Source: an uncultured Geobacter sp. (lineage in GTDB: Bacteria; Desulfobacterota; Desulfuromonadia; Geobacterales; DSM-12255). From it: DNA of 64,000 nt. Location: assembly GCA_937860145.1 (NCBI GenBank), contig CALMBF010000024.1, positions 1 through 64,000 of the forward strand. Direction: 5' to 3'. The translations under genes were made by a program, and so were the position numbers. The notes under the pieces are model-generated. The model made no database searches. It had not been told where the DNA came from and worked only from the letters and a program-made list of their open reading frames with translations. This document shows, piece after piece, positions 1 through 64,000 of this stretch. Numbering within the stretch: the first letter of the stretch is position 1; every line of letters begins with the position of its first letter.

Positions 1-266
1 GCAGGGGGTTCGGGCCGGAGGCTGGGTGCCACGGCGACGCTCTGCCCGGAGACGACGGGGTGCGGCGTGCCGCTGTGCCACAGAAAGAGTGCCCCTGCCG
101 CGGTGACTAGCGCCACGACGGTGCCGGCCACGGGGACCAGGCGCGACCTGGCCGGCAGGGGGGTGCCCCGGTAGGTCAGCACGTCGGCGCGCAGAGTGCC
201 GCCCCCCTGGCGTCTGGTCTTGCGTTCCTCTTCTATTTTGCGCAGCGCATCGAGTATCAGGCTCAT
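1..266 (-). CDS. GspB-like protein (partial, runs off the left edge)
   Basis: The 88 visible residues begin MSLILDALRKIEEERK, the N-terminal signature of GspB/PulB-type partners of the GspA ATPase. A short cytoplasmic segment is followed by one membrane span at about residues 42-62 and a Pro/Val-rich periplasmic start. The ATG at 266 lies 4 bp after the stop of the upstream GspA-like ATPase, so the two are translated as a pair. In Aeromonas, GspA and GspB help assemble the type II secretion secretin across peptidoglycan; that role here is inference. The C-terminal part, where the GspB domain should be, lies outside the window. Confidence 0.8.
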   Translation of the reverse strand, partial: MSLILDALRKIEEERKTRRQGGGTLRADVLTYRGTPLPARSRLVPVAGTVVALVTAAGALFLWHSGTPHPVVSGQSVAVAPSLRPEPP

Positions 267-270
267 GGGA

Positions 271-1458
271 TCACCTCGGTTGCGGGGAGCTGGCTCGCGC
301 CGTCGTTATGGCCGGCAGGATGCCGCCGGATTTCTGGTAAAGACGCAGCAGCGTCTGTCCCCCCGGCCGGCCGTCGACCTTCAGCCGCTCCCTCTCCTGG
401 AACCGCCGTACCCCCTCCTCCGTTTTCCCGTCGAACCTCCCATCCGGCGTGCCCGCATAGAATCCGTTCATGCGGAGCATCTCCTGGAGGTGCTTCACCC
501 CGTTACGCTCGTCCAGTGTTTCGCCCGGAGGCGGGACGGCGGGACTCTTTCCCGGTCCGGGGGAGACGAGGGTGATGGCTGCGGCCAGGCAGAGAGCCGC
601 CAGGAGGGCGAAAGCCGGCAGGCGGTACCTGGTGCGCCGCGGTTTTTCCTCCGGGGCCAGGTCGGCGATTGCCGTCGCGGCCATGGCGGGGGAGATTTCG
701 TGGACCTCCCTGGTGTAGGCGAGGAGGAGCGCCCGGTCGCAGGCCCCGTTGATCAGCCGCGGCAAGCCGCCGGAGTGGGCAGCGATCCGCTTGACCGCCC
801 CGGGGGTGAAGGTGACGGGCTCCCGGCCGGCAGCTGCGACCTTGATCCTGTGGCGGATGTAGGCGTGGATGTCGCCCGGTTCCATCGGCTGGAGATGGAA
901 CCGGACGGTTATCCGCTGGCTCAGCTGGCGCAGCTCTTCCCGGGCGAGGAGCTGTTTCAGTTCGGGCTGGCCGACGAGGACGATCTGGATCAGCTTCTCC
1001 CTGGTCGTCTCCAGGTTGGAGATGAGCCTGACCTGTTCCAGCACGGCAGGGGAGAGGTTCTGGGCCTCGTCGATGACCAGCACCACGGTCCGGCCGGCGC
1101 TGTTCTCCCGGAGGAGGAACTCGTTCAGCGCCTGGTGCAGCTCGCGGGACTCGCTGCTCGCGGAAAAGATGCCGAACTCGCGGTTGATCTCCTGGAGCAG
1201 TCCCAGGGGGGAGAGGGTCGGGTTGAAGATCAGGGCGCTGCGGTAGCTTTCCGGGGAGAGCTCACCCAGCAGGGTGCGGATGATGGTCGTCTTCCCCGCC
1301 CCCACCTCGCCGGAGAGTTCGATGAAGCCCGCCCTGGTTTCTATGGCGTAGAGCAGGTGGGCGTACGCCTCCTGGTGACACCTGCTCAAAAAGAGAAAGT
1401 CGGGGTTTGGCGTCAGGGAAAAGGGTGGTTCCCTGAAGCCGAAATAGTCCCAGTACAT
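271..1458 (-). CDS. GspA/ExeA-like AAA ATPase with peptidoglycan-binding domain
   Basis: This 395-residue protein starts MYWDYFGFREPPFSLTPNP, a typical ExeA/GspA opening. A Walker A motif (GEVGAGKTT) lies near residue 50 and a Walker B (VLVIDEAQNL) near 125. A single membrane span follows at about 278-300 (LPAFALLAALCLAAAITLV), and the C-terminus is a PG_binding_1-type domain (about 318-380). The order, cytoplasmic ATPase then membrane then peptidoglycan-binding domain, is the GspA architecture. It is followed 4 bp later by the GspB-like gene. No other secretion gene is visible, so the partner system may lie elsewhere. Confidence 0.88.
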   Translation of the reverse strand: MYWDYFGFREPPFSLTPNPDFLFLSRCHQEAYAHLLYAIETRAGFIELSGEVGAGKTTIIRTLLGELSPESYRSALIFNPTLSPLGLLQEINREFGIFSASSESRELHQALNEFLLRENSAGRTVVLVIDEAQNLSPAVLEQVRLISNLETTREKLIQIVLVGQPELKQLLAREELRQLSQRITVRFHLQPMEPGDIHAYIRHRIKVAAAGREPVTFTPGAVKRIAAHSGGLPRLINGACDRALLLAYTREVHEISPAMAATAIADLAPEEKPRRTRYRLPAFALLAALCLAAAITLVSPGPGKSPAVPPPGETLDERNGVKHLQEMLRMNGFYAGTPDGRFDGKTEEGVRRFQERERLKVDGRPGGQTLLRLYQKSGGILPAITTARASSPQPR

Positions 1459-1477
1459 GTGGTCCTCACGTCAGAGT

Positions 1478-2293
1478 TCAGCTCTCCGGCACCAGGTGGT
1501 GGGCAGGTGACTTGCTGGTTTCCCGGCGCAGGTACTCCAGGATCTCCGCCAGGCCGGCCCGTATGATGGCCTCGTCCCGGGGGAATTCGTGGGGGGAGAG
1601 CTCGAGAGTTACCGTGCTGTTGTAGTCCGTGTTGCGCAGGTGGTTGAGAAATCGGGTCAGGGGCAGCATGCCGTGTCCCGGGATGAGGTGCTCCCTGCCG
1701 TGACCGTAGTCGGAGAAGTGTATGTTGCGGATCCGCCCGCTGTTGTAGAAGAGGTAGAAGTCGTTGATGAAGTTTGCCTTCCCCGACCCCATGTGGGTAC
1801 AGTCGAAGGTCAGGTAGAGGTTGCGGTCCTGGACGAAATCGATCAGCTGCCGGGTGTCTGAGAGGATGTGGGGGTTCACCTTGAACCTGCCGACCCATGG
1901 CATGTTCTCCATGGTGACCATTACCCCGTCGGTACCGACCTCTTTCTGGAAATCATGGATCTTGTAGAGCCAGCGCCAGAAGGAAACCTCGAACCCCAGC
2001 CACGAGGGGGGGTGAAAGTTTACCAGGGGGATCCCCCGCCGGTCGGCCAGCTCCACGCACCGGTGCAGGGAGTCCACCGGCGTCCCCCAGCCGTCGAGGG
2101 GCATGAACGGGGCATGGATAGAGAGGATGGGGATGTGCTGCTGCAGCTCCTCGATGAGCAGGGCGCTGTTCACCCGCAGGAACTCCTGGTTGATGATCAG
2201 CTCCACCCCGTCGAACTTCAGGTCGCCGGCAATGGCAAAGACCTTGTGCAGGGGCATGGTGTACAGGGTTCCGCTGGACAGCGTGATCTTCAT
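1478..2293 (-). CDS. Sugar phosphate isomerase/epimerase-like TIM-barrel protein
   Basis: The 271 residues fit the AP endonuclease 2/xylose-isomerase-like TIM barrel family. Visible barrel features are FDGVELIINQEF after strand 1, ILSIHAPFMPLDGWG, LVNFHPPSW, VTMENMPWVGR and LTFDCTHMGSG, supplying His, Glu and Asp residues of the kind that bind a divalent metal. Substrate cannot be deduced. The ATG at 2293 is 2 bp past the stop of the upstream DUF294-like gene and has a GAGG ribosome-binding site inside that gene. Distant relatives include endonuclease IV, but the length and motifs favour an isomerase-type protein. Confidence 0.8.
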   Translation of the reverse strand: MKITLSSGTLYTMPLHKVFAIAGDLKFDGVELIINQEFLRVNSALLIEELQQHIPILSIHAPFMPLDGWGTPVDSLHRCVELADRRGIPLVNFHPPSWLGFEVSFWRWLYKIHDFQKEVGTDGVMVTMENMPWVGRFKVNPHILSDTRQLIDFVQDRNLYLTFDCTHMGSGKANFINDFYLFYNSGRIRNIHFSDYGHGREHLIPGHGMLPLTRFLNHLRNTDYNSTVTLELSPHEFPRDEAIIRAGLAEILEYLRRETSKSPAHHLVPES

Positions 2294-2295
2294 GG

Positions 2296-3561
2296 CTAGT
2301 CGACCTCGACAATCTGCTGGTAGACGAGCCTCTGCAGGGTGGTCAGATCTTCCAGGCCTGCCTTGAAGCGCTCTTTCCCCTCATCCCCCAGCAGGTCGGG
2401 GTTGAAGAAGTGCTCTTCCCCTCCGGCACCGGCGGCGATTTGCCGGTCGATCTGGCAGCGGGTGAAGTCATGCAGTGCGACCAGGAGCCGGTCGGCCAGG
2501 GCGACACCGAGGTGGCTGCCGGCCTGCAGCGCCTTGATCCGCTCCGTGGTGGAGGTCTCCCTGATGCCGCAGGCAATGGCCATGAGCCTCACCGAGGCGA
2601 CCAGCGGCCCGATGGCCATCTCGTCGAGGCTGAACTCCCCCCGGTGCTTGCCGCTGCGGGCGGTACGAAAGCGTCCGAAGATCCCCAGGGCCACGGGCAT
2701 GGTCGCCACGCGGCGGGCAAGCTGGCGAAACGGTTCCCGCTCCCTTTCCCAGGCAAGTATCGCCCCGGTCATCTCCGTCACCCGTCCGGCCAGAGCCATG
2801 TCCCCGCAGAGCGGGCGGAGGTCGGCCATGAGTTCGATCGCCCTGGCGTAGCGGTCGCTCTGGGGCGAGCCGGCGGCATCGACACCCTGGTGGCTTGACG
2901 ACTCCAGCATGAGCTGGCGCCACTGGCCGAGGGGGCCGTGCCAGAATACGTGGCCGTTACGCAGCGGACCGATCTGGAGCAGGATGCCGCACTGGCTCAA
3001 GATGGCGATCAGCTGCAGGGCGAGGAGATGGAAGTATCCTCCCGCCCCTTCCCCGTCGTCCTCATCGTGGATGAAGATGATGGCAAGGGGGCTCTTCCCG
3101 GTGGCTTCGCGGCGGCCGAGGCCGTCGGAGGCGAAGAGGGTCCAGGCGCAGTCCGGCTGTCGGTGCCCTTCCTGGCGGAGGAGCTCCACGGCGATGGTCA
3201 TGGAGGTGGAGAGGAGGACTTCCATGGCCCGGTCGCAGAACTCGTGGAGGGTGCTGACGGAGGAACGGGCCTGGAAGTGCCGGACGGCCAGGGTGGTCAG
3301 TTTTTCATAGAGGTGGCCGAGTTCGTCGGTGAGCCGGGCATCCGCGAGCTGCGTGCTCAGGGAGGCGAATTCGCCGGCTATCCAGGCATCGATGTCCTCT
3401 TCCCGGGCAAGTTCATCCCTGATCATGTGCAGCAGGCCGAGATAGTCGCGGGACTCCATCTCCGCCATCCGGGCGGAAATGCGTTTCTGGATATCATCGA
3501 GCAGGCTCCTGGCCGCCCTCGATGCCATGATGTTCCCCGGGTTGTTGGTGACAAAGGACAT
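2296..3561 (-). CDS. DUF294-type nucleotidyltransferase-like signalling protein, probably degenerate
   Basis: This 421-residue protein matches the DUF294 plus DUF294_C arrangement of GlnD-related putative nucleotidyltransferases, here without CBS or cyclic-nucleotide domains. The nucleotidyltransferase core aligns by eye at about residues 145-170 (LFASDGLGRREATGKSP). The two catalytic aspartates normally found in a TDQD-like motif seem replaced by SPLA, so enzymatic activity is doubtful. The C-terminal helical domain (about 230-415) resembles the putative substrate-binding part. The gene lies 32 bp downstream of the large symporter subunit; relatives occur beside the same transporter type, suggesting a regulatory role. 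Confidence 0.72.
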   Translation of the reverse strand: MSFVTNNPGNIMASRAARSLLDDIQKRISARMAEMESRDYLGLLHMIRDELAREEDIDAWIAGEFASLSTQLADARLTDELGHLYEKLTTLAVRHFQARSSVSTLHEFCDRAMEVLLSTSMTIAVELLRQEGHRQPDCAWTLFASDGLGRREATGKSPLAIIFIHDEDDGEGAGGYFHLLALQLIAILSQCGILLQIGPLRNGHVFWHGPLGQWRQLMLESSSHQGVDAAGSPQSDRYARAIELMADLRPLCGDMALAGRVTEMTGAILAWEREREPFRQLARRVATMPVALGIFGRFRTARSGKHRGEFSLDEMAIGPLVASVRLMAIACGIRETSTTERIKALQAGSHLGVALADRLLVALHDFTRCQIDRQIAAGAGGEEHFFNPDLLGDEGKERFKAGLEDLTTLQRLVYQQIVEVD

Positions 3562-3593
3562 GGGTGGTCATCTCTCCCGTGAACAGGCGCACC

Positions 3594-5123
3594 CTACTCC
3601 AGGTGCCCGTGGACCTCTTCGGCGAGGAAGCGCCGGATCTCCTCCGAAGGGGGTGGAGTAAACCTGGAGACGGCGATGGTTATGAGTATGACAAGGGGAG
3701 CTCCGCAGAGCGCCGAGGCGGTAAGGGGGAAAATGGTGTTGACCAGCGGCAGCAGGGAGCCGAAAAGGGGCTGGGCAAAGGTGATCAGCACGCCGGCAAG
3801 CATGCCGCAGATAACGCCGTGCCTGGTCGTGCCGCTCCACCAGATGCCGAGGAGGAAGGCGGGGAAGATGGTATTGCCCGCCAGGGCGAAGGCAACGGCG
3901 GCGATCTCGGCTATGAGCCCGGGGGGATTGAGTGCCCCGAGGAGCACCAGCAGCGCCAGCACCAGGGTCGCCCCCTTGGCCAGGGACATCCTTCGCCCTT
4001 CGCTGGCCTGGGGGTTGACCAGGCGGTAGTAGATGTCGTAGGAGACGGAGGCCGCGCCGGTCATCAGCAGCCCGGCCACGTTGAAAAACGCCGCGCTGAC
4101 CGCGCCGGCGGCCAGCATCCCCACCAGCCACTGGGGGAGCCCTCCCAGGAGCGCCGTGCGCAGGACCACGTTGTCGGCCATGGCGTAGGCAGCCGCAGGG
4201 GGGAGGGCAATGCCGGCCCGGGCCTCGATCAGCCTCCCGAACACGGCGTAGGCCGGTGCCGACCAGTAGATCAGGGCGATGAAGAAGAGCCCCCAGACCA
4301 CGCTCCAGCGGGCATCGCGCACGTTGGAGACGGTGTAGAAGCGGGAGAGCACGTGGGGGAGCCCTGCCGTGCCGAGCATGAGGGTGAAGCAGAGGGCCGT
4401 CCAGTGGAACAGGCCGAAATGGGCAAAGGGGGCCGAGATGTCCGTGCCGAACTCCCGGGAGAGGTCGGTCATGGCCCGGCCGTAGCCGAACTGGGGCATC
4501 ACCCAGAAGTAGCCGAGCCGGTAGGCGAGGACCATGAGCGGCAGGATGAAGGTGACGATCAGGACGAAATACTGCAGTTTCTGGCTCCGGGCGACCCCGA
4601 GGGTGCCGGAAAGGACGATGTACCCCATGAGGATGGCAGCGCCGAGGATGACGCCGTTGGTGTAGTTGATGCCGATCAGCCAGGCGAAGACGATGCCGAT
4701 CCCCTTGAACTGGGCCACGCTGTAGACCAGGGTGATGACGATGGAGATGGCGGCGGAGATCAGCCGGGCGGCGGGGGATTCGAAACGTTCGCCGATGAAG
4801 TCGGGGGCGGTGTACTTGCCGAAGCGGCGCAGCTGGCCGGCCAGGAGCACCAGGAGCAGCACGTACCCACCTGTCCAGCCGATGACATAGGCCAGGGCCG
4901 AATAGCCGTAGAGGTAGATAAGACCGGCCATGCCGAGAAAGCTGGCCGCGCTCATCCAGTTGCTGGCAATGGCGGCGCCGCCGCCGATCCGGCCGCTGTA
5001 ACGGCCGGAGACGCCGTACTCCGAGCTTTCCCGGGCCTTGTAGAGCAGTCCGGCGACCACGAACAGGAGCAGCACCGCGAAGACGATGACCATGGGTATG
5101 AGTTTCTGGCCGGCATCAGTCAT
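3594..5123 (-). CDS. Sodium:solute symporter family, large subunit (VC_2705-type)
   Basis: The 509-residue protein is a polytopic sodium:solute symporter with about 13 predicted spans. Sodium-symporter hallmarks are visible early (SNWMSAASFLGMAGLIYLYG) and in the central segment (GTAGLPHVLSRFYTVS), which resembles ActP/acetate permeases. The small-subunit gene just upstream overlaps it by 8 bp; that pairing defines the VC_2705 two-component subfamily. Related Geobacter carriers take up acetate or other short organic acids. The likely substrate is therefore a small carboxylate, which is inference. It probably forms one transcript with the small subunit and the DUF294-like gene. Confidence 0.88.
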   Translation of the reverse strand: MTDAGQKLIPMVIVFAVLLLFVVAGLLYKARESSEYGVSGRYSGRIGGGAAIASNWMSAASFLGMAGLIYLYGYSALAYVIGWTGGYVLLLVLLAGQLRRFGKYTAPDFIGERFESPAARLISAAISIVITLVYSVAQFKGIGIVFAWLIGINYTNGVILGAAILMGYIVLSGTLGVARSQKLQYFVLIVTFILPLMVLAYRLGYFWVMPQFGYGRAMTDLSREFGTDISAPFAHFGLFHWTALCFTLMLGTAGLPHVLSRFYTVSNVRDARWSVVWGLFFIALIYWSAPAYAVFGRLIEARAGIALPPAAAYAMADNVVLRTALLGGLPQWLVGMLAAGAVSAAFFNVAGLLMTGAASVSYDIYYRLVNPQASEGRRMSLAKGATLVLALLVLLGALNPPGLIAEIAAVAFALAGNTIFPAFLLGIWWSGTTRHGVICGMLAGVLITFAQPLFGSLLPLVNTIFPLTASALCGAPLVILITIAVSRFTPPPSEEIRRFLAEEVHGHLE

Positions 5124-5439
5124 TGAAACCGTCCCTCCGTCTGCTCTGCCGCTTGCTCAGCCTGTCGATGCAGAGGTTGAACAGGACGCAGATGATGATG
5201 AACCAGAGGGGGAGCATCTGGGCGGTGAACCAGAAGTGGAAGGGGAGGTTGAAGAAGCTGAAACCGGCGAGCCAGCTGCCGCGCCCCGGTACGTCGGTGA
5301 GCCTCAGCAGCAGCTGGAAGCCGAACGTCACCACCCCCCAGCCGACGAGGGCCGCCAGCATGATGGCTACCTCCCCTTTCATGTAGCCGCTCTTCGGGCG
5401 GAACAGGTTCACGCGGTAGGGCCCACTCTCGTTTCTCAT
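5116..5439 (-). CDS. Sodium:solute symporter small subunit (DUF4212)
   Basis: This 107-residue protein has two hydrophobic spans (about 22-46 and 70-92) and the aromatic motif FFNLPFHFWFTAQMLPLWF typical of the small subunits that accompany VC_2705-type symporters. The C-terminal tail is basic (RLSKRQSRRRD). A strong ribosome-binding site (GGAGGAG) precedes the ATG at 5439. The stop codon overlaps the start of the large-subunit gene by 8 bp, implying translational coupling. It probably assembles with the large subunit in the inner membrane; the biochemical role of the small subunit is not established. Confidence 0.87.
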   Translation of the reverse strand: MRNESGPYRVNLFRPKSGYMKGEVAIMLAALVGWGVVTFGFQLLLRLTDVPGRGSWLAGFSFFNLPFHFWFTAQMLPLWFIIICVLFNLCIDRLSKRQSRRRDGFND

Positions 5440-5512
5440 GGCACACTCCTCCTCCGGATGGACACATTCTAGCAGTAAACTCAGGGCTGTCCAGGCTCTG
5501 CGGGCGCGGTGC

Positions 5513-6712
5513 TCATTTCATGATTTCCCGCAGGACCGACGTGGCGTAGGACCCTTTCGGCAGGGCGAACTCCAGCAGCAGGTCGTCACCCTCCTGCCGG
5601 ACCGCCGGACCCTGGAGGGGTACCCGCAGCGGCCGGCGTTCCCCCTCCAGCCTCAGGGGCCCCTCCTGGCCGAACGCAGCGGCCGACAGACCGGAGTCGG
5701 CCAGTATCTCCGCCTCAAGGGCGGCGGCCGCCCCTTCCGGGAGGAGCATCTTCCGCCCGAACATCGGGCCGGTGGCCGAGATCTCGAAGGCCGCTGCCCG
5801 GGGGATGGCCTCCGCCGGGTCAGCCACGAGGAAGCAGGCTCCGTTGGCATGCTTGCAGGCGATGTCCCCCGCCAGGAGCGTGTCGAGGGCCGGCATCCGG
5901 GCGGCAACCACCCGGTCGAACAGCTCCGACTGGCATGCGGAGAGATAGAGGGCGACCAGGCGGGGATGGATGGACTTCACCGCCCGCTGCCACTCCCCCG
6001 GCTTGCGGAGCAGCATCCTGACGATCTCCCGTTCCGTGCGGCAGTTCCCGGGGAGAAGCTCCAGCGCCGCATCCAGCCTGCCGTCGCGGAACGCGGCGAT
6101 CCCCCCCCGCCAGCGTTCGTCCCGTACCGACTCCCCCGTGCCGACGAGCGCCCTGACCGCACCCTCGTGGTCTCCCTGAAGGAGCTTGCGGCCGACCTCC
6201 GCGGAGTTCCCCTGGCTGCCGTAGCGCTGCTCCCCGAAATAGTTCGGCACTCCACGACGACGGAGGATCTCCAGCACCGCGGCGGCATGCACGGGGGCGT
6301 CGTCCGCCACCTGGCGCAGCCTGATGCGGAACCTGTTGCCGGCAAGGTGGCCGAGCCGCAGCTTGTTGGCGTGGAGCTCCGCGGAGAGGATGCGGATGCC
6401 GGGGATCTCGAGCCCGAGGAGCCGTTCGGGGGGGACCCGCGGCACCGACACCGTCTGACGGGTGATCCCCCGGGCGTCCTTCATGCCGGCGTAGCCGAGC
6501 TCCCGCTCCTGGACGCCGGCGGCCTTTGCCAGGCGGCGCAGCATCTCCAGGGTGGTCAGCCCCGTTTTCTCCACCAGCACGTAGGTATGCTCGCCGCTGC
6601 CGCAGGGGGGGTAGAGGGGGAGTTCGGTGACCTCGAAGTCCTCGGCGCTCTCCTTGAAAATGCCGCCGGTGCCGGGGATATCCGCCGTCAGGCAGGGGTA
6701 GGGCGCTGCCAT
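5513..6712 (-). CDS. truD: tRNA pseudouridine(13) synthase TruD
   Basis: TruD makes pseudouridine at position 13 of some tRNAs. The 399 residues include the family motif with the catalytic aspartate (GYAGMKDARGITRQTVSV) near residue 80, the N-terminal FKESAEDFEVTE segment, the motif GNRFRIRLR and the TruD insertion domain with NYFGEQRYG. The length fits the slightly long TruD proteins of this phylum. The start codon overlaps the last base of the trmB stop (TGATG), so both tRNA-modification genes are translated together. Confidence 0.95.
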   Translation of the reverse strand: MAAPYPCLTADIPGTGGIFKESAEDFEVTELPLYPPCGSGEHTYVLVEKTGLTTLEMLRRLAKAAGVQERELGYAGMKDARGITRQTVSVPRVPPERLLGLEIPGIRILSAELHANKLRLGHLAGNRFRIRLRQVADDAPVHAAAVLEILRRRGVPNYFGEQRYGSQGNSAEVGRKLLQGDHEGAVRALVGTGESVRDERWRGGIAAFRDGRLDAALELLPGNCRTEREIVRMLLRKPGEWQRAVKSIHPRLVALYLSACQSELFDRVVAARMPALDTLLAGDIACKHANGACFLVADPAEAIPRAAAFEISATGPMFGRKMLLPEGAAAALEAEILADSGLSAAAFGQEGPLRLEGERRPLRVPLQGPAVRQEGDDLLLEFALPKGSYATSVLREIMK

Positions 6713-7332
6713 CAGAGCTTCCGGTAATGGACGAAGTGGATCTGCTTCCCTTCGGCCATGAATTTTAGCATGTACTTGGAGCGGTGGTACCCCTCAAGCT
6801 CGTGCCGGTAGAGATCCGGTTTCAGGAGGTTGGTGAAGCCGGCTATGGCAGGCATGAACTCGGCGACGTCGAGTCCGTAGTCCTCGAAGTCGGTGGCGAA
6901 GTGGAAGTCCGCCCCGCTCGCCAGGTAGGGGGAGAGAAACTCCAGGAAGCCGCTGCTTACCAGGCGGCGCTTGCGGTGCCGCTTCTTCGGCCAGGGGTCG
7001 GGGCAGTTGATGTAGACGGCGGAGAGGGAGCCGCGGGGGATGTGGGTGGCGATGAATTCCCGTGCCTCCACCCGCAGGACCCGCACATTGGTGAGCCCCA
7101 GCTTCTCCAGGCGGCGGCAGGTCTTGTCGCACCCCTTGTTGTAGTAGTCGATGGCGATGAAGTTCACGCCGGGCTTGTCGCTCGCGGTCTTGGCGATGAA
7201 GTCGCCGATGCCGCAGCCGATTTCCAGGGCGAGGGGGTTGTCGTTGCCAAAGGCCCTGCGCCAGTCGATGGGGCTCTCCAGCTCTTCCGGACGGAGGAAG
7301 AGGGGGGAGGTTATTTCAATCATGGTCTGCAT
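6712..7332 (-). CDS. trmB: tRNA (guanine-N7-)-methyltransferase TrmB
   Basis: TrmB forms m7G46 in tRNA using S-adenosylmethionine. The 206-residue protein has the SAM-binding loop [11 protein letters not shown] near residue 40, the [16 protein letters not shown] motif characteristic of TrmB near residue 120, and the C-terminal FATDFEDYG segment. The ATG at 7332 is chosen because an AAGGA ribosome-binding site sits 7 bp upstream; a TTG at 7335 and an ATG at 7323 are alternatives. It overlaps truD by one base and is probably first in this minus-strand transcript. Confidence 0.95.
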
Positions 7333-7608
7333 CAAAAGATCCTTTTCTGACGATAAACGGAGCTAAAATAGCACAGTCAGCGGGAAGGGAGAAGTCTGTT
7401 TTGAGTTTTCTTTGCCATACCTGCCGTGGTGTGATATAGCTATCTCCTTGAAATGTCGAAATTATGGACAACGGCATACTCCCGCGCTCACTGCGCCGGC
7501 CTGTTGAAGGCCCGCACCATGGCAGCTGCCACGGTCGCCGTCCTTTCCCCGCCCCCCTGTAAGCAGAGAATTCCGCCGTTGCAACTAACAGAGTAAGAAT
7601 GGACCATC

Positions 7609-8874
7609 ATGAAATTCACTGACCTCGACCTGCCGCTCGTCGTCCAGGCCGGCATTGCCGCCACTGGCTTCACCGATTGCACCCCCATCCAGGAGAAAAC
7701 CCTCCCCCTGGCCCTGTCCGGCAGGGATGTGGCCGGCCAGGCCCAGACCGGTACCGGCAAGACCGCCGCCTTCCTCATCGCCCTCTTTACCCGTCTCCTC
7801 AGCCAGGAACGCCGTGGCGACCCCCGTCAGCCCCGGGCGCTGATCCTCGCACCAACCCGTGAGCTGGTGGTGCAGATCGAGAAGGATGCCCAGCAGCTGG
7901 GAGGGGAGTGCGGATTCACCATCCAGGCGATCTACGGAGGGGTCGACTACATGCTGCAGCGCAATGCCCTGAGGGAGGGGGCCGACGTGGTCATCGGCAC
8001 GCCGGGACGGCTGATCGACTACCTGAAACAGAAGGTCTACTCCCTGGGGAATATCGAGGTGCTGGTCATCGACGAGGCGGACCGGATGTTCGACATGGGG
8101 TTCATCGCCGATCTCCGGTTCATCCTGAGGCGCCTCCCCTCCTTCGACAAGCGGCAGAACCTGATGTTTTCCGCCACCCTCAACCGGCGGGTGATGGAGC
8201 TCGCCTACGAGTTCATGAACGTGCCGGAGAAGGTCGAGGTCACCCCGGAGCAGATGACCGCCGAGCGGGTGGAGCAGGTGCTCTACCACGTCTCCCGCAA
8301 GGAGAAGTTCCCCCTCCTCCTGGGGCTCCTCCGCAAGGAGGGGATGGAGCGGACCATGGTCTTCGTCAACACCAAGAGGGAGGCCGAGTTCCTCCACGAC
8401 CGCCTGAATGCCAACGATTTCCCCTGCCGGGTCATCTCGGGGGACGTGGAGCAGAAGAAGCGCCTCAGGATCCTGGAGGATTTCAAGAGCGGCAAGCTCC
8501 CGATCATGATCGCCACCGACGTGGCCTCCCGCGGCCTGCACATCGACGGGGTCTCCCACGTCATCAACTACGACCTCCCCCAGGACGCCGAGGATTACGT
8601 CCACCGCATCGGCCGGACCGCCCGGGCCGGTGCCGAGGGGAAGGCGATCTCCCTGGCCGACGAGGACGGCGCCTTCCACCTGGAGGACATCCACGACTAC
8701 ATCAAGGAGAAGATCCCGGTGGAGTGGGCCGAGGATGACCTCTTCGTCCACGACTACAAGCGGACCAAGCCGAACCTCAAGAAGCTGGAGAGCCACCCCC
8801 ACGGCGACACCGCGAAAAAGGAGGGGGCTCCCCGGCGGAAACGCCGTCGTCCCCCGCGCAAGAAAGGGGAATAA
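7609..8874 (+). CDS. DEAD-box ATP-dependent RNA helicase (RhlB/RhlE type)
   Basis: The 421-residue protein carries the full set of helicase motifs: Q motif (GFTDCTPIQ), motif I (AQTGTGKT), Ia (PTREL), GG, Ib (TPGR), II (DEAD, followed by RMFDMGF), III (SAT) and VI (HRIGRTAR). The C-terminus is a short Lys/Arg/Pro-rich tail ([10 protein letters not shown]) suited to RNA binding. Such enzymes unwind short RNA duplexes in ribosome assembly or mRNA turnover. RMFDMGF and the length favour the RhlB/RhlE branch, but the exact orthologue is not assigned. It is transcribed alone, with a hairpin just after its stop codon. Confidence 0.92.
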
Positions 8875-8922
8875 CCGTCCGGAACTGCTGTGTAAGTTCT
8901 GGCCAGGGGTGCCGGTTATTTC
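8870..8922 (+). terminator. Hairpin after the helicase gene, possible terminator
   Basis: An outer 8-bp stem (AATAACCG at 8870-8877 with CGGTTATT at 8913-8920) encloses an inner 8-bp stem with one G-U pair. It begins inside the stop codon of the helicase gene. The run of T after it is poor, so termination may be weak or the structure may protect the 3' end. Confidence 0.45.
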
Positions 8923-9021
8923 GTCAATTGTCGCATATTAATCTTTTTTTTTCGGCGTGCTTATGTTATTTAAGCGAGGATAAAACTCTGGTTTATCCAA
9001 TTACAAGGGGAGGTAGTTTGT

Positions 9022-10875
9022 ATGGGGTACGAAGTAACCAACAAGCAACTGCTTAAATGGGTTGAAGAGGTTGCGGCTCTCTGCCAGCCGGCGGGCATCC
9101 ACTGGTGCGACGGCTCGCAGGAGGAGTATGACAATCTGTGTGATCTGCTGGTGCAGAGCGGCACGTTCCGCAAGCTGAATCCGGAAAAGCGTCCCAACAG
9201 TTACCTCGCCTGGTCCGACCCGATCGACGTCGCCAGGGTTGAAGACCGCACCTTTATCTGCAGCCTCTCCAAGGACGATGCCGGCCCGACCAACAATTGG
9301 ATGCACCCCAAGGAGATGAAGGAGAAACTGACCGGCCTGTTCAAGGGGTGCATGAAGGGGCGCACCATGTACGTCATCCCCTTCAGCATGGGTCCCTTGG
9401 GCTCCAACATCGCCAAGATCGGCGTGGAGATCTCCGACTCCCCCTACGTCGCCGTCAACATGCGGATCATGACCCGCATGGGGAAAAAGGTCCTCGATGT
9501 GCTCGGTCCCAATGGTGAGTTCGTCCCCTGCCTTCACTCCGTCGGTGCTCCTCTGGAGCAGGGTCAGAAGGATGTGCCCTGGCCGTGCAACAAGGAAAAG
9601 TACATCGTCCACTTCCCGGAAGAGCGGGCCATCTGGTCCTTCGGTTCCGGCTACGGCGGCAACGCCCTTCTGGGCAAGAAGTGCCTCGCCCTGCGCATCG
9701 CCTCCAAGCAGGGTAAGGACGAGGGGTGGCTGGCCGAACACATGCTGATCCTCGGCGTCGAATCCCCCACCGGCGAAAAGACCTATGTGGGTGCCGCCTT
9801 CCCCAGTGCCTGCGGCAAGACCAACTTCGCCATGCTGATCCCGCCCAAACCGTTGCAGGAGAAGGGGTGGAAGGTGACCACCATCGGCGACGACATCGCC
9901 TGGATCAAGCCCGCTCCCGATGGGCAGGTCTACGCCATCAATCCGGAGTACGGCTACTTCGGCGTGGCGCCGGGGACCAACTACAAGACCAACCCCAACG
10001 CCATGATCTCCTGCGAGAAGAACTCCATCTTCACCAACGTGGCCCTCACGGAAGACGGCGACGTCTGGTGGGAGGGGATGGACGGCGAGGTGCCGGCCAG
10101 GCTGACCGACTGGCAGGGACAGGAGTGGACCCCCGGCTGCGGCCGTCCGGCTGCCCACCCCAACGCCCGCTTCACCTCTCCGGCCTCCCAGTGCCCCTCC
10201 ATCGACCCCGACTGGGAGAACCCCAAAGGGGTTCCCATGAGCGCCTTCATCTTCGGCGGCCGCCGCAAGGACACCGTGCCGCTGGTCTACCAGGCCTTCA
10301 ACTGGAACTACGGCGTCTACCTTGCCTCCACCCTCGGCTCCGAGACCACGGCTGCCGCCGTCGGCGCCACCGGCAACGTCCGCCGCGACCCCTTCGCCAT
10401 GCTCCCCTTCTGCGGTTACCACATGGCCGACTATTTCGGCCACTGGCTCCAGTTCGGCCGCGCCATCGCCCGCCCGCCGAGGATCTTCAGCGTCAACTGG
10501 TTCCGCAAGGACGAGAACGGCAAGTTCCTTTGGCCCGGCTACGGGGACAACATGCGGGTTCTCAAGTGGATCGTCGACCGTGTCCAGGGGAAAACCGGCG
10601 CCGTCGAGTCCCCCCTGGGGTGGATGCCGCGTTACGAGGACATGGAGTGGGAAGGGCTGGAGATGTCCCGCGAGAAGTTCAACGAGCTCATGTCCGTTGA
10701 CCGGGATGTCTGGCAGAACGAGGTCATCTCCCACGAGGAGCTGTTCGTCAAGATGTACGACCGGATGCCGAAGGAGTTCCTCCACATCCGCGAGCTGATC
10801 CTCTCCTCCCTCTGGCGTTCGCCGGAGCACTGGGAGCAGATCGGCGAAGCCCATCCGGAAGGGTGGAACGAGTAA
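9022..10875 (+). CDS. pckG: Phosphoenolpyruvate carboxykinase (GTP)
   Basis: This enzyme interconverts oxaloacetate plus GTP with phosphoenolpyruvate, CO2 and GDP. The 617 residues match the usual GTP-PEPCK length. Diagnostic motifs are the P-loop with reactive cysteine ([13 protein letters not shown], near residue 262), GDDIAWIKP, the substrate-site [15 protein letters not shown] near 205 and the guanine-pocket [19 protein letters not shown] ribosome-binding site is 9 bp before the ATG. It stands alone between a helicase gene and a strong terminator. In bacteria that grow on acetate it feeds gluconeogenesis, or runs as an anaplerotic enzyme. Confidence 0.97.
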
Positions 10876-10905
10876 GCGTTCCCGCAGCAGTGAGGCAAAG
10901 CAGTG

Positions 10906-10951
10906 CAACAAACAAAGCCCCCGTCCTATCAGGCGGGGGCTTTGTTTGTTG
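10906..10951. terminator. Intrinsic terminator after pckG
   Basis: A 17-bp inverted repeat (CAACAAACAAAGCCCCC and its complement, around the loop GTCCTATCAGGC) begins 30 bp after the pckG stop. The T-rich arm downstream of the GC block suits termination on the plus strand. Confidence 0.9.
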
Positions 10952-11027
10952 TCGGCCGGATATGCGGCGCCATACCCATTCGGGAATGGATATGCGATAA
11001 TATGAATATGTAAAGGGGGTGCGTGGT

Positions 11028-11249
11028 ATGAAATGCATCTACAGCGATGGTCTGAGAGTCGACTATTCGGGGCCCCTTCGGATTACGAAAGGGGAGGACG
11101 TGAACGTGTTTGTCAGGGAGGATCTGATTCCCGGCGATATCAAGAACGATCTGGAGGTGGCGCTCTTCCATAACGATTGCGGCGACATGCGGAAGATCGC
11201 CGACAGCGTGACGCGGAGATTCGGCGCCCATGCCTGTGTGCACGAGTAG
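11028..11249 (+). CDS. Conserved-looking small hypothetical protein, 73 aa
   Basis: The reading frame codes MKCIYSDGLRVDYSGPLRI and ends GAHACVHE. The ATG at 11028 has an AAAGGGGG ribosome-binding site 8 bp upstream; an in-frame GTG at 11019 lies inside that site and is less likely. There is no signal peptide or membrane span. It is acidic with three cysteines, and the pattern of alternating short strands suggests a compact alpha/beta fold. Its own terminator follows immediately, so it appears to be a real single-gene transcript. No function is recognised. Confidence 0.7.
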   Translation: MKCIYSDGLRVDYSGPLRITKGEDVNVFVREDLIPGDIKNDLEVALFHNDCGDMRKIADSVTRRFGAHACVHE

Positions 11250-11279
11250 CGGCAAGCGGCTCCGGCCTGTTGGCAAAAG

Positions 11280-11311
11280 AAACAGCCCATCCTTCCGGAC
11301 GGGCTGTTTTT
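11280..11311. terminator. Bidirectional intrinsic terminator
   Basis: AAACAGCCC pairs with GGGCTGTTT across a short loop, extended by TCC/GGA, and is followed by a T run. A-rich and T-rich flanks allow use in both directions, between the 73-aa gene (plus) and elbB (minus). Confidence 0.88.
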
Positions 11312-11339
11312 CGTGCTCAGTGCGCCGGATCCCGGGCTG

Positions 11340-11996
11340 TCAGATCAGGTCGATGACCGCCTTGACGGTCTTTTCGATCCCGTCCGCTGCTTCGCTTATC
11401 CGGCCGGCGAGCATGTAGGCCGGGGTGGAGACGATCCTGTTCTCCTTGTCGATGACGAATTCCGTGACGGGGCAGTTCACGTGGCAGCTGCCCGTGGCGT
11501 TGATGGCGGCGGCCGTCCCCTCGTCGGTGCCGATGGTGACCTTGGGGGCGTACTCCTTGCCGAGAACGGCGGCGATGAGGGCCGGGGCGATGCAGATGGC
11601 GCCGATCGGCTTTTTCGCCGCTGCCATCTCCTTCAGCAGGCGTGCCACCTCCGGGTCGGGGATTGCCGCGGCACCCTTGACGGCGAAGTCGCACAGGTTC
11701 TTGGCCGCGCCGAAACCGCCGGGAAAGATGACCGCGTCCAGGTCACCGGCACCCACCTCGGCGATGTTCCTGATCTTCCCCCGGGCGATGCGGGCCGATT
11801 CGACGAGGACGCTCCGCTTTGCCCCGGTGGGGGCGCCGGCCAGGTGGTCGACCTCGTCGAGCTGGATGTCCGGCGCCATGCAGACCGCTTCTGCGCCGCT
11901 CCTGTCGATAGCCAGGAGGGTGAAGACCGCTTCGTGGATTTCGCTGCCGTCGTAGACCCCGCAGCCTGAGAGCACAACACCGATCTTTTTCTTCAT
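11340..11996 (-). CDS. elbB: Isoprenoid biosynthesis glyoxalase ElbB (class I GATase-like)
   Basis: The 218-residue protein belongs to the DJ-1/PfpI-like superfamily in the ElbB branch. It opens KKKIGVVLSGCGVYDGSEIHE, has DAVIFPGGFGAAKNL around residue 85 and the nucleophile-elbow cysteine in PIGAICIAPALIA around 130. E. coli ElbB has glyoxalase activity and was linked to isoprenoid synthesis; the physiological role is unclear. The ATG at 11996 has an AAAGGGGG ribosome-binding site 9 bp upstream, so a longer in-frame start at 12017 is not adopted. It is 44 bp downstream of the cupin regulator gene. Confidence 0.9.
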   Translation of the reverse strand: MKKKIGVVLSGCGVYDGSEIHEAVFTLLAIDRSGAEAVCMAPDIQLDEVDHLAGAPTGAKRSVLVESARIARGKIRNIAEVGAGDLDAVIFPGGFGAAKNLCDFAVKGAAAIPDPEVARLLKEMAAAKKPIGAICIAPALIAAVLGKEYAPKVTIGTDEGTAAAINATGSCHVNCPVTEFVIDKENRIVSTPAYMLAGRISEAADGIEKTVKAVIDLI

Positions 11997-12040
11997 GATT
12001 TCTGACCCCCTTTGCATTTGTGCACCACAGTGATTATCTT

Positions 12041-12628
12041 CTACTTGGAAAAGAGCACGGCCACCGCCGTGGCGCTCTTCTCCCCCCGGGAGATGTAGCC
12101 GTGGGGCTCGGCGGAGTTATAGTAGATGCTGTCTCCCGGCTGGAGGACCATGACGTCGCTGCCGTAGTGGAACTCCAGCTCTCCTTCCAGGAGGTAGATG
12201 AACTCCTCCCCCTCGTGGCTGTAGAGCTGGGAATCGTCCCACTCCCCCGTTTCGAACGCCACCAGGAACGGCTCCATGGACTTGTGCCGCATCCCCGGGG
12301 CAAGGGAGTGGTAAAGGTAGGACTGGGGGGAGTCGTTGCCGGAGCGGCGGCGGCTGAACTTCAACTGGTCGTTGCGCATCAGCACGACCTTGCGCCGGTC
12401 CTCTTCCTCCTCGAAGAAGTAGTGGATACCGACTTTCAGCCCCTTGGCGATCTTCAACAGGGTGGCGATGGGGGGGATGACCTGGTCGTTTTCGATCTGT
12501 GAGAGGAGCGGTTTCGACAGGCCGGAGAGATCGGACAGGTCCTGCAGGGTCAGCCGGAGCTCCTGACGGAGCCGGCGGATTTTCAGCCCCAGGTTCAGCT
12601 CTTTGACGTCGGTTTTCTGCGTGCTCAC
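12041..12628 (-). CDS. XRE-family transcriptional regulator with C-terminal cupin domain
   Basis: The 195-residue protein has an N-terminal helix-turn-helix (residues about 14-68, with LTLQDLSDLSGLSKPLLSQIEN) and a C-terminal cupin_2 domain (about 110-190, with SHEGEEFIYLLEGELEF and LQPGDSIYYNSAEPHG). This layout is shared by PuuR-like and related small-molecule-sensing repressors; the ligand is unknown. The start is the GTG at 12628, which has AAGGAG 8 bp upstream. A sigma-70 promoter sits at 12648-12676. It diverges from the HtrA-type protease gene across a 138-bp region, so it may act there. Confidence 0.9.
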   Translation of the reverse strand: MSTQKTDVKELNLGLKIRRLRQELRLTLQDLSDLSGLSKPLLSQIENDQVIPPIATLLKIAKGLKVGIHYFFEEEEDRRKVVLMRNDQLKFSRRRSGNDSPQSYLYHSLAPGMRHKSMEPFLVAFETGEWDDSQLYSHEGEEFIYLLEGELEFHYGSDVMVLQPGDSIYYNSAEPHGYISRGEKSATAVAVLFSK

Positions 12629-12647
12629 GTACGTTTCTCCTTGACGT

Positions 12648-12676
12648 TTTATAGAATAAAGATTGGCAAGGGTCAA
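12648..12676 (-). promoter_or_regulatory. Sigma-70 promoter of the cupin regulator
   Basis: On the minus strand, TTGACC and TATAAA are separated by 17 bp, 20 bp upstream of the GTG start. It is one of the best sigma-70 matches in the window. Confidence 0.75.
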
Positions 12677-12699
12677 TAGTCGTTTTTGCCCCGGTCGCG

Positions 12700-12728
12700 T
12701 TGACAACGGGGGTGAATTTGGCTAACCT
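12700..12728 (+). promoter_or_regulatory. Sigma-70 promoter of the HtrA protease gene
   Basis: TTGACA and TAACCT are separated by 17 bp, 38 bp before the ATG at 12767. The -35 box is perfect. It lies 24 bp from the divergent regulator promoter. Confidence 0.65.
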
Positions 12729-12766
12729 TGCCACGTCTGAACGAGGTCCGACAACAGAGGTGTCCC

Positions 12767-14194
12767 ATGCAAGTACGCAAACTTTTGGCAGCCATCGTCA
12801 TGATCACCGTCTTCGTCTCCCTGGGGGGGTGCAAGCAGAAGGAGAAGAACGTTTTCTACGAGTCGGGGCGGAGCGAGGCGCCGGTCAAGGATGTCCCCAA
12901 GGACATCCTCGCCACCCAGCAGGCCTTTACCAACCTGGTGAAGGTGGTGACCCCGGCGGTCGTGAACATCTCCACGGTGAGCAAGAAGCGGGTGGTCGAC
13001 CCCTTCTTCGAGCTGTCACCCTTTTTCGGGGACATGTTCGGTGATGTCCCCGCCAAGCCGCGCTACCGGAAGGAGTCGAGCCTCGGCTCGGGCTTCATCA
13101 TCAACAAGGACGGTTACATCATCACCAATTCCCACGTGGTGAAGGACGCGGACAGCATCCAGGTGAAACTCTCCAATGAGAGCATCCACGAGGCGAAGAT
13201 CGTCGGCACCGACCCGAAGACCGACATCGCCGTCATCAAGATCAACGCCCGGGAGCCCCTGCCGGTGGCGGTCCTGGGGGATTCGGACAAGCTGCAGGTG
13301 GGGCAGTGGGCGATTGCCATCGGCAACCCCTTCGGCCTGGACAGGACGGTCACCGTCGGCGTCGTCTCCGCCACCGGCCGCTCCAACATGGGGATCGAGA
13401 CCTACGAGAACTTCATCCAGACCGATGCCTCCATCAACCCGGGGAATTCCGGCGGCCCGCTCCTGAACGTCTACGGCGAGGTGATCGGCATCAACACGGC
13501 GATCGTCGCCGCCGGCCAGGGGATCGGTTTCGCCATCCCGGTCAACATGGCGAAGAAGATCGTCGACCAGCTGGTGAAAAAAGGGAGCGTGACCAGGGCC
13601 TGGCTCGGGGTGGCGATCCAGCCGGTGACGGAGGAGATCGCCGCCTCCTTCGGCCTGAAGAAGCCCCGGGGCGCGCTGATCAGCGATGTCATGGCCGGGA
13701 GCCCCGCGGAGAAGGCCGGTCTGCGCCAGGGTGACATCCTGGTGACCTTCGACGGCAAGGAGGTCAGGGATGCCCGCCAGTTGCAGCTTGTTGTGGGCGA
13801 GTCCGCCGTGGGGAAGCAGGTGCCCGTCGAGTACTATCGCAATGGCCGCCTGGAGAAGGGGACCGTGACCCTGGCCAGCGGCGACAGCGCCGCGGCGGCC
13901 AAGCCGCGCCCGACGACCAGTCAGGAGGTATGGCTCGGCCTGGTGGTGGACGAGCTTCCCCCCTCCCGCGGGAAGGGGCCGTCCGGGGTGCTGGTGACCG
14001 GTGTGGAGCCGGAGAGCCCGGCTGCCGAGAGCGGCATCCAGCGCGGCGACGTGATCCTCTCCGTGAACCAGCGGCGTACCGCCAGCCTGAAGGAGTATGA
14101 AGCCGCCATGAAAGAGGCCGAACAGAAGGGGAGTGTGGCGCTCCTCATTAAACGGGGGAGCTCCAGCATATACTTCGCCCTAAAATTAAGGTAG
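12767..14194 (+). CDS. DegP/HtrA-type periplasmic serine protease, predicted lipoprotein
   Basis: The 475-residue protein starts with a lipoprotein signal (VFVSLGGC, lipidated cysteine near residue 22) rather than the usual cleaved signal. The trypsin-like domain shows the catalytic triad: His in TNSHVVKD, Asp in KTDIAVIK and Ser in NPGNSGGPL. Two PDZ domains follow (about 275-365 and 385-470). It would degrade or chaperone misfolded envelope proteins while anchored to a membrane. A leucine-free linker rich in Ala/Pro/Arg separates the PDZ domains. The ATG at 12767 follows AGAGGTG; a start at 12728 would add 13 residues ahead of the signal. Confidence 0.93.
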   Translation: MQVRKLLAAIVMITVFVSLGGCKQKEKNVFYESGRSEAPVKDVPKDILATQQAFTNLVKVVTPAVVNISTVSKKRVVDPFFELSPFFGDMFGDVPAKPRYRKESSLGSGFIINKDGYIITNSHVVKDADSIQVKLSNESIHEAKIVGTDPKTDIAVIKINAREPLPVAVLGDSDKLQVGQWAIAIGNPFGLDRTVTVGVVSATGRSNMGIETYENFIQTDASINPGNSGGPLLNVYGEVIGINTAIVAAGQGIGFAIPVNMAKKIVDQLVKKGSVTRAWLGVAIQPVTEEIAASFGLKKPRGALISDVMAGSPAEKAGLRQGDILVTFDGKEVRDARQLQLVVGESAVGKQVPVEYYRNGRLEKGTVTLASGDSAAAAKPRPTTSQEVWLGLVVDELPPSRGKGPSGVLVTGVEPESPAAESGIQRGDVILSVNQRRTASLKEYEAAMKEAEQKGSVALLIKRGSSSIYFALKLR

Positions 14195-14218
14195 TCAGCG
14201 GCGAATTTTTTGTATAAT
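14190..14218 (+). promoter_or_regulatory. Probable promoter before the 87-aa gene
   Basis: A perfect TATAAT lies at 14213-14218, 46 bp before the ATG at 14265. The -35 region at 17-bp spacing is a poor match, so the call rests on the -10 box. It begins at the stop codon of the protease gene. Confidence 0.45.
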
Positions 14219-14264
14219 CTAGATGCCGTTCGCCAGTTCACCATGAGTAGAGTGCGGGGGTGCC

Positions 14265-14528
14265 ATGAACCTGATAGACAATCCTGACCAGGCCAGAAGG
14301 CTGGCTCGGGCGATTATCTCCGATGTTGCCATCTACAACCGGGAAAAGGTTGAAGAGGGGATCAGGAACGACAACATCTTCGAGGTGCTGACGGAAGAGC
14401 TGGAAGAGGGGCGGCAGCATTTCAACTCCCGGGTCTCGCCGTCGGTGGCGTCGTCCAACGTCTTTGACCTGGCCGTGGTGGATGTGCTCATCAAGCGGGC
14501 GGGGAAGATCGAGTCGAGTATCTGGTAA
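14265..14528 (+). CDS. Conserved hypothetical protein, 87 aa
   Basis: The protein is hydrophilic and largely helical with no signal or membrane span. It begins MNLIDNPDQARRLARAIISD and has an acidic middle (FEVLTEELEEGRQHF). A purine-rich ribosome-binding site (GCGGGGG) precedes the ATG. It has its own likely promoter and a terminator-like hairpin, so it is probably expressed. No family with known function is recognised. Confidence 0.75.
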   Translation: MNLIDNPDQARRLARAIISDVAIYNREKVEEGIRNDNIFEVLTEELEEGRQHFNSRVSPSVASSNVFDLAVVDVLIKRAGKIESSIW

Positions 14529-14561
14529 GACCTTACACCTGCAGTTCAATACGATGAAAGG

Positions 14562-14588
14562 GGCGCGGTTATCACCAATCGCGCCTTT
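14562..14588 (+). terminator. Terminator-like hairpin between the 87-aa gene and rluD
   Basis: GGCGCGGTT pairs with AATCGCGCC (one G-U pair) around a 6-nt loop, followed by TTT. It lies 8 bp before the assigned rluD start. It could end the upstream transcript or attenuate rluD. Confidence 0.5.
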
Positions 14589-14595
14589 GCTGTTT

Positions 14596-15555
14596 ATGGA
14601 AACGGAAACGAAAGAGACAATCACGGTGGATGAGGAGGGGGCGGGGCAGAGGCTGGATGCCTTTCTGGCCGCAACGCTCCCGGGGCTGACCCGTTCGGCG
14701 GCGCAGCGACTCATCGAGAGCGGCATGGTGCTGCTGGGTGGCGCGGTGCCGAAACCGTCGCTGAAGCTGCGCCCCGGTGACCGGCTGGAGGTGGCGATCC
14801 CGCCGCCGGAGCCGGCATCCGCCCTCCCGGAGGATATCCCCCTGGAGATCCTCTACGAGGACGGGGACCTGGTGGTGGTCAACAAGCCCGCCGGCATGGT
14901 CGTGCATCCCGGCGCCGGCAACAGCGAGGGGACGCTGGTGAACGCTCTCCTCGGCCACTGCACCGACCTTTCCGGGATCGGCGGCGAACTGCGCCCCGGC
15001 ATCGTCCATCGCATCGACAAGGACACCTCCGGCATCCTCGTGGTTGCCAAGAGCGATGCCGCCCACCAGGGGCTGGCGAAGCAGTTCAGCGAGCACACGG
15101 TGAAGCGGATCTACCTGGCCCTGGTCTTCGGGTCCCTGAAGAGCGACAGCGGCAGGATCGAAGGGGTCATCGGCCGCCACCCCGTGGACCGGAAGAAGAT
15201 GTCCGGCACGGCCCGCCACGGCAAGCATGCCGTCACCCACTGGCGGGTGGTGGGGCGCTACCCCGAGGCCTGCCTTATCCGCCTCCGCCTGGAAACCGGT
15301 CGGACCCACCAGATCAGGGTCCACCTCTCCGAGGCCGGCCATCCGCTCCTAGGAGACCCGGTCTACGGCGGGAGCGGTCGCCTGAAAAACCTGAAGGATG
15401 CCGGGCTGCGCAGCCTGGTGAAGGAGCTCGGCCGCCAGGCGCTGCACGCCAAGACCCTCGGGTTCATCCATCCCGTTACCGGCCAGTACCTGGAGTTCGA
15501 TTCGGAGTTGCCACCCGACATGCAGTCTGTTCTTGATTACCTCGAAAGGATCTGA
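14596..15555 (+). CDS. rluD: RluD-family 23S rRNA pseudouridine synthase
   Basis: The 319-residue protein has an N-terminal S4 RNA-binding domain (QRLDAFLAATLPGLTRSAAQRLIESG) and a catalytic domain with the RluA-family motif HRIDKDTSGILVVAK, which contains the catalytic aspartate, near residue 140. Further family blocks are NKPAGMVVHPGAGN and ETGRTHQIRVHL. RluD modifies helix 69 of 23S rRNA; assignment to RluD rather than RluA/C rests on the S4 domain and overall pattern. The ATG at 14596 has no clear ribosome-binding site, and the start is the least certain part. Confidence 0.9.
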   Translation: METETKETITVDEEGAGQRLDAFLAATLPGLTRSAAQRLIESGMVLLGGAVPKPSLKLRPGDRLEVAIPPPEPASALPEDIPLEILYEDGDLVVVNKPAGMVVHPGAGNSEGTLVNALLGHCTDLSGIGGELRPGIVHRIDKDTSGILVVAKSDAAHQGLAKQFSEHTVKRIYLALVFGSLKSDSGRIEGVIGRHPVDRKKMSGTARHGKHAVTHWRVVGRYPEACLIRLRLETGRTHQIRVHLSEAGHPLLGDPVYGGSGRLKNLKDAGLRSLVKELGRQALHAKTLGFIHPVTGQYLEFDSELPPDMQSVLDYLERI

Positions 15556-15560
15556 TCGTC

Positions 15561-16358
15561 ATGGAGATAACACGCAAGACCAATGTCCACTACCTGGAGC
15601 CGAAGCTGCTGGCTGACGCGGGTATTTCCGTGCAGGGATTCACCACCCGGCACGAAGGGGTCTCCCGTGCCCCCTACAACTCCCTCAACCTGGGGAGCAA
15701 TACCTTCGATTCCCCCCACAACGTCCAGGGTAACCGGAGTCTCCTCGCCCGCACCTTCGGCAGCAGGGTGGAGAACTTCGTCATGGTCAGCCAGACCCAC
15801 GGTACGGACATCCTGGTGATCGACCAGCCCAACCCGGATTTCGCCCATTTCCAGAAGCTGGAGTGTGACGGCATCATCACCAACCAGCCGGGGGTGATGA
15901 TCGCGGTGGGGGTGGCGGACTGTCTCCCCCTGCTCCTGCTCGACCCGGTCAAGGGGGTCGTTGCCGCGCTGCACGCCGGGTGGAAGGGGACCGCGGGGAA
16001 TATCGCCGCCAAGGGGGTTGCCTCCCTGGTGAAGCTGTTCGGCTCTGACAGCGGGGATATCCTGGCCGCCCTGGGGCCGGCCATCGGTCCCTGCTGCTAC
16101 GAGGTGGATGCGCCCGTGCAGCAGGCGTTCACAGGGAGCGGGGTGGCATGGGACCAGTGCGCGACCCCCAGCGGCAGCGACCGGTGGAAGCTCGACCTGT
16201 CCGCAGCCAACCGGGAGCAGCTCCTTGCCGCAGGTGTGGCGGCAGAGCACATCGAGGTCGCCGACCAGTGCGTCAGCTGCAGCTCCGACTGGTTCTTCTC
16301 CTACCGGCGCGACGCCGGCGAAACCGGGCGGCAGGCGGGGTTCATCATGCTGAAGTAG
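15561..16358 (+). CDS. pgeF: Peptidoglycan editing factor PgeF / YfiH (laccase-domain) family
   Basis: The 265 residues match the Cu-oxidase_4/YfiH family. Metal-binding motifs are QTHGTDILVID (near residue 77), ADCLPLLLLDP (near 120) and AALHAGWKGTAG (near 140), plus AIGPCCYEVD. Members act as purine nucleoside phosphorylase/adenosine deaminase-like enzymes, and in E. coli the protein removes mis-incorporated L-Ser from peptidoglycan precursors. The gene starts 5 bp after rluD, a pairing common in many bacteria, and ends before a perfect terminator. Confidence 0.92.
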   Translation: MEITRKTNVHYLEPKLLADAGISVQGFTTRHEGVSRAPYNSLNLGSNTFDSPHNVQGNRSLLARTFGSRVENFVMVSQTHGTDILVIDQPNPDFAHFQKLECDGIITNQPGVMIAVGVADCLPLLLLDPVKGVVAALHAGWKGTAGNIAAKGVASLVKLFGSDSGDILAALGPAIGPCCYEVDAPVQQAFTGSGVAWDQCATPSGSDRWKLDLSAANREQLLAAGVAAEHIEVADQCVSCSSDWFFSYRRDAGETGRQAGFIMLK

Positions 16359-16396
16359 ACAGTGCGTGCCGGCGGACTCGGCCGGAACGACGGGGA

Positions 16397-16438
16397 AAAG
16401 GAAGACCTTTGCGCCACCGGGCGCAAAGGTCTTCCTTT
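16397..16438. terminator. Strong intrinsic terminator after pgeF
   Basis: A 19-bp perfect stem (AAAGGAAGACCTTTGCGCC with its complement) encloses the loop ACCG and is flanked by A and T tracts. It is likely to act in both directions. Confidence 0.93.
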
Positions 16439-16473
16439 GTCCGCGGACGAAACGGTTGTTCATGTTATAACTA

Positions 16474-16501
16474 TTGATATTTGCTAATAAAATGATAAAA
16501 T
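16474..16501 (+). promoter_or_regulatory. Probable sigma-70 promoter of the small heat-shock gene
   Basis: TTGATA and TAAAAT are separated by 16 bp in an AT-rich stretch, 32 bp before the ATG at 16533. No CIRCE element or sigma-32 consensus is seen. Confidence 0.5.
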
Positions 16502-16532
16502 ATAACTAAAAACGGAGAAAGGGGGAGATGGT

Positions 16533-17081
16533 ATGAAAAAGCATGAAATGGCCACGCGCAAGACGGATATACCGATCAGCAGAAGTGAAAAAGAGACATC
16601 TCTGCAGACCGTGTCTGCCCTTTCCAGGATCGAACGGGAGATGCTCACAACCCTTAAGGAGATGGAGCAGTGGTTCGAGGACGCACTTCACCGGCCGTTT
16701 TTCGGCTTCCACCGACTCCCGGTGAGCCTGCTGGGCGAACGTCGCAGCGGTGAATTCATCCCTTCCGTGGACGTGTTCGAAGAGGGAAACGAACTGGTCG
16801 TCAAGGCCGAGCTTGCCGGTCTGAAGCGGGAGGACATCAAGGTCGAGCTCGTCAACAACATCCTGACGCTGAAAGGCGAGAAGCGGAACGAAAGCAAGGT
16901 CGAGCGGAAGGATTATTACCGGGTCGAGCAGTCGTACGGCAGTTTCAGCCGGTCGATCGAACTCCCCGAAGGTATCGATACTGAGGGGGTAACGGCAAGC
17001 TACAGGGACGGTCTGCTTGAAATCAGGATCCCCCGCCCGGCCGGGGCGAAAAAAGTCCATACCGTACCGATCGAAGAGTGA
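16533..17081 (+). CDS. Hsp20/alpha-crystallin small heat-shock protein
   Basis: The 182-residue protein has a 70-residue N-terminal arm and an alpha-crystallin domain (about 75-175). Family marks are PSVDVFEEGNELVVKAELAG, LTLKGEKR and GSFSRSIELPEGID, and the domain ends with the typical GLLEIRIPRP strand. These proteins hold unfolded clients in an ATP-independent way in the cytoplasm. The ribosome-binding site is AAAGGGGGAG. An in-frame ATG at 16548 is possible but has no site of its own. The gene is a single transcript with its own promoter and terminator. Confidence 0.93.
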   Translation: MKKHEMATRKTDIPISRSEKETSLQTVSALSRIEREMLTTLKEMEQWFEDALHRPFFGFHRLPVSLLGERRSGEFIPSVDVFEEGNELVVKAELAGLKREDIKVELVNNILTLKGEKRNESKVERKDYYRVEQSYGSFSRSIELPEGIDTEGVTASYRDGLLEIRIPRPAGAKKVHTVPIEE

Positions 17082-17102
17082 GCGGGGGGATGGTGAGTTT
17101 CC

Positions 17103-17137
17103 ACGGGGAGCGGGTAACCGCTCCCCGTTATCGTTTC
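17103..17137 (+). terminator. Intrinsic terminator after the small heat-shock gene
   Basis: ACGGGGAGCGG pairs with CCGCTCCCCGT across the loop GTAA, followed by TATCGTTT. It starts 21 bp after the stop codon. Confidence 0.88.
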
Positions 17138-17396
17138 AGGCTCCGAACGCTGAAGTCAATGTCCAATAAAATACAAAATGTGGGTGGAAAGGTAGTATAA
17201 CACTCCATGTAGTCACGGATGGCCCGTCTCGTGTTATTGCCGGTTCACAGTTCTTGATTTCTGATATTCCGTTGCCCGCGGCATGCCCCTTATTGACCGT
17301 GGAACGTGTGCAACCGGTCTCAGCAGGCAGAGGCAGTGCATGGTTCGCATACGGTCAGTAAGTGACAACTTCTGGGAGTTACAGGTTCCCCAACGA
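17138..17396. other. Intergenic region before the GT39-like gene
   Basis: The region is AT-richer than its surroundings. It contains no recognised RNA or repeat. It should hold the promoter of the glycosyltransferase gene, but no clear -35/-10 pair was identified. Confidence 0.4.
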
Positions 17397-19052
17397 ATGA
17401 ATAAACTAGTCTCAAGGCTTAAACACGCCGCAATTTTCATCCCCCTCACTTTTTTCGCCATCATCATTAGTTGGCAGTACCGTCCCTCTGCGATAACGGC
17501 CGATGGGCATACCTATCTGCAGATCGCCCGTAACATCCATTATGGCATAGGGCTGGGATGGCAGGCTTTATGGGCTTCTCCTCTCCATTCGATGCTGATC
17601 GCCTTGATCGCCTATCTGCCCGGGGCAAATGATCTTCAATATGCAACGGATATTGTGTCGATTCTCATGGGGGGGCTCCTTACCGTTTCACTCTATTTCC
17701 TGGCAACGTTACTGTTTGACCGGAAAGTGGGGGTGATGGCAACGATTGTTGTCCTCTCGTTCCCCCAAATCGTGGATATACATTTCAGCACCGAGCCGGA
17801 GATTACGTATACCGCCTTCCTGTTCGCCTCACTAGCGCTTCTTGTCGCCACAGTCAGAAACAATTCCTATGCATCGGCCATTCTGGCCGGCATTTCCTTT
17901 TCCCTTGCCTACCTGAGCCGTTCTGAAGGCTTTTTGATCATGGCCGTAACTCTTGCGGTTCTGTGCGGAACACAAGGCTTACGTTTTTACAAAACTAAAC
18001 TGGCAAGACTCTGTCTGACCATTGTCCTCTTCTTTTTCATCGCCTCATCACCATATCTGCACTTTCTGAAAAAGCATTACGGCGCATTCACCATCAGTCC
18101 AAAAGCAACCTACGTAATGATCTGGATGAAGAGCGAAGTTTACCACGATAACGACAAACGGGAATTGGCCAACGATGACTTGTGGGGCCTGACACCCGAA
18201 GGAAAGCTGAAATGGCAGCAGCCAAGCGGCCTAAGTGATCTCGTGAAGTTTCTCATGTCTCACCCGGCTAAAAGCCTTTCAGTCTACCTGCATAACCTTG
18301 CAACTGAGCTGCCAGGACGGATTCCCAACTCGAGCGGAAACCGGCGTTTCCCCCAGGTATACCCGATCTACATAGCCGTCCTTGCCCTGATTGCGGCATT
18401 TCTGCGCTGGGGCGATGACTCATCAGTCAAAAAGGCAGTCGTGTTTTCACCCCTGTTCATCCTGTTGATACTTCCCGTTTTCACGGGCGGGTGGAGCAAA
18501 TATCTCTTGCCGTATGCGCCACTTCTCATCATTGCCGCGTGTGGTGCACTGTCTCAGGTGACGGAAAATCTTGGGGCTTGTTGCAACAACCCTCGCCTGC
18601 GCCGGGTCATATTTGCCGTACCAGTGACAGTAATGGCACTACTGTCGGTTAACTTTCTTTCGGCTCTTGCGCAGAAATCCCCGGTACCCGATACCGATGA
18701 ATACCGCTACCGATTGAAGTTGGCCGGATACATGCGCGACGCTGCGTTGATGGCGCGGGGAAAATTCGGGCCAGGGCATAATTACATGGTCAACTGGAAC
18801 AAGATGATTTACTACCTTGATGGCCTCTGGACCCCCTTTCCCATTGCGGATACACTGACGGACCTCTTGGATTTTGCACGGCGCAATAATGTGGATTATA
18901 TCGTCAGGGACCTGGATGATAATGAAATTGATATGCCCGATTCAGACTTGTTCAGAAATACACCTCCCGGACTTAAGCTGGCAGGTATCTATCGGTCAAA
19001 AGATCTCAATTATGCAGTTTCTTTCTATGAGGTGCTTGAGAGCAGCAAATAG
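17397..19052 (+). CDS. GT39-like membrane glycosyltransferase, 551 aa
   Basis: The protein has about 11 predicted membrane spans. An early periplasmic loop reads ADGHTYLQIARNI, a GT-C/dolichyl-P-mannosyltransferase-like motif with an acidic pair. It is followed by FSTEPEITYTAFLFASLALL, which fits the ArnT/PMT pattern. Such enzymes move a sugar from a polyprenyl carrier to a lipid or protein on the periplasmic side; donor and acceptor are unknown. The start at 17397 (MNKLVSRLKH) removes a non-hydrophobic 38-residue extension beginning at 17283, but no good ribosome-binding site supports either. Base composition is visibly less GC-rich than the neighbours, which may reflect transfer. Confidence 0.72.
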   Translation: MNKLVSRLKHAAIFIPLTFFAIIISWQYRPSAITADGHTYLQIARNIHYGIGLGWQALWASPLHSMLIALIAYLPGANDLQYATDIVSILMGGLLTVSLYFLATLLFDRKVGVMATIVVLSFPQIVDIHFSTEPEITYTAFLFASLALLVATVRNNSYASAILAGISFSLAYLSRSEGFLIMAVTLAVLCGTQGLRFYKTKLARLCLTIVLFFFIASSPYLHFLKKHYGAFTISPKATYVMIWMKSEVYHDNDKRELANDDLWGLTPEGKLKWQQPSGLSDLVKFLMSHPAKSLSVYLHNLATELPGRIPNSSGNRRFPQVYPIYIAVLALIAAFLRWGDDSSVKKAVVFSPLFILLILPVFTGGWSKYLLPYAPLLIIAACGALSQVTENLGACCNNPRLRRVIFAVPVTVMALLSVNFLSALAQKSPVPDTDEYRYRLKLAGYMRDAALMARGKFGPGHNYMVNWNKMIYYLDGLWTPFPIADTLTDLLDFARRNNVDYIVRDLDDNEIDMPDSDLFRNTPPGLKLAGIYRSKDLNYAVSFYEVLESSK

Positions 19053-19262
19053 GACGTTCCTGCAAGGGAATCTTCCCGCCTGTCGGGAATCATTTTTCTC
19101 CCGTGGTTGTTCCTCTCGATAACAGGCGCGGTGTACGGTGCAGCTGTGCGTGAAAACGATAGCAGCGCCTGTGCCGCATGTCTGGTCTGCCTTTATTTGC
19201 GTGCGGTAGCACTCGGGAGCACCTTGACACGACTATGCCCAGAGACATCAGGTCAATAATGG

Positions 19263-19303
19263 AAAGGCCTTTGCGGCGCGTGGCTCGCAAAGGCCTTTAT
19301 TTC
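19263..19303. terminator. Bidirectional terminator between convergent genes
   Basis: AAAGGCCTTTGCG pairs perfectly with CGCAAAGGCCTTT across a 10-nt loop. It lies 211 bp after the GT39-like gene and 36 bp beyond the end of the convergent Ig-repeat gene. The rest of 19053-19262 holds nothing recognisable. Confidence 0.85.
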
Positions 19304-19338
19304 TGTTGACGACGCAAGAGTGCCTGTGACGTTCGTGT

Positions 19339-22300
19339 TTAGTTGACCGTCACCGTCGTCGTGCCGCTAACCCCTTTGCCGATCGACTTCGTCAGCTTGG
19401 CAGTGATGGTTACGGGGCCTCCCGCGCTCACTCCCTGGGCAAGCCCCTTGTTCTTCTTCGGTACGTTGATGACGGTAGCTATCTTGCTGTCAGACGACGA
19501 CCAGGCAAGGTTCACCGAGTTGGTCAGGTCCTGGGTCAGTCCTCCGGCATAGTTGCCCGTTGCCTTGAGCTGCAATGTCTTGCCGACGGCCAGCGTCGGA
19601 TTGGCAGGGGTGATGGTGATGCCGGTCAGGGCGGCAGACGATATGGTCAGACCCGTTTGCGAGGAGGTGGTCACCCCGGCATAGGCAAATGTTGCGCTGA
19701 TCGTCGTCCCCCCGGCTCTGAGCGGAGTCGCAAGCCCCTTGGAGCCGACGCTGTTGCTGATGGTCGCATTGATCTTGTTGGAGGATCTCCAGGTTACCTG
19801 GGTTGTCAAGTCTTGGCTTGATGCATCGGAAAAATTCCCCGTCGCTGTATATTGCTGTGTCGCGCCCAGGAAGATGGTTGCGGCGGCAGGTGCGACCGTA
19901 ATCGATTGAAGGGTTGAACTGGACACTGTCAGGGTCGTGGTGGCAGTCGCCGTTCCGAGTGCGGCCGTGATCGTGGTCGTTCCCGCGGCGATGGATGTAG
20001 CCAGGCCACGCGTGCCAGTTGCATTGCTGATGCTCGCGACCGAACCTGCCGATGATGTCCAGGCGACCAATGCGGAGATGTCCTGAACCGACCCGTCGGT
20101 GAAGGTCCCGGTCGCGGCGAACTGCAGCGACGTTCCCAGGGCGATGCGGGGCGTAGCCGGCGAAATCGTAATGGATGACAAGGTGGCGGCCGTTACAGTC
20201 AGCGTTGCGGGCGGAGAGACAACGCCCAGGTACGAAGCCGTGATATTCGCCTGGCCCGCGGCAGTGGTGGATGCCATGCCGTTGGACCCGTTTGCATTGC
20301 TGATCGTGGCAACCGCTGTGTTGTCAGTTTTCCACGTTACCTGCGCAGTGAGGTCCTGGTTGGAACCGTCATCAAAGTTCCCGGTGGCATAAAACTGCTG
20401 GGGTACTCCGATGGGCACGTTTGCAGTTGCAGGACTGACATCTATCGACACAAGCTTTGCAAGGTGGACGGTGAGGGGAGCACTGCCGGAAACCGGTCCC
20501 AGGGCGGCGGTAATAGTGACCACCCCCGCGTTGGCCGAAGTTACCAGGCCTGTTGAACTGACCGTCGCCACGGAGTTGTCAGATGAACTCCAGGAAACAA
20601 TGGTCGTCAGATCGACTGTCGTACTGTCGGAGTAAGTTCCGGTGGCCGTGAACTGCTCGGTAGTCCCCGCATTGATTTCCGTTGAGCTGGGGGTTACATC
20701 GATGGACTCAAGCGTGGCAGAGGTTACGGTCAGCGTGGCACTGCCCGATTTGCCGGCCAGTGATGCTGTCACTGTCGTCGTCCCCGTCGATCTCGATACT
20801 GCCAGCCCTGTCTTTAGGCCGACAGTCGCAACGGAGGCGCTGGACGAGCTCCACGTTACCTGCGTCGTCAGGTCCTGGACGGTATTGTCGGTGAACACGC
20901 CCGTGGCCGTAAACTGCTGGCTCCTCCCCAGGGCAATGCTCGGTACGGCAGGTGTAACGCCGATAGACACCAGTGCGGCATTGGTCACCGTCAGCACCGT
21001 GCTCCCCGTCATGGATCCCAGGGTTGCCGTGACAGTGGTGGCTCCGGGGGCGACGGTTGTGGCCAGGCCTTTGCTGCCGGATGAATTGCTGACCGTGGCA
21101 ACCGATGGGGCGGACGAACTCCAGGTCACCTGCGTCGTCAGGTCCTGGAGAGTATTGTCGGAGAACAGGCCCATGGCGGTAAACTGCTGACTCCTCCCCA
21201 GGGCGATGGTAGGAACGGCAGGTGTTACGCCGATTGAAACCAGTGTGGCATTGGTAACCGTCAGCACCGTGCTCCCCGCAATGGATCCCATGGTCGCCTT
21301 GACTGTGGTCGACCCGGTGGCGACGGATGTCGCCAGGCCGTTACTTCCGGCTGAATTGCTGACCGCGGCAACCGATGGGGCGGTCGAGCTCCATGTCACC
21401 TGCGTCGTCAGGTCCTGGACGGTATTGTCGGTGAACACGCCCGTGGCCGTAAACTGCTGGCTCCTCCCCAGGGCAATGGACGGAACGGCTGGTGATACGC
21501 CGATGGATACCAGCGCGGCATTGGTGACCGTCAGTACCGTGCCCCCCGTAATGGAACCCATGGTTGCCGTGACTGCGGTCGATCCGGGGGTGACGGTCGT
21601 GACCAGGCCGGAGCTGCCGCTTGCATTGCTGACCGCGGCAACCGATGGGGCGGTCGAGCTCCATGTTACCTGCGTCGTGAGATCCTGGACGGTATTGTCG
21701 GTGAACAGGCCCATGGCTGTTAACTGCTGACTTCTCCCCAGGGCGATGCTTGGCAGGGCTGGTGTTACGTCGATTGAAACCAGCGCAGCAGTGGTAACCG
21801 TCAGCACCGTGCCCCCTGTAACGGATCCCATGGTTGCCGTGACAGTGGTGGCTCCGGTGGCGACGGTTGTGACCAGTCCTCTGCTGCCGGCCGAATTGCT
21901 GACCGCGGCAACCGCTGCGGCGGCCGAACTCCATGTCACCTGCGTCGTCAGGTCCTGGACGGTGTTGTCGGTGAACAGGCCCATGGCAGTAAACTGCTGC
22001 TTCGTGCCAAGGGCGATGGTCGGGGCGGCAGGTGTTACGCCGATTGAAACCAGTGCGGCATTGGTGACCGTCAATACGGTGCTCCCCGTAATGGATCCCA
22101 TGAGCGCACTGACCGTGGTCGTTCCGGGGGCAACGGTTGTGACCAGGCCGTTGCTGCCGGTTGCATTGCTGACCGTCGCAACCGATGCGGCGGACGAACT
22201 CCAGAGAACCAGGCTGGTCAGGTCCCTGTGAGAGTTGTCCGAATAGATGCCGGTGGCGGTGAGTTGCTGCGAAGTCCCGCTCGCAATGGCCGGATTGGTC

Positions 22301-22425
22301 GGGGTAACCTCTATCGAGACAAGCACTGCCGACGATCCACCGCCGCCGCCACCGCAGCCGAACATGCAGGAAAGGATCATTAAACCGCACAGCAGACCAA
22401 ATACCGCCCTGAGACCTGTTTTCAT
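19339..22425 (-). CDS. Large surface lipoprotein with eleven Ig-like (BIG_2) repeats
   Basis: The 1028-residue protein begins with a signal ending in a lipobox-like cysteine (MILSCMFGCGGGGGG), then eleven units of about 90 residues. Each starts like LVSIGVTPAVPSIALG and contains QQFTATGVFTDNTVQDLT, WSS, VATVSN and a TTVTATMGSITG strand, the BIG_2 bacterial Ig-like pattern. Units 2-6 are nearly identical at the DNA level. No catalytic or anchoring domain follows the last repeat. It is probably a cell-surface stalk or adhesin on the outer membrane; partner unknown. The gene is 128 bp downstream of a predicted outer-membrane barrel gene and may be co-transcribed. Confidence 0.88.
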   Translation of the reverse strand: MKTGLRAVFGLLCGLMILSCMFGCGGGGGGSSAVLVSIEVTPTNPAIASGTSQQLTATGIYSDNSHRDLTSLVLWSSSAASVATVSNATGSNGLVTTVAPGTTTVSALMGSITGSTVLTVTNAALVSIGVTPAAPTIALGTKQQFTAMGLFTDNTVQDLTTQVTWSSAAAAVAAVSNSAGSRGLVTTVATGATTVTATMGSVTGGTVLTVTTAALVSIDVTPALPSIALGRSQQLTAMGLFTDNTVQDLTTQVTWSSTAPSVAAVSNASGSSGLVTTVTPGSTAVTATMGSITGGTVLTVTNAALVSIGVSPAVPSIALGRSQQFTATGVFTDNTVQDLTTQVTWSSTAPSVAAVSNSAGSNGLATSVATGSTTVKATMGSIAGSTVLTVTNATLVSIGVTPAVPTIALGRSQQFTAMGLFSDNTLQDLTTQVTWSSSAPSVATVSNSSGSKGLATTVAPGATTVTATLGSMTGSTVLTVTNAALVSIGVTPAVPSIALGRSQQFTATGVFTDNTVQDLTTQVTWSSSSASVATVGLKTGLAVSRSTGTTTVTASLAGKSGSATLTVTSATLESIDVTPSSTEINAGTTEQFTATGTYSDSTTVDLTTIVSWSSSDNSVATVSSTGLVTSANAGVVTITAALGPVSGSAPLTVHLAKLVSIDVSPATANVPIGVPQQFYATGNFDDGSNQDLTAQVTWKTDNTAVATISNANGSNGMASTTAAGQANITASYLGVVSPPATLTVTAATLSSITISPATPRIALGTSLQFAATGTFTDGSVQDISALVAWTSSAGSVASISNATGTRGLATSIAAGTTTITAALGTATATTTLTVSSSTLQSITVAPAAATIFLGATQQYTATGNFSDASSQDLTTQVTWRSSNKINATISNSVGSKGLATPLRAGGTTISATFAYAGVTTSSQTGLTISSAALTGITITPANPTLAVGKTLQLKATGNYAGGLTQDLTNSVNLAWSSSDSKIATVINVPKKNKGLAQGVSAGGPVTITAKLTKSIGKGVSGTTTVTVN
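20845..22230. repeat. Tandem 270-bp DNA repeats within the Ig-repeat gene
   Basis: The phrase GGTCCTGGAC or close variants ends at 20880, 21150, 21420, 21690 and 21960, an exact 270-bp period equal to 90 codons. Flanking sequence for over 60 bp is the same or nearly so at 20880 and 21420. Outer units of the gene are more diverged. Confidence 0.93.
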
Positions 22426-22553
22426 AATACTAATCCTTTCTCGATGTACGTTTATCCTATCCGGCAGGCACTACCTGCCAGATGCTGTCGGACTGTCGAA
22501 CTGGAGGCTCTCCACGGACATTGCCATGCACAAGGTATGTGGCACTCGTCACC

Positions 22554-23333
22554 TCAGAACCGGTATCTGAGCCCCAGTACCAGGGAGTGGCTGTTAAACG
22601 TCCCATCGATCGTGTCGAATTGGAATTTTTGCGAACCGAGATATCTGTAGCCAAGGTCGACGCTCAATCGGGGAGTGGCTTTGATGCCGATGCCGGCGCT
22701 TGCCTGGTAGGAAAAGACCCCGTCGGTATCATGTTGCCAAACCTGGTAGCCAAGGATCGTGCCTGCATCGATCGAAACCCTTGAGTACCCGATCCCGGCG
22801 CCGACATAGGGTCTGATTATACTGTTCGTGGGGATGTCATAATAGCCGTTCAGCAGTGTCGACACCGTGGAGAGGGAGCCGTCGAGGCCGTTCTCATAGC
22901 CGTGGAACGTACCTTTGTCCATGTTCGCAGTGCGATAGGCAACTTCGACCTCCGCGCGGACATTGTTTCCGAACTCGTAACCGACTGCTCCGCCGACCAG
23001 GTAACCTTTCTTGAAGGAGATTGTCGCGTCATTGCCCATGCTGGAGAGATCTGAATCGGACGGCATGAACAGTCCGGCGGAAACGGTGCCGTAGAACCTG
23101 TTCTCAAAGAACCGCCACGGCTGGGTTTGTTCCGTCAAATCTTTTTCTCCCGGCGTGACGGGTTCCTTTTTCTCGGTACCCTCACGCTTCATCTGTTCTC
23201 TCTCTTGCCGTTTCCCCTCCCACCCCTTGAAGGTCGGTTCGTCTCCAAGCAGGACGGAGCCGGCGTTTGCATGCGTTGAGAGGCAGAGGATGGTTGCCAG
23301 CAGGCAACCTATGCACCAAGACCATTTATTCAT
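22554..23333 (-). CDS. Outer-membrane beta-barrel protein (opacity/OmpA-like porin fold)
   Basis: The 259-residue protein has a signal peptide ending LSTHANA and a charged linker (about 36-75, rich in Lys/Glu). It then has an eight-strand-like barrel with alternating aromatic and glycine residues, ending SLVLGLRYRF with the C-terminal phenylalanine expected for outer-membrane insertion. Motifs such as GAAGYEFGNNVRAEVEV-type strands and RPYVGAGIGYSRV match the outer-membrane beta-barrel (PF13505-like) family. The ATG at 23333 has GGGAGGG 5 bp upstream. Function is unknown; the neighbour downstream is the Ig-repeat lipoprotein. Confidence 0.88.
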   Translation of the reverse strand: MNKWSWCIGCLLATILCLSTHANAGSVLLGDEPTFKGWEGKRQEREQMKREGTEKKEPVTPGEKDLTEQTQPWRFFENRFYGTVSAGLFMPSDSDLSSMGNDATISFKKGYLVGGAVGYEFGNNVRAEVEVAYRTANMDKGTFHGYENGLDGSLSTVSTLLNGYYDIPTNSIIRPYVGAGIGYSRVSIDAGTILGYQVWQHDTDGVFSYQASAGIGIKATPRLSVDLGYRYLGSQKFQFDTIDGTFNSHSLVLGLRYRF

Positions 23334-23411
23334 AACTACCCTCCCGGGGACTCTGTCGTACAATCGCACCATGACGCGATCGAGAGTCATTACTGCATGA
23401 AAGTTAACGCA

Positions 23412-23439
23412 TATTATATTTAATTGCACTAATGTCAAG
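23412..23439 (-). promoter_or_regulatory. Sigma-70 promoter of the barrel-protein gene
   Basis: On the minus strand TTGACA and TAATAT are separated by 16 bp, about 79 bp upstream of the ATG. The remaining stretch to 23692 holds a CACAGCGC...GCGCTGTG hairpin near 23600 and nothing else recognised. Confidence 0.6.
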
Positions 23440-23692
23440 GGTGCTCTGGGGGGAATGCAGTATGCTGTAAGCTCTGAGTTCATAACATCATTACACGTAA
23501 AGGAAATTCTGCAAGTGGCATGGTTTTCATTTTGGTGGGGTGATCAAGGGGGGCGGGAGTGACGCTCAGCAAGTGATGGCAATGGCATTCACAGCGCTTG
23601 TCGCTGCGCTGTGAGCCGTTGGTCCGAATGGGATGCAAGGAGTCGGGACACTCCAAGGTACGGATGCGGAGGCAGACAATATTGCTACACAA

Positions 23693-23726
23693 AAAAACGG
23701 GTACCCCTGAGGAGATACCCGTTTTT
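23693..23726 (-). terminator. Terminator downstream of tRNA-Arg
   Basis: AAAAACGGGTA pairs with TACCCGTTTTT. On the minus strand the hairpin ends in a run of T, 9 bp after the encoded CCA of the tRNA. Confidence 0.85.
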
Positions 23727-23734
23727 CTTGTGTG

Positions 23735-23811
23735 TGGCGCGCCCGGAGAGATTCGAACTCCCGACACCCTGGTTCGAAGCCAGGTACTCTATCCGGCTGA
23801 GCTACGGGCGC
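23735..23811 (-). tRNA. tRNA-Arg (anticodon TCG)
   Basis: The minus strand folds as a standard cloverleaf. The acceptor stem is GCGCCCG/CGGGCGC with discriminator G and an encoded CCA. The anticodon arm is CCTGG, loop CTTCGAA, CCAGG, giving anticodon TCG for CGA arginine codons. The T-loop TTCGAAT is intact. Confidence 0.96.
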
Positions 23812-23976
23812 ATGTCCGTCGGACATTAGTACCTTCGGCGTTCGGAGCGTGTCAAGTGTTAAGTGTGAGCAAAATTTAAAAAATGGATCGGTTGCTGCTG
23901 CTTTTACTGGCATTGACGCCTGTTTGGGTGTATAAAGCGTGTCGCTTGCAGTCCAACGGAGGAAGGATTCGATTTC

Positions 23977-24576
23977 ATGCATGAACTGATCAACTGGCTG
24001 CTCAGTACCATCGGTGCCATGGGATATCCGGGCATATTCATGCTCATGGCGATGGAGAGTTCCGTCATCCCGGTGCCGAGCGAACTGGTCATGCCGCCGG
24101 CCGGCTACCTTGCCCACCAGGGGGAGATGAACATCTGGGTGTCGATTCTCATGGGGACGCTGGGGAGTCTGGTGGGTGCCTATGCCAATTACTTTGTCGC
24201 CCATTACCTGGGGCGGCCGCTGGTGCTGAAGTACGGCAGGTACGTCTGGATAACCGAGCACAAGTTTGCCAAGGTGGAGAAGTTTTTCCTGCGGCACGGC
24301 GAGATCTCGACCTTCATCGGCCGTCTGCTCCCGGTGGTCCGTCACCTGATCTCCATCCCGGCAGGTATCGCCGGCATGAACCATCTCCGCTTCTCCCTCT
24401 ACACCCTGGCGGGTGCGGGGATCTGGTGCACCATCCTGGCGTGGATCGGCTACTTCATCGGCAGGGAACAGGCGTTGATCATGAAGTATTCCCATCAGGC
24501 GGTGATCGGTGTGGTGGTCTTCAGCGCCGTCCTGGTGGCTGTGTATGTCTGGAGACAGCAAAGGGGAGACCGGTAA
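23977..24576 (+). CDS. DedA-family inner-membrane protein
   Basis: The 199 residues carry the DedA/SNARE-associated (VTT) signature: MESSVIPVPSELVMPPAGYLA with an early acidic residue, GSLVGAYANYFVAHYLG, and FIGRLLPVVRHLISIPAGIAGM with its conserved arginines. There are about five membrane segments. Members are proposed to flip polyprenyl or phospholipid carriers and affect proton-motive force and envelope integrity. The ATG follows GGAAGG. The gene is single, and its stop codon lies inside the terminator hairpin. Confidence 0.93.
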   Translation: MHELINWLLSTIGAMGYPGIFMLMAMESSVIPVPSELVMPPAGYLAHQGEMNIWVSILMGTLGSLVGAYANYFVAHYLGRPLVLKYGRYVWITEHKFAKVEKFFLRHGEISTFIGRLLPVVRHLISIPAGIAGMNHLRFSLYTLAGAGIWCTILAWIGYFIGREQALIMKYSHQAVIGVVVFSAVLVAVYVWRQQRGDR

Positions 24577-24589
24577 CCGGCCTCCCCTT
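24561..24589. terminator. Hairpin terminator overlapping the dedA stop
   Basis: AAGGGGAG and CCTCCCCTT-type arms with an inner CCGG/CCGG stem form a strong hairpin. It can serve dedA on the plus strand and the 30-codon gene on the minus strand. Confidence 0.75.
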
Positions 24590-24616
24590 CAGGCGTGCGT
24601 CGTAGCGGTGGCTGAC

Positions 24617-24709
24617 CTACTTCTCGCTCTTGTAACCTGAGAAGCAGACGAACTGAGCCAGCAGAACGACAGAGGAGAGTGCGACAAGACCGATGATGAT
24701 TGTTGTCAT
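24617..24709 (-). CDS. Predicted 30-aa single-span membrane peptide
   Basis: A short frame codes MTTIIIGLVALSSVVLLAQF followed by VCFSGYKSEK. It has an ideal GGAGG ribosome-binding site 6 bp before the ATG. One hydrophobic span (about residues 3-23) is followed by a short basic/acidic tail, like small subunits or regulators of membrane complexes such as CydX or KdpF, although no sequence match to those is seen. It lies alone between the terminator after dedA and the end of the metal-efflux operon. The 135-bp region upstream has a CATAAT -10-like box but a poor -35. Confidence 0.62.
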   Translation of the reverse strand: MTTIIIGLVALSSVVLLAQFVCFSGYKSEK

Positions 24710-24844
24710 GGGGTACCTCCAGTTTTATTTGGGCGGTTAATTTAATGAGCTGAAAGAATTATGGCATGTTGTTGCGAAAAATGTACAGTTAATTAAAAGC
24801 AATCTTTCCCCACCCCTCCAGCCGCTCACCCCCTTCTCCCTCCG

Positions 24845-27800
24845 TTAATTCCCTCTCTTTTCGAACCAGCCGTACACCGCCGGAATGATCAGCAGTGTCA
24901 GGATGGTTGAGGTGATCAGCCCCCCCACGACGACCGTGGCCAGCGGCTTCTGGATCTCCGAACCGGTGCCGGTGGCCAGCAGCATCGGCATCAGGCTGAA
25001 GATGGCGATGGAGGCGGTCATCAGCACCGGCCGGAGGCGGTCGACAGCCCCTTTCCTGATGGCCTCACCCAGTCCCAGACCCTCCTCCCGCAGCTGGGCG
25101 ATGCGGGATACCAGCACCAGGCCGTTCAGCACCGCCACCCCGAACAGTACGATGAAGCCGACCGACGCCGGGACCGAGAGGTACTGGCCGGAGAGGAACA
25201 GGGAGAAAATGCCGCCGATCAGGGCGAACGGCAGGTTGGAGATCACCAGCAGCGCCAGGCGGATGGAGCGGAAGGTGACGTAGAGCAGCAGCAGGATAAG
25301 ACCGATGGCCACCGGGCCGATGACCATCAGCTTGTGCATGGCCCGCTGCTGGTTCTCGAACTGCCCCCCCCAGGTGAGGTAGTAGCCGGCGGGGAGTTTG
25401 ACCTTGTCCCTGATCTTCTGTTTCGCCTCGGCCACAAAGCTCCCCATATCCCGGCCGGTGACATTCATCTCGATGCCGATCCGGCGCACCCCGTCCTGAC
25501 GACTGATCTGCACCGGTCCTTCCACCATCTTCACGTCGGCCAGCTGCTCCAGGGGGATGTTCATCCCGGTTTTGGTGGTGATCAGCAGGTTCCTGATGGC
25601 CTCAAGAGAGTTACGCTTCTCTTCGGGCAGCCGGACCGTGATGTCGAAGCCCCGGTTTGCCTCGTAGAACGTGGAGGCGGCCTTGCCAGCTACGGCTATT
25701 TCGATGACATCCTGCACGTCGCTGATGTTCAGCCCGTAGCGCGCTATTTTCGCCCGGTCGATGGTGACGGTCAGATAGGGCTGGCCGGAGACCTTCTCCG
25801 TGTTCAGGTCCGTTCCTCCCCTGACGGTGGAGAGGACCTTGGCAATGTCAGCCGATTTTTCATTCAGAACGTCAAGGTCGTCACCGAACAGTTTGACAAT
25901 CAGCTGGGCACGGGTGCCGGCCACCAGCTCGTCGATGCGGCACTGGATCGGCTGGCTGAAGCCGAAACTGATTCCCGGGATGGTCTCCAGTGCCTCGCGC
26001 ATCTCGTTGGTCAGCGCTTCCTTGGAGATGTCCCGTTTCCATGCGCTCTTCGGCTTGAACACCCCCACGTACCCGGTCTTGTCCACACCGCGGGTATCAA
26101 GGGCCACGCCGGTCTGCCCGATGCGGCCGATGACCACATCCAGTTCGTCGAACTTCTTCAGTCTTGCGGCAGCCTGCTGGTTGACTTCCTGTGCCTTGGC
26201 CAGGGAAACACCGGGAAGCATGGCGATATCCATGTCGAAGGAGCCTTCGTCCATGATCGGGATGAACTCGGTTCCGAGCCGAGTCACCAGGAACAGCGAA
26301 GCAACCAGCAGGCCGCCGGCGATGCCAAGGACCACCCTTTTCCTGTCCAGTGCATATTCCAGCATCGGCAGATACTGTTTCTTTGCCCAGGCCATGATCC
26401 TGCTTTCGACTTCCGGCTGGGGCTTGAGGAACAGGCTGCAGAGGACCGGAATGATGAAGATGGAGAGGAGCAGGGAGGAAAGCAGGGCAATGGCGACGGT
26501 GATGGCCAGCGGGCCGAACATCTTCCCTTCGATCCCCTCCAGGGTCAGGATCGGGATGAAGGTCAGGGCGATGATCAGTTCGCCGAAGATGCTCGGTTTT
26601 CTGACCTCCATGACCGCCTTGAGCACCGTGGTGAGCTTTGGCTGCAGGTGCCCTTCCTCGCTCAGGTGCCGCTGGACGTTCTCCACCTGGATGATGGTGG
26701 TGTCGATGATCATGCCGATGGAAATGGCCAGACCGCCGAGGGACATGAGGTTGGCGGTGATACCGGTCAGCTTCATGACGATGAAGGTTGCCAGGAGCGA
26801 CAAGGGGAGCGCCAGCAGGACGACGATGCTCCCCCGGATGCTGTTCAGCAGCAGGTAGAGGATGATAAGCACCAGGATGGAGCCCTCGATGAGCGCCTTG
26901 TTGACCGTGCCCACACTGGCCTTGACGATGTCGCTCCGGTCGTAATAGGGGACCAGCTTGACCCCGTCCGGCAGCATGGTGCTTTCGTTGATCTCCTTGA
27001 CCTTTGCCGCCACCCGGGCAACCACGTCACGGCTGTTGGCGCCCCGCAGCATCATGACGATGCCGCCGACCGCTTCGTCGGCGCCGTTCTTGATGGCGGC
27101 CCCCATGCGGACCGCTTCGCCCACCTTGATCTGTGCCACGTCCCGCAGATAGGTCGGTGTCCCCTTCTGCGACCTGAGGACGATATTTTCGATATCGCTG
27201 ATGCTCTGGATCAGGCCGACACCCCGGACGATGTACTGGTCAGTGCCCCGTTCCAGGATATTGCCTCCGACGTTGCTGTTGTTGCTGCCGATGGCAGTGT
27301 AGACATCGTCCACGGTGACGCCGTACTTCACCAGTTTCTCCGGCGAGACCAGCACCTGGTACTGCTTGAAGTAGCCGCCGAAGGAGTTGATCTCGTTGAC
27401 GCCGGCCACGCTCTTCAGCTGGGGGGTGATGATCCACTCCTGAACCGTGCGCAGGTTGGTCAGGTAGGCCCGTTTCTGTTCCGGGTCCTGGGGGACCTTC
27501 CCTTCCAGGGTGTACTGGTAGATCTCCCCCATGGCCGTGCCGATGGGGCCCATGGCGACCTGAACACCTTTCGGTACCTTCTCCCGAGCCTCGGCCAGCC
27601 GCTCGAACACCAGTTGCCGGGCGAAGTAGATGTCCACGTTGTCCTTGAAGACAACGGTGACGATGGAGAGGCCGAACTTGGTGACCGAGCGGAGCTGCTC
27701 GATGTCCGGCAGGCCGCGCATGGCCATCTCGATCGGCTGGGTGACGCTCCGTTCGATCTCCTCAGCGGACAGGCCGTCGGCATGGCTGACCACCTCGACC

Positions 27801-27943
27801 TGGATGTTGGTCACATCCGGAAAGGCGTCGATGGGAAGTTTAAGGTATGAGTAGAAGCCGAACACGACGATCACCAGGGCAGCGAAGATGACCATCCCTT
27901 TCTGCTTCAGGGTATAGGCAATGAGTTTTTCCAGCATGCGCAA
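24845..27943 (-). CDS. CzcA/CusA-family heavy-metal efflux RND pump
   Basis: This 1032-residue inner-membrane pump has the RND plan of two halves of six spans and large periplasmic loops. The opening LPIDAFPDVTNIQVEVVSHA and SAEEIERSVTQPIEMAMRGLP are typical of the heavy-metal HME subfamily. The fourth span reads AISIGMIIDTTIIQVENV, keeping one conserved aspartate but lacking the first aspartate of the CzcA DFG...D pair, so monovalent versus divalent metal cannot be decided. It would use the proton gradient to expel metal through the adaptor and outer-membrane channel coded just upstream. Confidence 0.93.
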   Translation of the reverse strand: MRMLEKLIAYTLKQKGMVIFAALVIVVFGFYSYLKLPIDAFPDVTNIQVEVVSHADGLSAEEIERSVTQPIEMAMRGLPDIEQLRSVTKFGLSIVTVVFKDNVDIYFARQLVFERLAEAREKVPKGVQVAMGPIGTAMGEIYQYTLEGKVPQDPEQKRAYLTNLRTVQEWIITPQLKSVAGVNEINSFGGYFKQYQVLVSPEKLVKYGVTVDDVYTAIGSNNSNVGGNILERGTDQYIVRGVGLIQSISDIENIVLRSQKGTPTYLRDVAQIKVGEAVRMGAAIKNGADEAVGGIVMMLRGANSRDVVARVAAKVKEINESTMLPDGVKLVPYYDRSDIVKASVGTVNKALIEGSILVLIILYLLLNSIRGSIVVLLALPLSLLATFIVMKLTGITANLMSLGGLAISIGMIIDTTIIQVENVQRHLSEEGHLQPKLTTVLKAVMEVRKPSIFGELIIALTFIPILTLEGIEGKMFGPLAITVAIALLSSLLLSIFIIPVLCSLFLKPQPEVESRIMAWAKKQYLPMLEYALDRKRVVLGIAGGLLVASLFLVTRLGTEFIPIMDEGSFDMDIAMLPGVSLAKAQEVNQQAAARLKKFDELDVVIGRIGQTGVALDTRGVDKTGYVGVFKPKSAWKRDISKEALTNEMREALETIPGISFGFSQPIQCRIDELVAGTRAQLIVKLFGDDLDVLNEKSADIAKVLSTVRGGTDLNTEKVSGQPYLTVTIDRAKIARYGLNISDVQDVIEIAVAGKAASTFYEANRGFDITVRLPEEKRNSLEAIRNLLITTKTGMNIPLEQLADVKMVEGPVQISRQDGVRRIGIEMNVTGRDMGSFVAEAKQKIRDKVKLPAGYYLTWGGQFENQQRAMHKLMVIGPVAIGLILLLLYVTFRSIRLALLVISNLPFALIGGIFSLFLSGQYLSVPASVGFIVLFGVAVLNGLVLVSRIAQLREEGLGLGEAIRKGAVDRLRPVLMTASIAIFSLMPMLLATGTGSEIQKPLATVVVGGLITSTILTLLIIPAVYGWFEKRGN

Positions 27944-27970
27944 TTTCTCCTATTACATAACTCCCCCCGA

Positions 27971-28067
27971 CCCCCTCCTATCTTAAGAGGGGGGGCGAAA
28001 GGCTATGCCAGCGGACAATTCACCTTGATATGCAACAGGGCGTCCCTCCCCTTAGACTAAGGGGAGG
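27971..28067. repeat. Two GC-rich palindromic elements between the pump and adaptor genes
   Basis: CCCCCTC...GAGGGGG (27971-27993) and CCTCCCCTTA-GAC-TAAGGGGAGG (28045-28067) are separate hairpins within a 142-bp gap. Both share CCCCT/AGGGG arms. They resemble short dispersed palindromes seen between genes in related genomes and could reduce pump expression relative to upstream genes. Confidence 0.6.
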
Positions 28068-28085
28068 ACAGGAGGGGTTATTCAC

Positions 28086-29342
28086 TCAGTGTTGATGCCC
28101 CTCAAGTTCACCTTTCTTCAGCTCCGACTTCAGAATGAACGCCCCCTTGACGGCATAATGCTCCCCCTCCTTGAGGCCGGAGACCACTTCCACCATGCCG
28201 CCCGAGGCGCGTCCCAGCTCGATGGCCCTCGGCTCGAACTCGGTCTCGTTCTCTGCGACGAAGACCAGCTTCTTGCCATCCAGCTCCTGCACGGCCTCTT
28301 CGGCGACGGCCAGCACCGGTGGTGAGTCTGCGGCAAGCGCCAGCTCGACGGTGGCGAACATCTCCGGTTTCAGCTTGCGGCCCGGATTGGCCACCTCGAC
28401 CCGCGCCTTGACCGTGCGGGTCGCCTCGTCAACCAGGTCGGCAAGATAGGTGATCCGCCCGCGAAACTTCTGATCGGGAAAGGCGCCGACGATGACGGTT
28501 GCCGCCTGCCCCCGGCGTACCTTGGCCAGGTCTTTTTCGTGGATGTCCACCAGCACCCAGACCGATGACAGGTCGGCCACGGTGTAGAGGCTCTTGGCAG
28601 GATCGGACAGCTCGCCGACGATGGCATGTTTCTCGGTGATGATGCCGCCGATGGGAGAACGGACCGGCAGGCGCGGTTTCTTGTGACGCTCGCCCTGCAG
28701 GTCGGCAACCGAAACCCCGTACAGGGAGAGCCGTTCTTCGTCGGTATGCAGTTCGGTCTGGGCGGTCTTGTAGTCGGTCTCGGCCTGAAGGATCTCCTTG
28801 CGGGCCGCGATCTTCTTGTCCACGAGGGTCTTGATCCGGTCCATGTTGGATTGGGCCAGGGCAAGTTTGGTTTTTGACTGATGGTAACGATTGAGTGCCT
28901 CACCCAATTCGACGCTGTCCAGGGTCACCAGTACCTGGCCGGCGGACACACTGTCCCCCAGAGAGGACTTGACGCTGACGATCTTGCCGGAGATGCGGGG
29001 CGATACATGGGCAATCTTGTCGGCATTGGCCTCCACCTTGCCGGTGGCGCTGATGGCGCCGGCAAGGCGCTGCTTCCTGGCCGGGGCCACGACAACGCCG
29101 CTCTGTTTCTGCACGTCGGCGGACATCCTGACGAGTTTCTCTTCCCCGTGTTCGTCGTGCCCTTCATGCCCTTCCTTCTTTTCCTTCCCCTCGTCGTGGC
29201 CGCCTTTTTCGTCCTTGTGACCGGCCTCCTTATGCTCGGCCTTTTCTCCACCGCCGGTGGTGGAATGGGTCAGCCGGTAGGCGACGCCGCCCCCTAATGC
29301 AAGGGCCAGAATGAGACCGATGATGAGTGCTTTCTTGTTCAC
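28086..29342 (-). CDS. CzcB-type periplasmic adaptor (membrane fusion protein)
   Basis: The 418-residue adaptor has an N-terminal anchor (about 5-25) and then a His/Lys/Glu-rich stretch (about 33-72, many HD/HE repeats) likely to bind metal. It has a lipoyl half (ISGKIVSVKSSLGDSVSAGQ), a helical hairpin (about 150-200) and beta-barrel domains. It links the inner-membrane pump to the outer-membrane channel. The start is GTG, overlapping the stop of the channel gene in GTGA, which indicates coupling. The histidine-rich segment is typical of zinc/cobalt/cadmium adaptors, but similar ones handle copper. Confidence 0.92.
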   Translation of the reverse strand: MNKKALIIGLILALALGGGVAYRLTHSTTGGGEKAEHKEAGHKDEKGGHDEGKEKKEGHEGHDEHGEEKLVRMSADVQKQSGVVVAPARKQRLAGAISATGKVEANADKIAHVSPRISGKIVSVKSSLGDSVSAGQVLVTLDSVELGEALNRYHQSKTKLALAQSNMDRIKTLVDKKIAARKEILQAETDYKTAQTELHTDEERLSLYGVSVADLQGERHKKPRLPVRSPIGGIITEKHAIVGELSDPAKSLYTVADLSSVWVLVDIHEKDLAKVRRGQAATVIVGAFPDQKFRGRITYLADLVDEATRTVKARVEVANPGRKLKPEMFATVELALAADSPPVLAVAEEAVQELDGKKLVFVAENETEFEPRAIELGRASGGMVEVVSGLKEGEHYAVKGAFILKSELKKGELEGHQH

Positions 29343-30637
29343 TGCGCACCTCCGTTGATGTCTGTCGCCACGGCGGCTTCGAGTTTCACGAGCGCCGTCT
29401 GCCGGGCATGGAGCGCCGTCAGATAACCGTCGCTCACCTCGAAGAACTTTTTCTGTTCCTGGATGACTGAAAGAATGCTTACCTCCCCAAGGCGATAGGC
29501 CTCCTGGGTCAGTTTCAGATTTTCCTCAAGCTGGGGGATAATGTCGGCCTTGTAGAGGGCAAGCACCGACGTGGCATTCTGGTACAACGCATAGGCGGTC
29601 TCGACCTCCCGCTCCACCGTTCTGACGGCAGCGGTCAGCCGGGTCTCGCTGCTGCTCTTCCGAGCCCTGGCCTCCTGGATGCCGGCCTGATTCCGGTCGA
29701 ACACCGCAATGGGCAGCGACAGCCGTACGCCGACCGTATAAGCGGTCTCCTTCCCGTCAACCCCGCCGATTTCCATGGAGGTCGCATCGCGCCGCAGTAC
29801 CAGACCAGCGGTGAGGTTCGGGATGCTCTCGGCCTCGGCGAGAAGGATGTCGGCGTCTCCTCGATCCTTTTCCGACACGAGGGCCTTGAGGTCGGGACGA
29901 TTGGCCCCCGCCAGCTGTTTCAGGTCGACAAGGGACCGGGTCATGGGCGTTTCCGGGTCCAGTTTCCCGGCGGGTGCCGGCTGACTGTTCGGAGGAACCC
30001 CCATCAGCGTCCAGAGCCTCGCCCGGCTCTGCAGCCCGGCCCTTGCCGTCTCGATCCTGGTCCCTTCGCTCCGTGCCAGTTCGACCTTGACCAGGTTCAT
30101 TTCCAGTTCCGGGATATCACCGGCAGCCAGACGCTCCTTTGCCACCTCGAACAGTTGCCGGTTGAGGGCTATGGAGCGATCTGCCAGGGCAAGCCGTTCC
30201 CTGGCCAGCACCGCATCGTAGAATACGGTCTGGACCTCTTCACGGAGAAGCCGTTCCCGGTCGGCCAGTTGCCAACGATAGATATCCAACTCCAGTTCGG
30301 CAATGGAGCGTCGCTTGTCCCGCTTCCCCGCAAGGAAAAACTCCTGGGACACGCCGATGGCCAGACTGTTTTCATTCGTGCTGCCGGTCAGGGCGCCGGT
30401 GCCGGCTTCAAAGTCAAGGGTCGGGTTCGGCAGGAGGCCGGCCTTGACCGTGCCGGCGTCACGAAGCCCCTTTTCCTCGCGCAGGGCCTTGAGACCGCCG
30501 TTATTGTGTAGCGAGTACTCGATTGCCTGGGGCAACGACAGGTCCGGCTCGTCTGCCCGAACCGGGGGGGACGACAAGAGGATGACAATTCCTGACACCA
30601 GGAGCAGGGCTCCCCGTGCGAATACAGTTGTTCCCAA
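29339..30637 (-). CDS. CzcC-type outer-membrane efflux channel
   Basis: The 432-residue protein is a TolC-like outer-membrane factor with a signal peptide (GALLLVSGIVILLSSPPVRA) and two OEP repeats. Typical helical segments include QAIEYSLHNNGGLKALREE and VRLSLPIAVFDRNQAGIQEA. The start is the TTG at 30637, preceded by a perfect AAGGAGG site at 8-bp spacing; an upstream in-frame ATG at 30697 would add 20 residues without a ribosome-binding site. It heads the CBA order and probably follows the small His/Cys-rich gene in one transcript. Confidence 0.9.
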   Translation of the reverse strand: MGTTVFARGALLLVSGIVILLSSPPVRADEPDLSLPQAIEYSLHNNGGLKALREEKGLRDAGTVKAGLLPNPTLDFEAGTGALTGSTNENSLAIGVSQEFFLAGKRDKRRSIAELELDIYRWQLADRERLLREEVQTVFYDAVLARERLALADRSIALNRQLFEVAKERLAAGDIPELEMNLVKVELARSEGTRIETARAGLQSRARLWTLMGVPPNSQPAPAGKLDPETPMTRSLVDLKQLAGANRPDLKALVSEKDRGDADILLAEAESIPNLTAGLVLRRDATSMEIGGVDGKETAYTVGVRLSLPIAVFDRNQAGIQEARARKSSSETRLTAAVRTVEREVETAYALYQNATSVLALYKADIIPQLEENLKLTQEAYRLGEVSILSVIQEQKKFFEVSDGYLTALHARQTALVKLEAAVATDINGGAQ

Positions 30638-30757
30638 TGGGATAACCTCCTTATGCAGATGTGGTAATGGGATGTACAGCGGCTTTGGACGCACCACTAC
30701 TTGGGGAGAAGATACGGATGCCCCTGGTCCAGGACAAACGACCCCCTGTGCAGTGTT

Positions 30758-31123
30758 TTAGGCCAGGTTTTCCGGGGGGATGAACTTGGAAAGAAAGACT
30801 TCCGGGAGGTGCCGGTATGGTTCGAAGGGGGTGAGTGCAGTGACGAGCGGGGAGTAGGAGAGGGTGAACTGATGCATTGCCAGGGAGGCATGGCATACGC
30901 AGTTCACGCAGGAGTCGCAGCAGCCGTGATCGCCGTCGTGCTCGGGAGAGGGGTCGTGCGAGTGGTGGTGGGCGGCATGGTCCCCCGACGATGCCGTACA
31001 GCCGGAGCCGGACGCGTGGTCCTGCATGGCGAGGGCATTTTCATGCACCCCGTGGAGTGTCGCGGTCAGCATTACCGCGAGCAGCAGCCAGGAGATGAAG
31101 GTGACGGGGAGATACATGCGCAT
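30758..31123 (-). CDS. His/Cys-rich small envelope protein (DUF2946/CopL-like)
   Basis: The protein of about 121 residues opens with a hydrophobic segment (YLPVTFISWLLLAVMLTATLHG) that may be a signal or anchor. It then has a metal-ligand-rich stretch: DHAAHHHSHDPSPEHDGDHG followed by CCDSCVNCVCH. The C-terminus (FLSKFIPPENLA) resembles the tails of DUF2946-like proteins found at the head of metal-efflux operons. A role in metal binding or sensing for the following CzcCBA-type pump is inferred from this. The start at 31123 or 31117 has no ribosome-binding site. Confidence 0.72.
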   Translation of the reverse strand: MRMYLPVTFISWLLLAVMLTATLHGVHENALAMQDHASGSGCTASSGDHAAHHHSHDPSPEHDGDHGCCDSCVNCVCHASLAMHQFTLSYSPLVTALTPFEPYRHLPEVFLSKFIPPENLA

Positions 31124-31132
31124 GGTAGAAAG

Positions 31133-31162
31133 ACTATACCCAGTGGCACGACACAAAGTCAA
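31133..31162 (-). promoter_or_regulatory. Sigma-70 promoter of the metal-efflux operon
   Basis: On the minus strand TTGACT and TATAGT are separated by 18 bp. The expected start of transcription is only about 3 bp before the ATG at 31123, which would make the message nearly leaderless. Confidence 0.55.
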
Positions 31163-31207
31163 CACACTTGAACCGGGTATGCCGGGGGACTCCCGGTTCA
31201 AATTCCC

Positions 31208-31236
31208 TTGACATTCATCCCGAGGATAATTATTTT
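31208..31236 (+). promoter_or_regulatory. Sigma-70 promoter of the manganese operon
   Basis: TTGACA and TATTTT are separated by 17 bp. Transcription would begin near 31243, a few bases before the riboswitch. Confidence 0.75.
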
Positions 31237-31247
31237 GAAAAGGAAGT

Positions 31248-31350
31248 TAAAGGGGAGTAGCTACCGGCCACCGAAAAGGCCGGCCCCGAGCCCGTCAATA
31301 CGGTCGAACGACCCGGGCCGGGGACGAATGATTCGTCAGCAAGACCTTTA
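31248..31350 (+). promoter_or_regulatory. yybP-ykoY manganese riboswitch aptamer
   Basis: The element shows the conserved blocks of the family in order: TAAAGGGGAGTAGC at the 5' side, CCGTCAATACGG in the internal loop, and AGCAAGACCTTT at the 3' side. A GC-rich arm (CCGGCC...GGCCGG) lies between. The closing helix P1 pairs TAAAGG (31248-31253) with CCTTTA (31345-31350). The 3' strand of P1 is also the 5' arm of the terminator at 31341-31387. Metal binding that stabilises P1 should therefore block the terminator and permit expression of the downstream operon. Confidence 0.95.
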
Positions 31351-31387
31351 TCCAGGCAACCGTGCCGGGGGTAAAGGTCTTTTTTTA
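31341..31387 (+). terminator. Riboswitch-controlled intrinsic terminator
   Basis: AAGACCTTTATCC pairs with GGGTAAAGGTCTT (one G-U pair) around an inner GGCA...TGCC loop, followed by seven T. Its 5' arm overlaps the 3' strand of riboswitch helix P1, so the two folds exclude each other. Confidence 0.93.
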
Positions 31388-31426
31388 TTACCTCCGGCGA
31401 GAGACAAATCGTTGGAGGTACATAAG

Positions 31427-32284
31427 ATGAACCGACTCAAGACAACCCTGCTTCTCTCCCTGCTCACCGTCCTCATGGTCCTCATGGGGAGTGCCATCGG
31501 CGGCAAGTCCGGCATGATCTTCGCTTTTGTCATGGCCCTTGGCATGAATTTCTTCTCCTACTGGTTTTCCGACAAGATCGTCCTGCGGATGTACGGCGCC
31601 CAGGAGATCGGCGAGCACGACCACCCCGCCTTCTACGGCATGGTCAGGCGCTTGGCGCTTCAAGCCGGTCTCCCCATGCCGAAGGTCTACATCATCCCCG
31701 ATGAATCCCCCAATGCGTTCGCCACGGGGCGCAACCCCGACCACGCTGCCGTGGCCGCCACCCAGGGGATCCTGCGCATTCTCACCCCCGAGGAGCTGGA
31801 GGGGGTGATGGCCCACGAACTGGCCCACGTGCAGAACCGGGACATCCTGGTCGGCACCATCGCCGCCACCTTTGCCGGTGCCATCTCCATGCTGGGGAAC
31901 ATGCTCCAGTGGGGGGCCATGCTCGGCGCAGGCCGGAGTGACGACGAGGAGGGGGGAGGTGGCCTGGTCGGCTCCCTGGCCATGGCGATCATCGCACCGA
32001 TCGCCGCCATGCTGATCCAGATGGCGGTCTCCCGCTCCCGGGAATACCTGGCGGACGAGACAGGCGCCCGGATCTGCGGCAGACCCCTGGCCCTGGCCAG
32101 TGCCCTGCACAAGCTGCACAACGTCGGACGGATGGTGCCGATGGAGGGGGCGACGCCGGCCACTGCCCACCTGTTCATCGTCAGCCCCCTTGCCGGCGGC
32201 TCCCTGCTGCAGCTCTTTTCGACCCACCCTCCCATGGAGGAGCGGATCGCCCGCCTCGAAAAGATGTCCCGGTGCGGATGGTAG
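31427..32284 (+). CDS. htpX: HtpX-family membrane zinc metalloprotease
   Basis: The 285-residue M48B protease has two N-terminal spans, the zinc motif HELAH near residue 130 with the downstream glutamate in SREYLADE near 208, two more hydrophobic spans (about 142-160 and 180-200), and the C-terminal [11 protein letters not shown] typical of HtpX. It degrades damaged inner-membrane proteins. GGAGG lies 8 bp before the ATG. It is the first gene after the manganese riboswitch and terminator, so its expression should follow manganese, an unusual placement for a quality-control protease. Confidence 0.95.
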
Positions 32285-32345
32285 CATGCCGGTACCGGTG
32301 CCGCCGTTCCGGAGCGCGACTGCAGGACAATGTTCGGAGGAAAAT

Positions 32346-32912
32346 ATGGGAAACAGATATTGCAGGATACTCCCCTGCGTTGCCTTTGCCGGAATAATGT
32401 CCCTGGCCGTTTCGTGGGACGCGGGCGCGACAGTCACCGGCGGGACGGTTCCACCGGCCCTGTTCACGCAGCTGGAGCAGTTTCACGGGCACATTTGTGC
32501 CGGGTCCCTGTTTGGGGCACGAATGGGGGTTGCCGCCAGGGAGGCACTCCGCGACGCGGGTGGGGAAGGGCGACTGAAGGCCCGCTATTACGACCTCTCC
32601 TGTCCTCTGGACGGTATTCAGGCGGGGGCGGGCACGACCTACGGCAATGCCGACCTGATGGTGGAGGATCGTGATGAACACCGGCTCGTACTGACCGCGG
32701 ACGGCAACAAGCGCCAGGTTGAGGCCCGACTCACCAGGAAGGCGGAGGAACTGGGGCTCCGCTCCCGTGAACTGGGGAAGAAAGCCCGCTCCCTCCCCCA
32801 GGATTCCGCCGAACGGAAACGACTGGAGCGGGAGATCGAGGGGATATTCACCTGGCTCCGCACTGCCCCGACGTCCGAGGTCGTTGCCATTACTCCCGGC
32901 CAGGTACGGTAA
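32346..32912 (+). CDS. Secreted FmdE-like domain protein
   Basis: The 188-residue protein has a signal peptide (about 1-29) and a domain similar to subunit E of formylmethanofuran dehydrogenase: FHGHICAGSLFGARMGVAAREAL near residue 46 with the conserved His and Cys. DLSCPLDGIQAGAGTTYGNADL follows near 90. The remainder is a charged helical region (about 125-170). FmdE-like domains bind metal through His/Cys, but a secreted form has no established role. The GGAGG site is 5 bp before the ATG. It sits between htpX and TerC in the riboswitch-controlled operon, so a periplasmic metal-related role is inferred. Confidence 0.78.
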   Translation: MGNRYCRILPCVAFAGIMSLAVSWDAGATVTGGTVPPALFTQLEQFHGHICAGSLFGARMGVAAREALRDAGGEGRLKARYYDLSCPLDGIQAGAGTTYGNADLMVEDRDEHRLVLTADGNKRQVEARLTRKAEELGLRSRELGKKARSLPQDSAERKRLEREIEGIFTWLRTAPTSEVVAITPGQVR

Positions 32913-32949
32913 ACGCCGACGGGATGCGTTGTCAGGAAAGGATATCCCT

Positions 32950-33885
32950 GTGTCTGAAACCATGATCATGTGGACACTCTTCGCCGTCGTTTTCGGCGTC
33001 ATGCTTGCCGTCGACCTCGGCCTCAACCGGAAAAGCCACGAGGTCTCCTTTCGCGAGGCGCTCGTCTGGAGTACGGTCTGGATTGCCTTGGCCCTGGCCT
33101 TCAACGCCGGGATCTACCTGGTCATGGGGAGCGGCAAGGCACTGGAGTTTTTCAGCGGCTATGTCATCGAAAAAGCACTCTCCGTCGACAACCTCTTCGT
33201 CTTCATCATGATCTTTTCCTACTTCGGTGTGCGAGGCCATCATCAGGCCCGCATCCTGAAGTGGGGGATCGTCGGTGCCCTGGTGATGCGGGCTCTGTTC
33301 ATCTTCGCCGGCATCGGGCTTCTGCAGAGATTCAACTGGCTCTTCTACCTCTTCGGTGCGCTCCTGGTGGTAACCGCCGTTAGAATGGCATTCGGCGGCG
33401 AGGGGGAGGTGGACCCGGAACGGAACCCGGTGGTCAGGGGGCTCAGGAAGCTTCTTCCGGTGACCCGCTCTATCCGCGGTGACTGGTTCGTCACCCGGCG
33501 ACGGGGGATGCTGGTTGCAAGCCCGCTGCTGGTGACCCTGCTCGTGGTGGAATGGAGCGACCTGGTCTTCGCCCTCGACTCCATCCCGGCCATCTTTGCA
33601 GTGAGTCTCGACCCCTTCATCGTCTTCACTTCAAACATATTTGCCATCATGGGGCTGCGGGCGCTCTACTTCCTGCTGGCGAACGTCATGGGGATGTTCG
33701 TCTACCTGAAGTATGGCATATCGTTCATCCTGCTCTTCGTCGGCTGCAAGATGCTTGCAGGGGTGAGCGGTTTCCACATCCCCGTCACCGTGTCGCTGGC
33801 AGTCATTGCCGTGTCGCTGGCACTGGCGGTCGTCGCATCCCTCTTGTTCGGAAACCGGCGCGACCCGGCGCTGGAATCGGTCTGA
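32950..33885 (+). CDS. TerC-family membrane protein (probable manganese exporter), long form
   Basis: The 311-residue protein has about nine spans and two acidic membrane motifs typical of TerC: LSVDNLFVFIMIFSYF near residue 78 and WSDLVFALDSIPAIFAVS near 205. Members such as Alx and YceF/MeeF export Mn(II), often under yybP-ykoY riboswitches, which agrees with the control element upstream. The GTG at 32950 has AAGG 8 bp before it. The N-terminal DLGLNRKSHEVSFREAL is the Alx-type long form. It is the third gene of the operon. Confidence 0.92.
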   Translation: MSETMIMWTLFAVVFGVMLAVDLGLNRKSHEVSFREALVWSTVWIALALAFNAGIYLVMGSGKALEFFSGYVIEKALSVDNLFVFIMIFSYFGVRGHHQARILKWGIVGALVMRALFIFAGIGLLQRFNWLFYLFGALLVVTAVRMAFGGEGEVDPERNPVVRGLRKLLPVTRSIRGDWFVTRRRGMLVASPLLVTLLVVEWSDLVFALDSIPAIFAVSLDPFIVFTSNIFAIMGLRALYFLLANVMGMFVYLKYGISFILLFVGCKMLAGVSGFHIPVTVSLAVIAVSLALAVVASLLFGNRRDPALESV

Positions 33886-33911
33886 CGGTCATCATGAAAG
33901 GAGAATGGAAC

Positions 33912-34124
33912 ATGAAGCACAAGCCAAGTGGCGAACCGAGAAGGAAAGTCACGCGGAGGAGGGACGAACATGTCCTGTGCAATGTCGTCTCCCTGCGCAT
34001 CAGCAACCAGGAGAAGCAGTTCATCGAAAAGGTCACCAGGGACAGCTCCAGGAGCGTGTCGGACGTGGTCCGGGAGGCCATCGAGCTCTGGATCGCCAGC
34101 CACAAACAGCCCTGTCTTGAATAA
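33912..34124 (+). CDS. Ribbon-helix-helix (CopG-like) small protein, 70 aa
   Basis: The protein has a basic N-terminus (EPRRKVTRRRDEH) and then a ribbon-helix-helix pattern: a strand NVVSLRIS, helix NQEKQFIEKVTRD and helix SVSDVVREAIELWIASH. Such dimers bind palindromic DNA with the paired strands. AAAGGAG lies 8 bp before the ATG at 33912. It is 26 bp after the TerC gene and precedes a 145-bp gap that contains a CCGGTC-TG-GACCGG palindrome. It may regulate the genes around it, which is inference. Confidence 0.8.
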   Translation: MKHKPSGEPRRKVTRRRDEHVLCNVVSLRISNQEKQFIEKVTRDSSRSVSDVVREAIELWIASHKQPCLE

Positions 34125-34203
34125 AAAAATCATTTCTCGAAGGGCCATTTGCCTGATAAAGTCGCCTGGTGCCCTTTGGCCGGTGCGGAGCCTTGTCCGG
34201 CGG

Positions 34204-34217
34204 CCGGTCTGGACCGG
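34204..34217. promoter_or_regulatory. Palindrome upstream of the GDT1 exporter gene, possible operator
   Basis: CCGGTC-TG-GACCGG is a perfect 6+2+6 inverted repeat, 52 bp before the ATG at 34270. It is in the only large gap of the operon, right after the ribbon-helix-helix gene. No second copy was seen near the operon promoter. Confidence 0.35.
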
Positions 34218-34269
34218 GAATTCCGCTTCGGCAGAAGATGCCCTCTGAATACGATGTGACGGGAGTGAC

Positions 34270-34860
34270 ATGGACAAGACGATTTTTCTCAGTACCTTCG
34301 GCCTGATTTTCCTGGCTGAGCTGGGGGACAAGACCCAGCTGACCGCCATGGCGCTGGCGCTCCGTTACCCGTGGCAGCGGATATTCGTCGGCATCGCGGC
34401 CGCTTTCGTGGTCTTGAACCTGGCGGCGGTCATGGTGGGGAAGGTGCTGTTCCTGATCCTGCCGATTTTCTGGGTGACGCTGGTGTCGGCGCTGCTGTTC
34501 CTCTATTTCGGCTACAGCACCCTCCGGCATGCCTGCGACAGCGACGATGACGGCGGTGGTCACCCCACCACCGCTGCCACTGCTGCACGTACCGCCTTCA
34601 TCATGATCTTCATGGCCGAACTGGGGGACAAGACCCAGCTGGTCACCGCCAGCCAGGCAGCCCAGCACTCGTCAACCCTCGGGGGGATGGGGAGCGTCTT
34701 CCTGGCATCGACGCTGGCGCTCTGGTCGGTGTCGCTCCTGGGGATCTTTGCCGGCAAGCAGCTGGTCCGCTTCGTCCCCCTGTGCTGGATACACCGCTGC
34801 GCCGGGTTCATGTTTCTGGTCTTCGGCGTCATCTCGCTCTGGAAACTGCAGGGGATGTAG
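34270..34860 (+). CDS. GDT1/TMEM165 (UPF0016) family cation exporter, probably for manganese
   Basis: The 196-residue protein is an internal duplication of three spans each. Each half carries the hallmark E-x-G-D-K-T: AELGDKTQLTAMAL near residue 16 and AELGDKTQLVTASQ near 117. An acidic/glycine linker (SDDDGGGHP) joins the halves. Bacterial members such as MneA export Mn(II). Location between TerC and a manganese-dependent pyrophosphatase supports manganese as substrate. The gene has its own 145-bp leader without a second riboswitch. Confidence 0.93.
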   Translation: MDKTIFLSTFGLIFLAELGDKTQLTAMALALRYPWQRIFVGIAAAFVVLNLAAVMVGKVLFLILPIFWVTLVSALLFLYFGYSTLRHACDSDDDGGGHPTTAATAARTAFIMIFMAELGDKTQLVTASQAAQHSSTLGGMGSVFLASTLALWSVSLLGIFAGKQLVRFVPLCWIHRCAGFMFLVFGVISLWKLQGM

Positions 34861-34919
34861 GCCCCTATTGTCGGCAGGGGGCGTGTGCTGCCCGTCCCCT
34901 TGATACAGGAGTCATTACC

Positions 34920-36566
34920 GTGAAGAACACCGTTTACGTCATCGGTCACCGTAACCCGGACACCGATTCCATCGCCTCGGCCATCGCCTATGCCGACCTG
35001 AAACGCCGCACCGGACTGACGGGGGCGGTAGCGGCCATGGCGGGTGAACCGAATCCCCAGACCCGCTACATCCTCGACCGCCTCGGCATTGCCGACCCCC
35101 TCTACCTGGCGGACGCGCACCCCAAGGTACGGGACATCGTCAACCGCCGGCCGGTGACGGTCTCACTGGAGAGCTCCGCCTACGAGGCGCTGGAGAAGTT
35201 CCACTCCAGCGGCGTGCGGGTACTGCCGGTGCTGGATGAGGGGGGGATCCCCCGGGGGAGCCTGTCCCTGCTCCGCCTGTCGGAAAACTACCTGGTTCCC
35301 GGCAGCGACCGGCAGCGGGAGTTCACCACCACCCTCCCTTCCCTGGCAACAACCCTCTCCGGCCGGTTCGTCACGGGCGGGACTGATGGGGGGGCCGTGA
35401 CCCTCAAGCTCTTCATCGGTGCCATGCTGGAGGAGTCGTTCTCCGGGAGGATCGAAGGGCATGACCCGGCTAACCTCCTGGTGATGACCGGCAACCGGCG
35501 CACGATCCAGCAGGCATCCATCGAGCGGGGGGTGCGGCTCCTGGTGGTCACCGGCAACCACCCCCTGGATGACGACCTCCTCTCCCTGGCGGCCGAACGG
35601 GGGGTCTCCGTGCTCCTCACCCCCCATGACACGGCCACGGCGGCCTGGCTCTCCCGGCTCTCGACCCCCGTGTCCCTCCTGGCGGAGCGTACGTTTGCCA
35701 CGGTGGGGGTAGGGGAGCCGGTGGGGAGCCTGAAGCGCAAGATGCTCTCCTCGGGCGAACCGGCGGTCTTTGTCGTCGACGAGGAGGGTGCCCTTGCCGG
35801 CGTGGCGACCAAATCGTCCCTCCTGGCCCCCAATCCCTACGGGCTGATCCTGGTGGACCACAACGAGCTCGGGCAGGCGGTCCCCGGGGCGGAGGAGGTG
35901 GAGATCCTGGAGGTCATCGATCACCACAAGCTGGGGAACAGCCACACGCTGACCCCGATCACCTTCATCACCTCGCCGGTGGGGAGCAGCTGTACCCTGG
36001 TGACCCAGCGCTACCGTGAGCACGGGCTTGAACCGGACGGCACTCTGGCGGCGCTCCTCCTGGCAGGCATTCTCTCCGATACGGTCATCCTCAAGTCGCC
36101 GACCACCACCGGCAGCGACCGGGCGGCGGTCTCCTGGCTGGAGGAGCTGTCCGGCCTCGGTGCGGCGGAGTTCGGCCGGGACATCTTTGCCGCCTGCAGT
36201 TCCCTGAACAGTTACGGTTCACCCCGGAGGGTGGTGGAGGCCGACTTCAAGCTCTTTTCCCAGGAGGGGAAGACCATCGGCGTGGGGCAGGTGGAGGTGG
36301 TCGGTTTCGACGAGTTTTACGGGATGAAGGGGGAACTGCTGGAGGAACTGGCCCTGCTCAAGCAGCAAGGCAACCTGTTCATCGCCGGCCTGATGGTGAC
36401 CGACATCACCACCGAGTCGACCCTCTTCCTCGTGGAGGGGCACACCCGCATCGCCCACGTGATGGAGTACCCCCAGGTGGAGCCCCACCTGTACGAACTG
36501 AAAAACGTCATGTCGCGGAAGAAGCAGATGGTTCCCCACCTGCTGAAGATCCTGGCCAAGGTTTGA
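34920..36566 (+). CDS. CBS-DRTGG family II (manganese-dependent) inorganic pyrophosphatase
   Basis: The 548-residue enzyme hydrolyses pyrophosphate. The DHH domain starts VYVIGHRNPDTDSIASAIAYA with metal ligands HxxxDxD. It is interrupted by a CBS domain (about 70-125), a DRTGG domain (about 135-245) and a second CBS domain (about 255-305), then resumes with VDHNE, VIDHHK and the C-terminal DHHA2 domain with SRKKQ. In studied CBS-PPases the insert binds adenine nucleotides and tunes activity, and Mn or Co activates the enzyme. The start is GTG with AGGAG 8 bp upstream. The metal dependence matches the riboswitch upstream. Confidence 0.94.
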   Translation: MKNTVYVIGHRNPDTDSIASAIAYADLKRRTGLTGAVAAMAGEPNPQTRYILDRLGIADPLYLADAHPKVRDIVNRRPVTVSLESSAYEALEKFHSSGVRVLPVLDEGGIPRGSLSLLRLSENYLVPGSDRQREFTTTLPSLATTLSGRFVTGGTDGGAVTLKLFIGAMLEESFSGRIEGHDPANLLVMTGNRRTIQQASIERGVRLLVVTGNHPLDDDLLSLAAERGVSVLLTPHDTATAAWLSRLSTPVSLLAERTFATVGVGEPVGSLKRKMLSSGEPAVFVVDEEGALAGVATKSSLLAPNPYGLILVDHNELGQAVPGAEEVEILEVIDHHKLGNSHTLTPITFITSPVGSSCTLVTQRYREHGLEPDGTLAALLLAGILSDTVILKSPTTTGSDRAAVSWLEELSGLGAAEFGRDIFAACSSLNSYGSPRRVVEADFKLFSQEGKTIGVGQVEVVGFDEFYGMKGELLEELALLKQQGNLFIAGLMVTDITTESTLFLVEGHTRIAHVMEYPQVEPHLYELKNVMSRKKQMVPHLLKILAKV

Positions 36567-36636
36567 CCCGGGAAGAATCCGCGGCCTTGCGTGTCGCTGC
36601 AGGGCATGAAACTATCACAATAAGGAGTTACGCAGC

Positions 36637-37377
36637 ATGGCATGGCTTACCGATCCGCAGGTCTGGCTGGCACTGGTCACCCTGACCGCCCTGGAGATAG
36701 TCCTGGGCATCGACAACATCATATTCATCTCCATCCAGGCCGGGAAGCTCCCCGTCCACCAGCAGGAAAAGGCCCGACTGGTAGGTCTCGGGCTGGCGAT
36801 GTTCATCCGGGTGGCGCTGCTCTTCTCCCTTACCTGGCTGATGGGGCTGACCGCACCCCTCTTCACGGTGCAGGGGAACGAGATCACGGGTCGCGACATC
36901 ATACTCATCTCCGGCGGCCTCTTTCTCCTCTGGAAAAGCACCATGGAGATCCACGAAAAACTGGAGGGGCCGGAGGAGCACGCCGAGACAAAGGGGGCGG
37001 TCGTCTCCTTCGGTTCGGTCATAGTCCAGATCCTTCTCCTGGACATCGTCTTTTCCCTCGACTCCATCATCACCGCCATCGGGATGGCCAGCCAGCTCGC
37101 CGTCATGGTGGCGGCGGTGGTCATCGCCGTGGGGTTCATGATGATGTTCTCCGGCAAGATCAGCGACTTTGTCGACCGTCATCCGACCATCAAGATCCTT
37201 GCCCTCTCCTTTCTGCTGATGATCGGGGTCGCCCTGATCGGAGACGGCCTGGACATGCATATCCCCAAGGGGTACATCTATTTTGCCATGGCATTTTCCG
37301 TGGCCGTGGAGATGCTGAACCTGCGGATAGGGCGTAAGGGGAAACCGGTGAAGCTTCACCAGCATTATGTTGAGTGA
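36637..37377 (+). CDS. TerC-family membrane protein, short form
   Basis: The 246-residue protein has about seven spans with TerC acidic motifs ALEIVLGIDNIIFISI near residue 18 and DIVFSLDSIITAIGM near 135. It resembles the YgdQ/YoaE branch, shorter and distinct from the Alx-like TerC at 32950. TAAGGAG lies 9 bp before the ATG. It is the last gene before the operon terminator. Manganese or another divalent metal is the likely substrate, inferred from family and location. Confidence 0.9.
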   Translation: MAWLTDPQVWLALVTLTALEIVLGIDNIIFISIQAGKLPVHQQEKARLVGLGLAMFIRVALLFSLTWLMGLTAPLFTVQGNEITGRDIILISGGLFLLWKSTMEIHEKLEGPEEHAETKGAVVSFGSVIVQILLLDIVFSLDSIITAIGMASQLAVMVAAVVIAVGFMMMFSGKISDFVDRHPTIKILALSFLLMIGVALIGDGLDMHIPKGYIYFAMAFSVAVEMLNLRIGRKGKPVKLHQHYVE

Positions 37378-37440
37378 TTAAGGTGTGAAAAAGGAATGGA
37401 GCAGTGCCAAGGGGGTAGCGCTGCCGGCTGCTCAGTGAGG

Positions 37441-37473
37441 AAAGGCGGAGGTCCTGGGACCTCCGCCTTTTTT
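37441..37473. terminator. Terminator at the end of the manganese operon
   Basis: AAAGGCGGAGGTCC pairs perfectly with GGACCTCCGCCTTT and is followed by TTT. It separates the operon from the convergent transaldolase-like gene. Confidence 0.92.
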
Positions 37474-37475
37474 GA

Positions 37476-38120
37476 CTACTTCGGGACTTTTTCCCAGTCT
37501 TCGAGGAATTTCCTGATGCCGGCATCGGTCAGGGGGTGCTTGGCCAGCTGCATCATGACGCTGTAGGGGATGGTGGCCACGTCGGCGCCGATCAGGGCCG
37601 AGTCGAGGACATGGATCGGGTTGCGGATGCTGGCGACGATGATCTCGGCGTTGTAACCGTAGTTGTCGAAGATGGTGCGGATCTCCTCGATGATCCCCAT
37701 GCCGTTCTGGGAGATGTCATCCAGACGGCCGACGAAAGGGGAGACGTAGGTGGCGCCGGCCTTGGCGGCCAGCAGGGCCTGCATCGGGGTGAAGATCAGG
37801 GTGACGTTGGTCTTGATCCCCTTTGCCGTCAGGGTCTTGGTGGCCTTGAGACCCTCGGGGGTCATGGGGAGCTTGATGACGATGTTCCGGTGGATCTTGG
37901 TCAGTTCCAGCGCCTCCCTGATCATCCCCTCGTGATCGAGGGAGATGACCTCGGCCGAGATCGGACCGTCGACGATGCCGGTGATTTCGCTGATGACCTC
38001 CTCGAACTTCCTGCCGGACTTGGCGATCAGGGAGGGATTGGTGGTGACACCGTCAACCAGCCCCAGTTCGTGGGCCTCCCGGATTTCGTTCACATCTGCG
38101 GTATCGATAAAAAACTTCAT
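37476..38120 (-). CDS. Transaldolase / fructose-6-phosphate aldolase-like (short type)
   Basis: The 214-residue protein is the short transaldolase class: [33 protein letters not shown], the Schiff-base lysine in [15 protein letters not shown] near residue 85 and [28 protein letters not shown]-type segments. Such proteins act as transaldolase or as fructose-6-phosphate aldolase; sequence inspection cannot decide. It would work in the non-oxidative pentose phosphate pathway alongside the transketolase pair at 43544-45407. Confidence 0.92.
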
Positions 38121-38147
38121 GCTGCCTCCTAATGGGTTTAAATGGTG

Positions 38148-38393
38148 TTACTGATGTCCCGTTGTCAGGCTGTCCCGGTATTTTTCCAGGCACGCCATGG
38201 AACAGAAATAGATTCTTTTCTCCTCGACCCTTCCCACGACCGCATCGTCGGCTGCCACGTACACGCCGCAGACCGGGTCCTGGAAGGTTTCCGTCTCGAG
38301 CCTGGACGGTGCCGGTTTCTCCCGGTTGCCGAGGTACCCCTTGACGACCTTGTAGCCGACATAGACCAGGAGCAGCCAGAGAAGCATGCGCAT
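38148..38393 (-). CDS. Membrane-anchored YHS-like metal-binding domain protein, 81 aa
   Basis: One N-terminal span (LLWLLLVYVGYKVVKGYLG) is followed by a YHS/TRASH-like domain with DPVCGVYVA at residue 38 and YFCSMACLEKY near 62. These supply three cysteines of the sort that bind heavy metal. Similar small proteins occur beside folK in related bacteria. The gene is 1 bp downstream of folK and so coupled to it. Function is unknown. Confidence 0.8.
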   Translation of the reverse strand: MRMLLWLLLVYVGYKVVKGYLGNREKPAPSRLETETFQDPVCGVYVAADDAVVGRVEEKRIYFCSMACLEKYRDSLTTGHQ

Positions 38394-38394
38394 G

Positions 38395-38895
38395 TCAGAA
38401 TCCTTCCAGCCGGGTAACCCGTTCTCCCGGCGGCAGCGCTGCCAGGAGGTGCGCTACGGACAATCCGCTCTGGGGGTGACGGAACCCGGCAGCTATCTCC
38501 GCCAGGGGGGCAAGGACGAAGCGGCGCAGGTGCATGAGAGGATGGGGGAGAACCAGCTTCGGCGGCTCGTTGAGTATCAGGTCGCCGTAGAAGATGAGGT
38601 CGAGGTCCATGGTTCGGGGGCCCCAGGCGATTTCTCTCCGGCGGCGGAAGCAGTCGCTCTCTATCTGCAGCAGTCTTTCCAGCAGGTCACCGGGGGGGAG
38701 TGTGCTCTCCAGCCGTGCGGCGGCATTGAGGAAGGCGGGCTGAGCAACGGGACCGACCGGTTCGGTGTCGTAGAAGGAGGAAAGCCCCGTCACCCGGGTG
38801 CCCGGGAGTTTGCCGGTCTCGGCAACGGCCCGGAGGAGGTTTCCTTCCCTGTCACCCATGTTGGTGCCGAGTGCAATGAAAATGTTCCCGTTCAC
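38395..38895 (-). CDS. folK: HPPK, 2-amino-4-hydroxy-6-hydroxymethyldihydropteridine pyrophosphokinase
   Basis: FolK transfers pyrophosphate from ATP to hydroxymethyldihydropterin in folate synthesis. The 166 residues include IFIALGTNMGDREGNLLRA, SSFYDTEPVGPVAQPAFLN, the signature WGPRTMDLDLIFYGD and LPHPLMHLRRFVLAPL. The GTG at 38895 gives the normal length, but no clear ribosome-binding site precedes it. An in-frame ATG at 39000 would add 35 residues that do not look like HPPK. It diverges from murI. Confidence 0.92.
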   Translation of the reverse strand: MNGNIFIALGTNMGDREGNLLRAVAETGKLPGTRVTGLSSFYDTEPVGPVAQPAFLNAAARLESTLPPGDLLERLLQIESDCFRRRREIAWGPRTMDLDLIFYGDLILNEPPKLVLPHPLMHLRRFVLAPLAEIAAGFRHPQSGLSVAHLLAALPPGERVTRLEGF

Positions 38896-39063
38896 CAAAA
38901 CATTAGAGCACAGTTCCGCGGCATTTTCAACCGGTTGCTCTGTTAATCCCCATTTATCAAGGGTAAATGCCTTGACACGGGGGGGAGGGTGACCTAACAT
39001 AAATTTTTTATGTACTTGGACCTCCGGCCAGTCTGGCGAAGATCAGTGAATACGGGTGAAAAG

Positions 39064-39891
39064 TTGACGTGGAAGGCAATCGGCATATTTGATTCAGGGG
39101 TGGGCGGTCTGACGGTCCTGCGGGAGATCGTCAAGGTCATGCCCCAGGAAGATACGATCTATCTCGGGGATACCGCCAGGGTCCCCTACGGCACGAAATC
39201 GCCGGAAACGGTGATCAGGTTTGCCCGGCAGATCACCTCGTTCCTGGTGAGCCGCGACATCAAGCTGCTGGTCGTTGCCTGCAACACCGCGTCAGCCGTC
39301 TCCCTCGAGGTGCTGAAGGAGGAGTTTCCCATCCCCATTGTCGGCGTCATCGAGCCGGGTGCCGCCAGGGCGGCGACGGTGACCCGCAGCGGACGGGTGG
39401 GGGTGATCGGCACCGCCGGCACCATCCGGAGCAGCGCCTACACCAAGGCGATCAAGCGGATCAATCCCGATATCGAGGTGATCACCGGCGAATGCCCCAT
39501 GTTCGTCCCCCTGGCCGAAGAAGGGTGGGTGGATAACGAGGTCGCCCGGCTGACCGCGGAGATATACCTGCGACACCTGAAGGAACAGGGGGTCGATACC
39601 CTGGTCCTCGGTTGCACCCACTACCCGCTGCTCAAGGGGATCATCGGCGAGGTGATGGGTGAGGGGGTGACCCTGGTGGACTCCGCCGCGGAAACCGCCA
39701 CGAGAGTGAGGGATATCCTGGCGGGGGAGGGGGCTCTCCGGCCGGAGCAGGAGAACGGCAACCACCACTTCTTCGTTACCGACGTGCCGGCCGGATTCAT
39801 CCGTATCGGCAACCGGTTTCTCGGCGGCGACTTCGGGGACGTGTACCAGATCAGGCTGGATGACGACCATCCGGCACAGGGGGGGACGTGA
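39064..39891 (+). CDS. murI: Glutamate racemase
   Basis: MurI makes D-glutamate for peptidoglycan. The protein starts close to IGIFDSGVGGLTVLREI. The two catalytic cysteines are in VACNTASAVSLEV near residue 70 and VLGCTHYPLLKG near 185, and GDTARVPYGTKS is also present. The start is uncertain: the TTG at 39064 (LTWKAIGIF) fits the family best, a GTG at 39046 is possible, and neither has a strong ribosome-binding site. The stop overlaps the start region of the GerMN gene, so murI, the GerMN gene and metH form a run of coupled genes. Confidence 0.93.
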   Translation: MTWKAIGIFDSGVGGLTVLREIVKVMPQEDTIYLGDTARVPYGTKSPETVIRFARQITSFLVSRDIKLLVVACNTASAVSLEVLKEEFPIPIVGVIEPGAARAATVTRSGRVGVIGTAGTIRSSAYTKAIKRINPDIEVITGECPMFVPLAEEGWVDNEVARLTAEIYLRHLKEQGVDTLVLGCTHYPLLKGIIGEVMGEGVTLVDSAAETATRVRDILAGEGALRPEQENGNHHFFVTDVPAGFIRIGNRFLGGDFGDVYQIRLDDDHPAQGGT

Positions 39892-40502
39892 TGCAATCCC
39901 GGCGTACGGTCAAGCGCGGCATGGGGGTACTGGTCGTCGCGTTTCTGCTGCTGGCGGCATTCCTCGGTGCACTGGTGTTCCGCAAGTACGAGCATGCCGG
40001 TGCCCCGCCACCCATGCCGGCCGCTCCCCAGCAGGCCGGCCCCGTTGCGGTGACGCTCTTTTTCGCCGATGAAAACGGCGACGGCCTGGTGCGCGAGGGG
40101 AGGGAGATCGAGGGGTGCGACGAGATATCGGGGTGCCTTGAATCGATCCTCGAAGAGCTCATCAACGGCCCGGTGGGAGACCTGGCCCCGGTACTGCCGC
40201 CAACGGGGATGTTCAACAGTGTCAGGCTCGACGGTACCCTCGCGCGGGTCGATTTCGCCCAGGAATTGCTGGATGCCCTGCCTGGAGGGAGCAGCAGCGA
40301 GCTGCTGGCAGCCTATGCGGTTGTGAACTCCCTCGCGATCAATTATCCCCAGGTACAGTCGGTGCTCTTCACCGTCGACGGCAAGTCGCTGGAAACGCTC
40401 AAGGGGCACCTTGATATCCGCCACCCTCTCACTCCGGATTACTCCCTGGAAAAAGGGGCGGCACGCAAACAATCACAACAGTCTAAGGGGATCAAGGAAT
40501 GA
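39891..40502 (+). CDS. GerMN-domain membrane-anchored protein
   Basis: The protein of about 203 residues has an N-terminal span (GMGVLVVAFLLLAAFLGALVF) followed by a Pro/Ala linker and a GerMN domain (about 55-165) with VTLFFADENGDGLVREGRE and SVLFTVDGKSLETLKGHLD. GerMN domains are found in spore germination protein GerM and in many non-spore-formers, often beside murI and RNase PH, and are thought to bind cell wall. The ATG at 39891 overlaps the murI stop by one base and has GGGGGG 5 bp upstream; a GTG at 39888 is also in frame. It overlaps metH by 4 bp. Confidence 0.87.
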   Translation: MQSRRTVKRGMGVLVVAFLLLAAFLGALVFRKYEHAGAPPPMPAAPQQAGPVAVTLFFADENGDGLVREGREIEGCDEISGCLESILEELINGPVGDLAPVLPPTGMFNSVRLDGTLARVDFAQELLDALPGGSSSELLAAYAVVNSLAINYPQVQSVLFTVDGKSLETLKGHLDIRHPLTPDYSLEKGAARKQSQQSKGIKE

Positions 40503-42913
40503 AACCTGCCTTTCTTGCGGCACTCGGCGAACGGGTCCTGGTGCTTGACGGCGCCATGGGGACCATGCTCCAGGAGCGGGGACTTCGTCCCGGGCAGTCA
40601 CCGGAGGAGCTCAACCTGACCATGCCCGAGGTGGTGGCTGCCGTGCACCGGGAGTACGTCGCTGCCGGGGCTGACATCATCGTGACCAACACCTTCGGCG
40701 GCAGCCGGGAGAAACTCTCCCACTACGGGCTCGAGGACCGCCTCGCCCGGATCAACCGGGCCGGCGTGGAGATCGCCAGGGAAGTTGCCGGGGACGATGT
40801 CTACGTGGCGGCTTCCATAGGTCCCACGGGCCGGTTCATCGAGCCGGTGGGAGACCTTACCTTCGACCAGATGGCGGATATCTACCGGGAGCAGGCGCAG
40901 GTCCTCATCGAGGCCGGGGCAGACCTGATCACCCTGGAAACGTTCCTGGACATCAAGGAGATCCGGGCGGCCATCATCGCCATCCGGGAGATCTCCCGCG
41001 ATATCCCGGTCATTGCCATGCTTACCTTCGACAACAACGGCCGGAGCGTTCTCGGCACCTCTCCGGAGGCGGCCGCCATAACCCTGGAGGCGGTGGGCGC
41101 CGACATCGTCGGCTCCAACTGCGGCCTGGGGGTGGACGGCATCTACGAGATCCTCTCCGCCATGCGCCGGGTGACCTCGCTCCCCCTTATCTCACAGGCC
41201 AATGCAGGGCTGCCGGTGCTGAGGGACGGCAAAACGGTCTTTCCCGGCACCCCCGAGGAGATGGTCGGCTACCACGACCGGATGCTGGCCCTCGGTGTGA
41301 GGATCATCGGCGGCTGCTGCGGCACGACCCCCGCCCACATCGGCGCCATGAAAGAGGCCCTTGCGGGGCGGGACCAGACCTTCCGCCGTGGCGGGCCCGA
41401 CGCCGGCATAACCTTCCTCTCCAGCCGCAGCGGCTACGTGGCGATCGGCGGCGGCAACCCGACGGCCATTATCGGTGAGAGGATCAATCCCACCGGCAAG
41501 AAGAGTTTTGCCGCCGAACTGCGCGAAGGGAAGATCGGCTACATACGCCGTGAGGCGGTGGAACAGGTTGCCGCCGGCGCCACGCTGCTCGACGTCAATG
41601 TGGGGACCCCCGGGATCGACGAAGCCGCTGCCATGGAACGGGCGATCTTCACCGTTACCGGTGCGGTACAGGTCCCGCTGGTCCTCGACTCTTCCAGCCC
41701 GGAAGCACTGGAACGGGGGCTCAAGGCAGCCGACGGCAAGGTGCTGGTCAACTCGGTTTCCGGCGAGGAGAAGAGCCTTGCCCGTATCCTGCCGCTGGTG
41801 AAGAAATACGGTGCCGCGGTCATCGGCCTGACCCTTGACGAGGCCGGCATCCCCCCCACCGGCGAGGAGCGCTTCAAGGTCGCGGAGCGGATCAGTGATG
41901 CCGCCCTCCGGGCGGGCATCGAGAGGCGGAACCTGATCATCGACGCCCTTACCCTGACGGTGAGTGCGGAGCAGAAACGGGCGCTGGAGTCTCTCCGGGC
42001 GATCAGGCTGGTGAAGGAGAACCTCGGCCTCAACACGGTTCTCGGGGTGAGCAATATCTCCTTCGGACTTCCGGCGCGGCCGCTGATCTCCTCGGCGTTC
42101 TTCACCATGGCCATCGAGGCGGGACTGGATGCGGCCATCGTCAATCCCAAGGAGGAGCCGATGATGGCGGCGTTTCGCTCCGCCATGGTACTCCTGGGGA
42201 GGGACCCGAATGCGGCTGCCTACATCGAGGCCTATCGCGGTGCGACGCAGACCGCTGCCGCCGTTGAACCTGCCACCCAGCCACAGGACCTGCGGGGGCG
42301 GCTTGGCCAGGCGGTGATCGCCGGCGACGTGGAGGGGATAACCCCCCTGGTGGAGGAGGCCCTGGCGGACGGGCTCACGCCGATGCAGATCAGCAACGAG
42401 GGGCTGCTTCCCGGACTGGAGGAGGTCGGCCGGCGATTCGAGAAAAACCTGGTGTTCCTCCCCCAGGTCATGCGTTCGGCGGAGACCATGCAGACCGCGT
42501 TCGCCCGCCTGAAGGAGGAGCTCAAGGGGGGGGCGCTGGAGACCCTCGGCCGGATCCTCATGGCCACGGTGGAGGGGGATATCCACGATATCGGCAAGAA
42601 TATCGTCTGCACCCTCCTGGAAAACCACGGTTTCGAAGTGATCGACCTGGGGAAGAATGTCTCGGCCGCCAGGATCGTGGAGGAGGCGCGCCGGCTCAAC
42701 GTCGATGCGGTCGGGCTTTCGGCATTGATGACCACCACCATGGCCGAAATGGAGAATGTCCTCGGAAAGCTCAGGGCGGAGGGGGTCAGGACCTTCACCA
42801 TGGTCGGGGGGGCTGTTGTTACCCAGGAGTATGCCGACAGCATCGGCGCCGATCTCTATGCCCGGGACGCCCTGGAAGCCGTTGCCAGTATCCGCCGCCT
42901 GCTCGGTAAATAA
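40499..42913 (+). CDS. metH: Cobalamin-dependent methionine synthase, short form
   Basis: The 804-residue enzyme methylates homocysteine using methyltetrahydrofolate. Domains in order are homocysteine-binding (1-290, zinc cysteines in GGCCGTTPAH near 271), pterin-binding (about 315-560, starting IGERINPTGK), cobalamin cap (about 595-670) and cobalamin-binding (about 675-804) with EGDIHDIGKNI, whose histidine ligates cobalt. The AdoMet-binding reactivation domain of E. coli MetH is absent, so another protein must rescue oxidised cobalamin. The start overlaps the GerMN gene stop. Confidence 0.95.
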   Translation: MKPAFLAALGERVLVLDGAMGTMLQERGLRPGQSPEELNLTMPEVVAAVHREYVAAGADIIVTNTFGGSREKLSHYGLEDRLARINRAGVEIAREVAGDDVYVAASIGPTGRFIEPVGDLTFDQMADIYREQAQVLIEAGADLITLETFLDIKEIRAAIIAIREISRDIPVIAMLTFDNNGRSVLGTSPEAAAITLEAVGADIVGSNCGLGVDGIYEILSAMRRVTSLPLISQANAGLPVLRDGKTVFPGTPEEMVGYHDRMLALGVRIIGGCCGTTPAHIGAMKEALAGRDQTFRRGGPDAGITFLSSRSGYVAIGGGNPTAIIGERINPTGKKSFAAELREGKIGYIRREAVEQVAAGATLLDVNVGTPGIDEAAAMERAIFTVTGAVQVPLVLDSSSPEALERGLKAADGKVLVNSVSGEEKSLARILPLVKKYGAAVIGLTLDEAGIPPTGEERFKVAERISDAALRAGIERRNLIIDALTLTVSAEQKRALESLRAIRLVKENLGLNTVLGVSNISFGLPARPLISSAFFTMAIEAGLDAAIVNPKEEPMMAAFRSAMVLLGRDPNAAAYIEAYRGATQTAAAVEPATQPQDLRGRLGQAVIAGDVEGITPLVEEALADGLTPMQISNEGLLPGLEEVGRRFEKNLVFLPQVMRSAETMQTAFARLKEELKGGALETLGRILMATVEGDIHDIGKNIVCTLLENHGFEVIDLGKNVSAARIVEEARRLNVDAVGLSALMTTTMAEMENVLGKLRAEGVRTFTMVGGAVVTQEYADSIGADLYARDALEAVASIRRLLGK

Positions 42914-43017
42914 GGGTGGCGGTAATGCTCGGGACGGGGAAAACAGGGCTCTTGCAACAAGCTGATTTTCATGGTAGTTTGCAGGTATTACGCCATTTGG
43001 CGGACTAGGTTGGTGCG

Positions 43018-43512
43018 ATGGTCGTCGGATACAATCACAACATAAAGTACAAGGGGGAGATCTTCCACGTCCAGACCGAGGATAGCGGCATCAACAATCC
43101 TCACATCATCACTCTTCTCTACCGTGGCGGCAATATCATAGCCTCGAAGAAAACCAGCTATGCCGACATCGTGAAGATGGACAACCTGAACCAGATTGTC
43201 GAGGAGCTGATGAAGGAGCAGCACAAGGATATGCTGCGTCGTCTGAAGAACGGCGAGTTCGACCCACGCCTCGGTCTTGGTGAAGAAGGAGTGTCCGAAC
43301 CCCCTGCTCCGGAGGCTGCCGAAGCCGTTCCTGAGCCTGTTGCGGAAGCGGTGGCGCCTGCCGCTGCTGAGGAGGTCGTGCCAGCCACCCCGGGAGCCGG
43401 GACGCCAGAGCCGGCTCCCGCCGGTCCTGCCCCAGAGGCTCCCGCCGGGAAGAAGCAGAGTCTCGACGACCTCATTTTTGAATTTCTGTCTGAAGGTGAC
43501 GAACACAAATAG
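43018..43512 (+). CDS. Conserved hypothetical protein with Pro/Ala-rich linker, 164 aa
   Basis: Residues 1-75 form a conserved-looking domain (GYNHNIKYKGEIFHVQTEDSG and IASKKTSYADIVKMDN). A low-complexity Ala/Pro/Glu linker (about 90-145) leads to a short C-terminal motif (KKQSLDDLIFEFLSE). No signal or membrane span is present, so it is cytoplasmic. The layout suggests a folded domain tethered to a short interaction peptide. It is 31 bp before the transketolase genes. Proteins with the same N-terminal pattern are expected in related deltaproteobacteria, but no function is recognised. Confidence 0.78.
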   Translation: MVVGYNHNIKYKGEIFHVQTEDSGINNPHIITLLYRGGNIIASKKTSYADIVKMDNLNQIVEELMKEQHKDMLRRLKNGEFDPRLGLGEEGVSEPPAPEAAEAVPEPVAEAVAPAAAEEVVPATPGAGTPEPAPAGPAPEAPAGKKQSLDDLIFEFLSEGDEHK

Positions 43513-43543
43513 AGCGTATTCACCCTGAAAGGAAGATCGATTA

Positions 43544-44371
43544 GTGAAAGACAAAATTGCCGTGTTGCAAGAAAAGGCCAGAAAGCTGCGGGTCGACATC
43601 ATCAAGACGCTGCACCGTTCGAAATCGGGGCATACCGGCGGATCACTCTCCGTCATCGACATGCTTACGGTCCTCTACTATCATAAAATGCGCCATGACC
43701 CGGCCAATCCGAAACTTCCCGAGCGGGACAGGCTGATCCTTTCCAAGGGGCATGCCGCGCCGGCCCAGTATGTCGCCCTGGCCGACTGCGGCTATTTCCC
43801 CAAGGAGGACCTGCAGATGCTCCGCCAGCTCGGCAGCCATCTCCAGGGACATCCGGACAGCAAGGGGACACCTGGGATCGAGGTCTGCACGGGGTCTCTC
43901 GGCCAGGGACTTTCCATGGCGGTCGGGATGGCGCTGGCACTCGCCCTGGACAAGAGCTCCAGCAGGGTGTATGCCGTGCTCGGTGACGGTGAACTCCAGG
44001 AAGGGCAGATCTGGGAGGCCGCCATGTCCGCGGCCCACTACCGGCTGGACAACCTCTGCATCCTCGTCGATGCCAACGGCCTGCAGATCGACGGCGAAGT
44101 CGCCAGGGTCATGAACGTGGAGCCGATTGCCGACAAGTTCCGTGCCTTCGGCAGCAATGTCCTCGAAATTGACGGCCACGACTTGGGGGCGATCATGAGC
44201 GCCCTCGACGAGGCCGAAACATGCAAGGGGAGACCGACTGTGGTGGTTGCCAGAACGGTGAAGGGGAAAGGGGTGTCGTTCTTCGAGAACAAGGCGTCCT
44301 ATCACGGCGTGACCCCGTCCGATGAGGAGCTGCCCAAGGCGCTCCAGTGTCTCGGCGACACGTGCGACTGA
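43544..44371 (+). CDS. Transketolase, N-terminal (thiamine pyrophosphate-binding) subunit
   Basis: The 275-residue subunit has KSGHTGGSLSVIDMLTVLY, SKGHAAPAQY, QGHPDSKGTPGIEVCTGSLGQGLS and the TPP motif GDGELQEGQIWEAAM with the following NLCILVDANGLQ. Together with the next gene it forms a complete transketolase, moving two-carbon units between pentose phosphate intermediates. The start is GTG with AAAGGAAG upstream. Two-gene transketolases are normal in many anaerobes, so this is not a broken gene. Confidence 0.94.
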   Translation: MKDKIAVLQEKARKLRVDIIKTLHRSKSGHTGGSLSVIDMLTVLYYHKMRHDPANPKLPERDRLILSKGHAAPAQYVALADCGYFPKEDLQMLRQLGSHLQGHPDSKGTPGIEVCTGSLGQGLSMAVGMALALALDKSSSRVYAVLGDGELQEGQIWEAAMSAAHYRLDNLCILVDANGLQIDGEVARVMNVEPIADKFRAFGSNVLEIDGHDLGAIMSALDEAETCKGRPTVVVARTVKGKGVSFFENKASYHGVTPSDEELPKALQCLGDTCD

Positions 44372-44468
44372 GTGCCGCGGTGAGAAGGAGAGGGCTATTC
44401 CCCTCCTTGTCGCAGCCCGCTCCGGCTGAGCTGACATCAAAGATACTTGTGAAAGGTAATGTGAATAT

Positions 44469-45407
44469 ATGAGCAAGATGATCGCAACACGGGATGCGTA
44501 TGGTGAAGCGCTGGTGGAACTCGGCGCTGAAAACGGGAATGTCGTGGTGCTCGACGCCGACCTCTCCGGTTCCACCAAGACATCGGGATTCGCCAAGAAC
44601 TTTCCCGAGCGCTTCTTCAACATGGGAATCGCCGAAGCCAACATGATCGGAACCGCGGCAGGCCTTGCCGCCGCCGGCAAGGTCCCCTTCGCCTCCACCT
44701 TTGCCATATTTGCGGTGGGAAGGGCGTGGGAGCAGGTTCGCCAGTCCGTTGCCTATCCCAAGGCAAACGTGAAGATCGTCGCCACCCACAGCGGCGTCAC
44801 CGTCGGGGAGGATGGCGGTTCCCACCAGTCGGTCGAGGATATCGCCATCATGCGTGCGGTGCCCAACATGACGGTCATCGTACCCGCTGACGGCGTGGAG
44901 ACCAAGCTGGCAATCCGTGCCGCAGCCGCTTACAACGGGCCGGTATATGTCCGTCTCGGACGGAACAAGGTACCGACCCTGTTCGACGAGCAGCACGATT
45001 TTGCCATCGGCAAGGGGTATCAGCTGCGCGATGGCAGCGACCTGACCTATGTCACCACCGGCCTCATGACCGCCCAGGCGGTGGCCGCTGCCGAACTCCT
45101 GGCCGCACAAGGTGTCTCGGCGCGGGTGGTGCACATCGCCACGATCAAGCCGCTTGACGAGGAGCTGATCATCGCCGCGGCTCGTGAAACAGGGGCAATC
45201 GTTACCGCCGAGGAACATTCGATCGTCGGCGGCCTCGGTGGCGCGGTGAGCGAACTGCTCTGCGAACGTTGCCCCGTGCCGGTGAAGCGCGTCGGTGTAC
45301 AGGACCGTTTCGGCACGTCGGGAAAGGCGGAAGAGCTGGTGAAATATTTCGGCCTGACGGCGGAAAACCTGGTTGAAGCTGCCAAAGAGGTCCTCGCAAA
45401 AAAATAG
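44469..45407 (+). CDS. Transketolase, C-terminal (pyrimidine-binding) subunit
   Basis: The 312-residue subunit contains the pyrimidine-binding domain (VVLDADLSGSTKTSGFAKNFP, NMGIAEANMIGTAAGLA with the catalytic glutamate, TFAIFAVGRAWEQVRQS) and the transketolase C-terminal domain (about 190-310, GAIVTAEEHSIVGGLGGAV). It lies 97 bp after the N-subunit gene with its own AAAGG site. The gap holds no obvious terminator. Confidence 0.94.
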   Translation: MSKMIATRDAYGEALVELGAENGNVVVLDADLSGSTKTSGFAKNFPERFFNMGIAEANMIGTAAGLAAAGKVPFASTFAIFAVGRAWEQVRQSVAYPKANVKIVATHSGVTVGEDGGSHQSVEDIAIMRAVPNMTVIVPADGVETKLAIRAAAAYNGPVYVRLGRNKVPTLFDEQHDFAIGKGYQLRDGSDLTYVTTGLMTAQAVAAAELLAAQGVSARVVHIATIKPLDEELIIAAARETGAIVTAEEHSIVGGLGGAVSELLCERCPVPVKRVGVQDRFGTSGKAEELVKYFGLTAENLVEAAKEVLAKK

Positions 45408-45458
45408 ATCCTTCGGGCTGTGGCGCTGGGACTCTGCCCTGCCCCGGGGGGATAAGGA

Positions 45459-46007
45459 TTGAGCTTGTTCGGACTGCTTTCCTCCAAAGGCGGATTTACC
45501 TACATCGCGGCGCTTGTCATCGTGGTGGTAATGGGGATCATGCTGGGGGCGATGGGGCAGAGCATGCGTACTGTCATGCAGCGGGAGCGGGAGAAGGAGC
45601 TCATCTTCCGCGGTCTGCAGTACCGGGACGCCATAGAACGGTGGACCAGGAAAGGACCGATGCCCTTGAAGGACATCAAGGACCTCCTCAAGGATCCCCG
45701 CTCTGCCGCCGGGGAACGCCTGATCCGGCGGCTCTACGCTGACCCGATGACCGGCAAGGATTTCAAGGTGCTCACCGACCCGAACCTCGGCATCTACGGG
45801 GTTGCCAGTACAAGCAACGACGAACCGCTGAAAACGAAGAACTTTCCCGATGCCCTCAGCAACTTCGAGGATAAGAAGAAATACAGCGAGTGGGAGTTCA
45901 TCTACAAACGGCAGGTTACCGCTCCTGCCGGCAGTCAACGGGGCCAGCAGGGGCAACAGCCGCCCGGGCAGCTCTCCCTGCCCCTCTCCACGCCGGAAGG
46001 GCCGTAA
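45459..46007 (+). CDS. Prepilin/pseudopilin-like protein
   Basis: The 182-residue protein has a short leader ending SSKGG, then FTYIAALVIVVVMGIMLGA, a type IV prepilin-like cleavage site and hydrophobic helix with Phe as first mature residue. The normal glutamate at mature position 5 is replaced by alanine (FTYIA), so it is a minor or pseudopilin-like member. The soluble part is charged (EREKELIFRGLQYRDAIERW), resembling GspG/PulG-like proteins, and ends in a Gln/Gly/Pro-rich tail. The TTG at 45459 or 45465 may be the start. It is 49 bp upstream of the heme sensor kinase. Confidence 0.72.
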   Translation: MSLFGLLSSKGGFTYIAALVIVVVMGIMLGAMGQSMRTVMQREREKELIFRGLQYRDAIERWTRKGPMPLKDIKDLLKDPRSAAGERLIRRLYADPMTGKDFKVLTDPNLGIYGVASTSNDEPLKTKNFPDALSNFEDKKKYSEWEFIYKRQVTAPAGSQRGQQGQQPPGQLSLPLSTPEGP

Positions 46008-46056
46008 CTCGAAATTCCCGGGATTCGCAGCTGGGGCAGTGAACTGTGGGGGTTAG

Positions 46057-47577
46057 TTGATTTTCAAGAGCCTGACATCAAAGGTCATCGTCATCTCTAT
46101 CGGTCTGCTGGCCTTTGGCATCAGTCTATTCGCGCTGCTTAACCTCAAGCGCGAGCGTGCGCAGCTCGTGACCTCGGCCCGGGAAGGGTCGGACCTCCTC
46201 CTGCAGACGATCGAGCGCAGTATTTACAATTCGATGCGGATCGGCAACACCGAGGAGACCCAGACGATCCTGGAAATGGTTGCCCAGAGCCAGAAGCTGC
46301 TGGCTGTCCGCATCTTCCATCCCCATGGCGTTGTCCTGAAGTCATCCCGGCCTGCGGAAATCGGCAAGCCGGTCAACCTCGAGGATTACCAGCTCTATCT
46401 CAACAACCGCTACGAAGGGATAACCTACGCCGACCAGCATGGGGAAGTCCTGCGGATGATCAAGCCGATCTACAACACCGACCAGTGCCATACCTGCCAT
46501 GGTCACAAGACCAAGGTAATCGGCGTTCTCAACGTAAACTACTCCCTGGCTGAAACGAAGAGACGGATGTTCGAGGTTACCAAGCTCTTCGCCATTTCAA
46601 CGATAGCCACCATCGCGTTCCTTTCCATCGCCATCACGTTCGTCATGTTCCGACTGGTCCGCTCTCCGCTCAACAGAATCATCGAGAGCATGGCCCGGGT
46701 CGAGGAGGGTGATCTGTCCGTGCGGATGATCCATGGCAAGAAGGATGAAGTGGGGCGTCTGGTAAGCAGCTTCAATTCCATGATCGAGCGGCTCCAGGTT
46801 ACGAAGAAAGAGCTCGACGTTTTCCACTTCAATCAGATGGAGCGTGCCGACCGGTTGGCATCGATCGGCGAGATGGCCGCGGGGATTGCACACGAGATCA
46901 AGAACCCGCTCACCGGCATAGCTTCGGCCATTACGATCATTAACGATGACTATCCGTCATCGGACCCGAGAAAGGAAATTCTCGGCGAGGTCCTCGAACA
47001 GGTAAAGCGTCTTGACAAGGCGGTGAACGACCTGCTTTTCTTCGGAAAGCCCACACAGCCGGAACCGACCTGTACAGACCTGAATGCGACCCTCAGCAAA
47101 ACGCTTCTGTTTGCCTCCCAGCATCGCGGCAGCAAGGGGGGCTCCATTGAAAAGTCGCTGGACCTGCAGGCCGACCTTCCTCCCGTGTATGTCGATCCCA
47201 AGCAGATGCAGCAGGTTTTCCTCAACCTGATTCTGAATGCGATCCAGGCAATGCAGAACGGCGGCGTTCTGACCATCAGAACATCTCTGCTTGAGCGCGA
47301 CAACAAGAAGTGGGTCAGGGCCAGTATAGCCGACACGGGGCCCGGTATCCCCGAACAGATCCTGGGGAAGATCTTTACGCCATTTTTTACGACCAAGGCC
47401 CAGGGGACGGGGCTCGGTCTTGCCATCTGCCACAAACTCGTGGAACAGCAGGGTGGCAGCATCAGTGTCGAGAGTGAAAACGGTAACGGTACGACATTCC
47501 ACATAGATTTACCCGCGACGACGACGGAGGAACACACCGGAGAAGTTTCGGGACCGGGATATGAGGGGCTGACATGA
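46057..47577 (+). CDS. Sensor histidine kinase with periplasmic c-type heme motif
   Basis: The 506-residue kinase has a span at about 9-30 and a periplasmic domain (31-175) containing the heme-attachment motif CHTCH at 144-148 (context TDQCHTCHGHKT). A second span is at about 178-200, then HAMP (about 200-252). The dimerisation domain has the phospho-acceptor His in AGIAHEIKNPL near 279, and an HATPase domain has DTGPGIP and GTGLGLAI. Covalent heme implies sensing of redox potential or a diatomic gas in the periplasm; which one is unknown. The start is TTG with GGGGG upstream. The stop overlaps the regulator start by 4 bp. Confidence 0.9.
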   Translation: MIFKSLTSKVIVISIGLLAFGISLFALLNLKRERAQLVTSAREGSDLLLQTIERSIYNSMRIGNTEETQTILEMVAQSQKLLAVRIFHPHGVVLKSSRPAEIGKPVNLEDYQLYLNNRYEGITYADQHGEVLRMIKPIYNTDQCHTCHGHKTKVIGVLNVNYSLAETKRRMFEVTKLFAISTIATIAFLSIAITFVMFRLVRSPLNRIIESMARVEEGDLSVRMIHGKKDEVGRLVSSFNSMIERLQVTKKELDVFHFNQMERADRLASIGEMAAGIAHEIKNPLTGIASAITIINDDYPSSDPRKEILGEVLEQVKRLDKAVNDLLFFGKPTQPEPTCTDLNATLSKTLLFASQHRGSKGGSIEKSLDLQADLPPVYVDPKQMQQVFLNLILNAIQAMQNGGVLTIRTSLLERDNKKWVRASIADTGPGIPEQILGKIFTPFFTTKAQGTGLGLAICHKLVEQQGGSISVESENGNGTTFHIDLPATTTEEHTGEVSGPGYEGLT

Positions 47578-48947
47578 AAAAAACTAAGATACTGGTTGTC
47601 GACGATGAACATCTTATCCGGTGGTCTCTGGAACAGAACCTGAAAAAGCAGGGTTACGAGGTCCTTACGGCCGGCAGCGGTGAAGATGCGCTGCGGATTG
47701 TACGCGAAGAGCAGCCCGACCTGGTGCTTCTTGACATCCAACTGCCCGGCATCAGCGGTCTGGAGGTCCTGGAGAAGATCAAGGATTTTGACGAGGATAT
47801 CATCGTCATCATGGTAACCGCCCATGGCGGCCTTGAAACTGCGGTCACGGCCATGCGGATCGGTGCCTATGACTATCTCAACAAGCCGTTCAATCTCGAC
47901 GAGATGTCCATCGTTATCCGAAAAGCGCTTGAGACGTCCGATCTGCGGAGGGAAATAGCGTCTCTGCGCAGCGAGCACAAGAAAATAGGGCCGCCCAACA
48001 TAATCGGTGCGAGTCACTCCATGCAGAGCATTCTTGCCATGATGGACAAGGTCGCACGCAGCGATGCCGCGACAGTCCTCATTCAGGGGGAGTCGGGTAC
48101 CGGCAAGGAGTTGGTCGCCAAATGGATTCATTACAAGTCCAGTCGTGCCGACAGGCCGTTCATGGCCATAAACTGCGCTGCCGTGCCGGCCACCCTTCTG
48201 GAAAGCGAGCTGTTTGGCCACGAAAAGGGCGCGTTCACCGACGCAAAAGCTACCAAGAAGGGTCTGTTCGAACTGGCCGACGGCGGTACAGTGTTCCTCG
48301 ACGAAATAGGCGACATGGAGATGGGGATGCAGGCCAAGCTCCTCAGGTTTCTGGAAGACAGGACCTTTCGCCGGATCGGCGGCGCCAAAGTCACGTCGGT
48401 TGACGTGCGGATCATTTCGGCAACCAACAAAGACCTTCTCAAGGCGATCGAGGTCAAGGATTTCCGGAACGACCTCTACTACCGTCTGCAGGTAATCCCC
48501 ATATATCTCCCCCCCCTGCGGGAGCGGAAGGAAGATATCATCCCGCTGGCAAAACATTTCATCGAAACCTACAAGCGGGAGTTTGCCAAACATGTGGACG
48601 GCATTTCACCCGAGGCTGAAAAGCTTCTCGTCAATTACGGCTGGCCGGGCAACATCCGCGAGCTGAAGAACGTCATTGAGCGGGCGATCATCCTTGGTAG
48701 CGAAGAGGTGTTGGCCGTATCGCACCTCCCCACGGAAATCACTTCCTGTTCCCCTGCCATTCCTGTCAGCTCGGTGGTGACGTTCAAACTCCCCCCCGAA
48801 GGCATAGACATTGAAGAGGTTGAGAAGGAACTGATCCGGCAGGCTCTGGAAAACAACGACTGGAACCAGTCAAAAGCGGCCAAAAAACTGAATCTGGGCG
48901 TCGATGCGTTCCGGTACCGGATGAAGAAATTCGGATTTTTGAAATAA
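47574..48947 (+). CDS. NtrC-family sigma-54-dependent response regulator
   Basis: The 457-residue protein has a receiver domain (phospho-acceptor Asp54 in DLVLLDIQLPG, Lys in NKPFN), an AAA+ domain (Walker A GESGTGKE at 172-179, sigma-54 contact loop GAFTDA at 219-224, VFLDEIGDM) and a Fis-type helix-turn-helix (about 410-455, WNQSKAAKKLNLGVDAFRYRMKKF). It is the cognate partner of the heme kinase by overlap. The first gene after it, 272 bp on, has a good sigma-54 promoter, so it probably activates the NHL/cytochrome genes. Confidence 0.95.
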   Translation: MKKTKILVVDDEHLIRWSLEQNLKKQGYEVLTAGSGEDALRIVREEQPDLVLLDIQLPGISGLEVLEKIKDFDEDIIVIMVTAHGGLETAVTAMRIGAYDYLNKPFNLDEMSIVIRKALETSDLRREIASLRSEHKKIGPPNIIGASHSMQSILAMMDKVARSDAATVLIQGESGTGKELVAKWIHYKSSRADRPFMAINCAAVPATLLESELFGHEKGAFTDAKATKKGLFELADGGTVFLDEIGDMEMGMQAKLLRFLEDRTFRRIGGAKVTSVDVRIISATNKDLLKAIEVKDFRNDLYYRLQVIPIYLPPLRERKEDIIPLAKHFIETYKREFAKHVDGISPEAEKLLVNYGWPGNIRELKNVIERAIILGSEEVLAVSHLPTEITSCSPAIPVSSVVTFKLPPEGIDIEEVEKELIRQALENNDWNQSKAAKKLNLGVDAFRYRMKKFGFLK

Positions 48948-49033
48948 TCGGAAAAAATCCGGATAAAAACTCAGCCGGCCGCAAAATGTAACCCGACGTT
49001 TAATGATTGAAAAAACGGGCGATTAAGTATGGT

Positions 49034-49048
49034 TCCCCGTGACGGGGA
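49034..49048. promoter_or_regulatory. Inverted repeat, possible activator site
   Basis: TCCCCG-TGA-CGGGGA is a perfect 6+3+6 inverted repeat about 100 bp upstream of the predicted sigma-54 start site, the usual distance for an NtrC-type activator. It has no T run, so it is a poor terminator candidate. The rest of 48948-49120 holds nothing else recognised. Confidence 0.4.
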
Positions 49049-49120
49049 CACCGAAATTGGACAGGCTGCCACGAAATTTATCGGTCCATCGGGGGCGAGA
49101 TGTGGGGCATGGTTGATGGT

Positions 49121-49136
49121 GGGCATTGATGTTGCA
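49121..49136 (+). promoter_or_regulatory. Sigma-54 (-24/-12) promoter of the NHL/multiheme operon
   Basis: GGGCATTGATGTTGCA matches the consensus GGCAC-N5-TTGCW with GGCA at 49122-49125 and TTGC at 49132-49135, so GG and GC are exactly 12 bp apart. Transcription would start near 49147, about 73 bp before the ATG at 49220. It directly follows an NtrC-type activator gene. Confidence 0.78.
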
Positions 49137-49219
49137 GAGAATAAGACGAGCAAACGGGAGTTTGCCAAGGAAATATTCCAGAGAATTTCGACATCTCCAT
49201 TAAACGCGGAGGCTTTTAT

Positions 49220-52123
49220 ATGGTATCCAGCAAGACAAGTAAATCGATTTCGCTCGCCATCTCGCTGCTGGTCGTGGTTATTTCACTGACAGGCACTGCA
49301 CTGGCTGCGTCCGCACCGAGTGCTTCCTACCTGGCACGGTACACTCCGGGGTTTGGCGGTGCTCCTGGCAAGATGGCAACCGATGTCGCCGGAAATCTCT
49401 ACGTCGCGGATTTCTGGGCAAAGGGCATTGTAAAGCTCGACCGTCAGGGGAGCAGGATAGGATTTATCCCTACGGCAAGCAGGCCGGTTGCGGTTGCGGT
49501 CATGCCTGACAATCGTCTTGTTGTGGCAATGTCTGTGCCTCAGGCCTATGTTGCCTTCTATGCCCAGACCGGCTCGGCACCGAATATCACCGGTGTGGAG
49601 ATGTCGCAGTTCGGTGCGCCGGCCGATGCGTACTGTCGCCCCGCCGGTATCGCCGTCGATGCGAGCAGCAATATCTACGTGCTGGACAGTGGTGACACCG
49701 GGGCCGGTACGGTTAACGCTCCCAAGGTCAGAAAGTACAGCTCGGCCGGTGCATACCTGACCGCATTCGGGGCGCGTACGTCGACCGGCGGAAACCCGGG
49801 AACGACCGGCGACCTGAAGCTGCCGCTGGGCATCGCTTACCAGAAGGACGGGAATCAGATCTACGTAGCCGACTCGGGCAACGGCAGGCTCCAGGTTTAC
49901 AGCGCCGCTGACGGGACCTTTGTGAAAACCGTTGGCGCGGCAACGGGCAGGACAAGCGGAAGTTATGTCCAGACGGTAGGTGGTGCTGCTCTCTTTGGCG
50001 AGCCGGCTGACCTGGCGTTCGACTATACGGGAAATACGCTTAACAGGATTTACGTCGCAGACAGGTCGCGTGATGTGGTCATGGTGGTGGATCCCGTCAG
50101 CGGTCTTGACCTGAAGCACATCAATAGTGCCATGGATGCCAATGCAGCACTTAAGGCCCCCGCGTCGGTCCTGCTTAAGTCAGGCACGCCGGGTAGCGTG
50201 CTCTATGCAGGAAGTGCCGCTTCGAGCACTGCTAACAGTGTTGTTGCCGTCTCCCTTGATGGTGGTCTGACTGCTCCGTCTATCTCCCTGGCGATAACCT
50301 CTACCGTTCCGCAGACAGCCACTGCGAATCCCCTTGCCCTTTCCGGGACCGTGACGCCGATTGCCGCGGTAAGCTGTAACGTCAATGGCGGAAGCGACAC
50401 GTCTGTGACTCCGGGCAGTTCCAGCTGGAGCTTGGACCTTCCCTTGGTCGACGGGTACAACGCGATACGCTGCAGGGCTACGGACGGTACAACTGCTTCC
50501 TATGCCGAGGCATTCACCTATTACACCGGTACGCCAGTTACGAATGGCCCCACGCCGACTATCACCTTCCCTGCTGACGGCGTCTACACCAACAATGCAA
50601 CGGTTGTCGTCAGTGGTACGACCGATGTGGCCGATGCGAGTATCCAGGTGAGTAATGCCCTGAACAGCGCAGCCACTTCCACCACCTCGGGTGCGGACAA
50701 GAAGTGGAGTGTGTCCATCGCTCTCGCCGAGGGTGCCAATGTTATCACGGTGGGGGCGTCGAAGACCGGGACCACGACCAAAACAACCTCCGTTACGGTC
50801 AATCTCGACTTAACCCCGCCGAACATGACCGGTAAGATCTCCTTCCTGGCCGACGGCGCCACGACGGTCACTGCCGTACAGAATCTCGACGGTATCGTGG
50901 TTGAAAAAAATCTGAGCAGCATCGTGGTCAACGGAAACGTCGTGGCTACCAAGGTTGGTCTCCCCGCAACCGATAATACGTATTTCTCCGTTCCGGTGAC
51001 CCTGGTACGCGGCAGCAACACGGTTGTCATCACGGCAACCGACCGTGCCGGCAACTCATCGACGGTAAGCCGTTCGGTTACCCTTAACCCGGAAATCCCC
51101 GGTCTCACCGTTGCGCTCCCCGCCGACAACTCCTATGTACCGAGTGCGGGAACTGCTTCGGCAAGCGGTACGGTTGATCCGGCATTTGCTTCGGTGACTG
51201 CTGGCAGTGCGTCGGTAACCCCGGCGGGCGGCAACTGGTCGACAGCCAACATGGCTGTTTCCGGTGGCTTCAACTCCTACCAGTTCACCGCTTCGGGGAA
51301 CGGCACTGTAGCGGTTTCCGAGAAGCGCACCATCAACGCCGATTCCGCGTATGCCCAATTGGCCATCACGAACCCGCCGGCAGACCTTGCCACGAGCAGC
51401 TCCTCTGTTATCCTTTCAGGTACGGTAGCTGCCGGCAGCCCGACTCCGACCATATCAATCGACGGAGCACCGGCGGTGTCTGTGTCATCGTACACCCCGG
51501 CTACGGGCGCGTTCAGCCACACGGTAGCGTTGACTGTCGAGGGTGAGCATGTGGTCAAGGTGAGTGCGAACGCTTCTACTTCGGCCATCAGGAACATCAT
51601 TTACGATACCACCGCGCCGGCAGTCGCAGTGCAGGCAACCGCAAATACGGCGCCGGTAGCCATGACGGGCACGATCGAACCGAGTGCTAAGCTGGTAAGT
51701 GTCACGGCTAGGTTTAACAGTGTAGATACCGTTCTTCCCCTTAACAGGATTGCCTTTGACGCGTACGACCAGGCAGCAGGTGCCGTGGTATGGCACGCCA
51801 ACCTGACCGGTTACCCCTATGACTCGCTCAGTATCATCTCCCAGGACCCGGCAGGGAACCAGACCCAGCATGTATTCGTAAGCGGGGTCCCCACGGGCGA
51901 TGTTGATGGCGATGGCGTAGTAAGACTTTCCGACGCGATGGCAGTTCTGCGTCACGTGGCCAACACACAAGCACTTCCCGGTTCGCCGCTGGATAAAGCA
52001 TCTGCGAGGTTCAATGGTGACGTTGGCTCGCTTATCGATTCCCGTGCCGCTCAGGACGGTGCTGTGACAATTGAAGACGCCGTGTTGATTCTGCGTAAGG
52101 CTTATGGCTTGATGACCTTCTAA
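49220..52123 (+). CDS. Exported NHL-repeat / Ig-like protein with dockerin-like C-terminus
   Basis: The 967-residue protein has a signal peptide ending GTALA and NHL-type beta-propeller repeats (about 45-320, such as GNLYVADFWAKGIVKLD and NQIYVADSGNGRLQVY). Five or so cadherin/Ig-like domains follow (about 345-880, with recurring GSNTVVITATDRAGN). It ends with two calcium-binding dockerin-like half-repeats (GDVDGDGVVRLSDAMAVLRH and DGAVTIEDAVLILRKAYGL). Proteins of this type accompany multiheme cytochromes in Geobacter and are thought to sit on the cell surface. It is preceded by GGAGG and a sigma-54 promoter, and followed 66 bp later by a cytochrome gene. Confidence 0.88.
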   Translation: MVSSKTSKSISLAISLLVVVISLTGTALAASAPSASYLARYTPGFGGAPGKMATDVAGNLYVADFWAKGIVKLDRQGSRIGFIPTASRPVAVAVMPDNRLVVAMSVPQAYVAFYAQTGSAPNITGVEMSQFGAPADAYCRPAGIAVDASSNIYVLDSGDTGAGTVNAPKVRKYSSAGAYLTAFGARTSTGGNPGTTGDLKLPLGIAYQKDGNQIYVADSGNGRLQVYSAADGTFVKTVGAATGRTSGSYVQTVGGAALFGEPADLAFDYTGNTLNRIYVADRSRDVVMVVDPVSGLDLKHINSAMDANAALKAPASVLLKSGTPGSVLYAGSAASSTANSVVAVSLDGGLTAPSISLAITSTVPQTATANPLALSGTVTPIAAVSCNVNGGSDTSVTPGSSSWSLDLPLVDGYNAIRCRATDGTTASYAEAFTYYTGTPVTNGPTPTITFPADGVYTNNATVVVSGTTDVADASIQVSNALNSAATSTTSGADKKWSVSIALAEGANVITVGASKTGTTTKTTSVTVNLDLTPPNMTGKISFLADGATTVTAVQNLDGIVVEKNLSSIVVNGNVVATKVGLPATDNTYFSVPVTLVRGSNTVVITATDRAGNSSTVSRSVTLNPEIPGLTVALPADNSYVPSAGTASASGTVDPAFASVTAGSASVTPAGGNWSTANMAVSGGFNSYQFTASGNGTVAVSEKRTINADSAYAQLAITNPPADLATSSSSVILSGTVAAGSPTPTISIDGAPAVSVSSYTPATGAFSHTVALTVEGEHVVKVSANASTSAIRNIIYDTTAPAVAVQATANTAPVAMTGTIEPSAKLVSVTARFNSVDTVLPLNRIAFDAYDQAAGAVVWHANLTGYPYDSLSIISQDPAGNQTQHVFVSGVPTGDVDGDGVVRLSDAMAVLRHVANTQALPGSPLDKASARFNGDVGSLIDSRAAQDGAVTIEDAVLILRKAYGLMTF

Positions 52124-52189
52124 TAAGCAGACCCGGATCAGGAATAGTTAATTTAATCATTTTCTTATAAGCTGTGTTAGGAGTGTACT

Positions 52190-55100
52190 ATGAACAGGTC
52201 ATTTATCGTAGCAGTACTCACGGTGACGATGATTGTCATGATGTCGACTGCAAGCTATGCCGTGATTGCACCGCATGGATTTGCATGTGACAACTGTCAT
52301 GCAAAGCATCTTGGTACCCTTGCCCCGCAAATAAATAACGGGTGCGTGACGTGCCATAACTCGGCCGGTGAAGCTCCGGGCATGCCATTCAATGCCGATG
52401 CCATGTCCAACTATTTCGGAACGGTTTCTGGGCAGCCGGCAACCGGTTCTAAAAGTACCCATAACTGGATGGGTGCGTCACCATATGCCCCTGCTGCTGC
52501 GCAAGAGCCTACAGGTGCCGATGCGACTGCCCTGGCTTCTGGTTACGGCACGCCTCCTGTCAGCTTTACTGGTACAGTTCTCTGTCTTCGCTGCCACAAT
52601 GTCAAGGCATCAGCCAATAGCACGTACGAAGTGAACAAGCCTCTGCTCAGGGTTTCGAACGTAAACGACGCCCTCTGTTTCGACTGCCACGCACAGCGCC
52701 AGACCTCCTCCCATACCACAGGTTCGCACCCGGTAGCATATCGCTCCTACTCGGCTGTTTATAAGCTGAATACTACGGCATTCAGGAAGGTGCCGCTCAA
52801 CGCAAACCCCAATAACAGAACCTCCAATCTCGGCAGCTATTTCAAAACCGGCAAGATCGTCTGTATGACCTGCCACGCTCCCCACTATGCAGATTCAAGC
52901 AGCGCAACCCTTGATAACAGGAGTACTGCCAAAGGTTTCGGGGTCGATGACCCGGCGAAGGGTCTGAAAGCAACTCTGCAGAACTCCAAGGGCGAGCTCC
53001 TGAGGACCGACAGGTATGGCGCAACTGCAAGCTCTGCCAATATCTGCTCAAGCTGCCACAAGGAAACGAAGAACCTCAACCACAATGCCAAAGGTCAGAA
53101 TATCCAGTGTGATCATTGCCACGCTGCCCACGTAGACTACAATGCTGACGGCTCGGCTCCGAACCTTTACCTCGTACGTCGTGATTTCTCCAACATGTCC
53201 ACCGGCTCTGTCAAGCTGGGGGCAAACAAGGTTGCCATCTATAACACCGCCACCTCACTGCGCTTCATGCGTAACGACGGCAAGGGTATCTGCCAGGTCT
53301 GCCACACGCCGACCCCTGGTGTCGCGATTCACGATGCGAGCGATACGAGAAAAGAGGACTGTATCGTATGCCACAAGCACTCCAACGGCTTCAGTGCTGC
53401 CAGCTGTACCAGCTGCCACGGTCAGCCGCCGATGACCAGCTATGTTGGCGGGCCCAATGGCAAGTCTTCCCAGAACTATACCCTTGATGAAAGCCTCACG
53501 CCGCACGCAACCCATGCCGACAAGGCTTACTACAACTACGCCTGTAAGAACTGTCACTATGACGGTACCAGGCAGGACAGCCACAACACCCTCGCAAGTG
53601 GTTCCGCTACCTTCCAGAGCGTTTTCGTGGAAACCGCCGGTTCCATTGGTGCCAATGCAGGCTTCAAGAACGTACCGTCCGATTACAACGCCTCGACCAG
53701 AACCTGCTCCAACGTATACTGCCACAGTAACGGTAATCCGCGCGGCGGCACGATCGCATGGAAATCAGCAACCACCCCCGGCTGGGAACTCGGCAAGAAC
53801 AAGATCCTCGGTCAGGCCTCAGAATGTACAACCTGTCACGAGTATGGCAACACTCTCGTGACCAATGCTCACTATGCACACGTAACAAGCGTCGGCCTCA
53901 AGTGCTACGTCTGCCACAACGCGACCGTTAACGCAGCTGGCGGTATCTCTGACCGTACCAAGCACGCCAACGGGGCCAAGGACATCTCCTTCGTCGTGCG
54001 TCCGGCCAACTTCGTCGGCCTGTTCAACGCATCGTTCACCGCAGCCGATGCCTCCTGCACCAACTCCTGCCACGGCAGCGCCACCCCGGTCTGGACCAAT
54101 GCCACCACCGGTCAGTGCGGTACCTGCCACGCAGTACCGGCGACAACAGGTGCCCATACCTTCCACTTCAGCGACCCGACCGGTCCGCAGCTTGGTTCGT
54201 CCCAGAGTGTCTGCGGCAACTGCCATGATTTCGCTGCCGGTAACGGCAAGCACGCAAACGGCCAGATCGACGTGAAGGGCTGTACGCCGTGCCACCCCGG
54301 AACCGCGGTCTGGACCGTTGCCTCGACGGTAACCTGCGAATCGTGCCACACCGGAAGCACCCCCTCTGTTGTCGGTACGCATACCGCTCCGCTGAAGACA
54401 CTCGGTGCCGGTCACAGCCAGTACTCCTCGGCCTCGCTTGCCAAGGTACGGTGTACCTCCTGTCACAACGCCAGCGCCAACCACATCGGTGCCGGTTCGA
54501 CCGAGAAGCGTCTCCTGATCGCAGGCAACGCCCTCTGCGACTCCTGCCACACAACGGCAGCGAACAAGGGGCTGCCGGCAGCACGGATCGACCTCAGCTT
54601 CCATAAATTCTCCAAATATAGTTCCACCGTTCAAGAAAAGGCGACTATTGCTGCAGTACGTGCCGACGCCTGCGCCGGCTGCCACGACACCCACGGATCG
54701 ACGAACCGGATGAGCGTTAGGACGACCATCAATGGCTTGACCGTGACCTATACCGGCAGCACACCGAACTTCATCGAAACGACACCCGGCGGCGATGGCC
54801 TCTACCATGGCCTCTGCCAGGTCTGCCACACCAAGACGACTCACTTCAACCGCAATTCGGCGCCGGACCTTGGTCATGCAACCGGTGAGTGTCTCTCCTG
54901 TCACGATCACAAGCACGGCTTCTTGCCGACAGGTGGCGGTTGCAGCGGTTGCCACGGTTATCCGCCGGTGAAACTGGCAATTACACGCCAGCCCGGTACG
55001 TTCGGTACCCAGGGCAACTACTCGAGCGCCAAGTTCCAGGATTACTCCGGTGGTGGCGGTGCCCACACCGTAGCCGGCCACATCAAGAAGACAGCAGCTC

Positions 55101-55309
55101 CGTCTGAAGCTTGGACTAACTGCAACCAGTGTCACTACAACACCAGCCATGCAACCGGCGGAACACCTGTGAAGAAGAGCTTCGTCAACGTAATCGTCGA
55201 TCCGAAGTACAAGTTCAACAACGCGACGTCGATCACCTACACCGCAAACACCTGCTCAAACGTAAGCTGCCACTTCAAGCCTACACCGAACTGGGTAACG
55301 GGTAACTAA
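52190..55309 (+). CDS. Large multiheme c-type cytochrome, about 27 heme motifs
   Basis: The 1039-residue exported protein has a signal peptide ending STASYA. By eye it contains 24 CxxCH motifs, one CxxxCH (CTNSCH) and two CxxxxCH (CSNVYCH and CSNVSCH). The CxxxxCH...CxxCH arrangement is the Geobacter-type domain. Thr/Ser/Asn-rich spacers separate hemes, and distal histidines are abundant. It likely carries electrons across or outside the outer membrane. AGGAG is 6 bp before the ATG. The gene is the second of a probable NHL-cytochrome-cytochrome operon. Confidence 0.93.
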   Translation: MNRSFIVAVLTVTMIVMMSTASYAVIAPHGFACDNCHAKHLGTLAPQINNGCVTCHNSAGEAPGMPFNADAMSNYFGTVSGQPATGSKSTHNWMGASPYAPAAAQEPTGADATALASGYGTPPVSFTGTVLCLRCHNVKASANSTYEVNKPLLRVSNVNDALCFDCHAQRQTSSHTTGSHPVAYRSYSAVYKLNTTAFRKVPLNANPNNRTSNLGSYFKTGKIVCMTCHAPHYADSSSATLDNRSTAKGFGVDDPAKGLKATLQNSKGELLRTDRYGATASSANICSSCHKETKNLNHNAKGQNIQCDHCHAAHVDYNADGSAPNLYLVRRDFSNMSTGSVKLGANKVAIYNTATSLRFMRNDGKGICQVCHTPTPGVAIHDASDTRKEDCIVCHKHSNGFSAASCTSCHGQPPMTSYVGGPNGKSSQNYTLDESLTPHATHADKAYYNYACKNCHYDGTRQDSHNTLASGSATFQSVFVETAGSIGANAGFKNVPSDYNASTRTCSNVYCHSNGNPRGGTIAWKSATTPGWELGKNKILGQASECTTCHEYGNTLVTNAHYAHVTSVGLKCYVCHNATVNAAGGISDRTKHANGAKDISFVVRPANFVGLFNASFTAADASCTNSCHGSATPVWTNATTGQCGTCHAVPATTGAHTFHFSDPTGPQLGSSQSVCGNCHDFAAGNGKHANGQIDVKGCTPCHPGTAVWTVASTVTCESCHTGSTPSVVGTHTAPLKTLGAGHSQYSSASLAKVRCTSCHNASANHIGAGSTEKRLLIAGNALCDSCHTTAANKGLPAARIDLSFHKFSKYSSTVQEKATIAAVRADACAGCHDTHGSTNRMSVRTTINGLTVTYTGSTPNFIETTPGGDGLYHGLCQVCHTKTTHFNRNSAPDLGHATGECLSCHDHKHGFLPTGGGCSGCHGYPPVKLAITRQPGTFGTQGNYSSAKFQDYSGGGGAHTVAGHIKKTAAPSEAWTNCNQCHYNTSHATGGTPVKKSFVNVIVDPKYKFNNATSITYTANTCSNVSCHFKPTPNWVTGN

Positions 55310-55316
55310 TGCTGTC

Positions 55317-55338
55317 GGGGGGCTAGCAATAGCCCCCC
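55317..55338 (+). promoter_or_regulatory. Intercistronic hairpin between the two cytochrome genes
   Basis: GGGGGGCTA pairs with TAGCCCCCC around GCAA. No T run follows, so it is more likely to stabilise or partly attenuate the message than to terminate it. Confidence 0.55.
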
Positions 55339-55391
55339 CTGCATCACCAATGGAATTTAACTGTTTACAGTTTTCAATAAGGAGTTAGCCA

Positions 55392-57137
55392 ATGAAAAAT
55401 CATCACGAAGTGGGACACTTCAAAACCAGGTTGATGATACTGCTGCTTTCACTTGCTTCTGTGACAGTGATGGCAGGAGAATCAGTCGCGGCGACAACCT
55501 GCTCCTCTTGTCACGGTATGCCGCCCATCGACAGTGCTGATGGGTTACGTAAACCTGCGACAGGCGCATTCAAGGGGAATCACCAGACCCACCTCGGTGC
55601 GACTGCCACGGCAGCTGAATGTTCCAAGTGTCACGGCAATGCCGGTTATGACAGCAGCCACGCGGCAACATCCGGCTTCATGATCAACATGGCCGCAAAC
55701 GTCAACGGTTCGCCAGCTACCGGTGCCTACAGCAAGGCTGCTCCCTTTGCCCAGTCCGCTACTCCTACTCTGGGAAGCTGCTCCAATGTCAACTGCCACT
55801 TCGAGAAGTCTGGTGCTTCAGCCCCGGTCTGGGGATCCTCGCCCGCCTCGACCAACTGCAGTACCTGCCATGATACGCCCCGCGGTGCCAGCGGCAGCCA
55901 CGCTATCCACGAGGCCAAGTACGGCGGGACCGCATCCTGTACCCAGTGTCACCCGAATTACGGCACGACCAACTTCAGCCACGCTACAAGCGCCGGCAAA
56001 CACAAGATCGTCGTCAATACAATCCTGAATTACGCAGGCGGTACCAATATCAGCTGGCTCCCGAGCCAGGCCAAAGCCTTTGGCACCTGCAGTAACGTCT
56101 CCTGTCACAGCAACGGTAAAGGCGTGTACGCTAACCCGACTTGGGGGGGCTCATCAACCGGCTGTGATTTCTGCCACCCGAATCTCAGTGCGAAACATGC
56201 TTCCCATGTCGTCGTTGCCAACCTCGCCACGGCAACCTACGGCAGCACGGTCAACAGTTCTAACGGCACGATCTATGACTTCGGCTGTGGTAACTGCCAC
56301 CCGACTGATATTGCAAAACACATTAATGGCACAATCGACATCACCCTGAACAAAAACCACACCGGTCCGCTCACGTCGAAGAATAACGTATCCGACGATA
56401 TCTCCGGATATGCACAGAACATGGGGGTATCTGTAACCTGTGCCGCTGCCTACTGTCACTCCAACGGCATGGCAACGCCGACGTTCTACGGTTCAACTTT
56501 CGATTGGTATGAAGGTACGTATGCCGGCGACAAGTGCGCACGCTGCCACGGCAACTCTCCCAACACCGGTGGCAGGGTCGGGTCGTCTGCACATACTGCC
56601 CACACTGTTGGTATCCATGCTGACAACATCTTCAACGGCGTAAGCCGCAAACTACCGATCGGCGGGAGCGCTACGGTTAACGCTGCCCACGGCAGGAACA
56701 ACCGTTCGACGACGCTCAACTGCAATATCTGCCACGCTCTTACCGTTACCTCGTTTGCCAACGACAAGAACGGCGACTGCTCGGGTTGTCACAACGGTAC
56801 GTCGGCACCGCTCAAGGGAAATGCAGCGATTGCCAATACCTCCATGCATGTCAACGGTACGGTGGATATCAGCTTCATCAACCAGAAGCTTGCTACCAAG
56901 GCACAGGTCGCTCAAACTGTCTTCAGGGGCTACACCGGTGCTACCTCTGGCTGGGCACGGAATAACAACAGCTATAAGACCTACACCAGTAGCTACGACG
57001 TGACCAAAGGTACCCTGTTTGCAGTGGCCAGTTACTCTCAGGCTCTCGGTTGCCAGAATGTCGCATGTCACAGCGGCGTAACGGTCAAGTGGACGGATAC
57101 CGTCACCTGCACAAGCTGCCACACAAGACTCAAATAG
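55392..57137 (+). CDS. Multiheme c-type cytochrome, about 14 heme motifs
   Basis: The 581-residue exported protein has a signal peptide ending GESVAA. It shows ten CxxCH motifs and four CxxxxCH motifs (CSNVNCH, CSNVSCH, CAAAYCH, CQNVACH), a much higher share of the atypical motif than in the preceding cytochrome. It starts with the pattern CSSCHGMPPIDS, common in Geobacter outer-surface cytochromes of the CxxxxCH family. TAAGGAG lies 7 bp before the ATG. It is the last gene before a strong terminator. Confidence 0.93.
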   Translation: MKNHHEVGHFKTRLMILLLSLASVTVMAGESVAATTCSSCHGMPPIDSADGLRKPATGAFKGNHQTHLGATATAAECSKCHGNAGYDSSHAATSGFMINMAANVNGSPATGAYSKAAPFAQSATPTLGSCSNVNCHFEKSGASAPVWGSSPASTNCSTCHDTPRGASGSHAIHEAKYGGTASCTQCHPNYGTTNFSHATSAGKHKIVVNTILNYAGGTNISWLPSQAKAFGTCSNVSCHSNGKGVYANPTWGGSSTGCDFCHPNLSAKHASHVVVANLATATYGSTVNSSNGTIYDFGCGNCHPTDIAKHINGTIDITLNKNHTGPLTSKNNVSDDISGYAQNMGVSVTCAAAYCHSNGMATPTFYGSTFDWYEGTYAGDKCARCHGNSPNTGGRVGSSAHTAHTVGIHADNIFNGVSRKLPIGGSATVNAAHGRNNRSTTLNCNICHALTVTSFANDKNGDCSGCHNGTSAPLKGNAAIANTSMHVNGTVDISFINQKLATKAQVAQTVFRGYTGATSGWARNNNSYKTYTSSYDVTKGTLFAVASYSQALGCQNVACHSGVTVKWTDTVTCTSCHTRLK

Positions 57138-57156
57138 TAACAGTTACATACATGAA

Positions 57157-57194
57157 ACAAGAAAGGCCGTGGAAACACGGCCTTTCTTGTTTTT
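57157..57194. terminator. Terminator between the cytochrome operon and hflX
   Basis: ACAAGAAAGGCCGTG pairs perfectly over 15 bp with its complement around GAAA and is followed by TTTT. It should work for both convergent genes. Confidence 0.93.
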
Positions 57195-57218
57195 GACTGA
57201 AGCGTTATGCTAGTCTCG

Positions 57219-58880
57219 TCACTCTTTCCAGAACCTGCGGCTCAGCTCCTCGATCAATGGCTGCAGAGTTTTCCTGGCATTAGCAGCAATTTCAATGGCA
57301 TGGAGGTCGTGACAGCTCTTTCGGATTTTCATGAAGTGAAGCGGGTTCGTGGCCTTGATTTCAGCCAGCCTGTCGCACTTGTTGAACACCAGGATCTGCT
57401 CTTTGGTGTCTAGCCCCAGTTCCGTCAGGATCGTGTTCACCTGGCTGATCTGCTCGAGGAATCGGGGATTGGTGCAATCAACGAGATGAAGGAGAAGGTT
57501 GGCGTCCTGCAGTTCCTCGAGTGTCGCGCGAAATGCCCCGAGCAATGATTTGGGCAACGACCTGATAAAACCTACAGTGTCGGTGATTATCACCTCTCGG
57601 TCCTGAGGGAAACGGAGACGGCGTGTGGAGGTGTCCAGTGTCGCGAAAAGCAGGTTTTCCGTGAACACGTGACTTTGGGTGAGGGAGTTGAGCAGGGTCG
57701 ATTTGCCTGCATTGGTGTAGCCGATGATGGAGATGATCGGAAGTGCAGCCTTGACCCGTTTTTGTCGGCGCTGGTATCTGTTGTCTGACAGCTTGGTAAG
57801 CTCCCGTTCCAGTTTTGCAATCCTGTCGCGAATCCTTCTGCGATCCAGTTCCAGCTTGGTCTCCCCTGGGCCTCTGCCTCCGATACCTCCCATGAGGCGC
57901 GACATCTGTACGCCCCTGCCAGTCAGCCGTGGCAGGAGGTATTTCAACTGTGCCAGTTCCACTTGTACCTTTCCGTCGAGCGTGGTGGCACGGCGCGCAA
58001 AAATGTCCAGAATGAGCTGGCTTCTGTCGATTACTTTCAACTCGGTAATGCCTGAAATGGTGCGTACCTGGGCTGGTGTGAGTTCCTGATCGAACACGAG
58101 CATGGTTGCCCCGGACTGCAGTGCACTGATGATTACATCACGTAGCTTACCTTCACCCATAAGAAACTTGGGAGAAAATTGCCGGGGACGCTGGATAACG
58201 CTGTCGAGTACGATGATGCCGGCTGTCCTGGCGAGTTCTTTTAATTCATCTATCGAGTCCCTGGACTCCTCGGGAGTCGCCTTGCTGACGGAAATGAGAA
58301 TGGCACGCTCGTTGTCCTGCGAGATATCCTTGACATCCACCCTCTTGTTCAGCAACTCGGATTCAAGTGTTTGTATGAATGCCGATAAGGGTTCGGTAAG
58401 TCCGGGGAGCAGCTGAGGTGAACTGACCTTGTAAGGAGGGGTGTGGGGAGTGGCAGGCGTCAAGTACGCGGTCTGCAGGAATATCGGCAGATGAGACGGC
58501 GATGACGCGTCCAGAGCCGCCATCATGTCGAGACGCAGGAGAGATAAATCGGTGAGGTCATCAGTCGTGATTGGCTCACCTTTCAGATGTGTATGGACAA
58601 GGCGCAAGCCGCGCAGCACTTTTTTTCCGAGCGGAAAGTTCTTCAACTCGGGAATGTAGATGCTTCTGTCATCACCTACGATGACGTACTCTACCGTACC
58701 GATACGGCTTATCAGGATGGCGATTTGCCGGCCCGTATCCTGAGAAAGCTCGACGAGAGTGCGCGCAAGTTCTCCCGAAACGAGTTCATCGGGGGAAACA
58801 CGGCGACGATACAGCCGTTCAAGGCTGTCGAGCTGGCTATGTTTCAAGCCGGTAAGGTTACCGTAGAGCTGTTTAATCAC
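57219..58880 (-). CDS. hflX: GTPase HflX
   Basis: The 553-residue protein has an extended N-terminus (about 1-180), the HflX domain with LDSVIQRPRQFSPKFLMGEGKL, the glycine-rich GGIGGRGPGETKLE and a G domain: G1 GYTNAGKSTLLN, G2/G3 around DTVGFIRSLP and NKCD. HflX binds the 50S subunit and rescues or splits stalled ribosomes. The length is longer than E. coli HflX because of the N-terminal extension, seen also in other deltaproteobacteria. It is 23 bp downstream of fabI. Confidence 0.94.
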   Translation of the reverse strand: MIKQLYGNLTGLKHSQLDSLERLYRRRVSPDELVSGELARTLVELSQDTGRQIAILISRIGTVEYVIVGDDRSIYIPELKNFPLGKKVLRGLRLVHTHLKGEPITTDDLTDLSLLRLDMMAALDASSPSHLPIFLQTAYLTPATPHTPPYKVSSPQLLPGLTEPLSAFIQTLESELLNKRVDVKDISQDNERAILISVSKATPEESRDSIDELKELARTAGIIVLDSVIQRPRQFSPKFLMGEGKLRDVIISALQSGATMLVFDQELTPAQVRTISGITELKVIDRSQLILDIFARRATTLDGKVQVELAQLKYLLPRLTGRGVQMSRLMGGIGGRGPGETKLELDRRRIRDRIAKLERELTKLSDNRYQRRQKRVKAALPIISIIGYTNAGKSTLLNSLTQSHVFTENLLFATLDTSTRRLRFPQDREVIITDTVGFIRSLPKSLLGAFRATLEELQDANLLLHLVDCTNPRFLEQISQVNTILTELGLDTKEQILVFNKCDRLAEIKATNPLHFMKIRKSCHDLHAIEIAANARKTLQPLIEELSRRFWKE

Positions 58881-58903
58881 CGCCTCCGGCTGACAACGTC
58901 ATA

Positions 58904-59674
58904 TTAAAGGCCGATTATATTATAGCCGTTGTCGACAAAATGTACTTCCCCCGTAACGCCGCTTGCCAGGTTGCTGCAGAGATACAGGGCCGAATTGGCT
59001 ACATCTTCCTGTGTAATGTTCTTCCGGAGCGGCGCCTTGCTCTGAACAACGCCGGCAATCTGGTTGAACCCGCCAACGCCAGCAGCGGCAAGAGTCTTGA
59101 TAGGTCCGGCGGAAATAGCATTGACCCGGATCCCGTCGGGTCCTACTGCTTCTGCAAGGTAACGTACGCTCATCTCCAGAGCCGCTTTTGCCACACCCAT
59201 GACATTGTAGTTAGGAAACACCTTCTGACCGCCGTAGTAGGAGAGGGTGAGTGCAGTGGCGCCGGGGGCTGTCATGAGGGGCCGTGCTGCCCGCAAGCAG
59301 GCGATGAAAGAATAGGCGCTGATATCCATGGCAGTCGCAAAGCCTTCCCGAGACGTATCAAGAAACGAACCCTTGAGTTCGTCCTTGTTTGCAAATGCAA
59401 TGGAGTGAACGAGAATGTCCAGGCTATCCCACTGCCGGGAAAGCGCGGAAAATGCAGTGGTAATGTCTTCATCGCTGCGGACGTCACAGGGGATGACGAT
59501 CTTCGCATCGATGCTGTCCGCAAGGGGTTGAATTCTCTTTTCAAACGCTTCACCGGCATAGGTGAGGGCTATTTCAGCGCCTTCCCGCTTGAATGCCTGG
59601 GCAATGGACCAGGCTATGCTCTTTTCGTTGGCAACGCCGAGAATAACGGCTCTTTTCCCATCCAGCAAACCCAT
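58904..59674 (-). CDS. fabI: Enoyl-[acyl-carrier-protein] reductase (NADH)
   Basis: FabI reduces enoyl-ACP in the last step of each fatty-acid elongation cycle. The 256-residue protein begins GLLDGKRAVILGVANEKSIAWSIAQ, has SIAFANKDELKGSFLDTSREG and the catalytic Tyr-x6-Lys in PNYNVMGVAKAALEMS. It ends with DVANSALYLCSNLASGVTGE. The ATG at 59674 has GGAGG 4 bp upstream; an ATG at 59716 is in frame but has no site. Confidence 0.95.
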   Translation of the reverse strand: MGLLDGKRAVILGVANEKSIAWSIAQAFKREGAEIALTYAGEAFEKRIQPLADSIDAKIVIPCDVRSDEDITTAFSALSRQWDSLDILVHSIAFANKDELKGSFLDTSREGFATAMDISAYSFIACLRAARPLMTAPGATALTLSYYGGQKVFPNYNVMGVAKAALEMSVRYLAEAVGPDGIRVNAISAGPIKTLAAAGVGGFNQIAGVVQSKAPLRKNITQEDVANSALYLCSNLASGVTGEVHFVDNGYNIIGL

Positions 59675-59774
59675 ATAACCTCCGAATATATCGTGCAATC
59701 TAAAGAAATGATTCAACTGAAAACGAACTCATATCTATTACTTTAAAATGGAGTGTTTGGCAAGGATTGAAGCA

Positions 59775-59981
59775 CTAATCCCCACTGTGCCGTTCCTGAA
59801 CGACTTTCGTTAACATGTTTTCTATCACTGCGAGACGAGTCTCGATCTCCCTGATTCTGGCGAGTGATTCATCCGTTCTGGCTTTGATGCCGAACACGAC
59901 GAACGGCAGAATGAACCAGATTATAGTCAGGAAAAAACCCGCTATCCATAGAATTACCAAAAAACCGCCGAAAATTTCCAT
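59775..59981 (-). CDS. Small membrane protein with C-terminal coiled coil, 68 aa
   Basis: One hydrophobic region (residues about 5-32, FLVILWIAGFFLTIIWFILPFVVFG, possibly two short spans) is followed by a charged helix with heptad-like spacing (LARIREIETRLAVIENMLTKV). AAAGGAG lies 8 bp before the ATG. It lies 100 bp before fabI on the same strand. It may oligomerise at the membrane; no function is known. Confidence 0.72.
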   Translation of the reverse strand: MEIFGGFLVILWIAGFFLTIIWFILPFVVFGIKARTDESLARIREIETRLAVIENMLTKVVQERHSGD

Positions 59982-60127
59982 ATGAGGTTCTCCTTTCTCC
60001 CGCTCTCGTTCATGGAGGACGGTGCAGCACTCTTCAAGGTGCGTACGTTTATAGCAAGTGCAATGAAAAAAGTTTCTTGCAACGGGAAAGCCGTGTATAG
60101 TTTGCTGATAATATTTTCGGACAGGTT

Positions 60128-61951
60128 ATGGCGTCAACGATCTCAAGAATAATGAGAATATGCACTTCTTCAGAGCCAAGAGACGTGTTGCTCCGCTGCT
60201 GGCTCGTTATCTTCGTAGGCATTGCAGCATACAGCAATACCTTTCCGATGCAGTTCAATTTTGATGATGCAGCAAATATAGTCAATAATCCCGTGATAAG
60301 GGAACTGAATTCTGCCGGGATCAAGCAGGCGTTTCAAACCCGCAGGGGATTGGGGATCGTTTCCTTCCAACTCAACTATTATCTGTCCGGCTTGAGCGTC
60401 GCCAGCTACCACCTGTTCAACCTTGCTATTCACGTAACGACGGCACTACTGGTATATCGGTTGCTGGTTCTCCTTACGAGATGCCCGCAGTTCAGAACCG
60501 GTGCAGGGAGCAGGCTGCATTCACTGCCAGTGCCATTCTTCACCGCCCTGCTGTTTGTTGCCCATCCTCTCCAGACGCAGGCGGTCACCTACATAGTGCA
60601 GCGGTTCACCTCCCTTGCGACCATGTTCTATCTGGCCGCGGTGATTGCCTACCTGCAGGGGCGAATCCGCCAGTCTGAATCGGGCAGGATCGTGACCGCC
60701 GGGAGTAGTGCCTGGTTTGCCGGAACTCTCCTCGCCGCCCTCTGTGCCTTCAACTCGAAAGAAATCGCCTACACGTTGCCCCTTTCCCTCGTGCTGGTGG
60801 AAGTCGTCTGCTTCAAAATGGGAAGAAGAAAGATAGCCGTTGCTGTCGTTCTGGTGGCAGCGGCACTGGCGGCCATAGGGTTAAAGCTCGGATTGGGCAA
60901 CGTCTCCCTTGAGCAGGCGCTGTTTGCCGTTGATGATGCGACACGCCTGCAGACGATCATGACCCGGAGCGATTATCTCTGCACCCAGTTCAGGGTGATC
61001 CTGACGTACATCCGCCTGCTGCTCCTGCCCGTCAACCAGAGTGTGGATTATGATTTCACCCTGTCGCACAGTTTTTTTGAGCCGGCGGTACTCGGATCCT
61101 TTTCCGTGATTGCTCTGCTGATCGCCCTTGCGGTACTATTGGTGCAGAAATCCCGAGAGGGTAGACCGGAGTTGCGATTGATCGCCTTCGGCATATTCTG
61201 GTTTTTCCTGACCCTGTCGATCGAATCGAGTATTCTGCCGATCATCGACCTCATCTTCGAACACAGGGTATATTTGCCGTCGGTAGGTGCTCTTGCCGCA
61301 TTGACAACGGCAGGGGTCGGCTTTGCCTGGAAAGATGGTAGGGAGTCCCGCAAGAACGCCGTCTGCCTGGCGGTCCTCCTGATCTCGGTCGTGCTTGCCG
61401 GCGCTACCTGGAAACGGAATCTCGTCTGGGCGACGGAGGTGACTCTCTGGGAGGATGCAACTGCCAAGAAGCCAAAGAACAGCCGGGCCTGGAACAATCT
61501 GGGCGGTGCCTACATCAAGGAAAAAGCGGCGGACAAGGCGCTGCGAGCACTTGTGCGTTCCATCGAGCTTGACCCGTCCAAGGCTGCCGCGTGGAACAAC
61601 CTTGGCATCGCGATCGATCTGAAAGGGGTCTACCGGGACCGCTTCAACAAGACCAGCGAGATGTTCAGCTCTCCCCAGGCTGTTGAAAACAAAATCGTGA
61701 ACAAGTGGCTCGGGGATGTGAATAACAATCTGGGTCTCGCCTACGAAATCCTGGGGAACCTGCCCAAGGCGGCGGAGAATTACCGTAACGCCGTGGGGTA
61801 TGACCCTGCCCTGGGGGTGGCATATTACAATCTTGGCCTTGTCAGCGCCGCCATGGGTGATTATGACAAGTATATGGAGCAGCAGCAGGTGCTCTGGCTT
61901 TTGGATCCGGCTCTTGCGGGCAGGTTGCAGAGCAGGGTGACCGGGAGATAG
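60128..61951 (+). CDS. TPR-containing polytopic membrane protein (TMTC-like)
   Basis: The 607-residue protein has about 11-12 spans (residues 25-440) with an early periplasmic FNFDDAANIVNNP, an acidic GT-C-like motif. Three TPR-type helices pairs follow at the C-terminus (about 450-590; RAWNNLGGAYIKEKAADKA, AAWNNLGIAIDL, VAYYNLGLVSAAMGDY). The architecture resembles eukaryotic TMTC O-mannosyltransferases and bacterial relatives, so glycosyl transfer to protein is possible but unproven. The ribosome-binding site is weak (AGG). It is 1 bp before a GT2 gene and heads a glycan cluster. Confidence 0.8.
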   Translation: MASTISRIMRICTSSEPRDVLLRCWLVIFVGIAAYSNTFPMQFNFDDAANIVNNPVIRELNSAGIKQAFQTRRGLGIVSFQLNYYLSGLSVASYHLFNLAIHVTTALLVYRLLVLLTRCPQFRTGAGSRLHSLPVPFFTALLFVAHPLQTQAVTYIVQRFTSLATMFYLAAVIAYLQGRIRQSESGRIVTAGSSAWFAGTLLAALCAFNSKEIAYTLPLSLVLVEVVCFKMGRRKIAVAVVLVAAALAAIGLKLGLGNVSLEQALFAVDDATRLQTIMTRSDYLCTQFRVILTYIRLLLLPVNQSVDYDFTLSHSFFEPAVLGSFSVIALLIALAVLLVQKSREGRPELRLIAFGIFWFFLTLSIESSILPIIDLIFEHRVYLPSVGALAALTTAGVGFAWKDGRESRKNAVCLAVLLISVVLAGATWKRNLVWATEVTLWEDATAKKPKNSRAWNNLGGAYIKEKAADKALRALVRSIELDPSKAAAWNNLGIAIDLKGVYRDRFNKTSEMFSSPQAVENKIVNKWLGDVNNNLGLAYEILGNLPKAAENYRNAVGYDPALGVAYYNLGLVSAAMGDYDKYMEQQQVLWLLDPALAGRLQSRVTGR

Positions 61952-61952
61952 G

Positions 61953-62672
61953 ATGGCAGATACCCTGGTACTCATACCCGCCTTCAATGAGGCCGATGGC
62001 ATCGCCACGGTGATCGACAGTATCCATAAGGCTGTTCCCGATGCCGATATCCTGGTCGTGAACGACGGTTCCCGGGATGAAACTGCCAGCAGGGCAAAGG
62101 CTGCCGGTGCCGTGGTGTTGAACCATGCCTTTAACATGGGCTATGGGGTGACCATCCAGACCGGCTACAAGTATGCCTATGCCCATGGCTATGAGTACCT
62201 GGCCCAGATCGATGGGGACGGCCAGCATGACCCGGCATTCATCGCGGAACTCCTGGCTCCGGTGAAGAACGGCGACGTCGACTTTGCCATCGGCTCCCGG
62301 TTCCTCTGGTTCGACAGCTATCGCCCGTCGTTTACCCGCCGCCTGGGCATCCTCTTCTTCCGCAAACTGGTGACCGTGATCATCGGCAGGAGCATTACCG
62401 ATCCGACGTCGGGATTCCAGGCGTTCAACCGGAGCGTGATGAAGTTCTTTTCAACGGACATCTTCCCCTGCGATTATCCCGATGCCGACATGCTCATCAC
62501 CCTCAACCTGGCCGGTTTCAGGATTCGCGAGCTCCCGGTGAGAATGTTCGCCAACGTGAGCGGCAAGACAATGCACAGCGGTATCAAGCCGCTCTACTAC
62601 ATGTTTAAAATGTGCCTTTCGATTCTCGTGACCCTCTTGAGGAATCGGCAGTTCTACCGGAGGCAGATGTGA
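61953..62672 (+). CDS. GT2 family glycosyltransferase (polyprenyl-P-sugar synthase-like)
   Basis: The 239-residue soluble GT-A enzyme begins DTLVLIPAFNEADGIATVI, has VVNDGSRDET near residue 38, the metal-binding IDGDGQHDP near 92 and DPTSGFQAFN near 150. It resembles dolichyl-phosphate-mannose synthase type enzymes, which load a sugar onto a lipid phosphate. The ATG is 1 bp after the preceding stop, and the stop overlaps the next gene in GTGA. Confidence 0.9.
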   Translation: MADTLVLIPAFNEADGIATVIDSIHKAVPDADILVVNDGSRDETASRAKAAGAVVLNHAFNMGYGVTIQTGYKYAYAHGYEYLAQIDGDGQHDPAFIAELLAPVKNGDVDFAIGSRFLWFDSYRPSFTRRLGILFFRKLVTVIIGRSITDPTSGFQAFNRSVMKFFSTDIFPCDYPDADMLITLNLAGFRIRELPVRMFANVSGKTMHSGIKPLYYMFKMCLSILVTLLRNRQFYRRQM

Positions 62673-63061
62673 CGATCAAACAACAGATTTTCTCGTTGCT
62701 GGTGAGCATTTGCGTCTTCATGTTCACCATCGACCTGGTGAGGAAAAAGCGGGTGCGTGAGGAGTATTCCCTCCTCTGGCTGGCTACAAGCCTCACGATG
62801 ATCATCCTGATATTCAAGTATGAATGGCTGGTCGGCCTGACGAGCCTGATCGGTGCCGTGTTGCCGACCACAACCCTGTTCCTCGGCTCGATACTTTTTC
62901 TGCTGATCCTCTCGGTACAGTTCTCCATCAAGATCTCCAAGCTGACCGATCAGGTAAAGGACCTGGTACAGGAAAATGCCCTGCTCCGCTATGAGTTCGA
63001 AAAGTCACGGAATAAGCCGGAGGAACGTTGCGATGACAAGGGAAAGAACCCTGAACCATGA
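62669..63061 (+). CDS. DUF2304 membrane protein
   Basis: The 130-residue protein has three hydrophobic segments (about 8-24, 36-54, 63-90) and a C-terminal charged helix (KLTDQVKDLVQENALLRYE). The motif VRKKRVREEYSLLWL between the first two spans is the DUF2304 hallmark. Members are found next to GT2 polyprenyl-phosphate glycosyltransferases and may act with them. The start is GTG, overlapping the GT2 stop by 4 bp. Confidence 0.88.
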   Translation: MTIKQQIFSLLVSICVFMFTIDLVRKKRVREEYSLLWLATSLTMIILIFKYEWLVGLTSLIGAVLPTTTLFLGSILFLLILSVQFSIKISKLTDQVKDLVQENALLRYEFEKSRNKPEERCDDKGKNPEP

Positions 63062-63092
63062 ATAGGATACCGCTTGTGCGAAGGAGCCATCA

Positions 63093-64000
63093 GTGGACGT
63101 AAGCATAGTCGTACCGATATACAATGAAGAGGAAAATATACCCGCACTGTACGAAAAGGTGTCACACGCCCTGAATGCCAGTGGCCTGGAGTACGAACTC
63201 ATCCTGGTGGATGACGGCTCCAGCGACAGGTCGTATCTCCTGCTTCACGACCTTGCCATGAAGGACACGCGGGTGAGGGTCATCCGCTTCCGCAGGAATT
63301 TCGGCCAGACCGCCGCCATGGCCGCCGGCTTCGATGCCTCACGGGGGCGGGTGGTCGTGCCGATGGACGGTGACCTCCAGAACGACCCGACCGACATAGT
63401 GCGTCTGCTGGCAAAAATGGACGAGGGGTACGATGTCGTCTCCGGCTGGCGCAAGGACCGTCAGGACACGTTCATCAACCGGAAACTCCCTTCCATGATC
63501 GCCAACGGACTGATCTCCCGTCTGACCAACGTTCACCTCCACGATTACGGTTGCACCCTCAAGGCGTACCGCAAGGAGGTGCTGGAAGGGATCAATCTCT
63601 ACGGCGAGATGCACCGTTTCGTACCTGCCCTTGCCTCCCAGGTCGGGGCCAAGGTGACGGAAATACCGGTCCAGCACCATCCGCGCCTCTTCGGCACGAG
63701 CAAGTACGGCATCTCCCGGACCATGCGGGTGGTCCTGGACCTGATGACGGTCAAGTTCCTGCTCCACTACTCCACCAAGCCGATCCAGCTGTTCGGCAAG
63801 TGGGGGGTCTATACCCTCCTGGCCGGCGTGCTCAGCGGGAGTGCCACCGTCTACATGAAACTCTTCGAACATATGAGCATGAACCGTAACCCCCTGCTGA
63901 TCCTGACCGCGTTCCTCCTCTTCATGGGGATACAGTTCATCGTGCTCGGCCTGCTCGGCGAACTGAACGCCCGTACCTACTACGAGGCCCAGGGAAAACC
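63093..64000 (+). CDS. GT2 family glycosyltransferase with C-terminal membrane spans (partial at right edge)
   Basis: The frame is open to the window end with 302 complete codons. It starts with GTG after AAGGAG and reads VDVSIVVPIYNEEENIPALY, ILVDDGSSDRS, MDGDLQNDP (the metal-binding DxD region) and RNFGQTAAMAAGFDAS. Two C-terminal spans (about 230-255 and 268-290) are as in GtrB/ArnC-like enzymes that make polyprenyl-phosphate sugars. NARTYYEAQGK near the end is close to the usual C-terminus, so little is missing. Confidence 0.9.
   Translation, partial: MDVSIVVPIYNEEENIPALYEKVSHALNASGLEYELILVDDGSSDRSYLLLHDLAMKDTRVRVIRFRRNFGQTAAMAAGFDASRGRVVVPMDGDLQNDPTDIVRLLAKMDEGYDVVSGWRKDRQDTFINRKLPSMIANGLISRLTNVHLHDYGCTLKAYRKEVLEGINLYGEMHRFVPALASQVGAKVTEIPVQHHPRLFGTSKYGISRTMRVVLDLMTVKFLLHYSTKPIQLFGKWGVYTLLAGVLSGSATVYMKLFEHMSMNRNPLLILTAFLLFMGIQFIVLGLLGELNARTYYEAQGK

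Follow-up and report, generated by a model that had tools for sequence, protein, structure and literature searches.

How exported metalloproteins obtain the right metal is an open question, for which TerC proteins have recently been proposed as loaders, and the locus studied here adds a question of its own: what would a small exported protein of the FmdE family (PF02663) be doing between htpX and a TerC gene, behind a leader that appears to sense manganese? A preliminary description of the window (the whole stretch of DNA analysed, 64,000 nucleotides from an uncultured Geobacter sp.) had proposed this protein as a possible new manganese-handling factor. The features on which we base our answer are the following.

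31246 to 31352, + strand: putative Mn2+ (yybP-ykoY type) riboswitch aptamer, with P1 (UAAAGG/CCUUUA), P2, P3, P3b and P4, L1 GGGGAGUAG and L3 CGUCAAUAC
31341 to 31390, + strand: predicted intrinsic terminator, 5' arm AAGACCUUUAUCC; fold -24.8 kcal/mol (z -3.35); all 13 pairs formed in each of seven relatives
31427 to 32284, + strand: htpX, membrane zinc metalloprotease (M48); NF002826, 409.6 bits; PF01435
32346 to 32912, + strand: FmdE-domain protein, predicted to be exported; 188 aa; AlphaFold2 pLDDT 88.4
32346 to 32432, + strand: predicted signal peptide of that protein, approximately residues 1-29, from sequence features; low pLDDT over residues 1-31; core ILPCVAFAGIMSL unusually conserved
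32484 to 32603, + strand: putative metal ligand span, H47 (32484), H49 (32490), C51 (32496) and C86 (32601)
32950 to 33885, + strand: TerC/Alx family integral membrane metal homeostasis protein; TIGR03718, 397.5 bits
33912 to 34124, + strand: small ribbon-helix-helix-like protein; RHH_1, 17.9 bits, below the cut-off of 20.5; recurs in eight loci
34270 to 34860, + strand: GDT1 family divalent cation/proton antiporter; PF01169, 143.7 bits
34920 to 36566, + strand: DHH/DHHA2 pyrophosphatase with CBS and DRTGG domains; PF02833, PF01368, PF07085, PF00571
36637 to 37377, + strand: second TerC family protein; PF03741, 158.4 bits

The FmdE gene lies where it had been placed, between htpX (61 nt upstream) and the TerC/Alx gene (37 nt downstream). 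All genes from htpX to the second TerC gene are on the + strand, with short spacers from htpX as far as the first TerC gene, and from this spacing and common strand we infer that htpX, FmdE and TerC are co-transcribed. The ribbon-helix-helix-like protein 3' of TerC is conserved in the cluster of eight relatives and is a possible DNA-binding regulator, and the DHH pyrophosphatase also adjoins FmdE in three other loci (L057, L058, L059). No formylmethanofuran dehydrogenase (Fmd/Fwd catalytic subunit) genes occur near the FmdE ORF, and a reading of the gene as part of an fmd operon, encoding a subunit of that enzyme, was discarded in view of its neighbours (htpX, TerC, GDT1, pyrophosphatase) and its signal peptide.

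The operon had been called manganese-switched, a claim that by Rfam alone would fail, because the leader scores 17.8 bits against RF00080, below the gathering threshold of 45; Rfam scans at gathering and relaxed thresholds returned no confident manganese riboswitch. A covariance model built from seven leaders of relatives (R1, ~155 nt, 85% mean column identity) gave the window leader 177.2 bits. In the aptamer, 99% of cells are paired, the fold z is -3.7 and 10 pairs are changed on both sides, where shuffling gave 3.4 such pairs and slid controls no more than 1. Its L1, conserved L3, P1 and conserved structure are features common to proven yybP-ykoY members, and R1, run unfiltered on 17 kb of E. 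coli K-12, recovered the alx leader first and the mntP leader second (E 0.003 and 0.023), both on the right strand. Because covariation, a competing terminator and the recovery of the alx and mntP leaders agree, we regard the identity as confirmed at the level of sequence and class the leader as a divergent member of the yybP-ykoY Mn2+ riboswitches, so that the manganese switch of the preliminary description stands.

Since the 5' arm of the terminator includes the 3' strand of P1, the two structures are mutually exclusive; ligand-bound P1 should therefore prevent termination, which we read as Mn = ON. In this scheme Mn2+ would stabilise the aptamer, P1 would capture the terminator 5' arm, and htpX, FmdE and TerC would be read through. 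Within the order, 117 of 141 genomes have an R1 match, usually 5' of htpX and then TerC, and htpX or TerC lies 3' of the leader in nearly all of 30 leader loci. The E. coli alx and mntP operons have a homologous leader, with TerC/Alx as the classical member of yybP-ykoY operons; compared with these, the window operon adds htpX and an exported FmdE, and its leader is too divergent for the Rfam threshold. Such leaders appear to form a divergent Mn2+ riboswitch subgroup below the RF00080 threshold (31246-31400, +, in the window; L136:4378-4498; L135:2971-3062), mostly before htpX or TerC.

As to the protein itself, PF02663 matches residues 46-180 of 188 at 79.2 bits (cut-off 22.9), in agreement with the domain first assigned, and NCBIfam holds no model matching it. 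The best match of the predicted structure in the PDB was 2glz (Foldseek E 3.4e-8, TM 0.57/0.70), and the four matches at E<=0.001 are all FmdE chains, from 2glz, 2gvi and 3d00 only; the alpha+beta core fold of the family is thus present in the model and is common to the solved structures from Desulfitobacterium (2glz), Thermoplasma (2gvi) and Syntrophus (3d00). Like 2glz, the window protein has a single core domain. It differs from the solved proteins (18-20% identity) in its signal peptide and its Mn-riboswitch/TerC/htpX setting, and it is without the C-terminal zinc finger. With the FmdE of methanogen formylmethanofuran dehydrogenase operons it has the Pfam domain in common, whereas by its sequence it is exported, and it sits in a bacterial manganese operon. 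A scan of the genome's own contigs found two loci only, and the genome's cytoplasmic zinc-finger copy (L001) is nearer to the methanogen type than the window protein is.

The N-terminus, MGNRYCRILPCVAFAGIMSLAVSWDAGAT, shows the n-h-c order of Sec signal peptides: a positively charged n-region is followed by a hydrophobic core (ILPCVAFAGIMSLAVS) and then A-x-A, with no twin-arginine motif. From the sequence we therefore assign a Sec-type signal, as the preliminary description had done in less specific terms. The same features are found in close homologues and are absent from ArsP-linked and zinc-finger FmdE proteins. Within the Mn-linked clade, the signal core is 81% identical, the mature part 78% and the linker 40%, and 32% of the codons compared carry synonymous changes; the metal ligands and the signal-peptide core are kept under purifying selection. 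The core ILPCVAFAGVM (32364-32405, +, and relatives) is conserved like the mature protein, which is unusual for a cleaved signal peptide.

For the metal site, a conserved "His/Cys pair" had been described; the ligands are indeed conserved, but the site consists of two His and two Cys. H47, C51 and C86 do not vary across 40 FmdE sequences, and H49 is kept in at least 90% of them, so the HxHxC...C metal site of the family is intact in the window protein. Two Cys with two His favour Zn2+, Ni2+ or Fe2+ over Mn2+, for which this is an atypical ligand set, and a Mn-specific (O/N-rich) set was sought in the window protein and not found. The four residues align with the tetrahedral Zn/Ni ligands seen in crystals of 2glz, His15, His17, Cys19 and Cys55 (PMC2954224), and the Zn(/Ni) site of 2glz and 2gvi uses the same four ligands. 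With these ligands conserved and the predicted fold matching 2glz, a metal site is present, as had been supposed; "manganese-binding" is chemically unsupported because the homologous site held Zn/Ni in crystals, and Zn/Ni rather than Mn is the favoured occupant of the putative site.

Homologues were sought in the order, the phylum and the class of G419, and linkage was counted in a close set of 15 (at least 63% identity, ChrA-linked paralogue left out). TerC/Alx lies within 4 kb of FmdE in eight of these (G000, G003, G008, G023, G075, G080, G083, G120), an R1 leader is found no more than 4 kb upstream, on the same strand, in seven (G000, G001, G004, G023, G086, G098, G120), and 14 adjoin at least one of TerC, htpX, GDT1, DHH pyrophosphatase or the riboswitch. 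The recurrent association with manganese genes, on which the preliminary description had staked its proposal, is therefore found. Chance values under independence are ~1.6e-15 for TerC linkage and ~1e-18 for leader linkage, figures that ignore shared descent; the counts are not independent because the homologues are related, and by genus TerC linkage holds in 6 of 7. Gene order varies between genomes (FmdE-TerC, TerC-FmdE, htpX-FmdE-RHH, FmdE-PPase). At a locus outside the order (L073), FmdE is near a Tim44-like gene, a Zn-ribbon gene, TerC and htpX, and elsewhere an internally deleted TerC remnant of 73 aa stands directly 3' of FmdE, beside a P-type cation ATPase gene (G096; L051:6334-6555, -). 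Since, of 141 genomes of the order, about 20 carry an FmdE homologue and 103 carry TerC/Alx, FmdE is dispensable for TerC generally.

Given a conserved metal site, a Mn-sensing cluster and a pairing that recurs in relatives, FmdE probably assists in handling metal outside the cell membrane, a role not recognised before. More specifically, we consider it about an even call that it is a periplasmic FmdE-family metalloprotein, an accessory of TerC-based Mn export and metalation in a Mn2+-induced operon, a role that would fit the combination, under one Mn2+ switch, of htpX, TerC and a Sec-exported protein with a metal site. In B. subtilis, the TerC proteins MeeF and MeeY load exported enzymes with metal and are purified together with SecY, SecDF and HtpX (PMC10550928); a TerC protein, Mn control and a contact with HtpX are common to that system and the window operon, whereas no FmdE protein is described there. 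FmdE may act next to TerC/Alx on the periplasmic side of the inner membrane, where it could be a metal buffer or chaperone keeping the correct (soft, Zn/Ni/Fe-like) metal available, could remove wrongly loaded metal under Mn excess, or could itself be a client, metalated on export. Among these roles we favour the accessory metal buffer or chaperone, whose four ligands would hold Zn/Ni in preference to Mn. A bolder form, which we hold to be unlikely, would make FmdE a dedicated TerC partner, that is, a periplasmic metallochaperone or metal-swap protein, controlled by the Mn riboswitch, that joins TerC and HtpX at the Sec translocon and in which the signal segment ILPCVAFAGVM is a retained anchor or recognition element.

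The protein might instead be an exoenzyme metalated by TerC during Sec export and handling no metal for others. Direct adjacency (37 nt in the window, a 1-nt overlap of FmdE and TerC in L004) is consistent with this, as is its Sec-type signal, given that TerC metalates Sec-exported enzymes (PMC10550928), but PF02663 has no known catalytic activity, cysteine ligands are ill suited to Mn2+, and the Bacillus TerC clients are no operon neighbours, as far as that paper states, so we judge a client enzyme improbable.

The linkage may also be to metal and ion efflux in general, because exported relatives adjoin other transporters: CDF and CNNM (L060), a P-type ATPase (L051) and MFS/LysE (L064-L066), besides ChrA and GDT1. 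In the genome itself, a second exported FmdE gene on contig 183 overlaps a chromate transporter (ChrA) gene (L002:1465-2070, -; L063:6802-7407); this paralogue is without the ILPCVAFAGVM core. An exported FmdE would then be a general periplasmic efflux accessory, attaching to whichever exporter adjoins rather than specific to Mn, which would also suit the cytoplasmic relatives beside ArsP_1 permeases and a 2010 structure paper, in which most PF02663 genes adjoin metal-ion transporters and a role in metal-ion transport is suggested. Against this, nearly all members of the close clade are in the Mn cluster, and the ChrA-linked copy is nested in that Mn-linked clade as a later paralogue; we regard a general efflux accessory as doubtful. 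That FmdE merely hitchhikes in a membrane-stress cluster (htpX), with no metal-related role in the operon, would suit its patchy presence (20 of 141 genomes) but is very unlikely in view of repeated linkage to several different Mn-cluster genes in rearranged orders and of the purifying selection on metal ligands and signal core.

The accessory reading thus keeps part of the original proposal of a new manganese-handling factor: export, the Mn-riboswitch operon, recurrence and the metal site speak for it, while Mn handling is not supported by ligands of Zn/Ni type. "New" is limited to the exported Mn-operon branch, since PF02663 had already been given a possible part in metal transport in 2010; the novelty lies in the existence of this branch, in its association with the Mn riboswitch, TerC and htpX, and in how strongly the core of its signal peptide is conserved. 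In the literature searched, the full name "formylmethanofuran dehydrogenase subunit E" is paired with TerC in no paper, and FmdE and Geobacter occur together only in a paper on Methanosarcina gene expression. As a small soluble protein with a metal site, placed under the same Mn2+ riboswitch as TerC and HtpX, FmdE would be a testable candidate for a periplasmic partner, and PF02663, without known function since its structures were solved, would gain a physiological context outside methanogenesis.

Several other settings of the family were seen. Genes for cytoplasmic FmdE proteins without a signal peptide are flanked by those for an AAA ATPase and an ArsP_1 permease (L076, L078-L080, L082, L084-L086), and the ArsP-linked homologues (L076, L078-L087) were dropped from the exported group on account of the missing signal peptides. 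One exported FmdE is near an aldehyde ferredoxin oxidoreductase (tungsten-enzyme family) gene (L077:5389-9368, -). A different leader, starting AAAGGGAGTAGC and with a terminator-like end (L057:7784, -; L058:5031, +; G046, G049), precedes an AI-2E-type permease, FmdE and DHH pyrophosphatase, and is possibly another Mn-switch variant.
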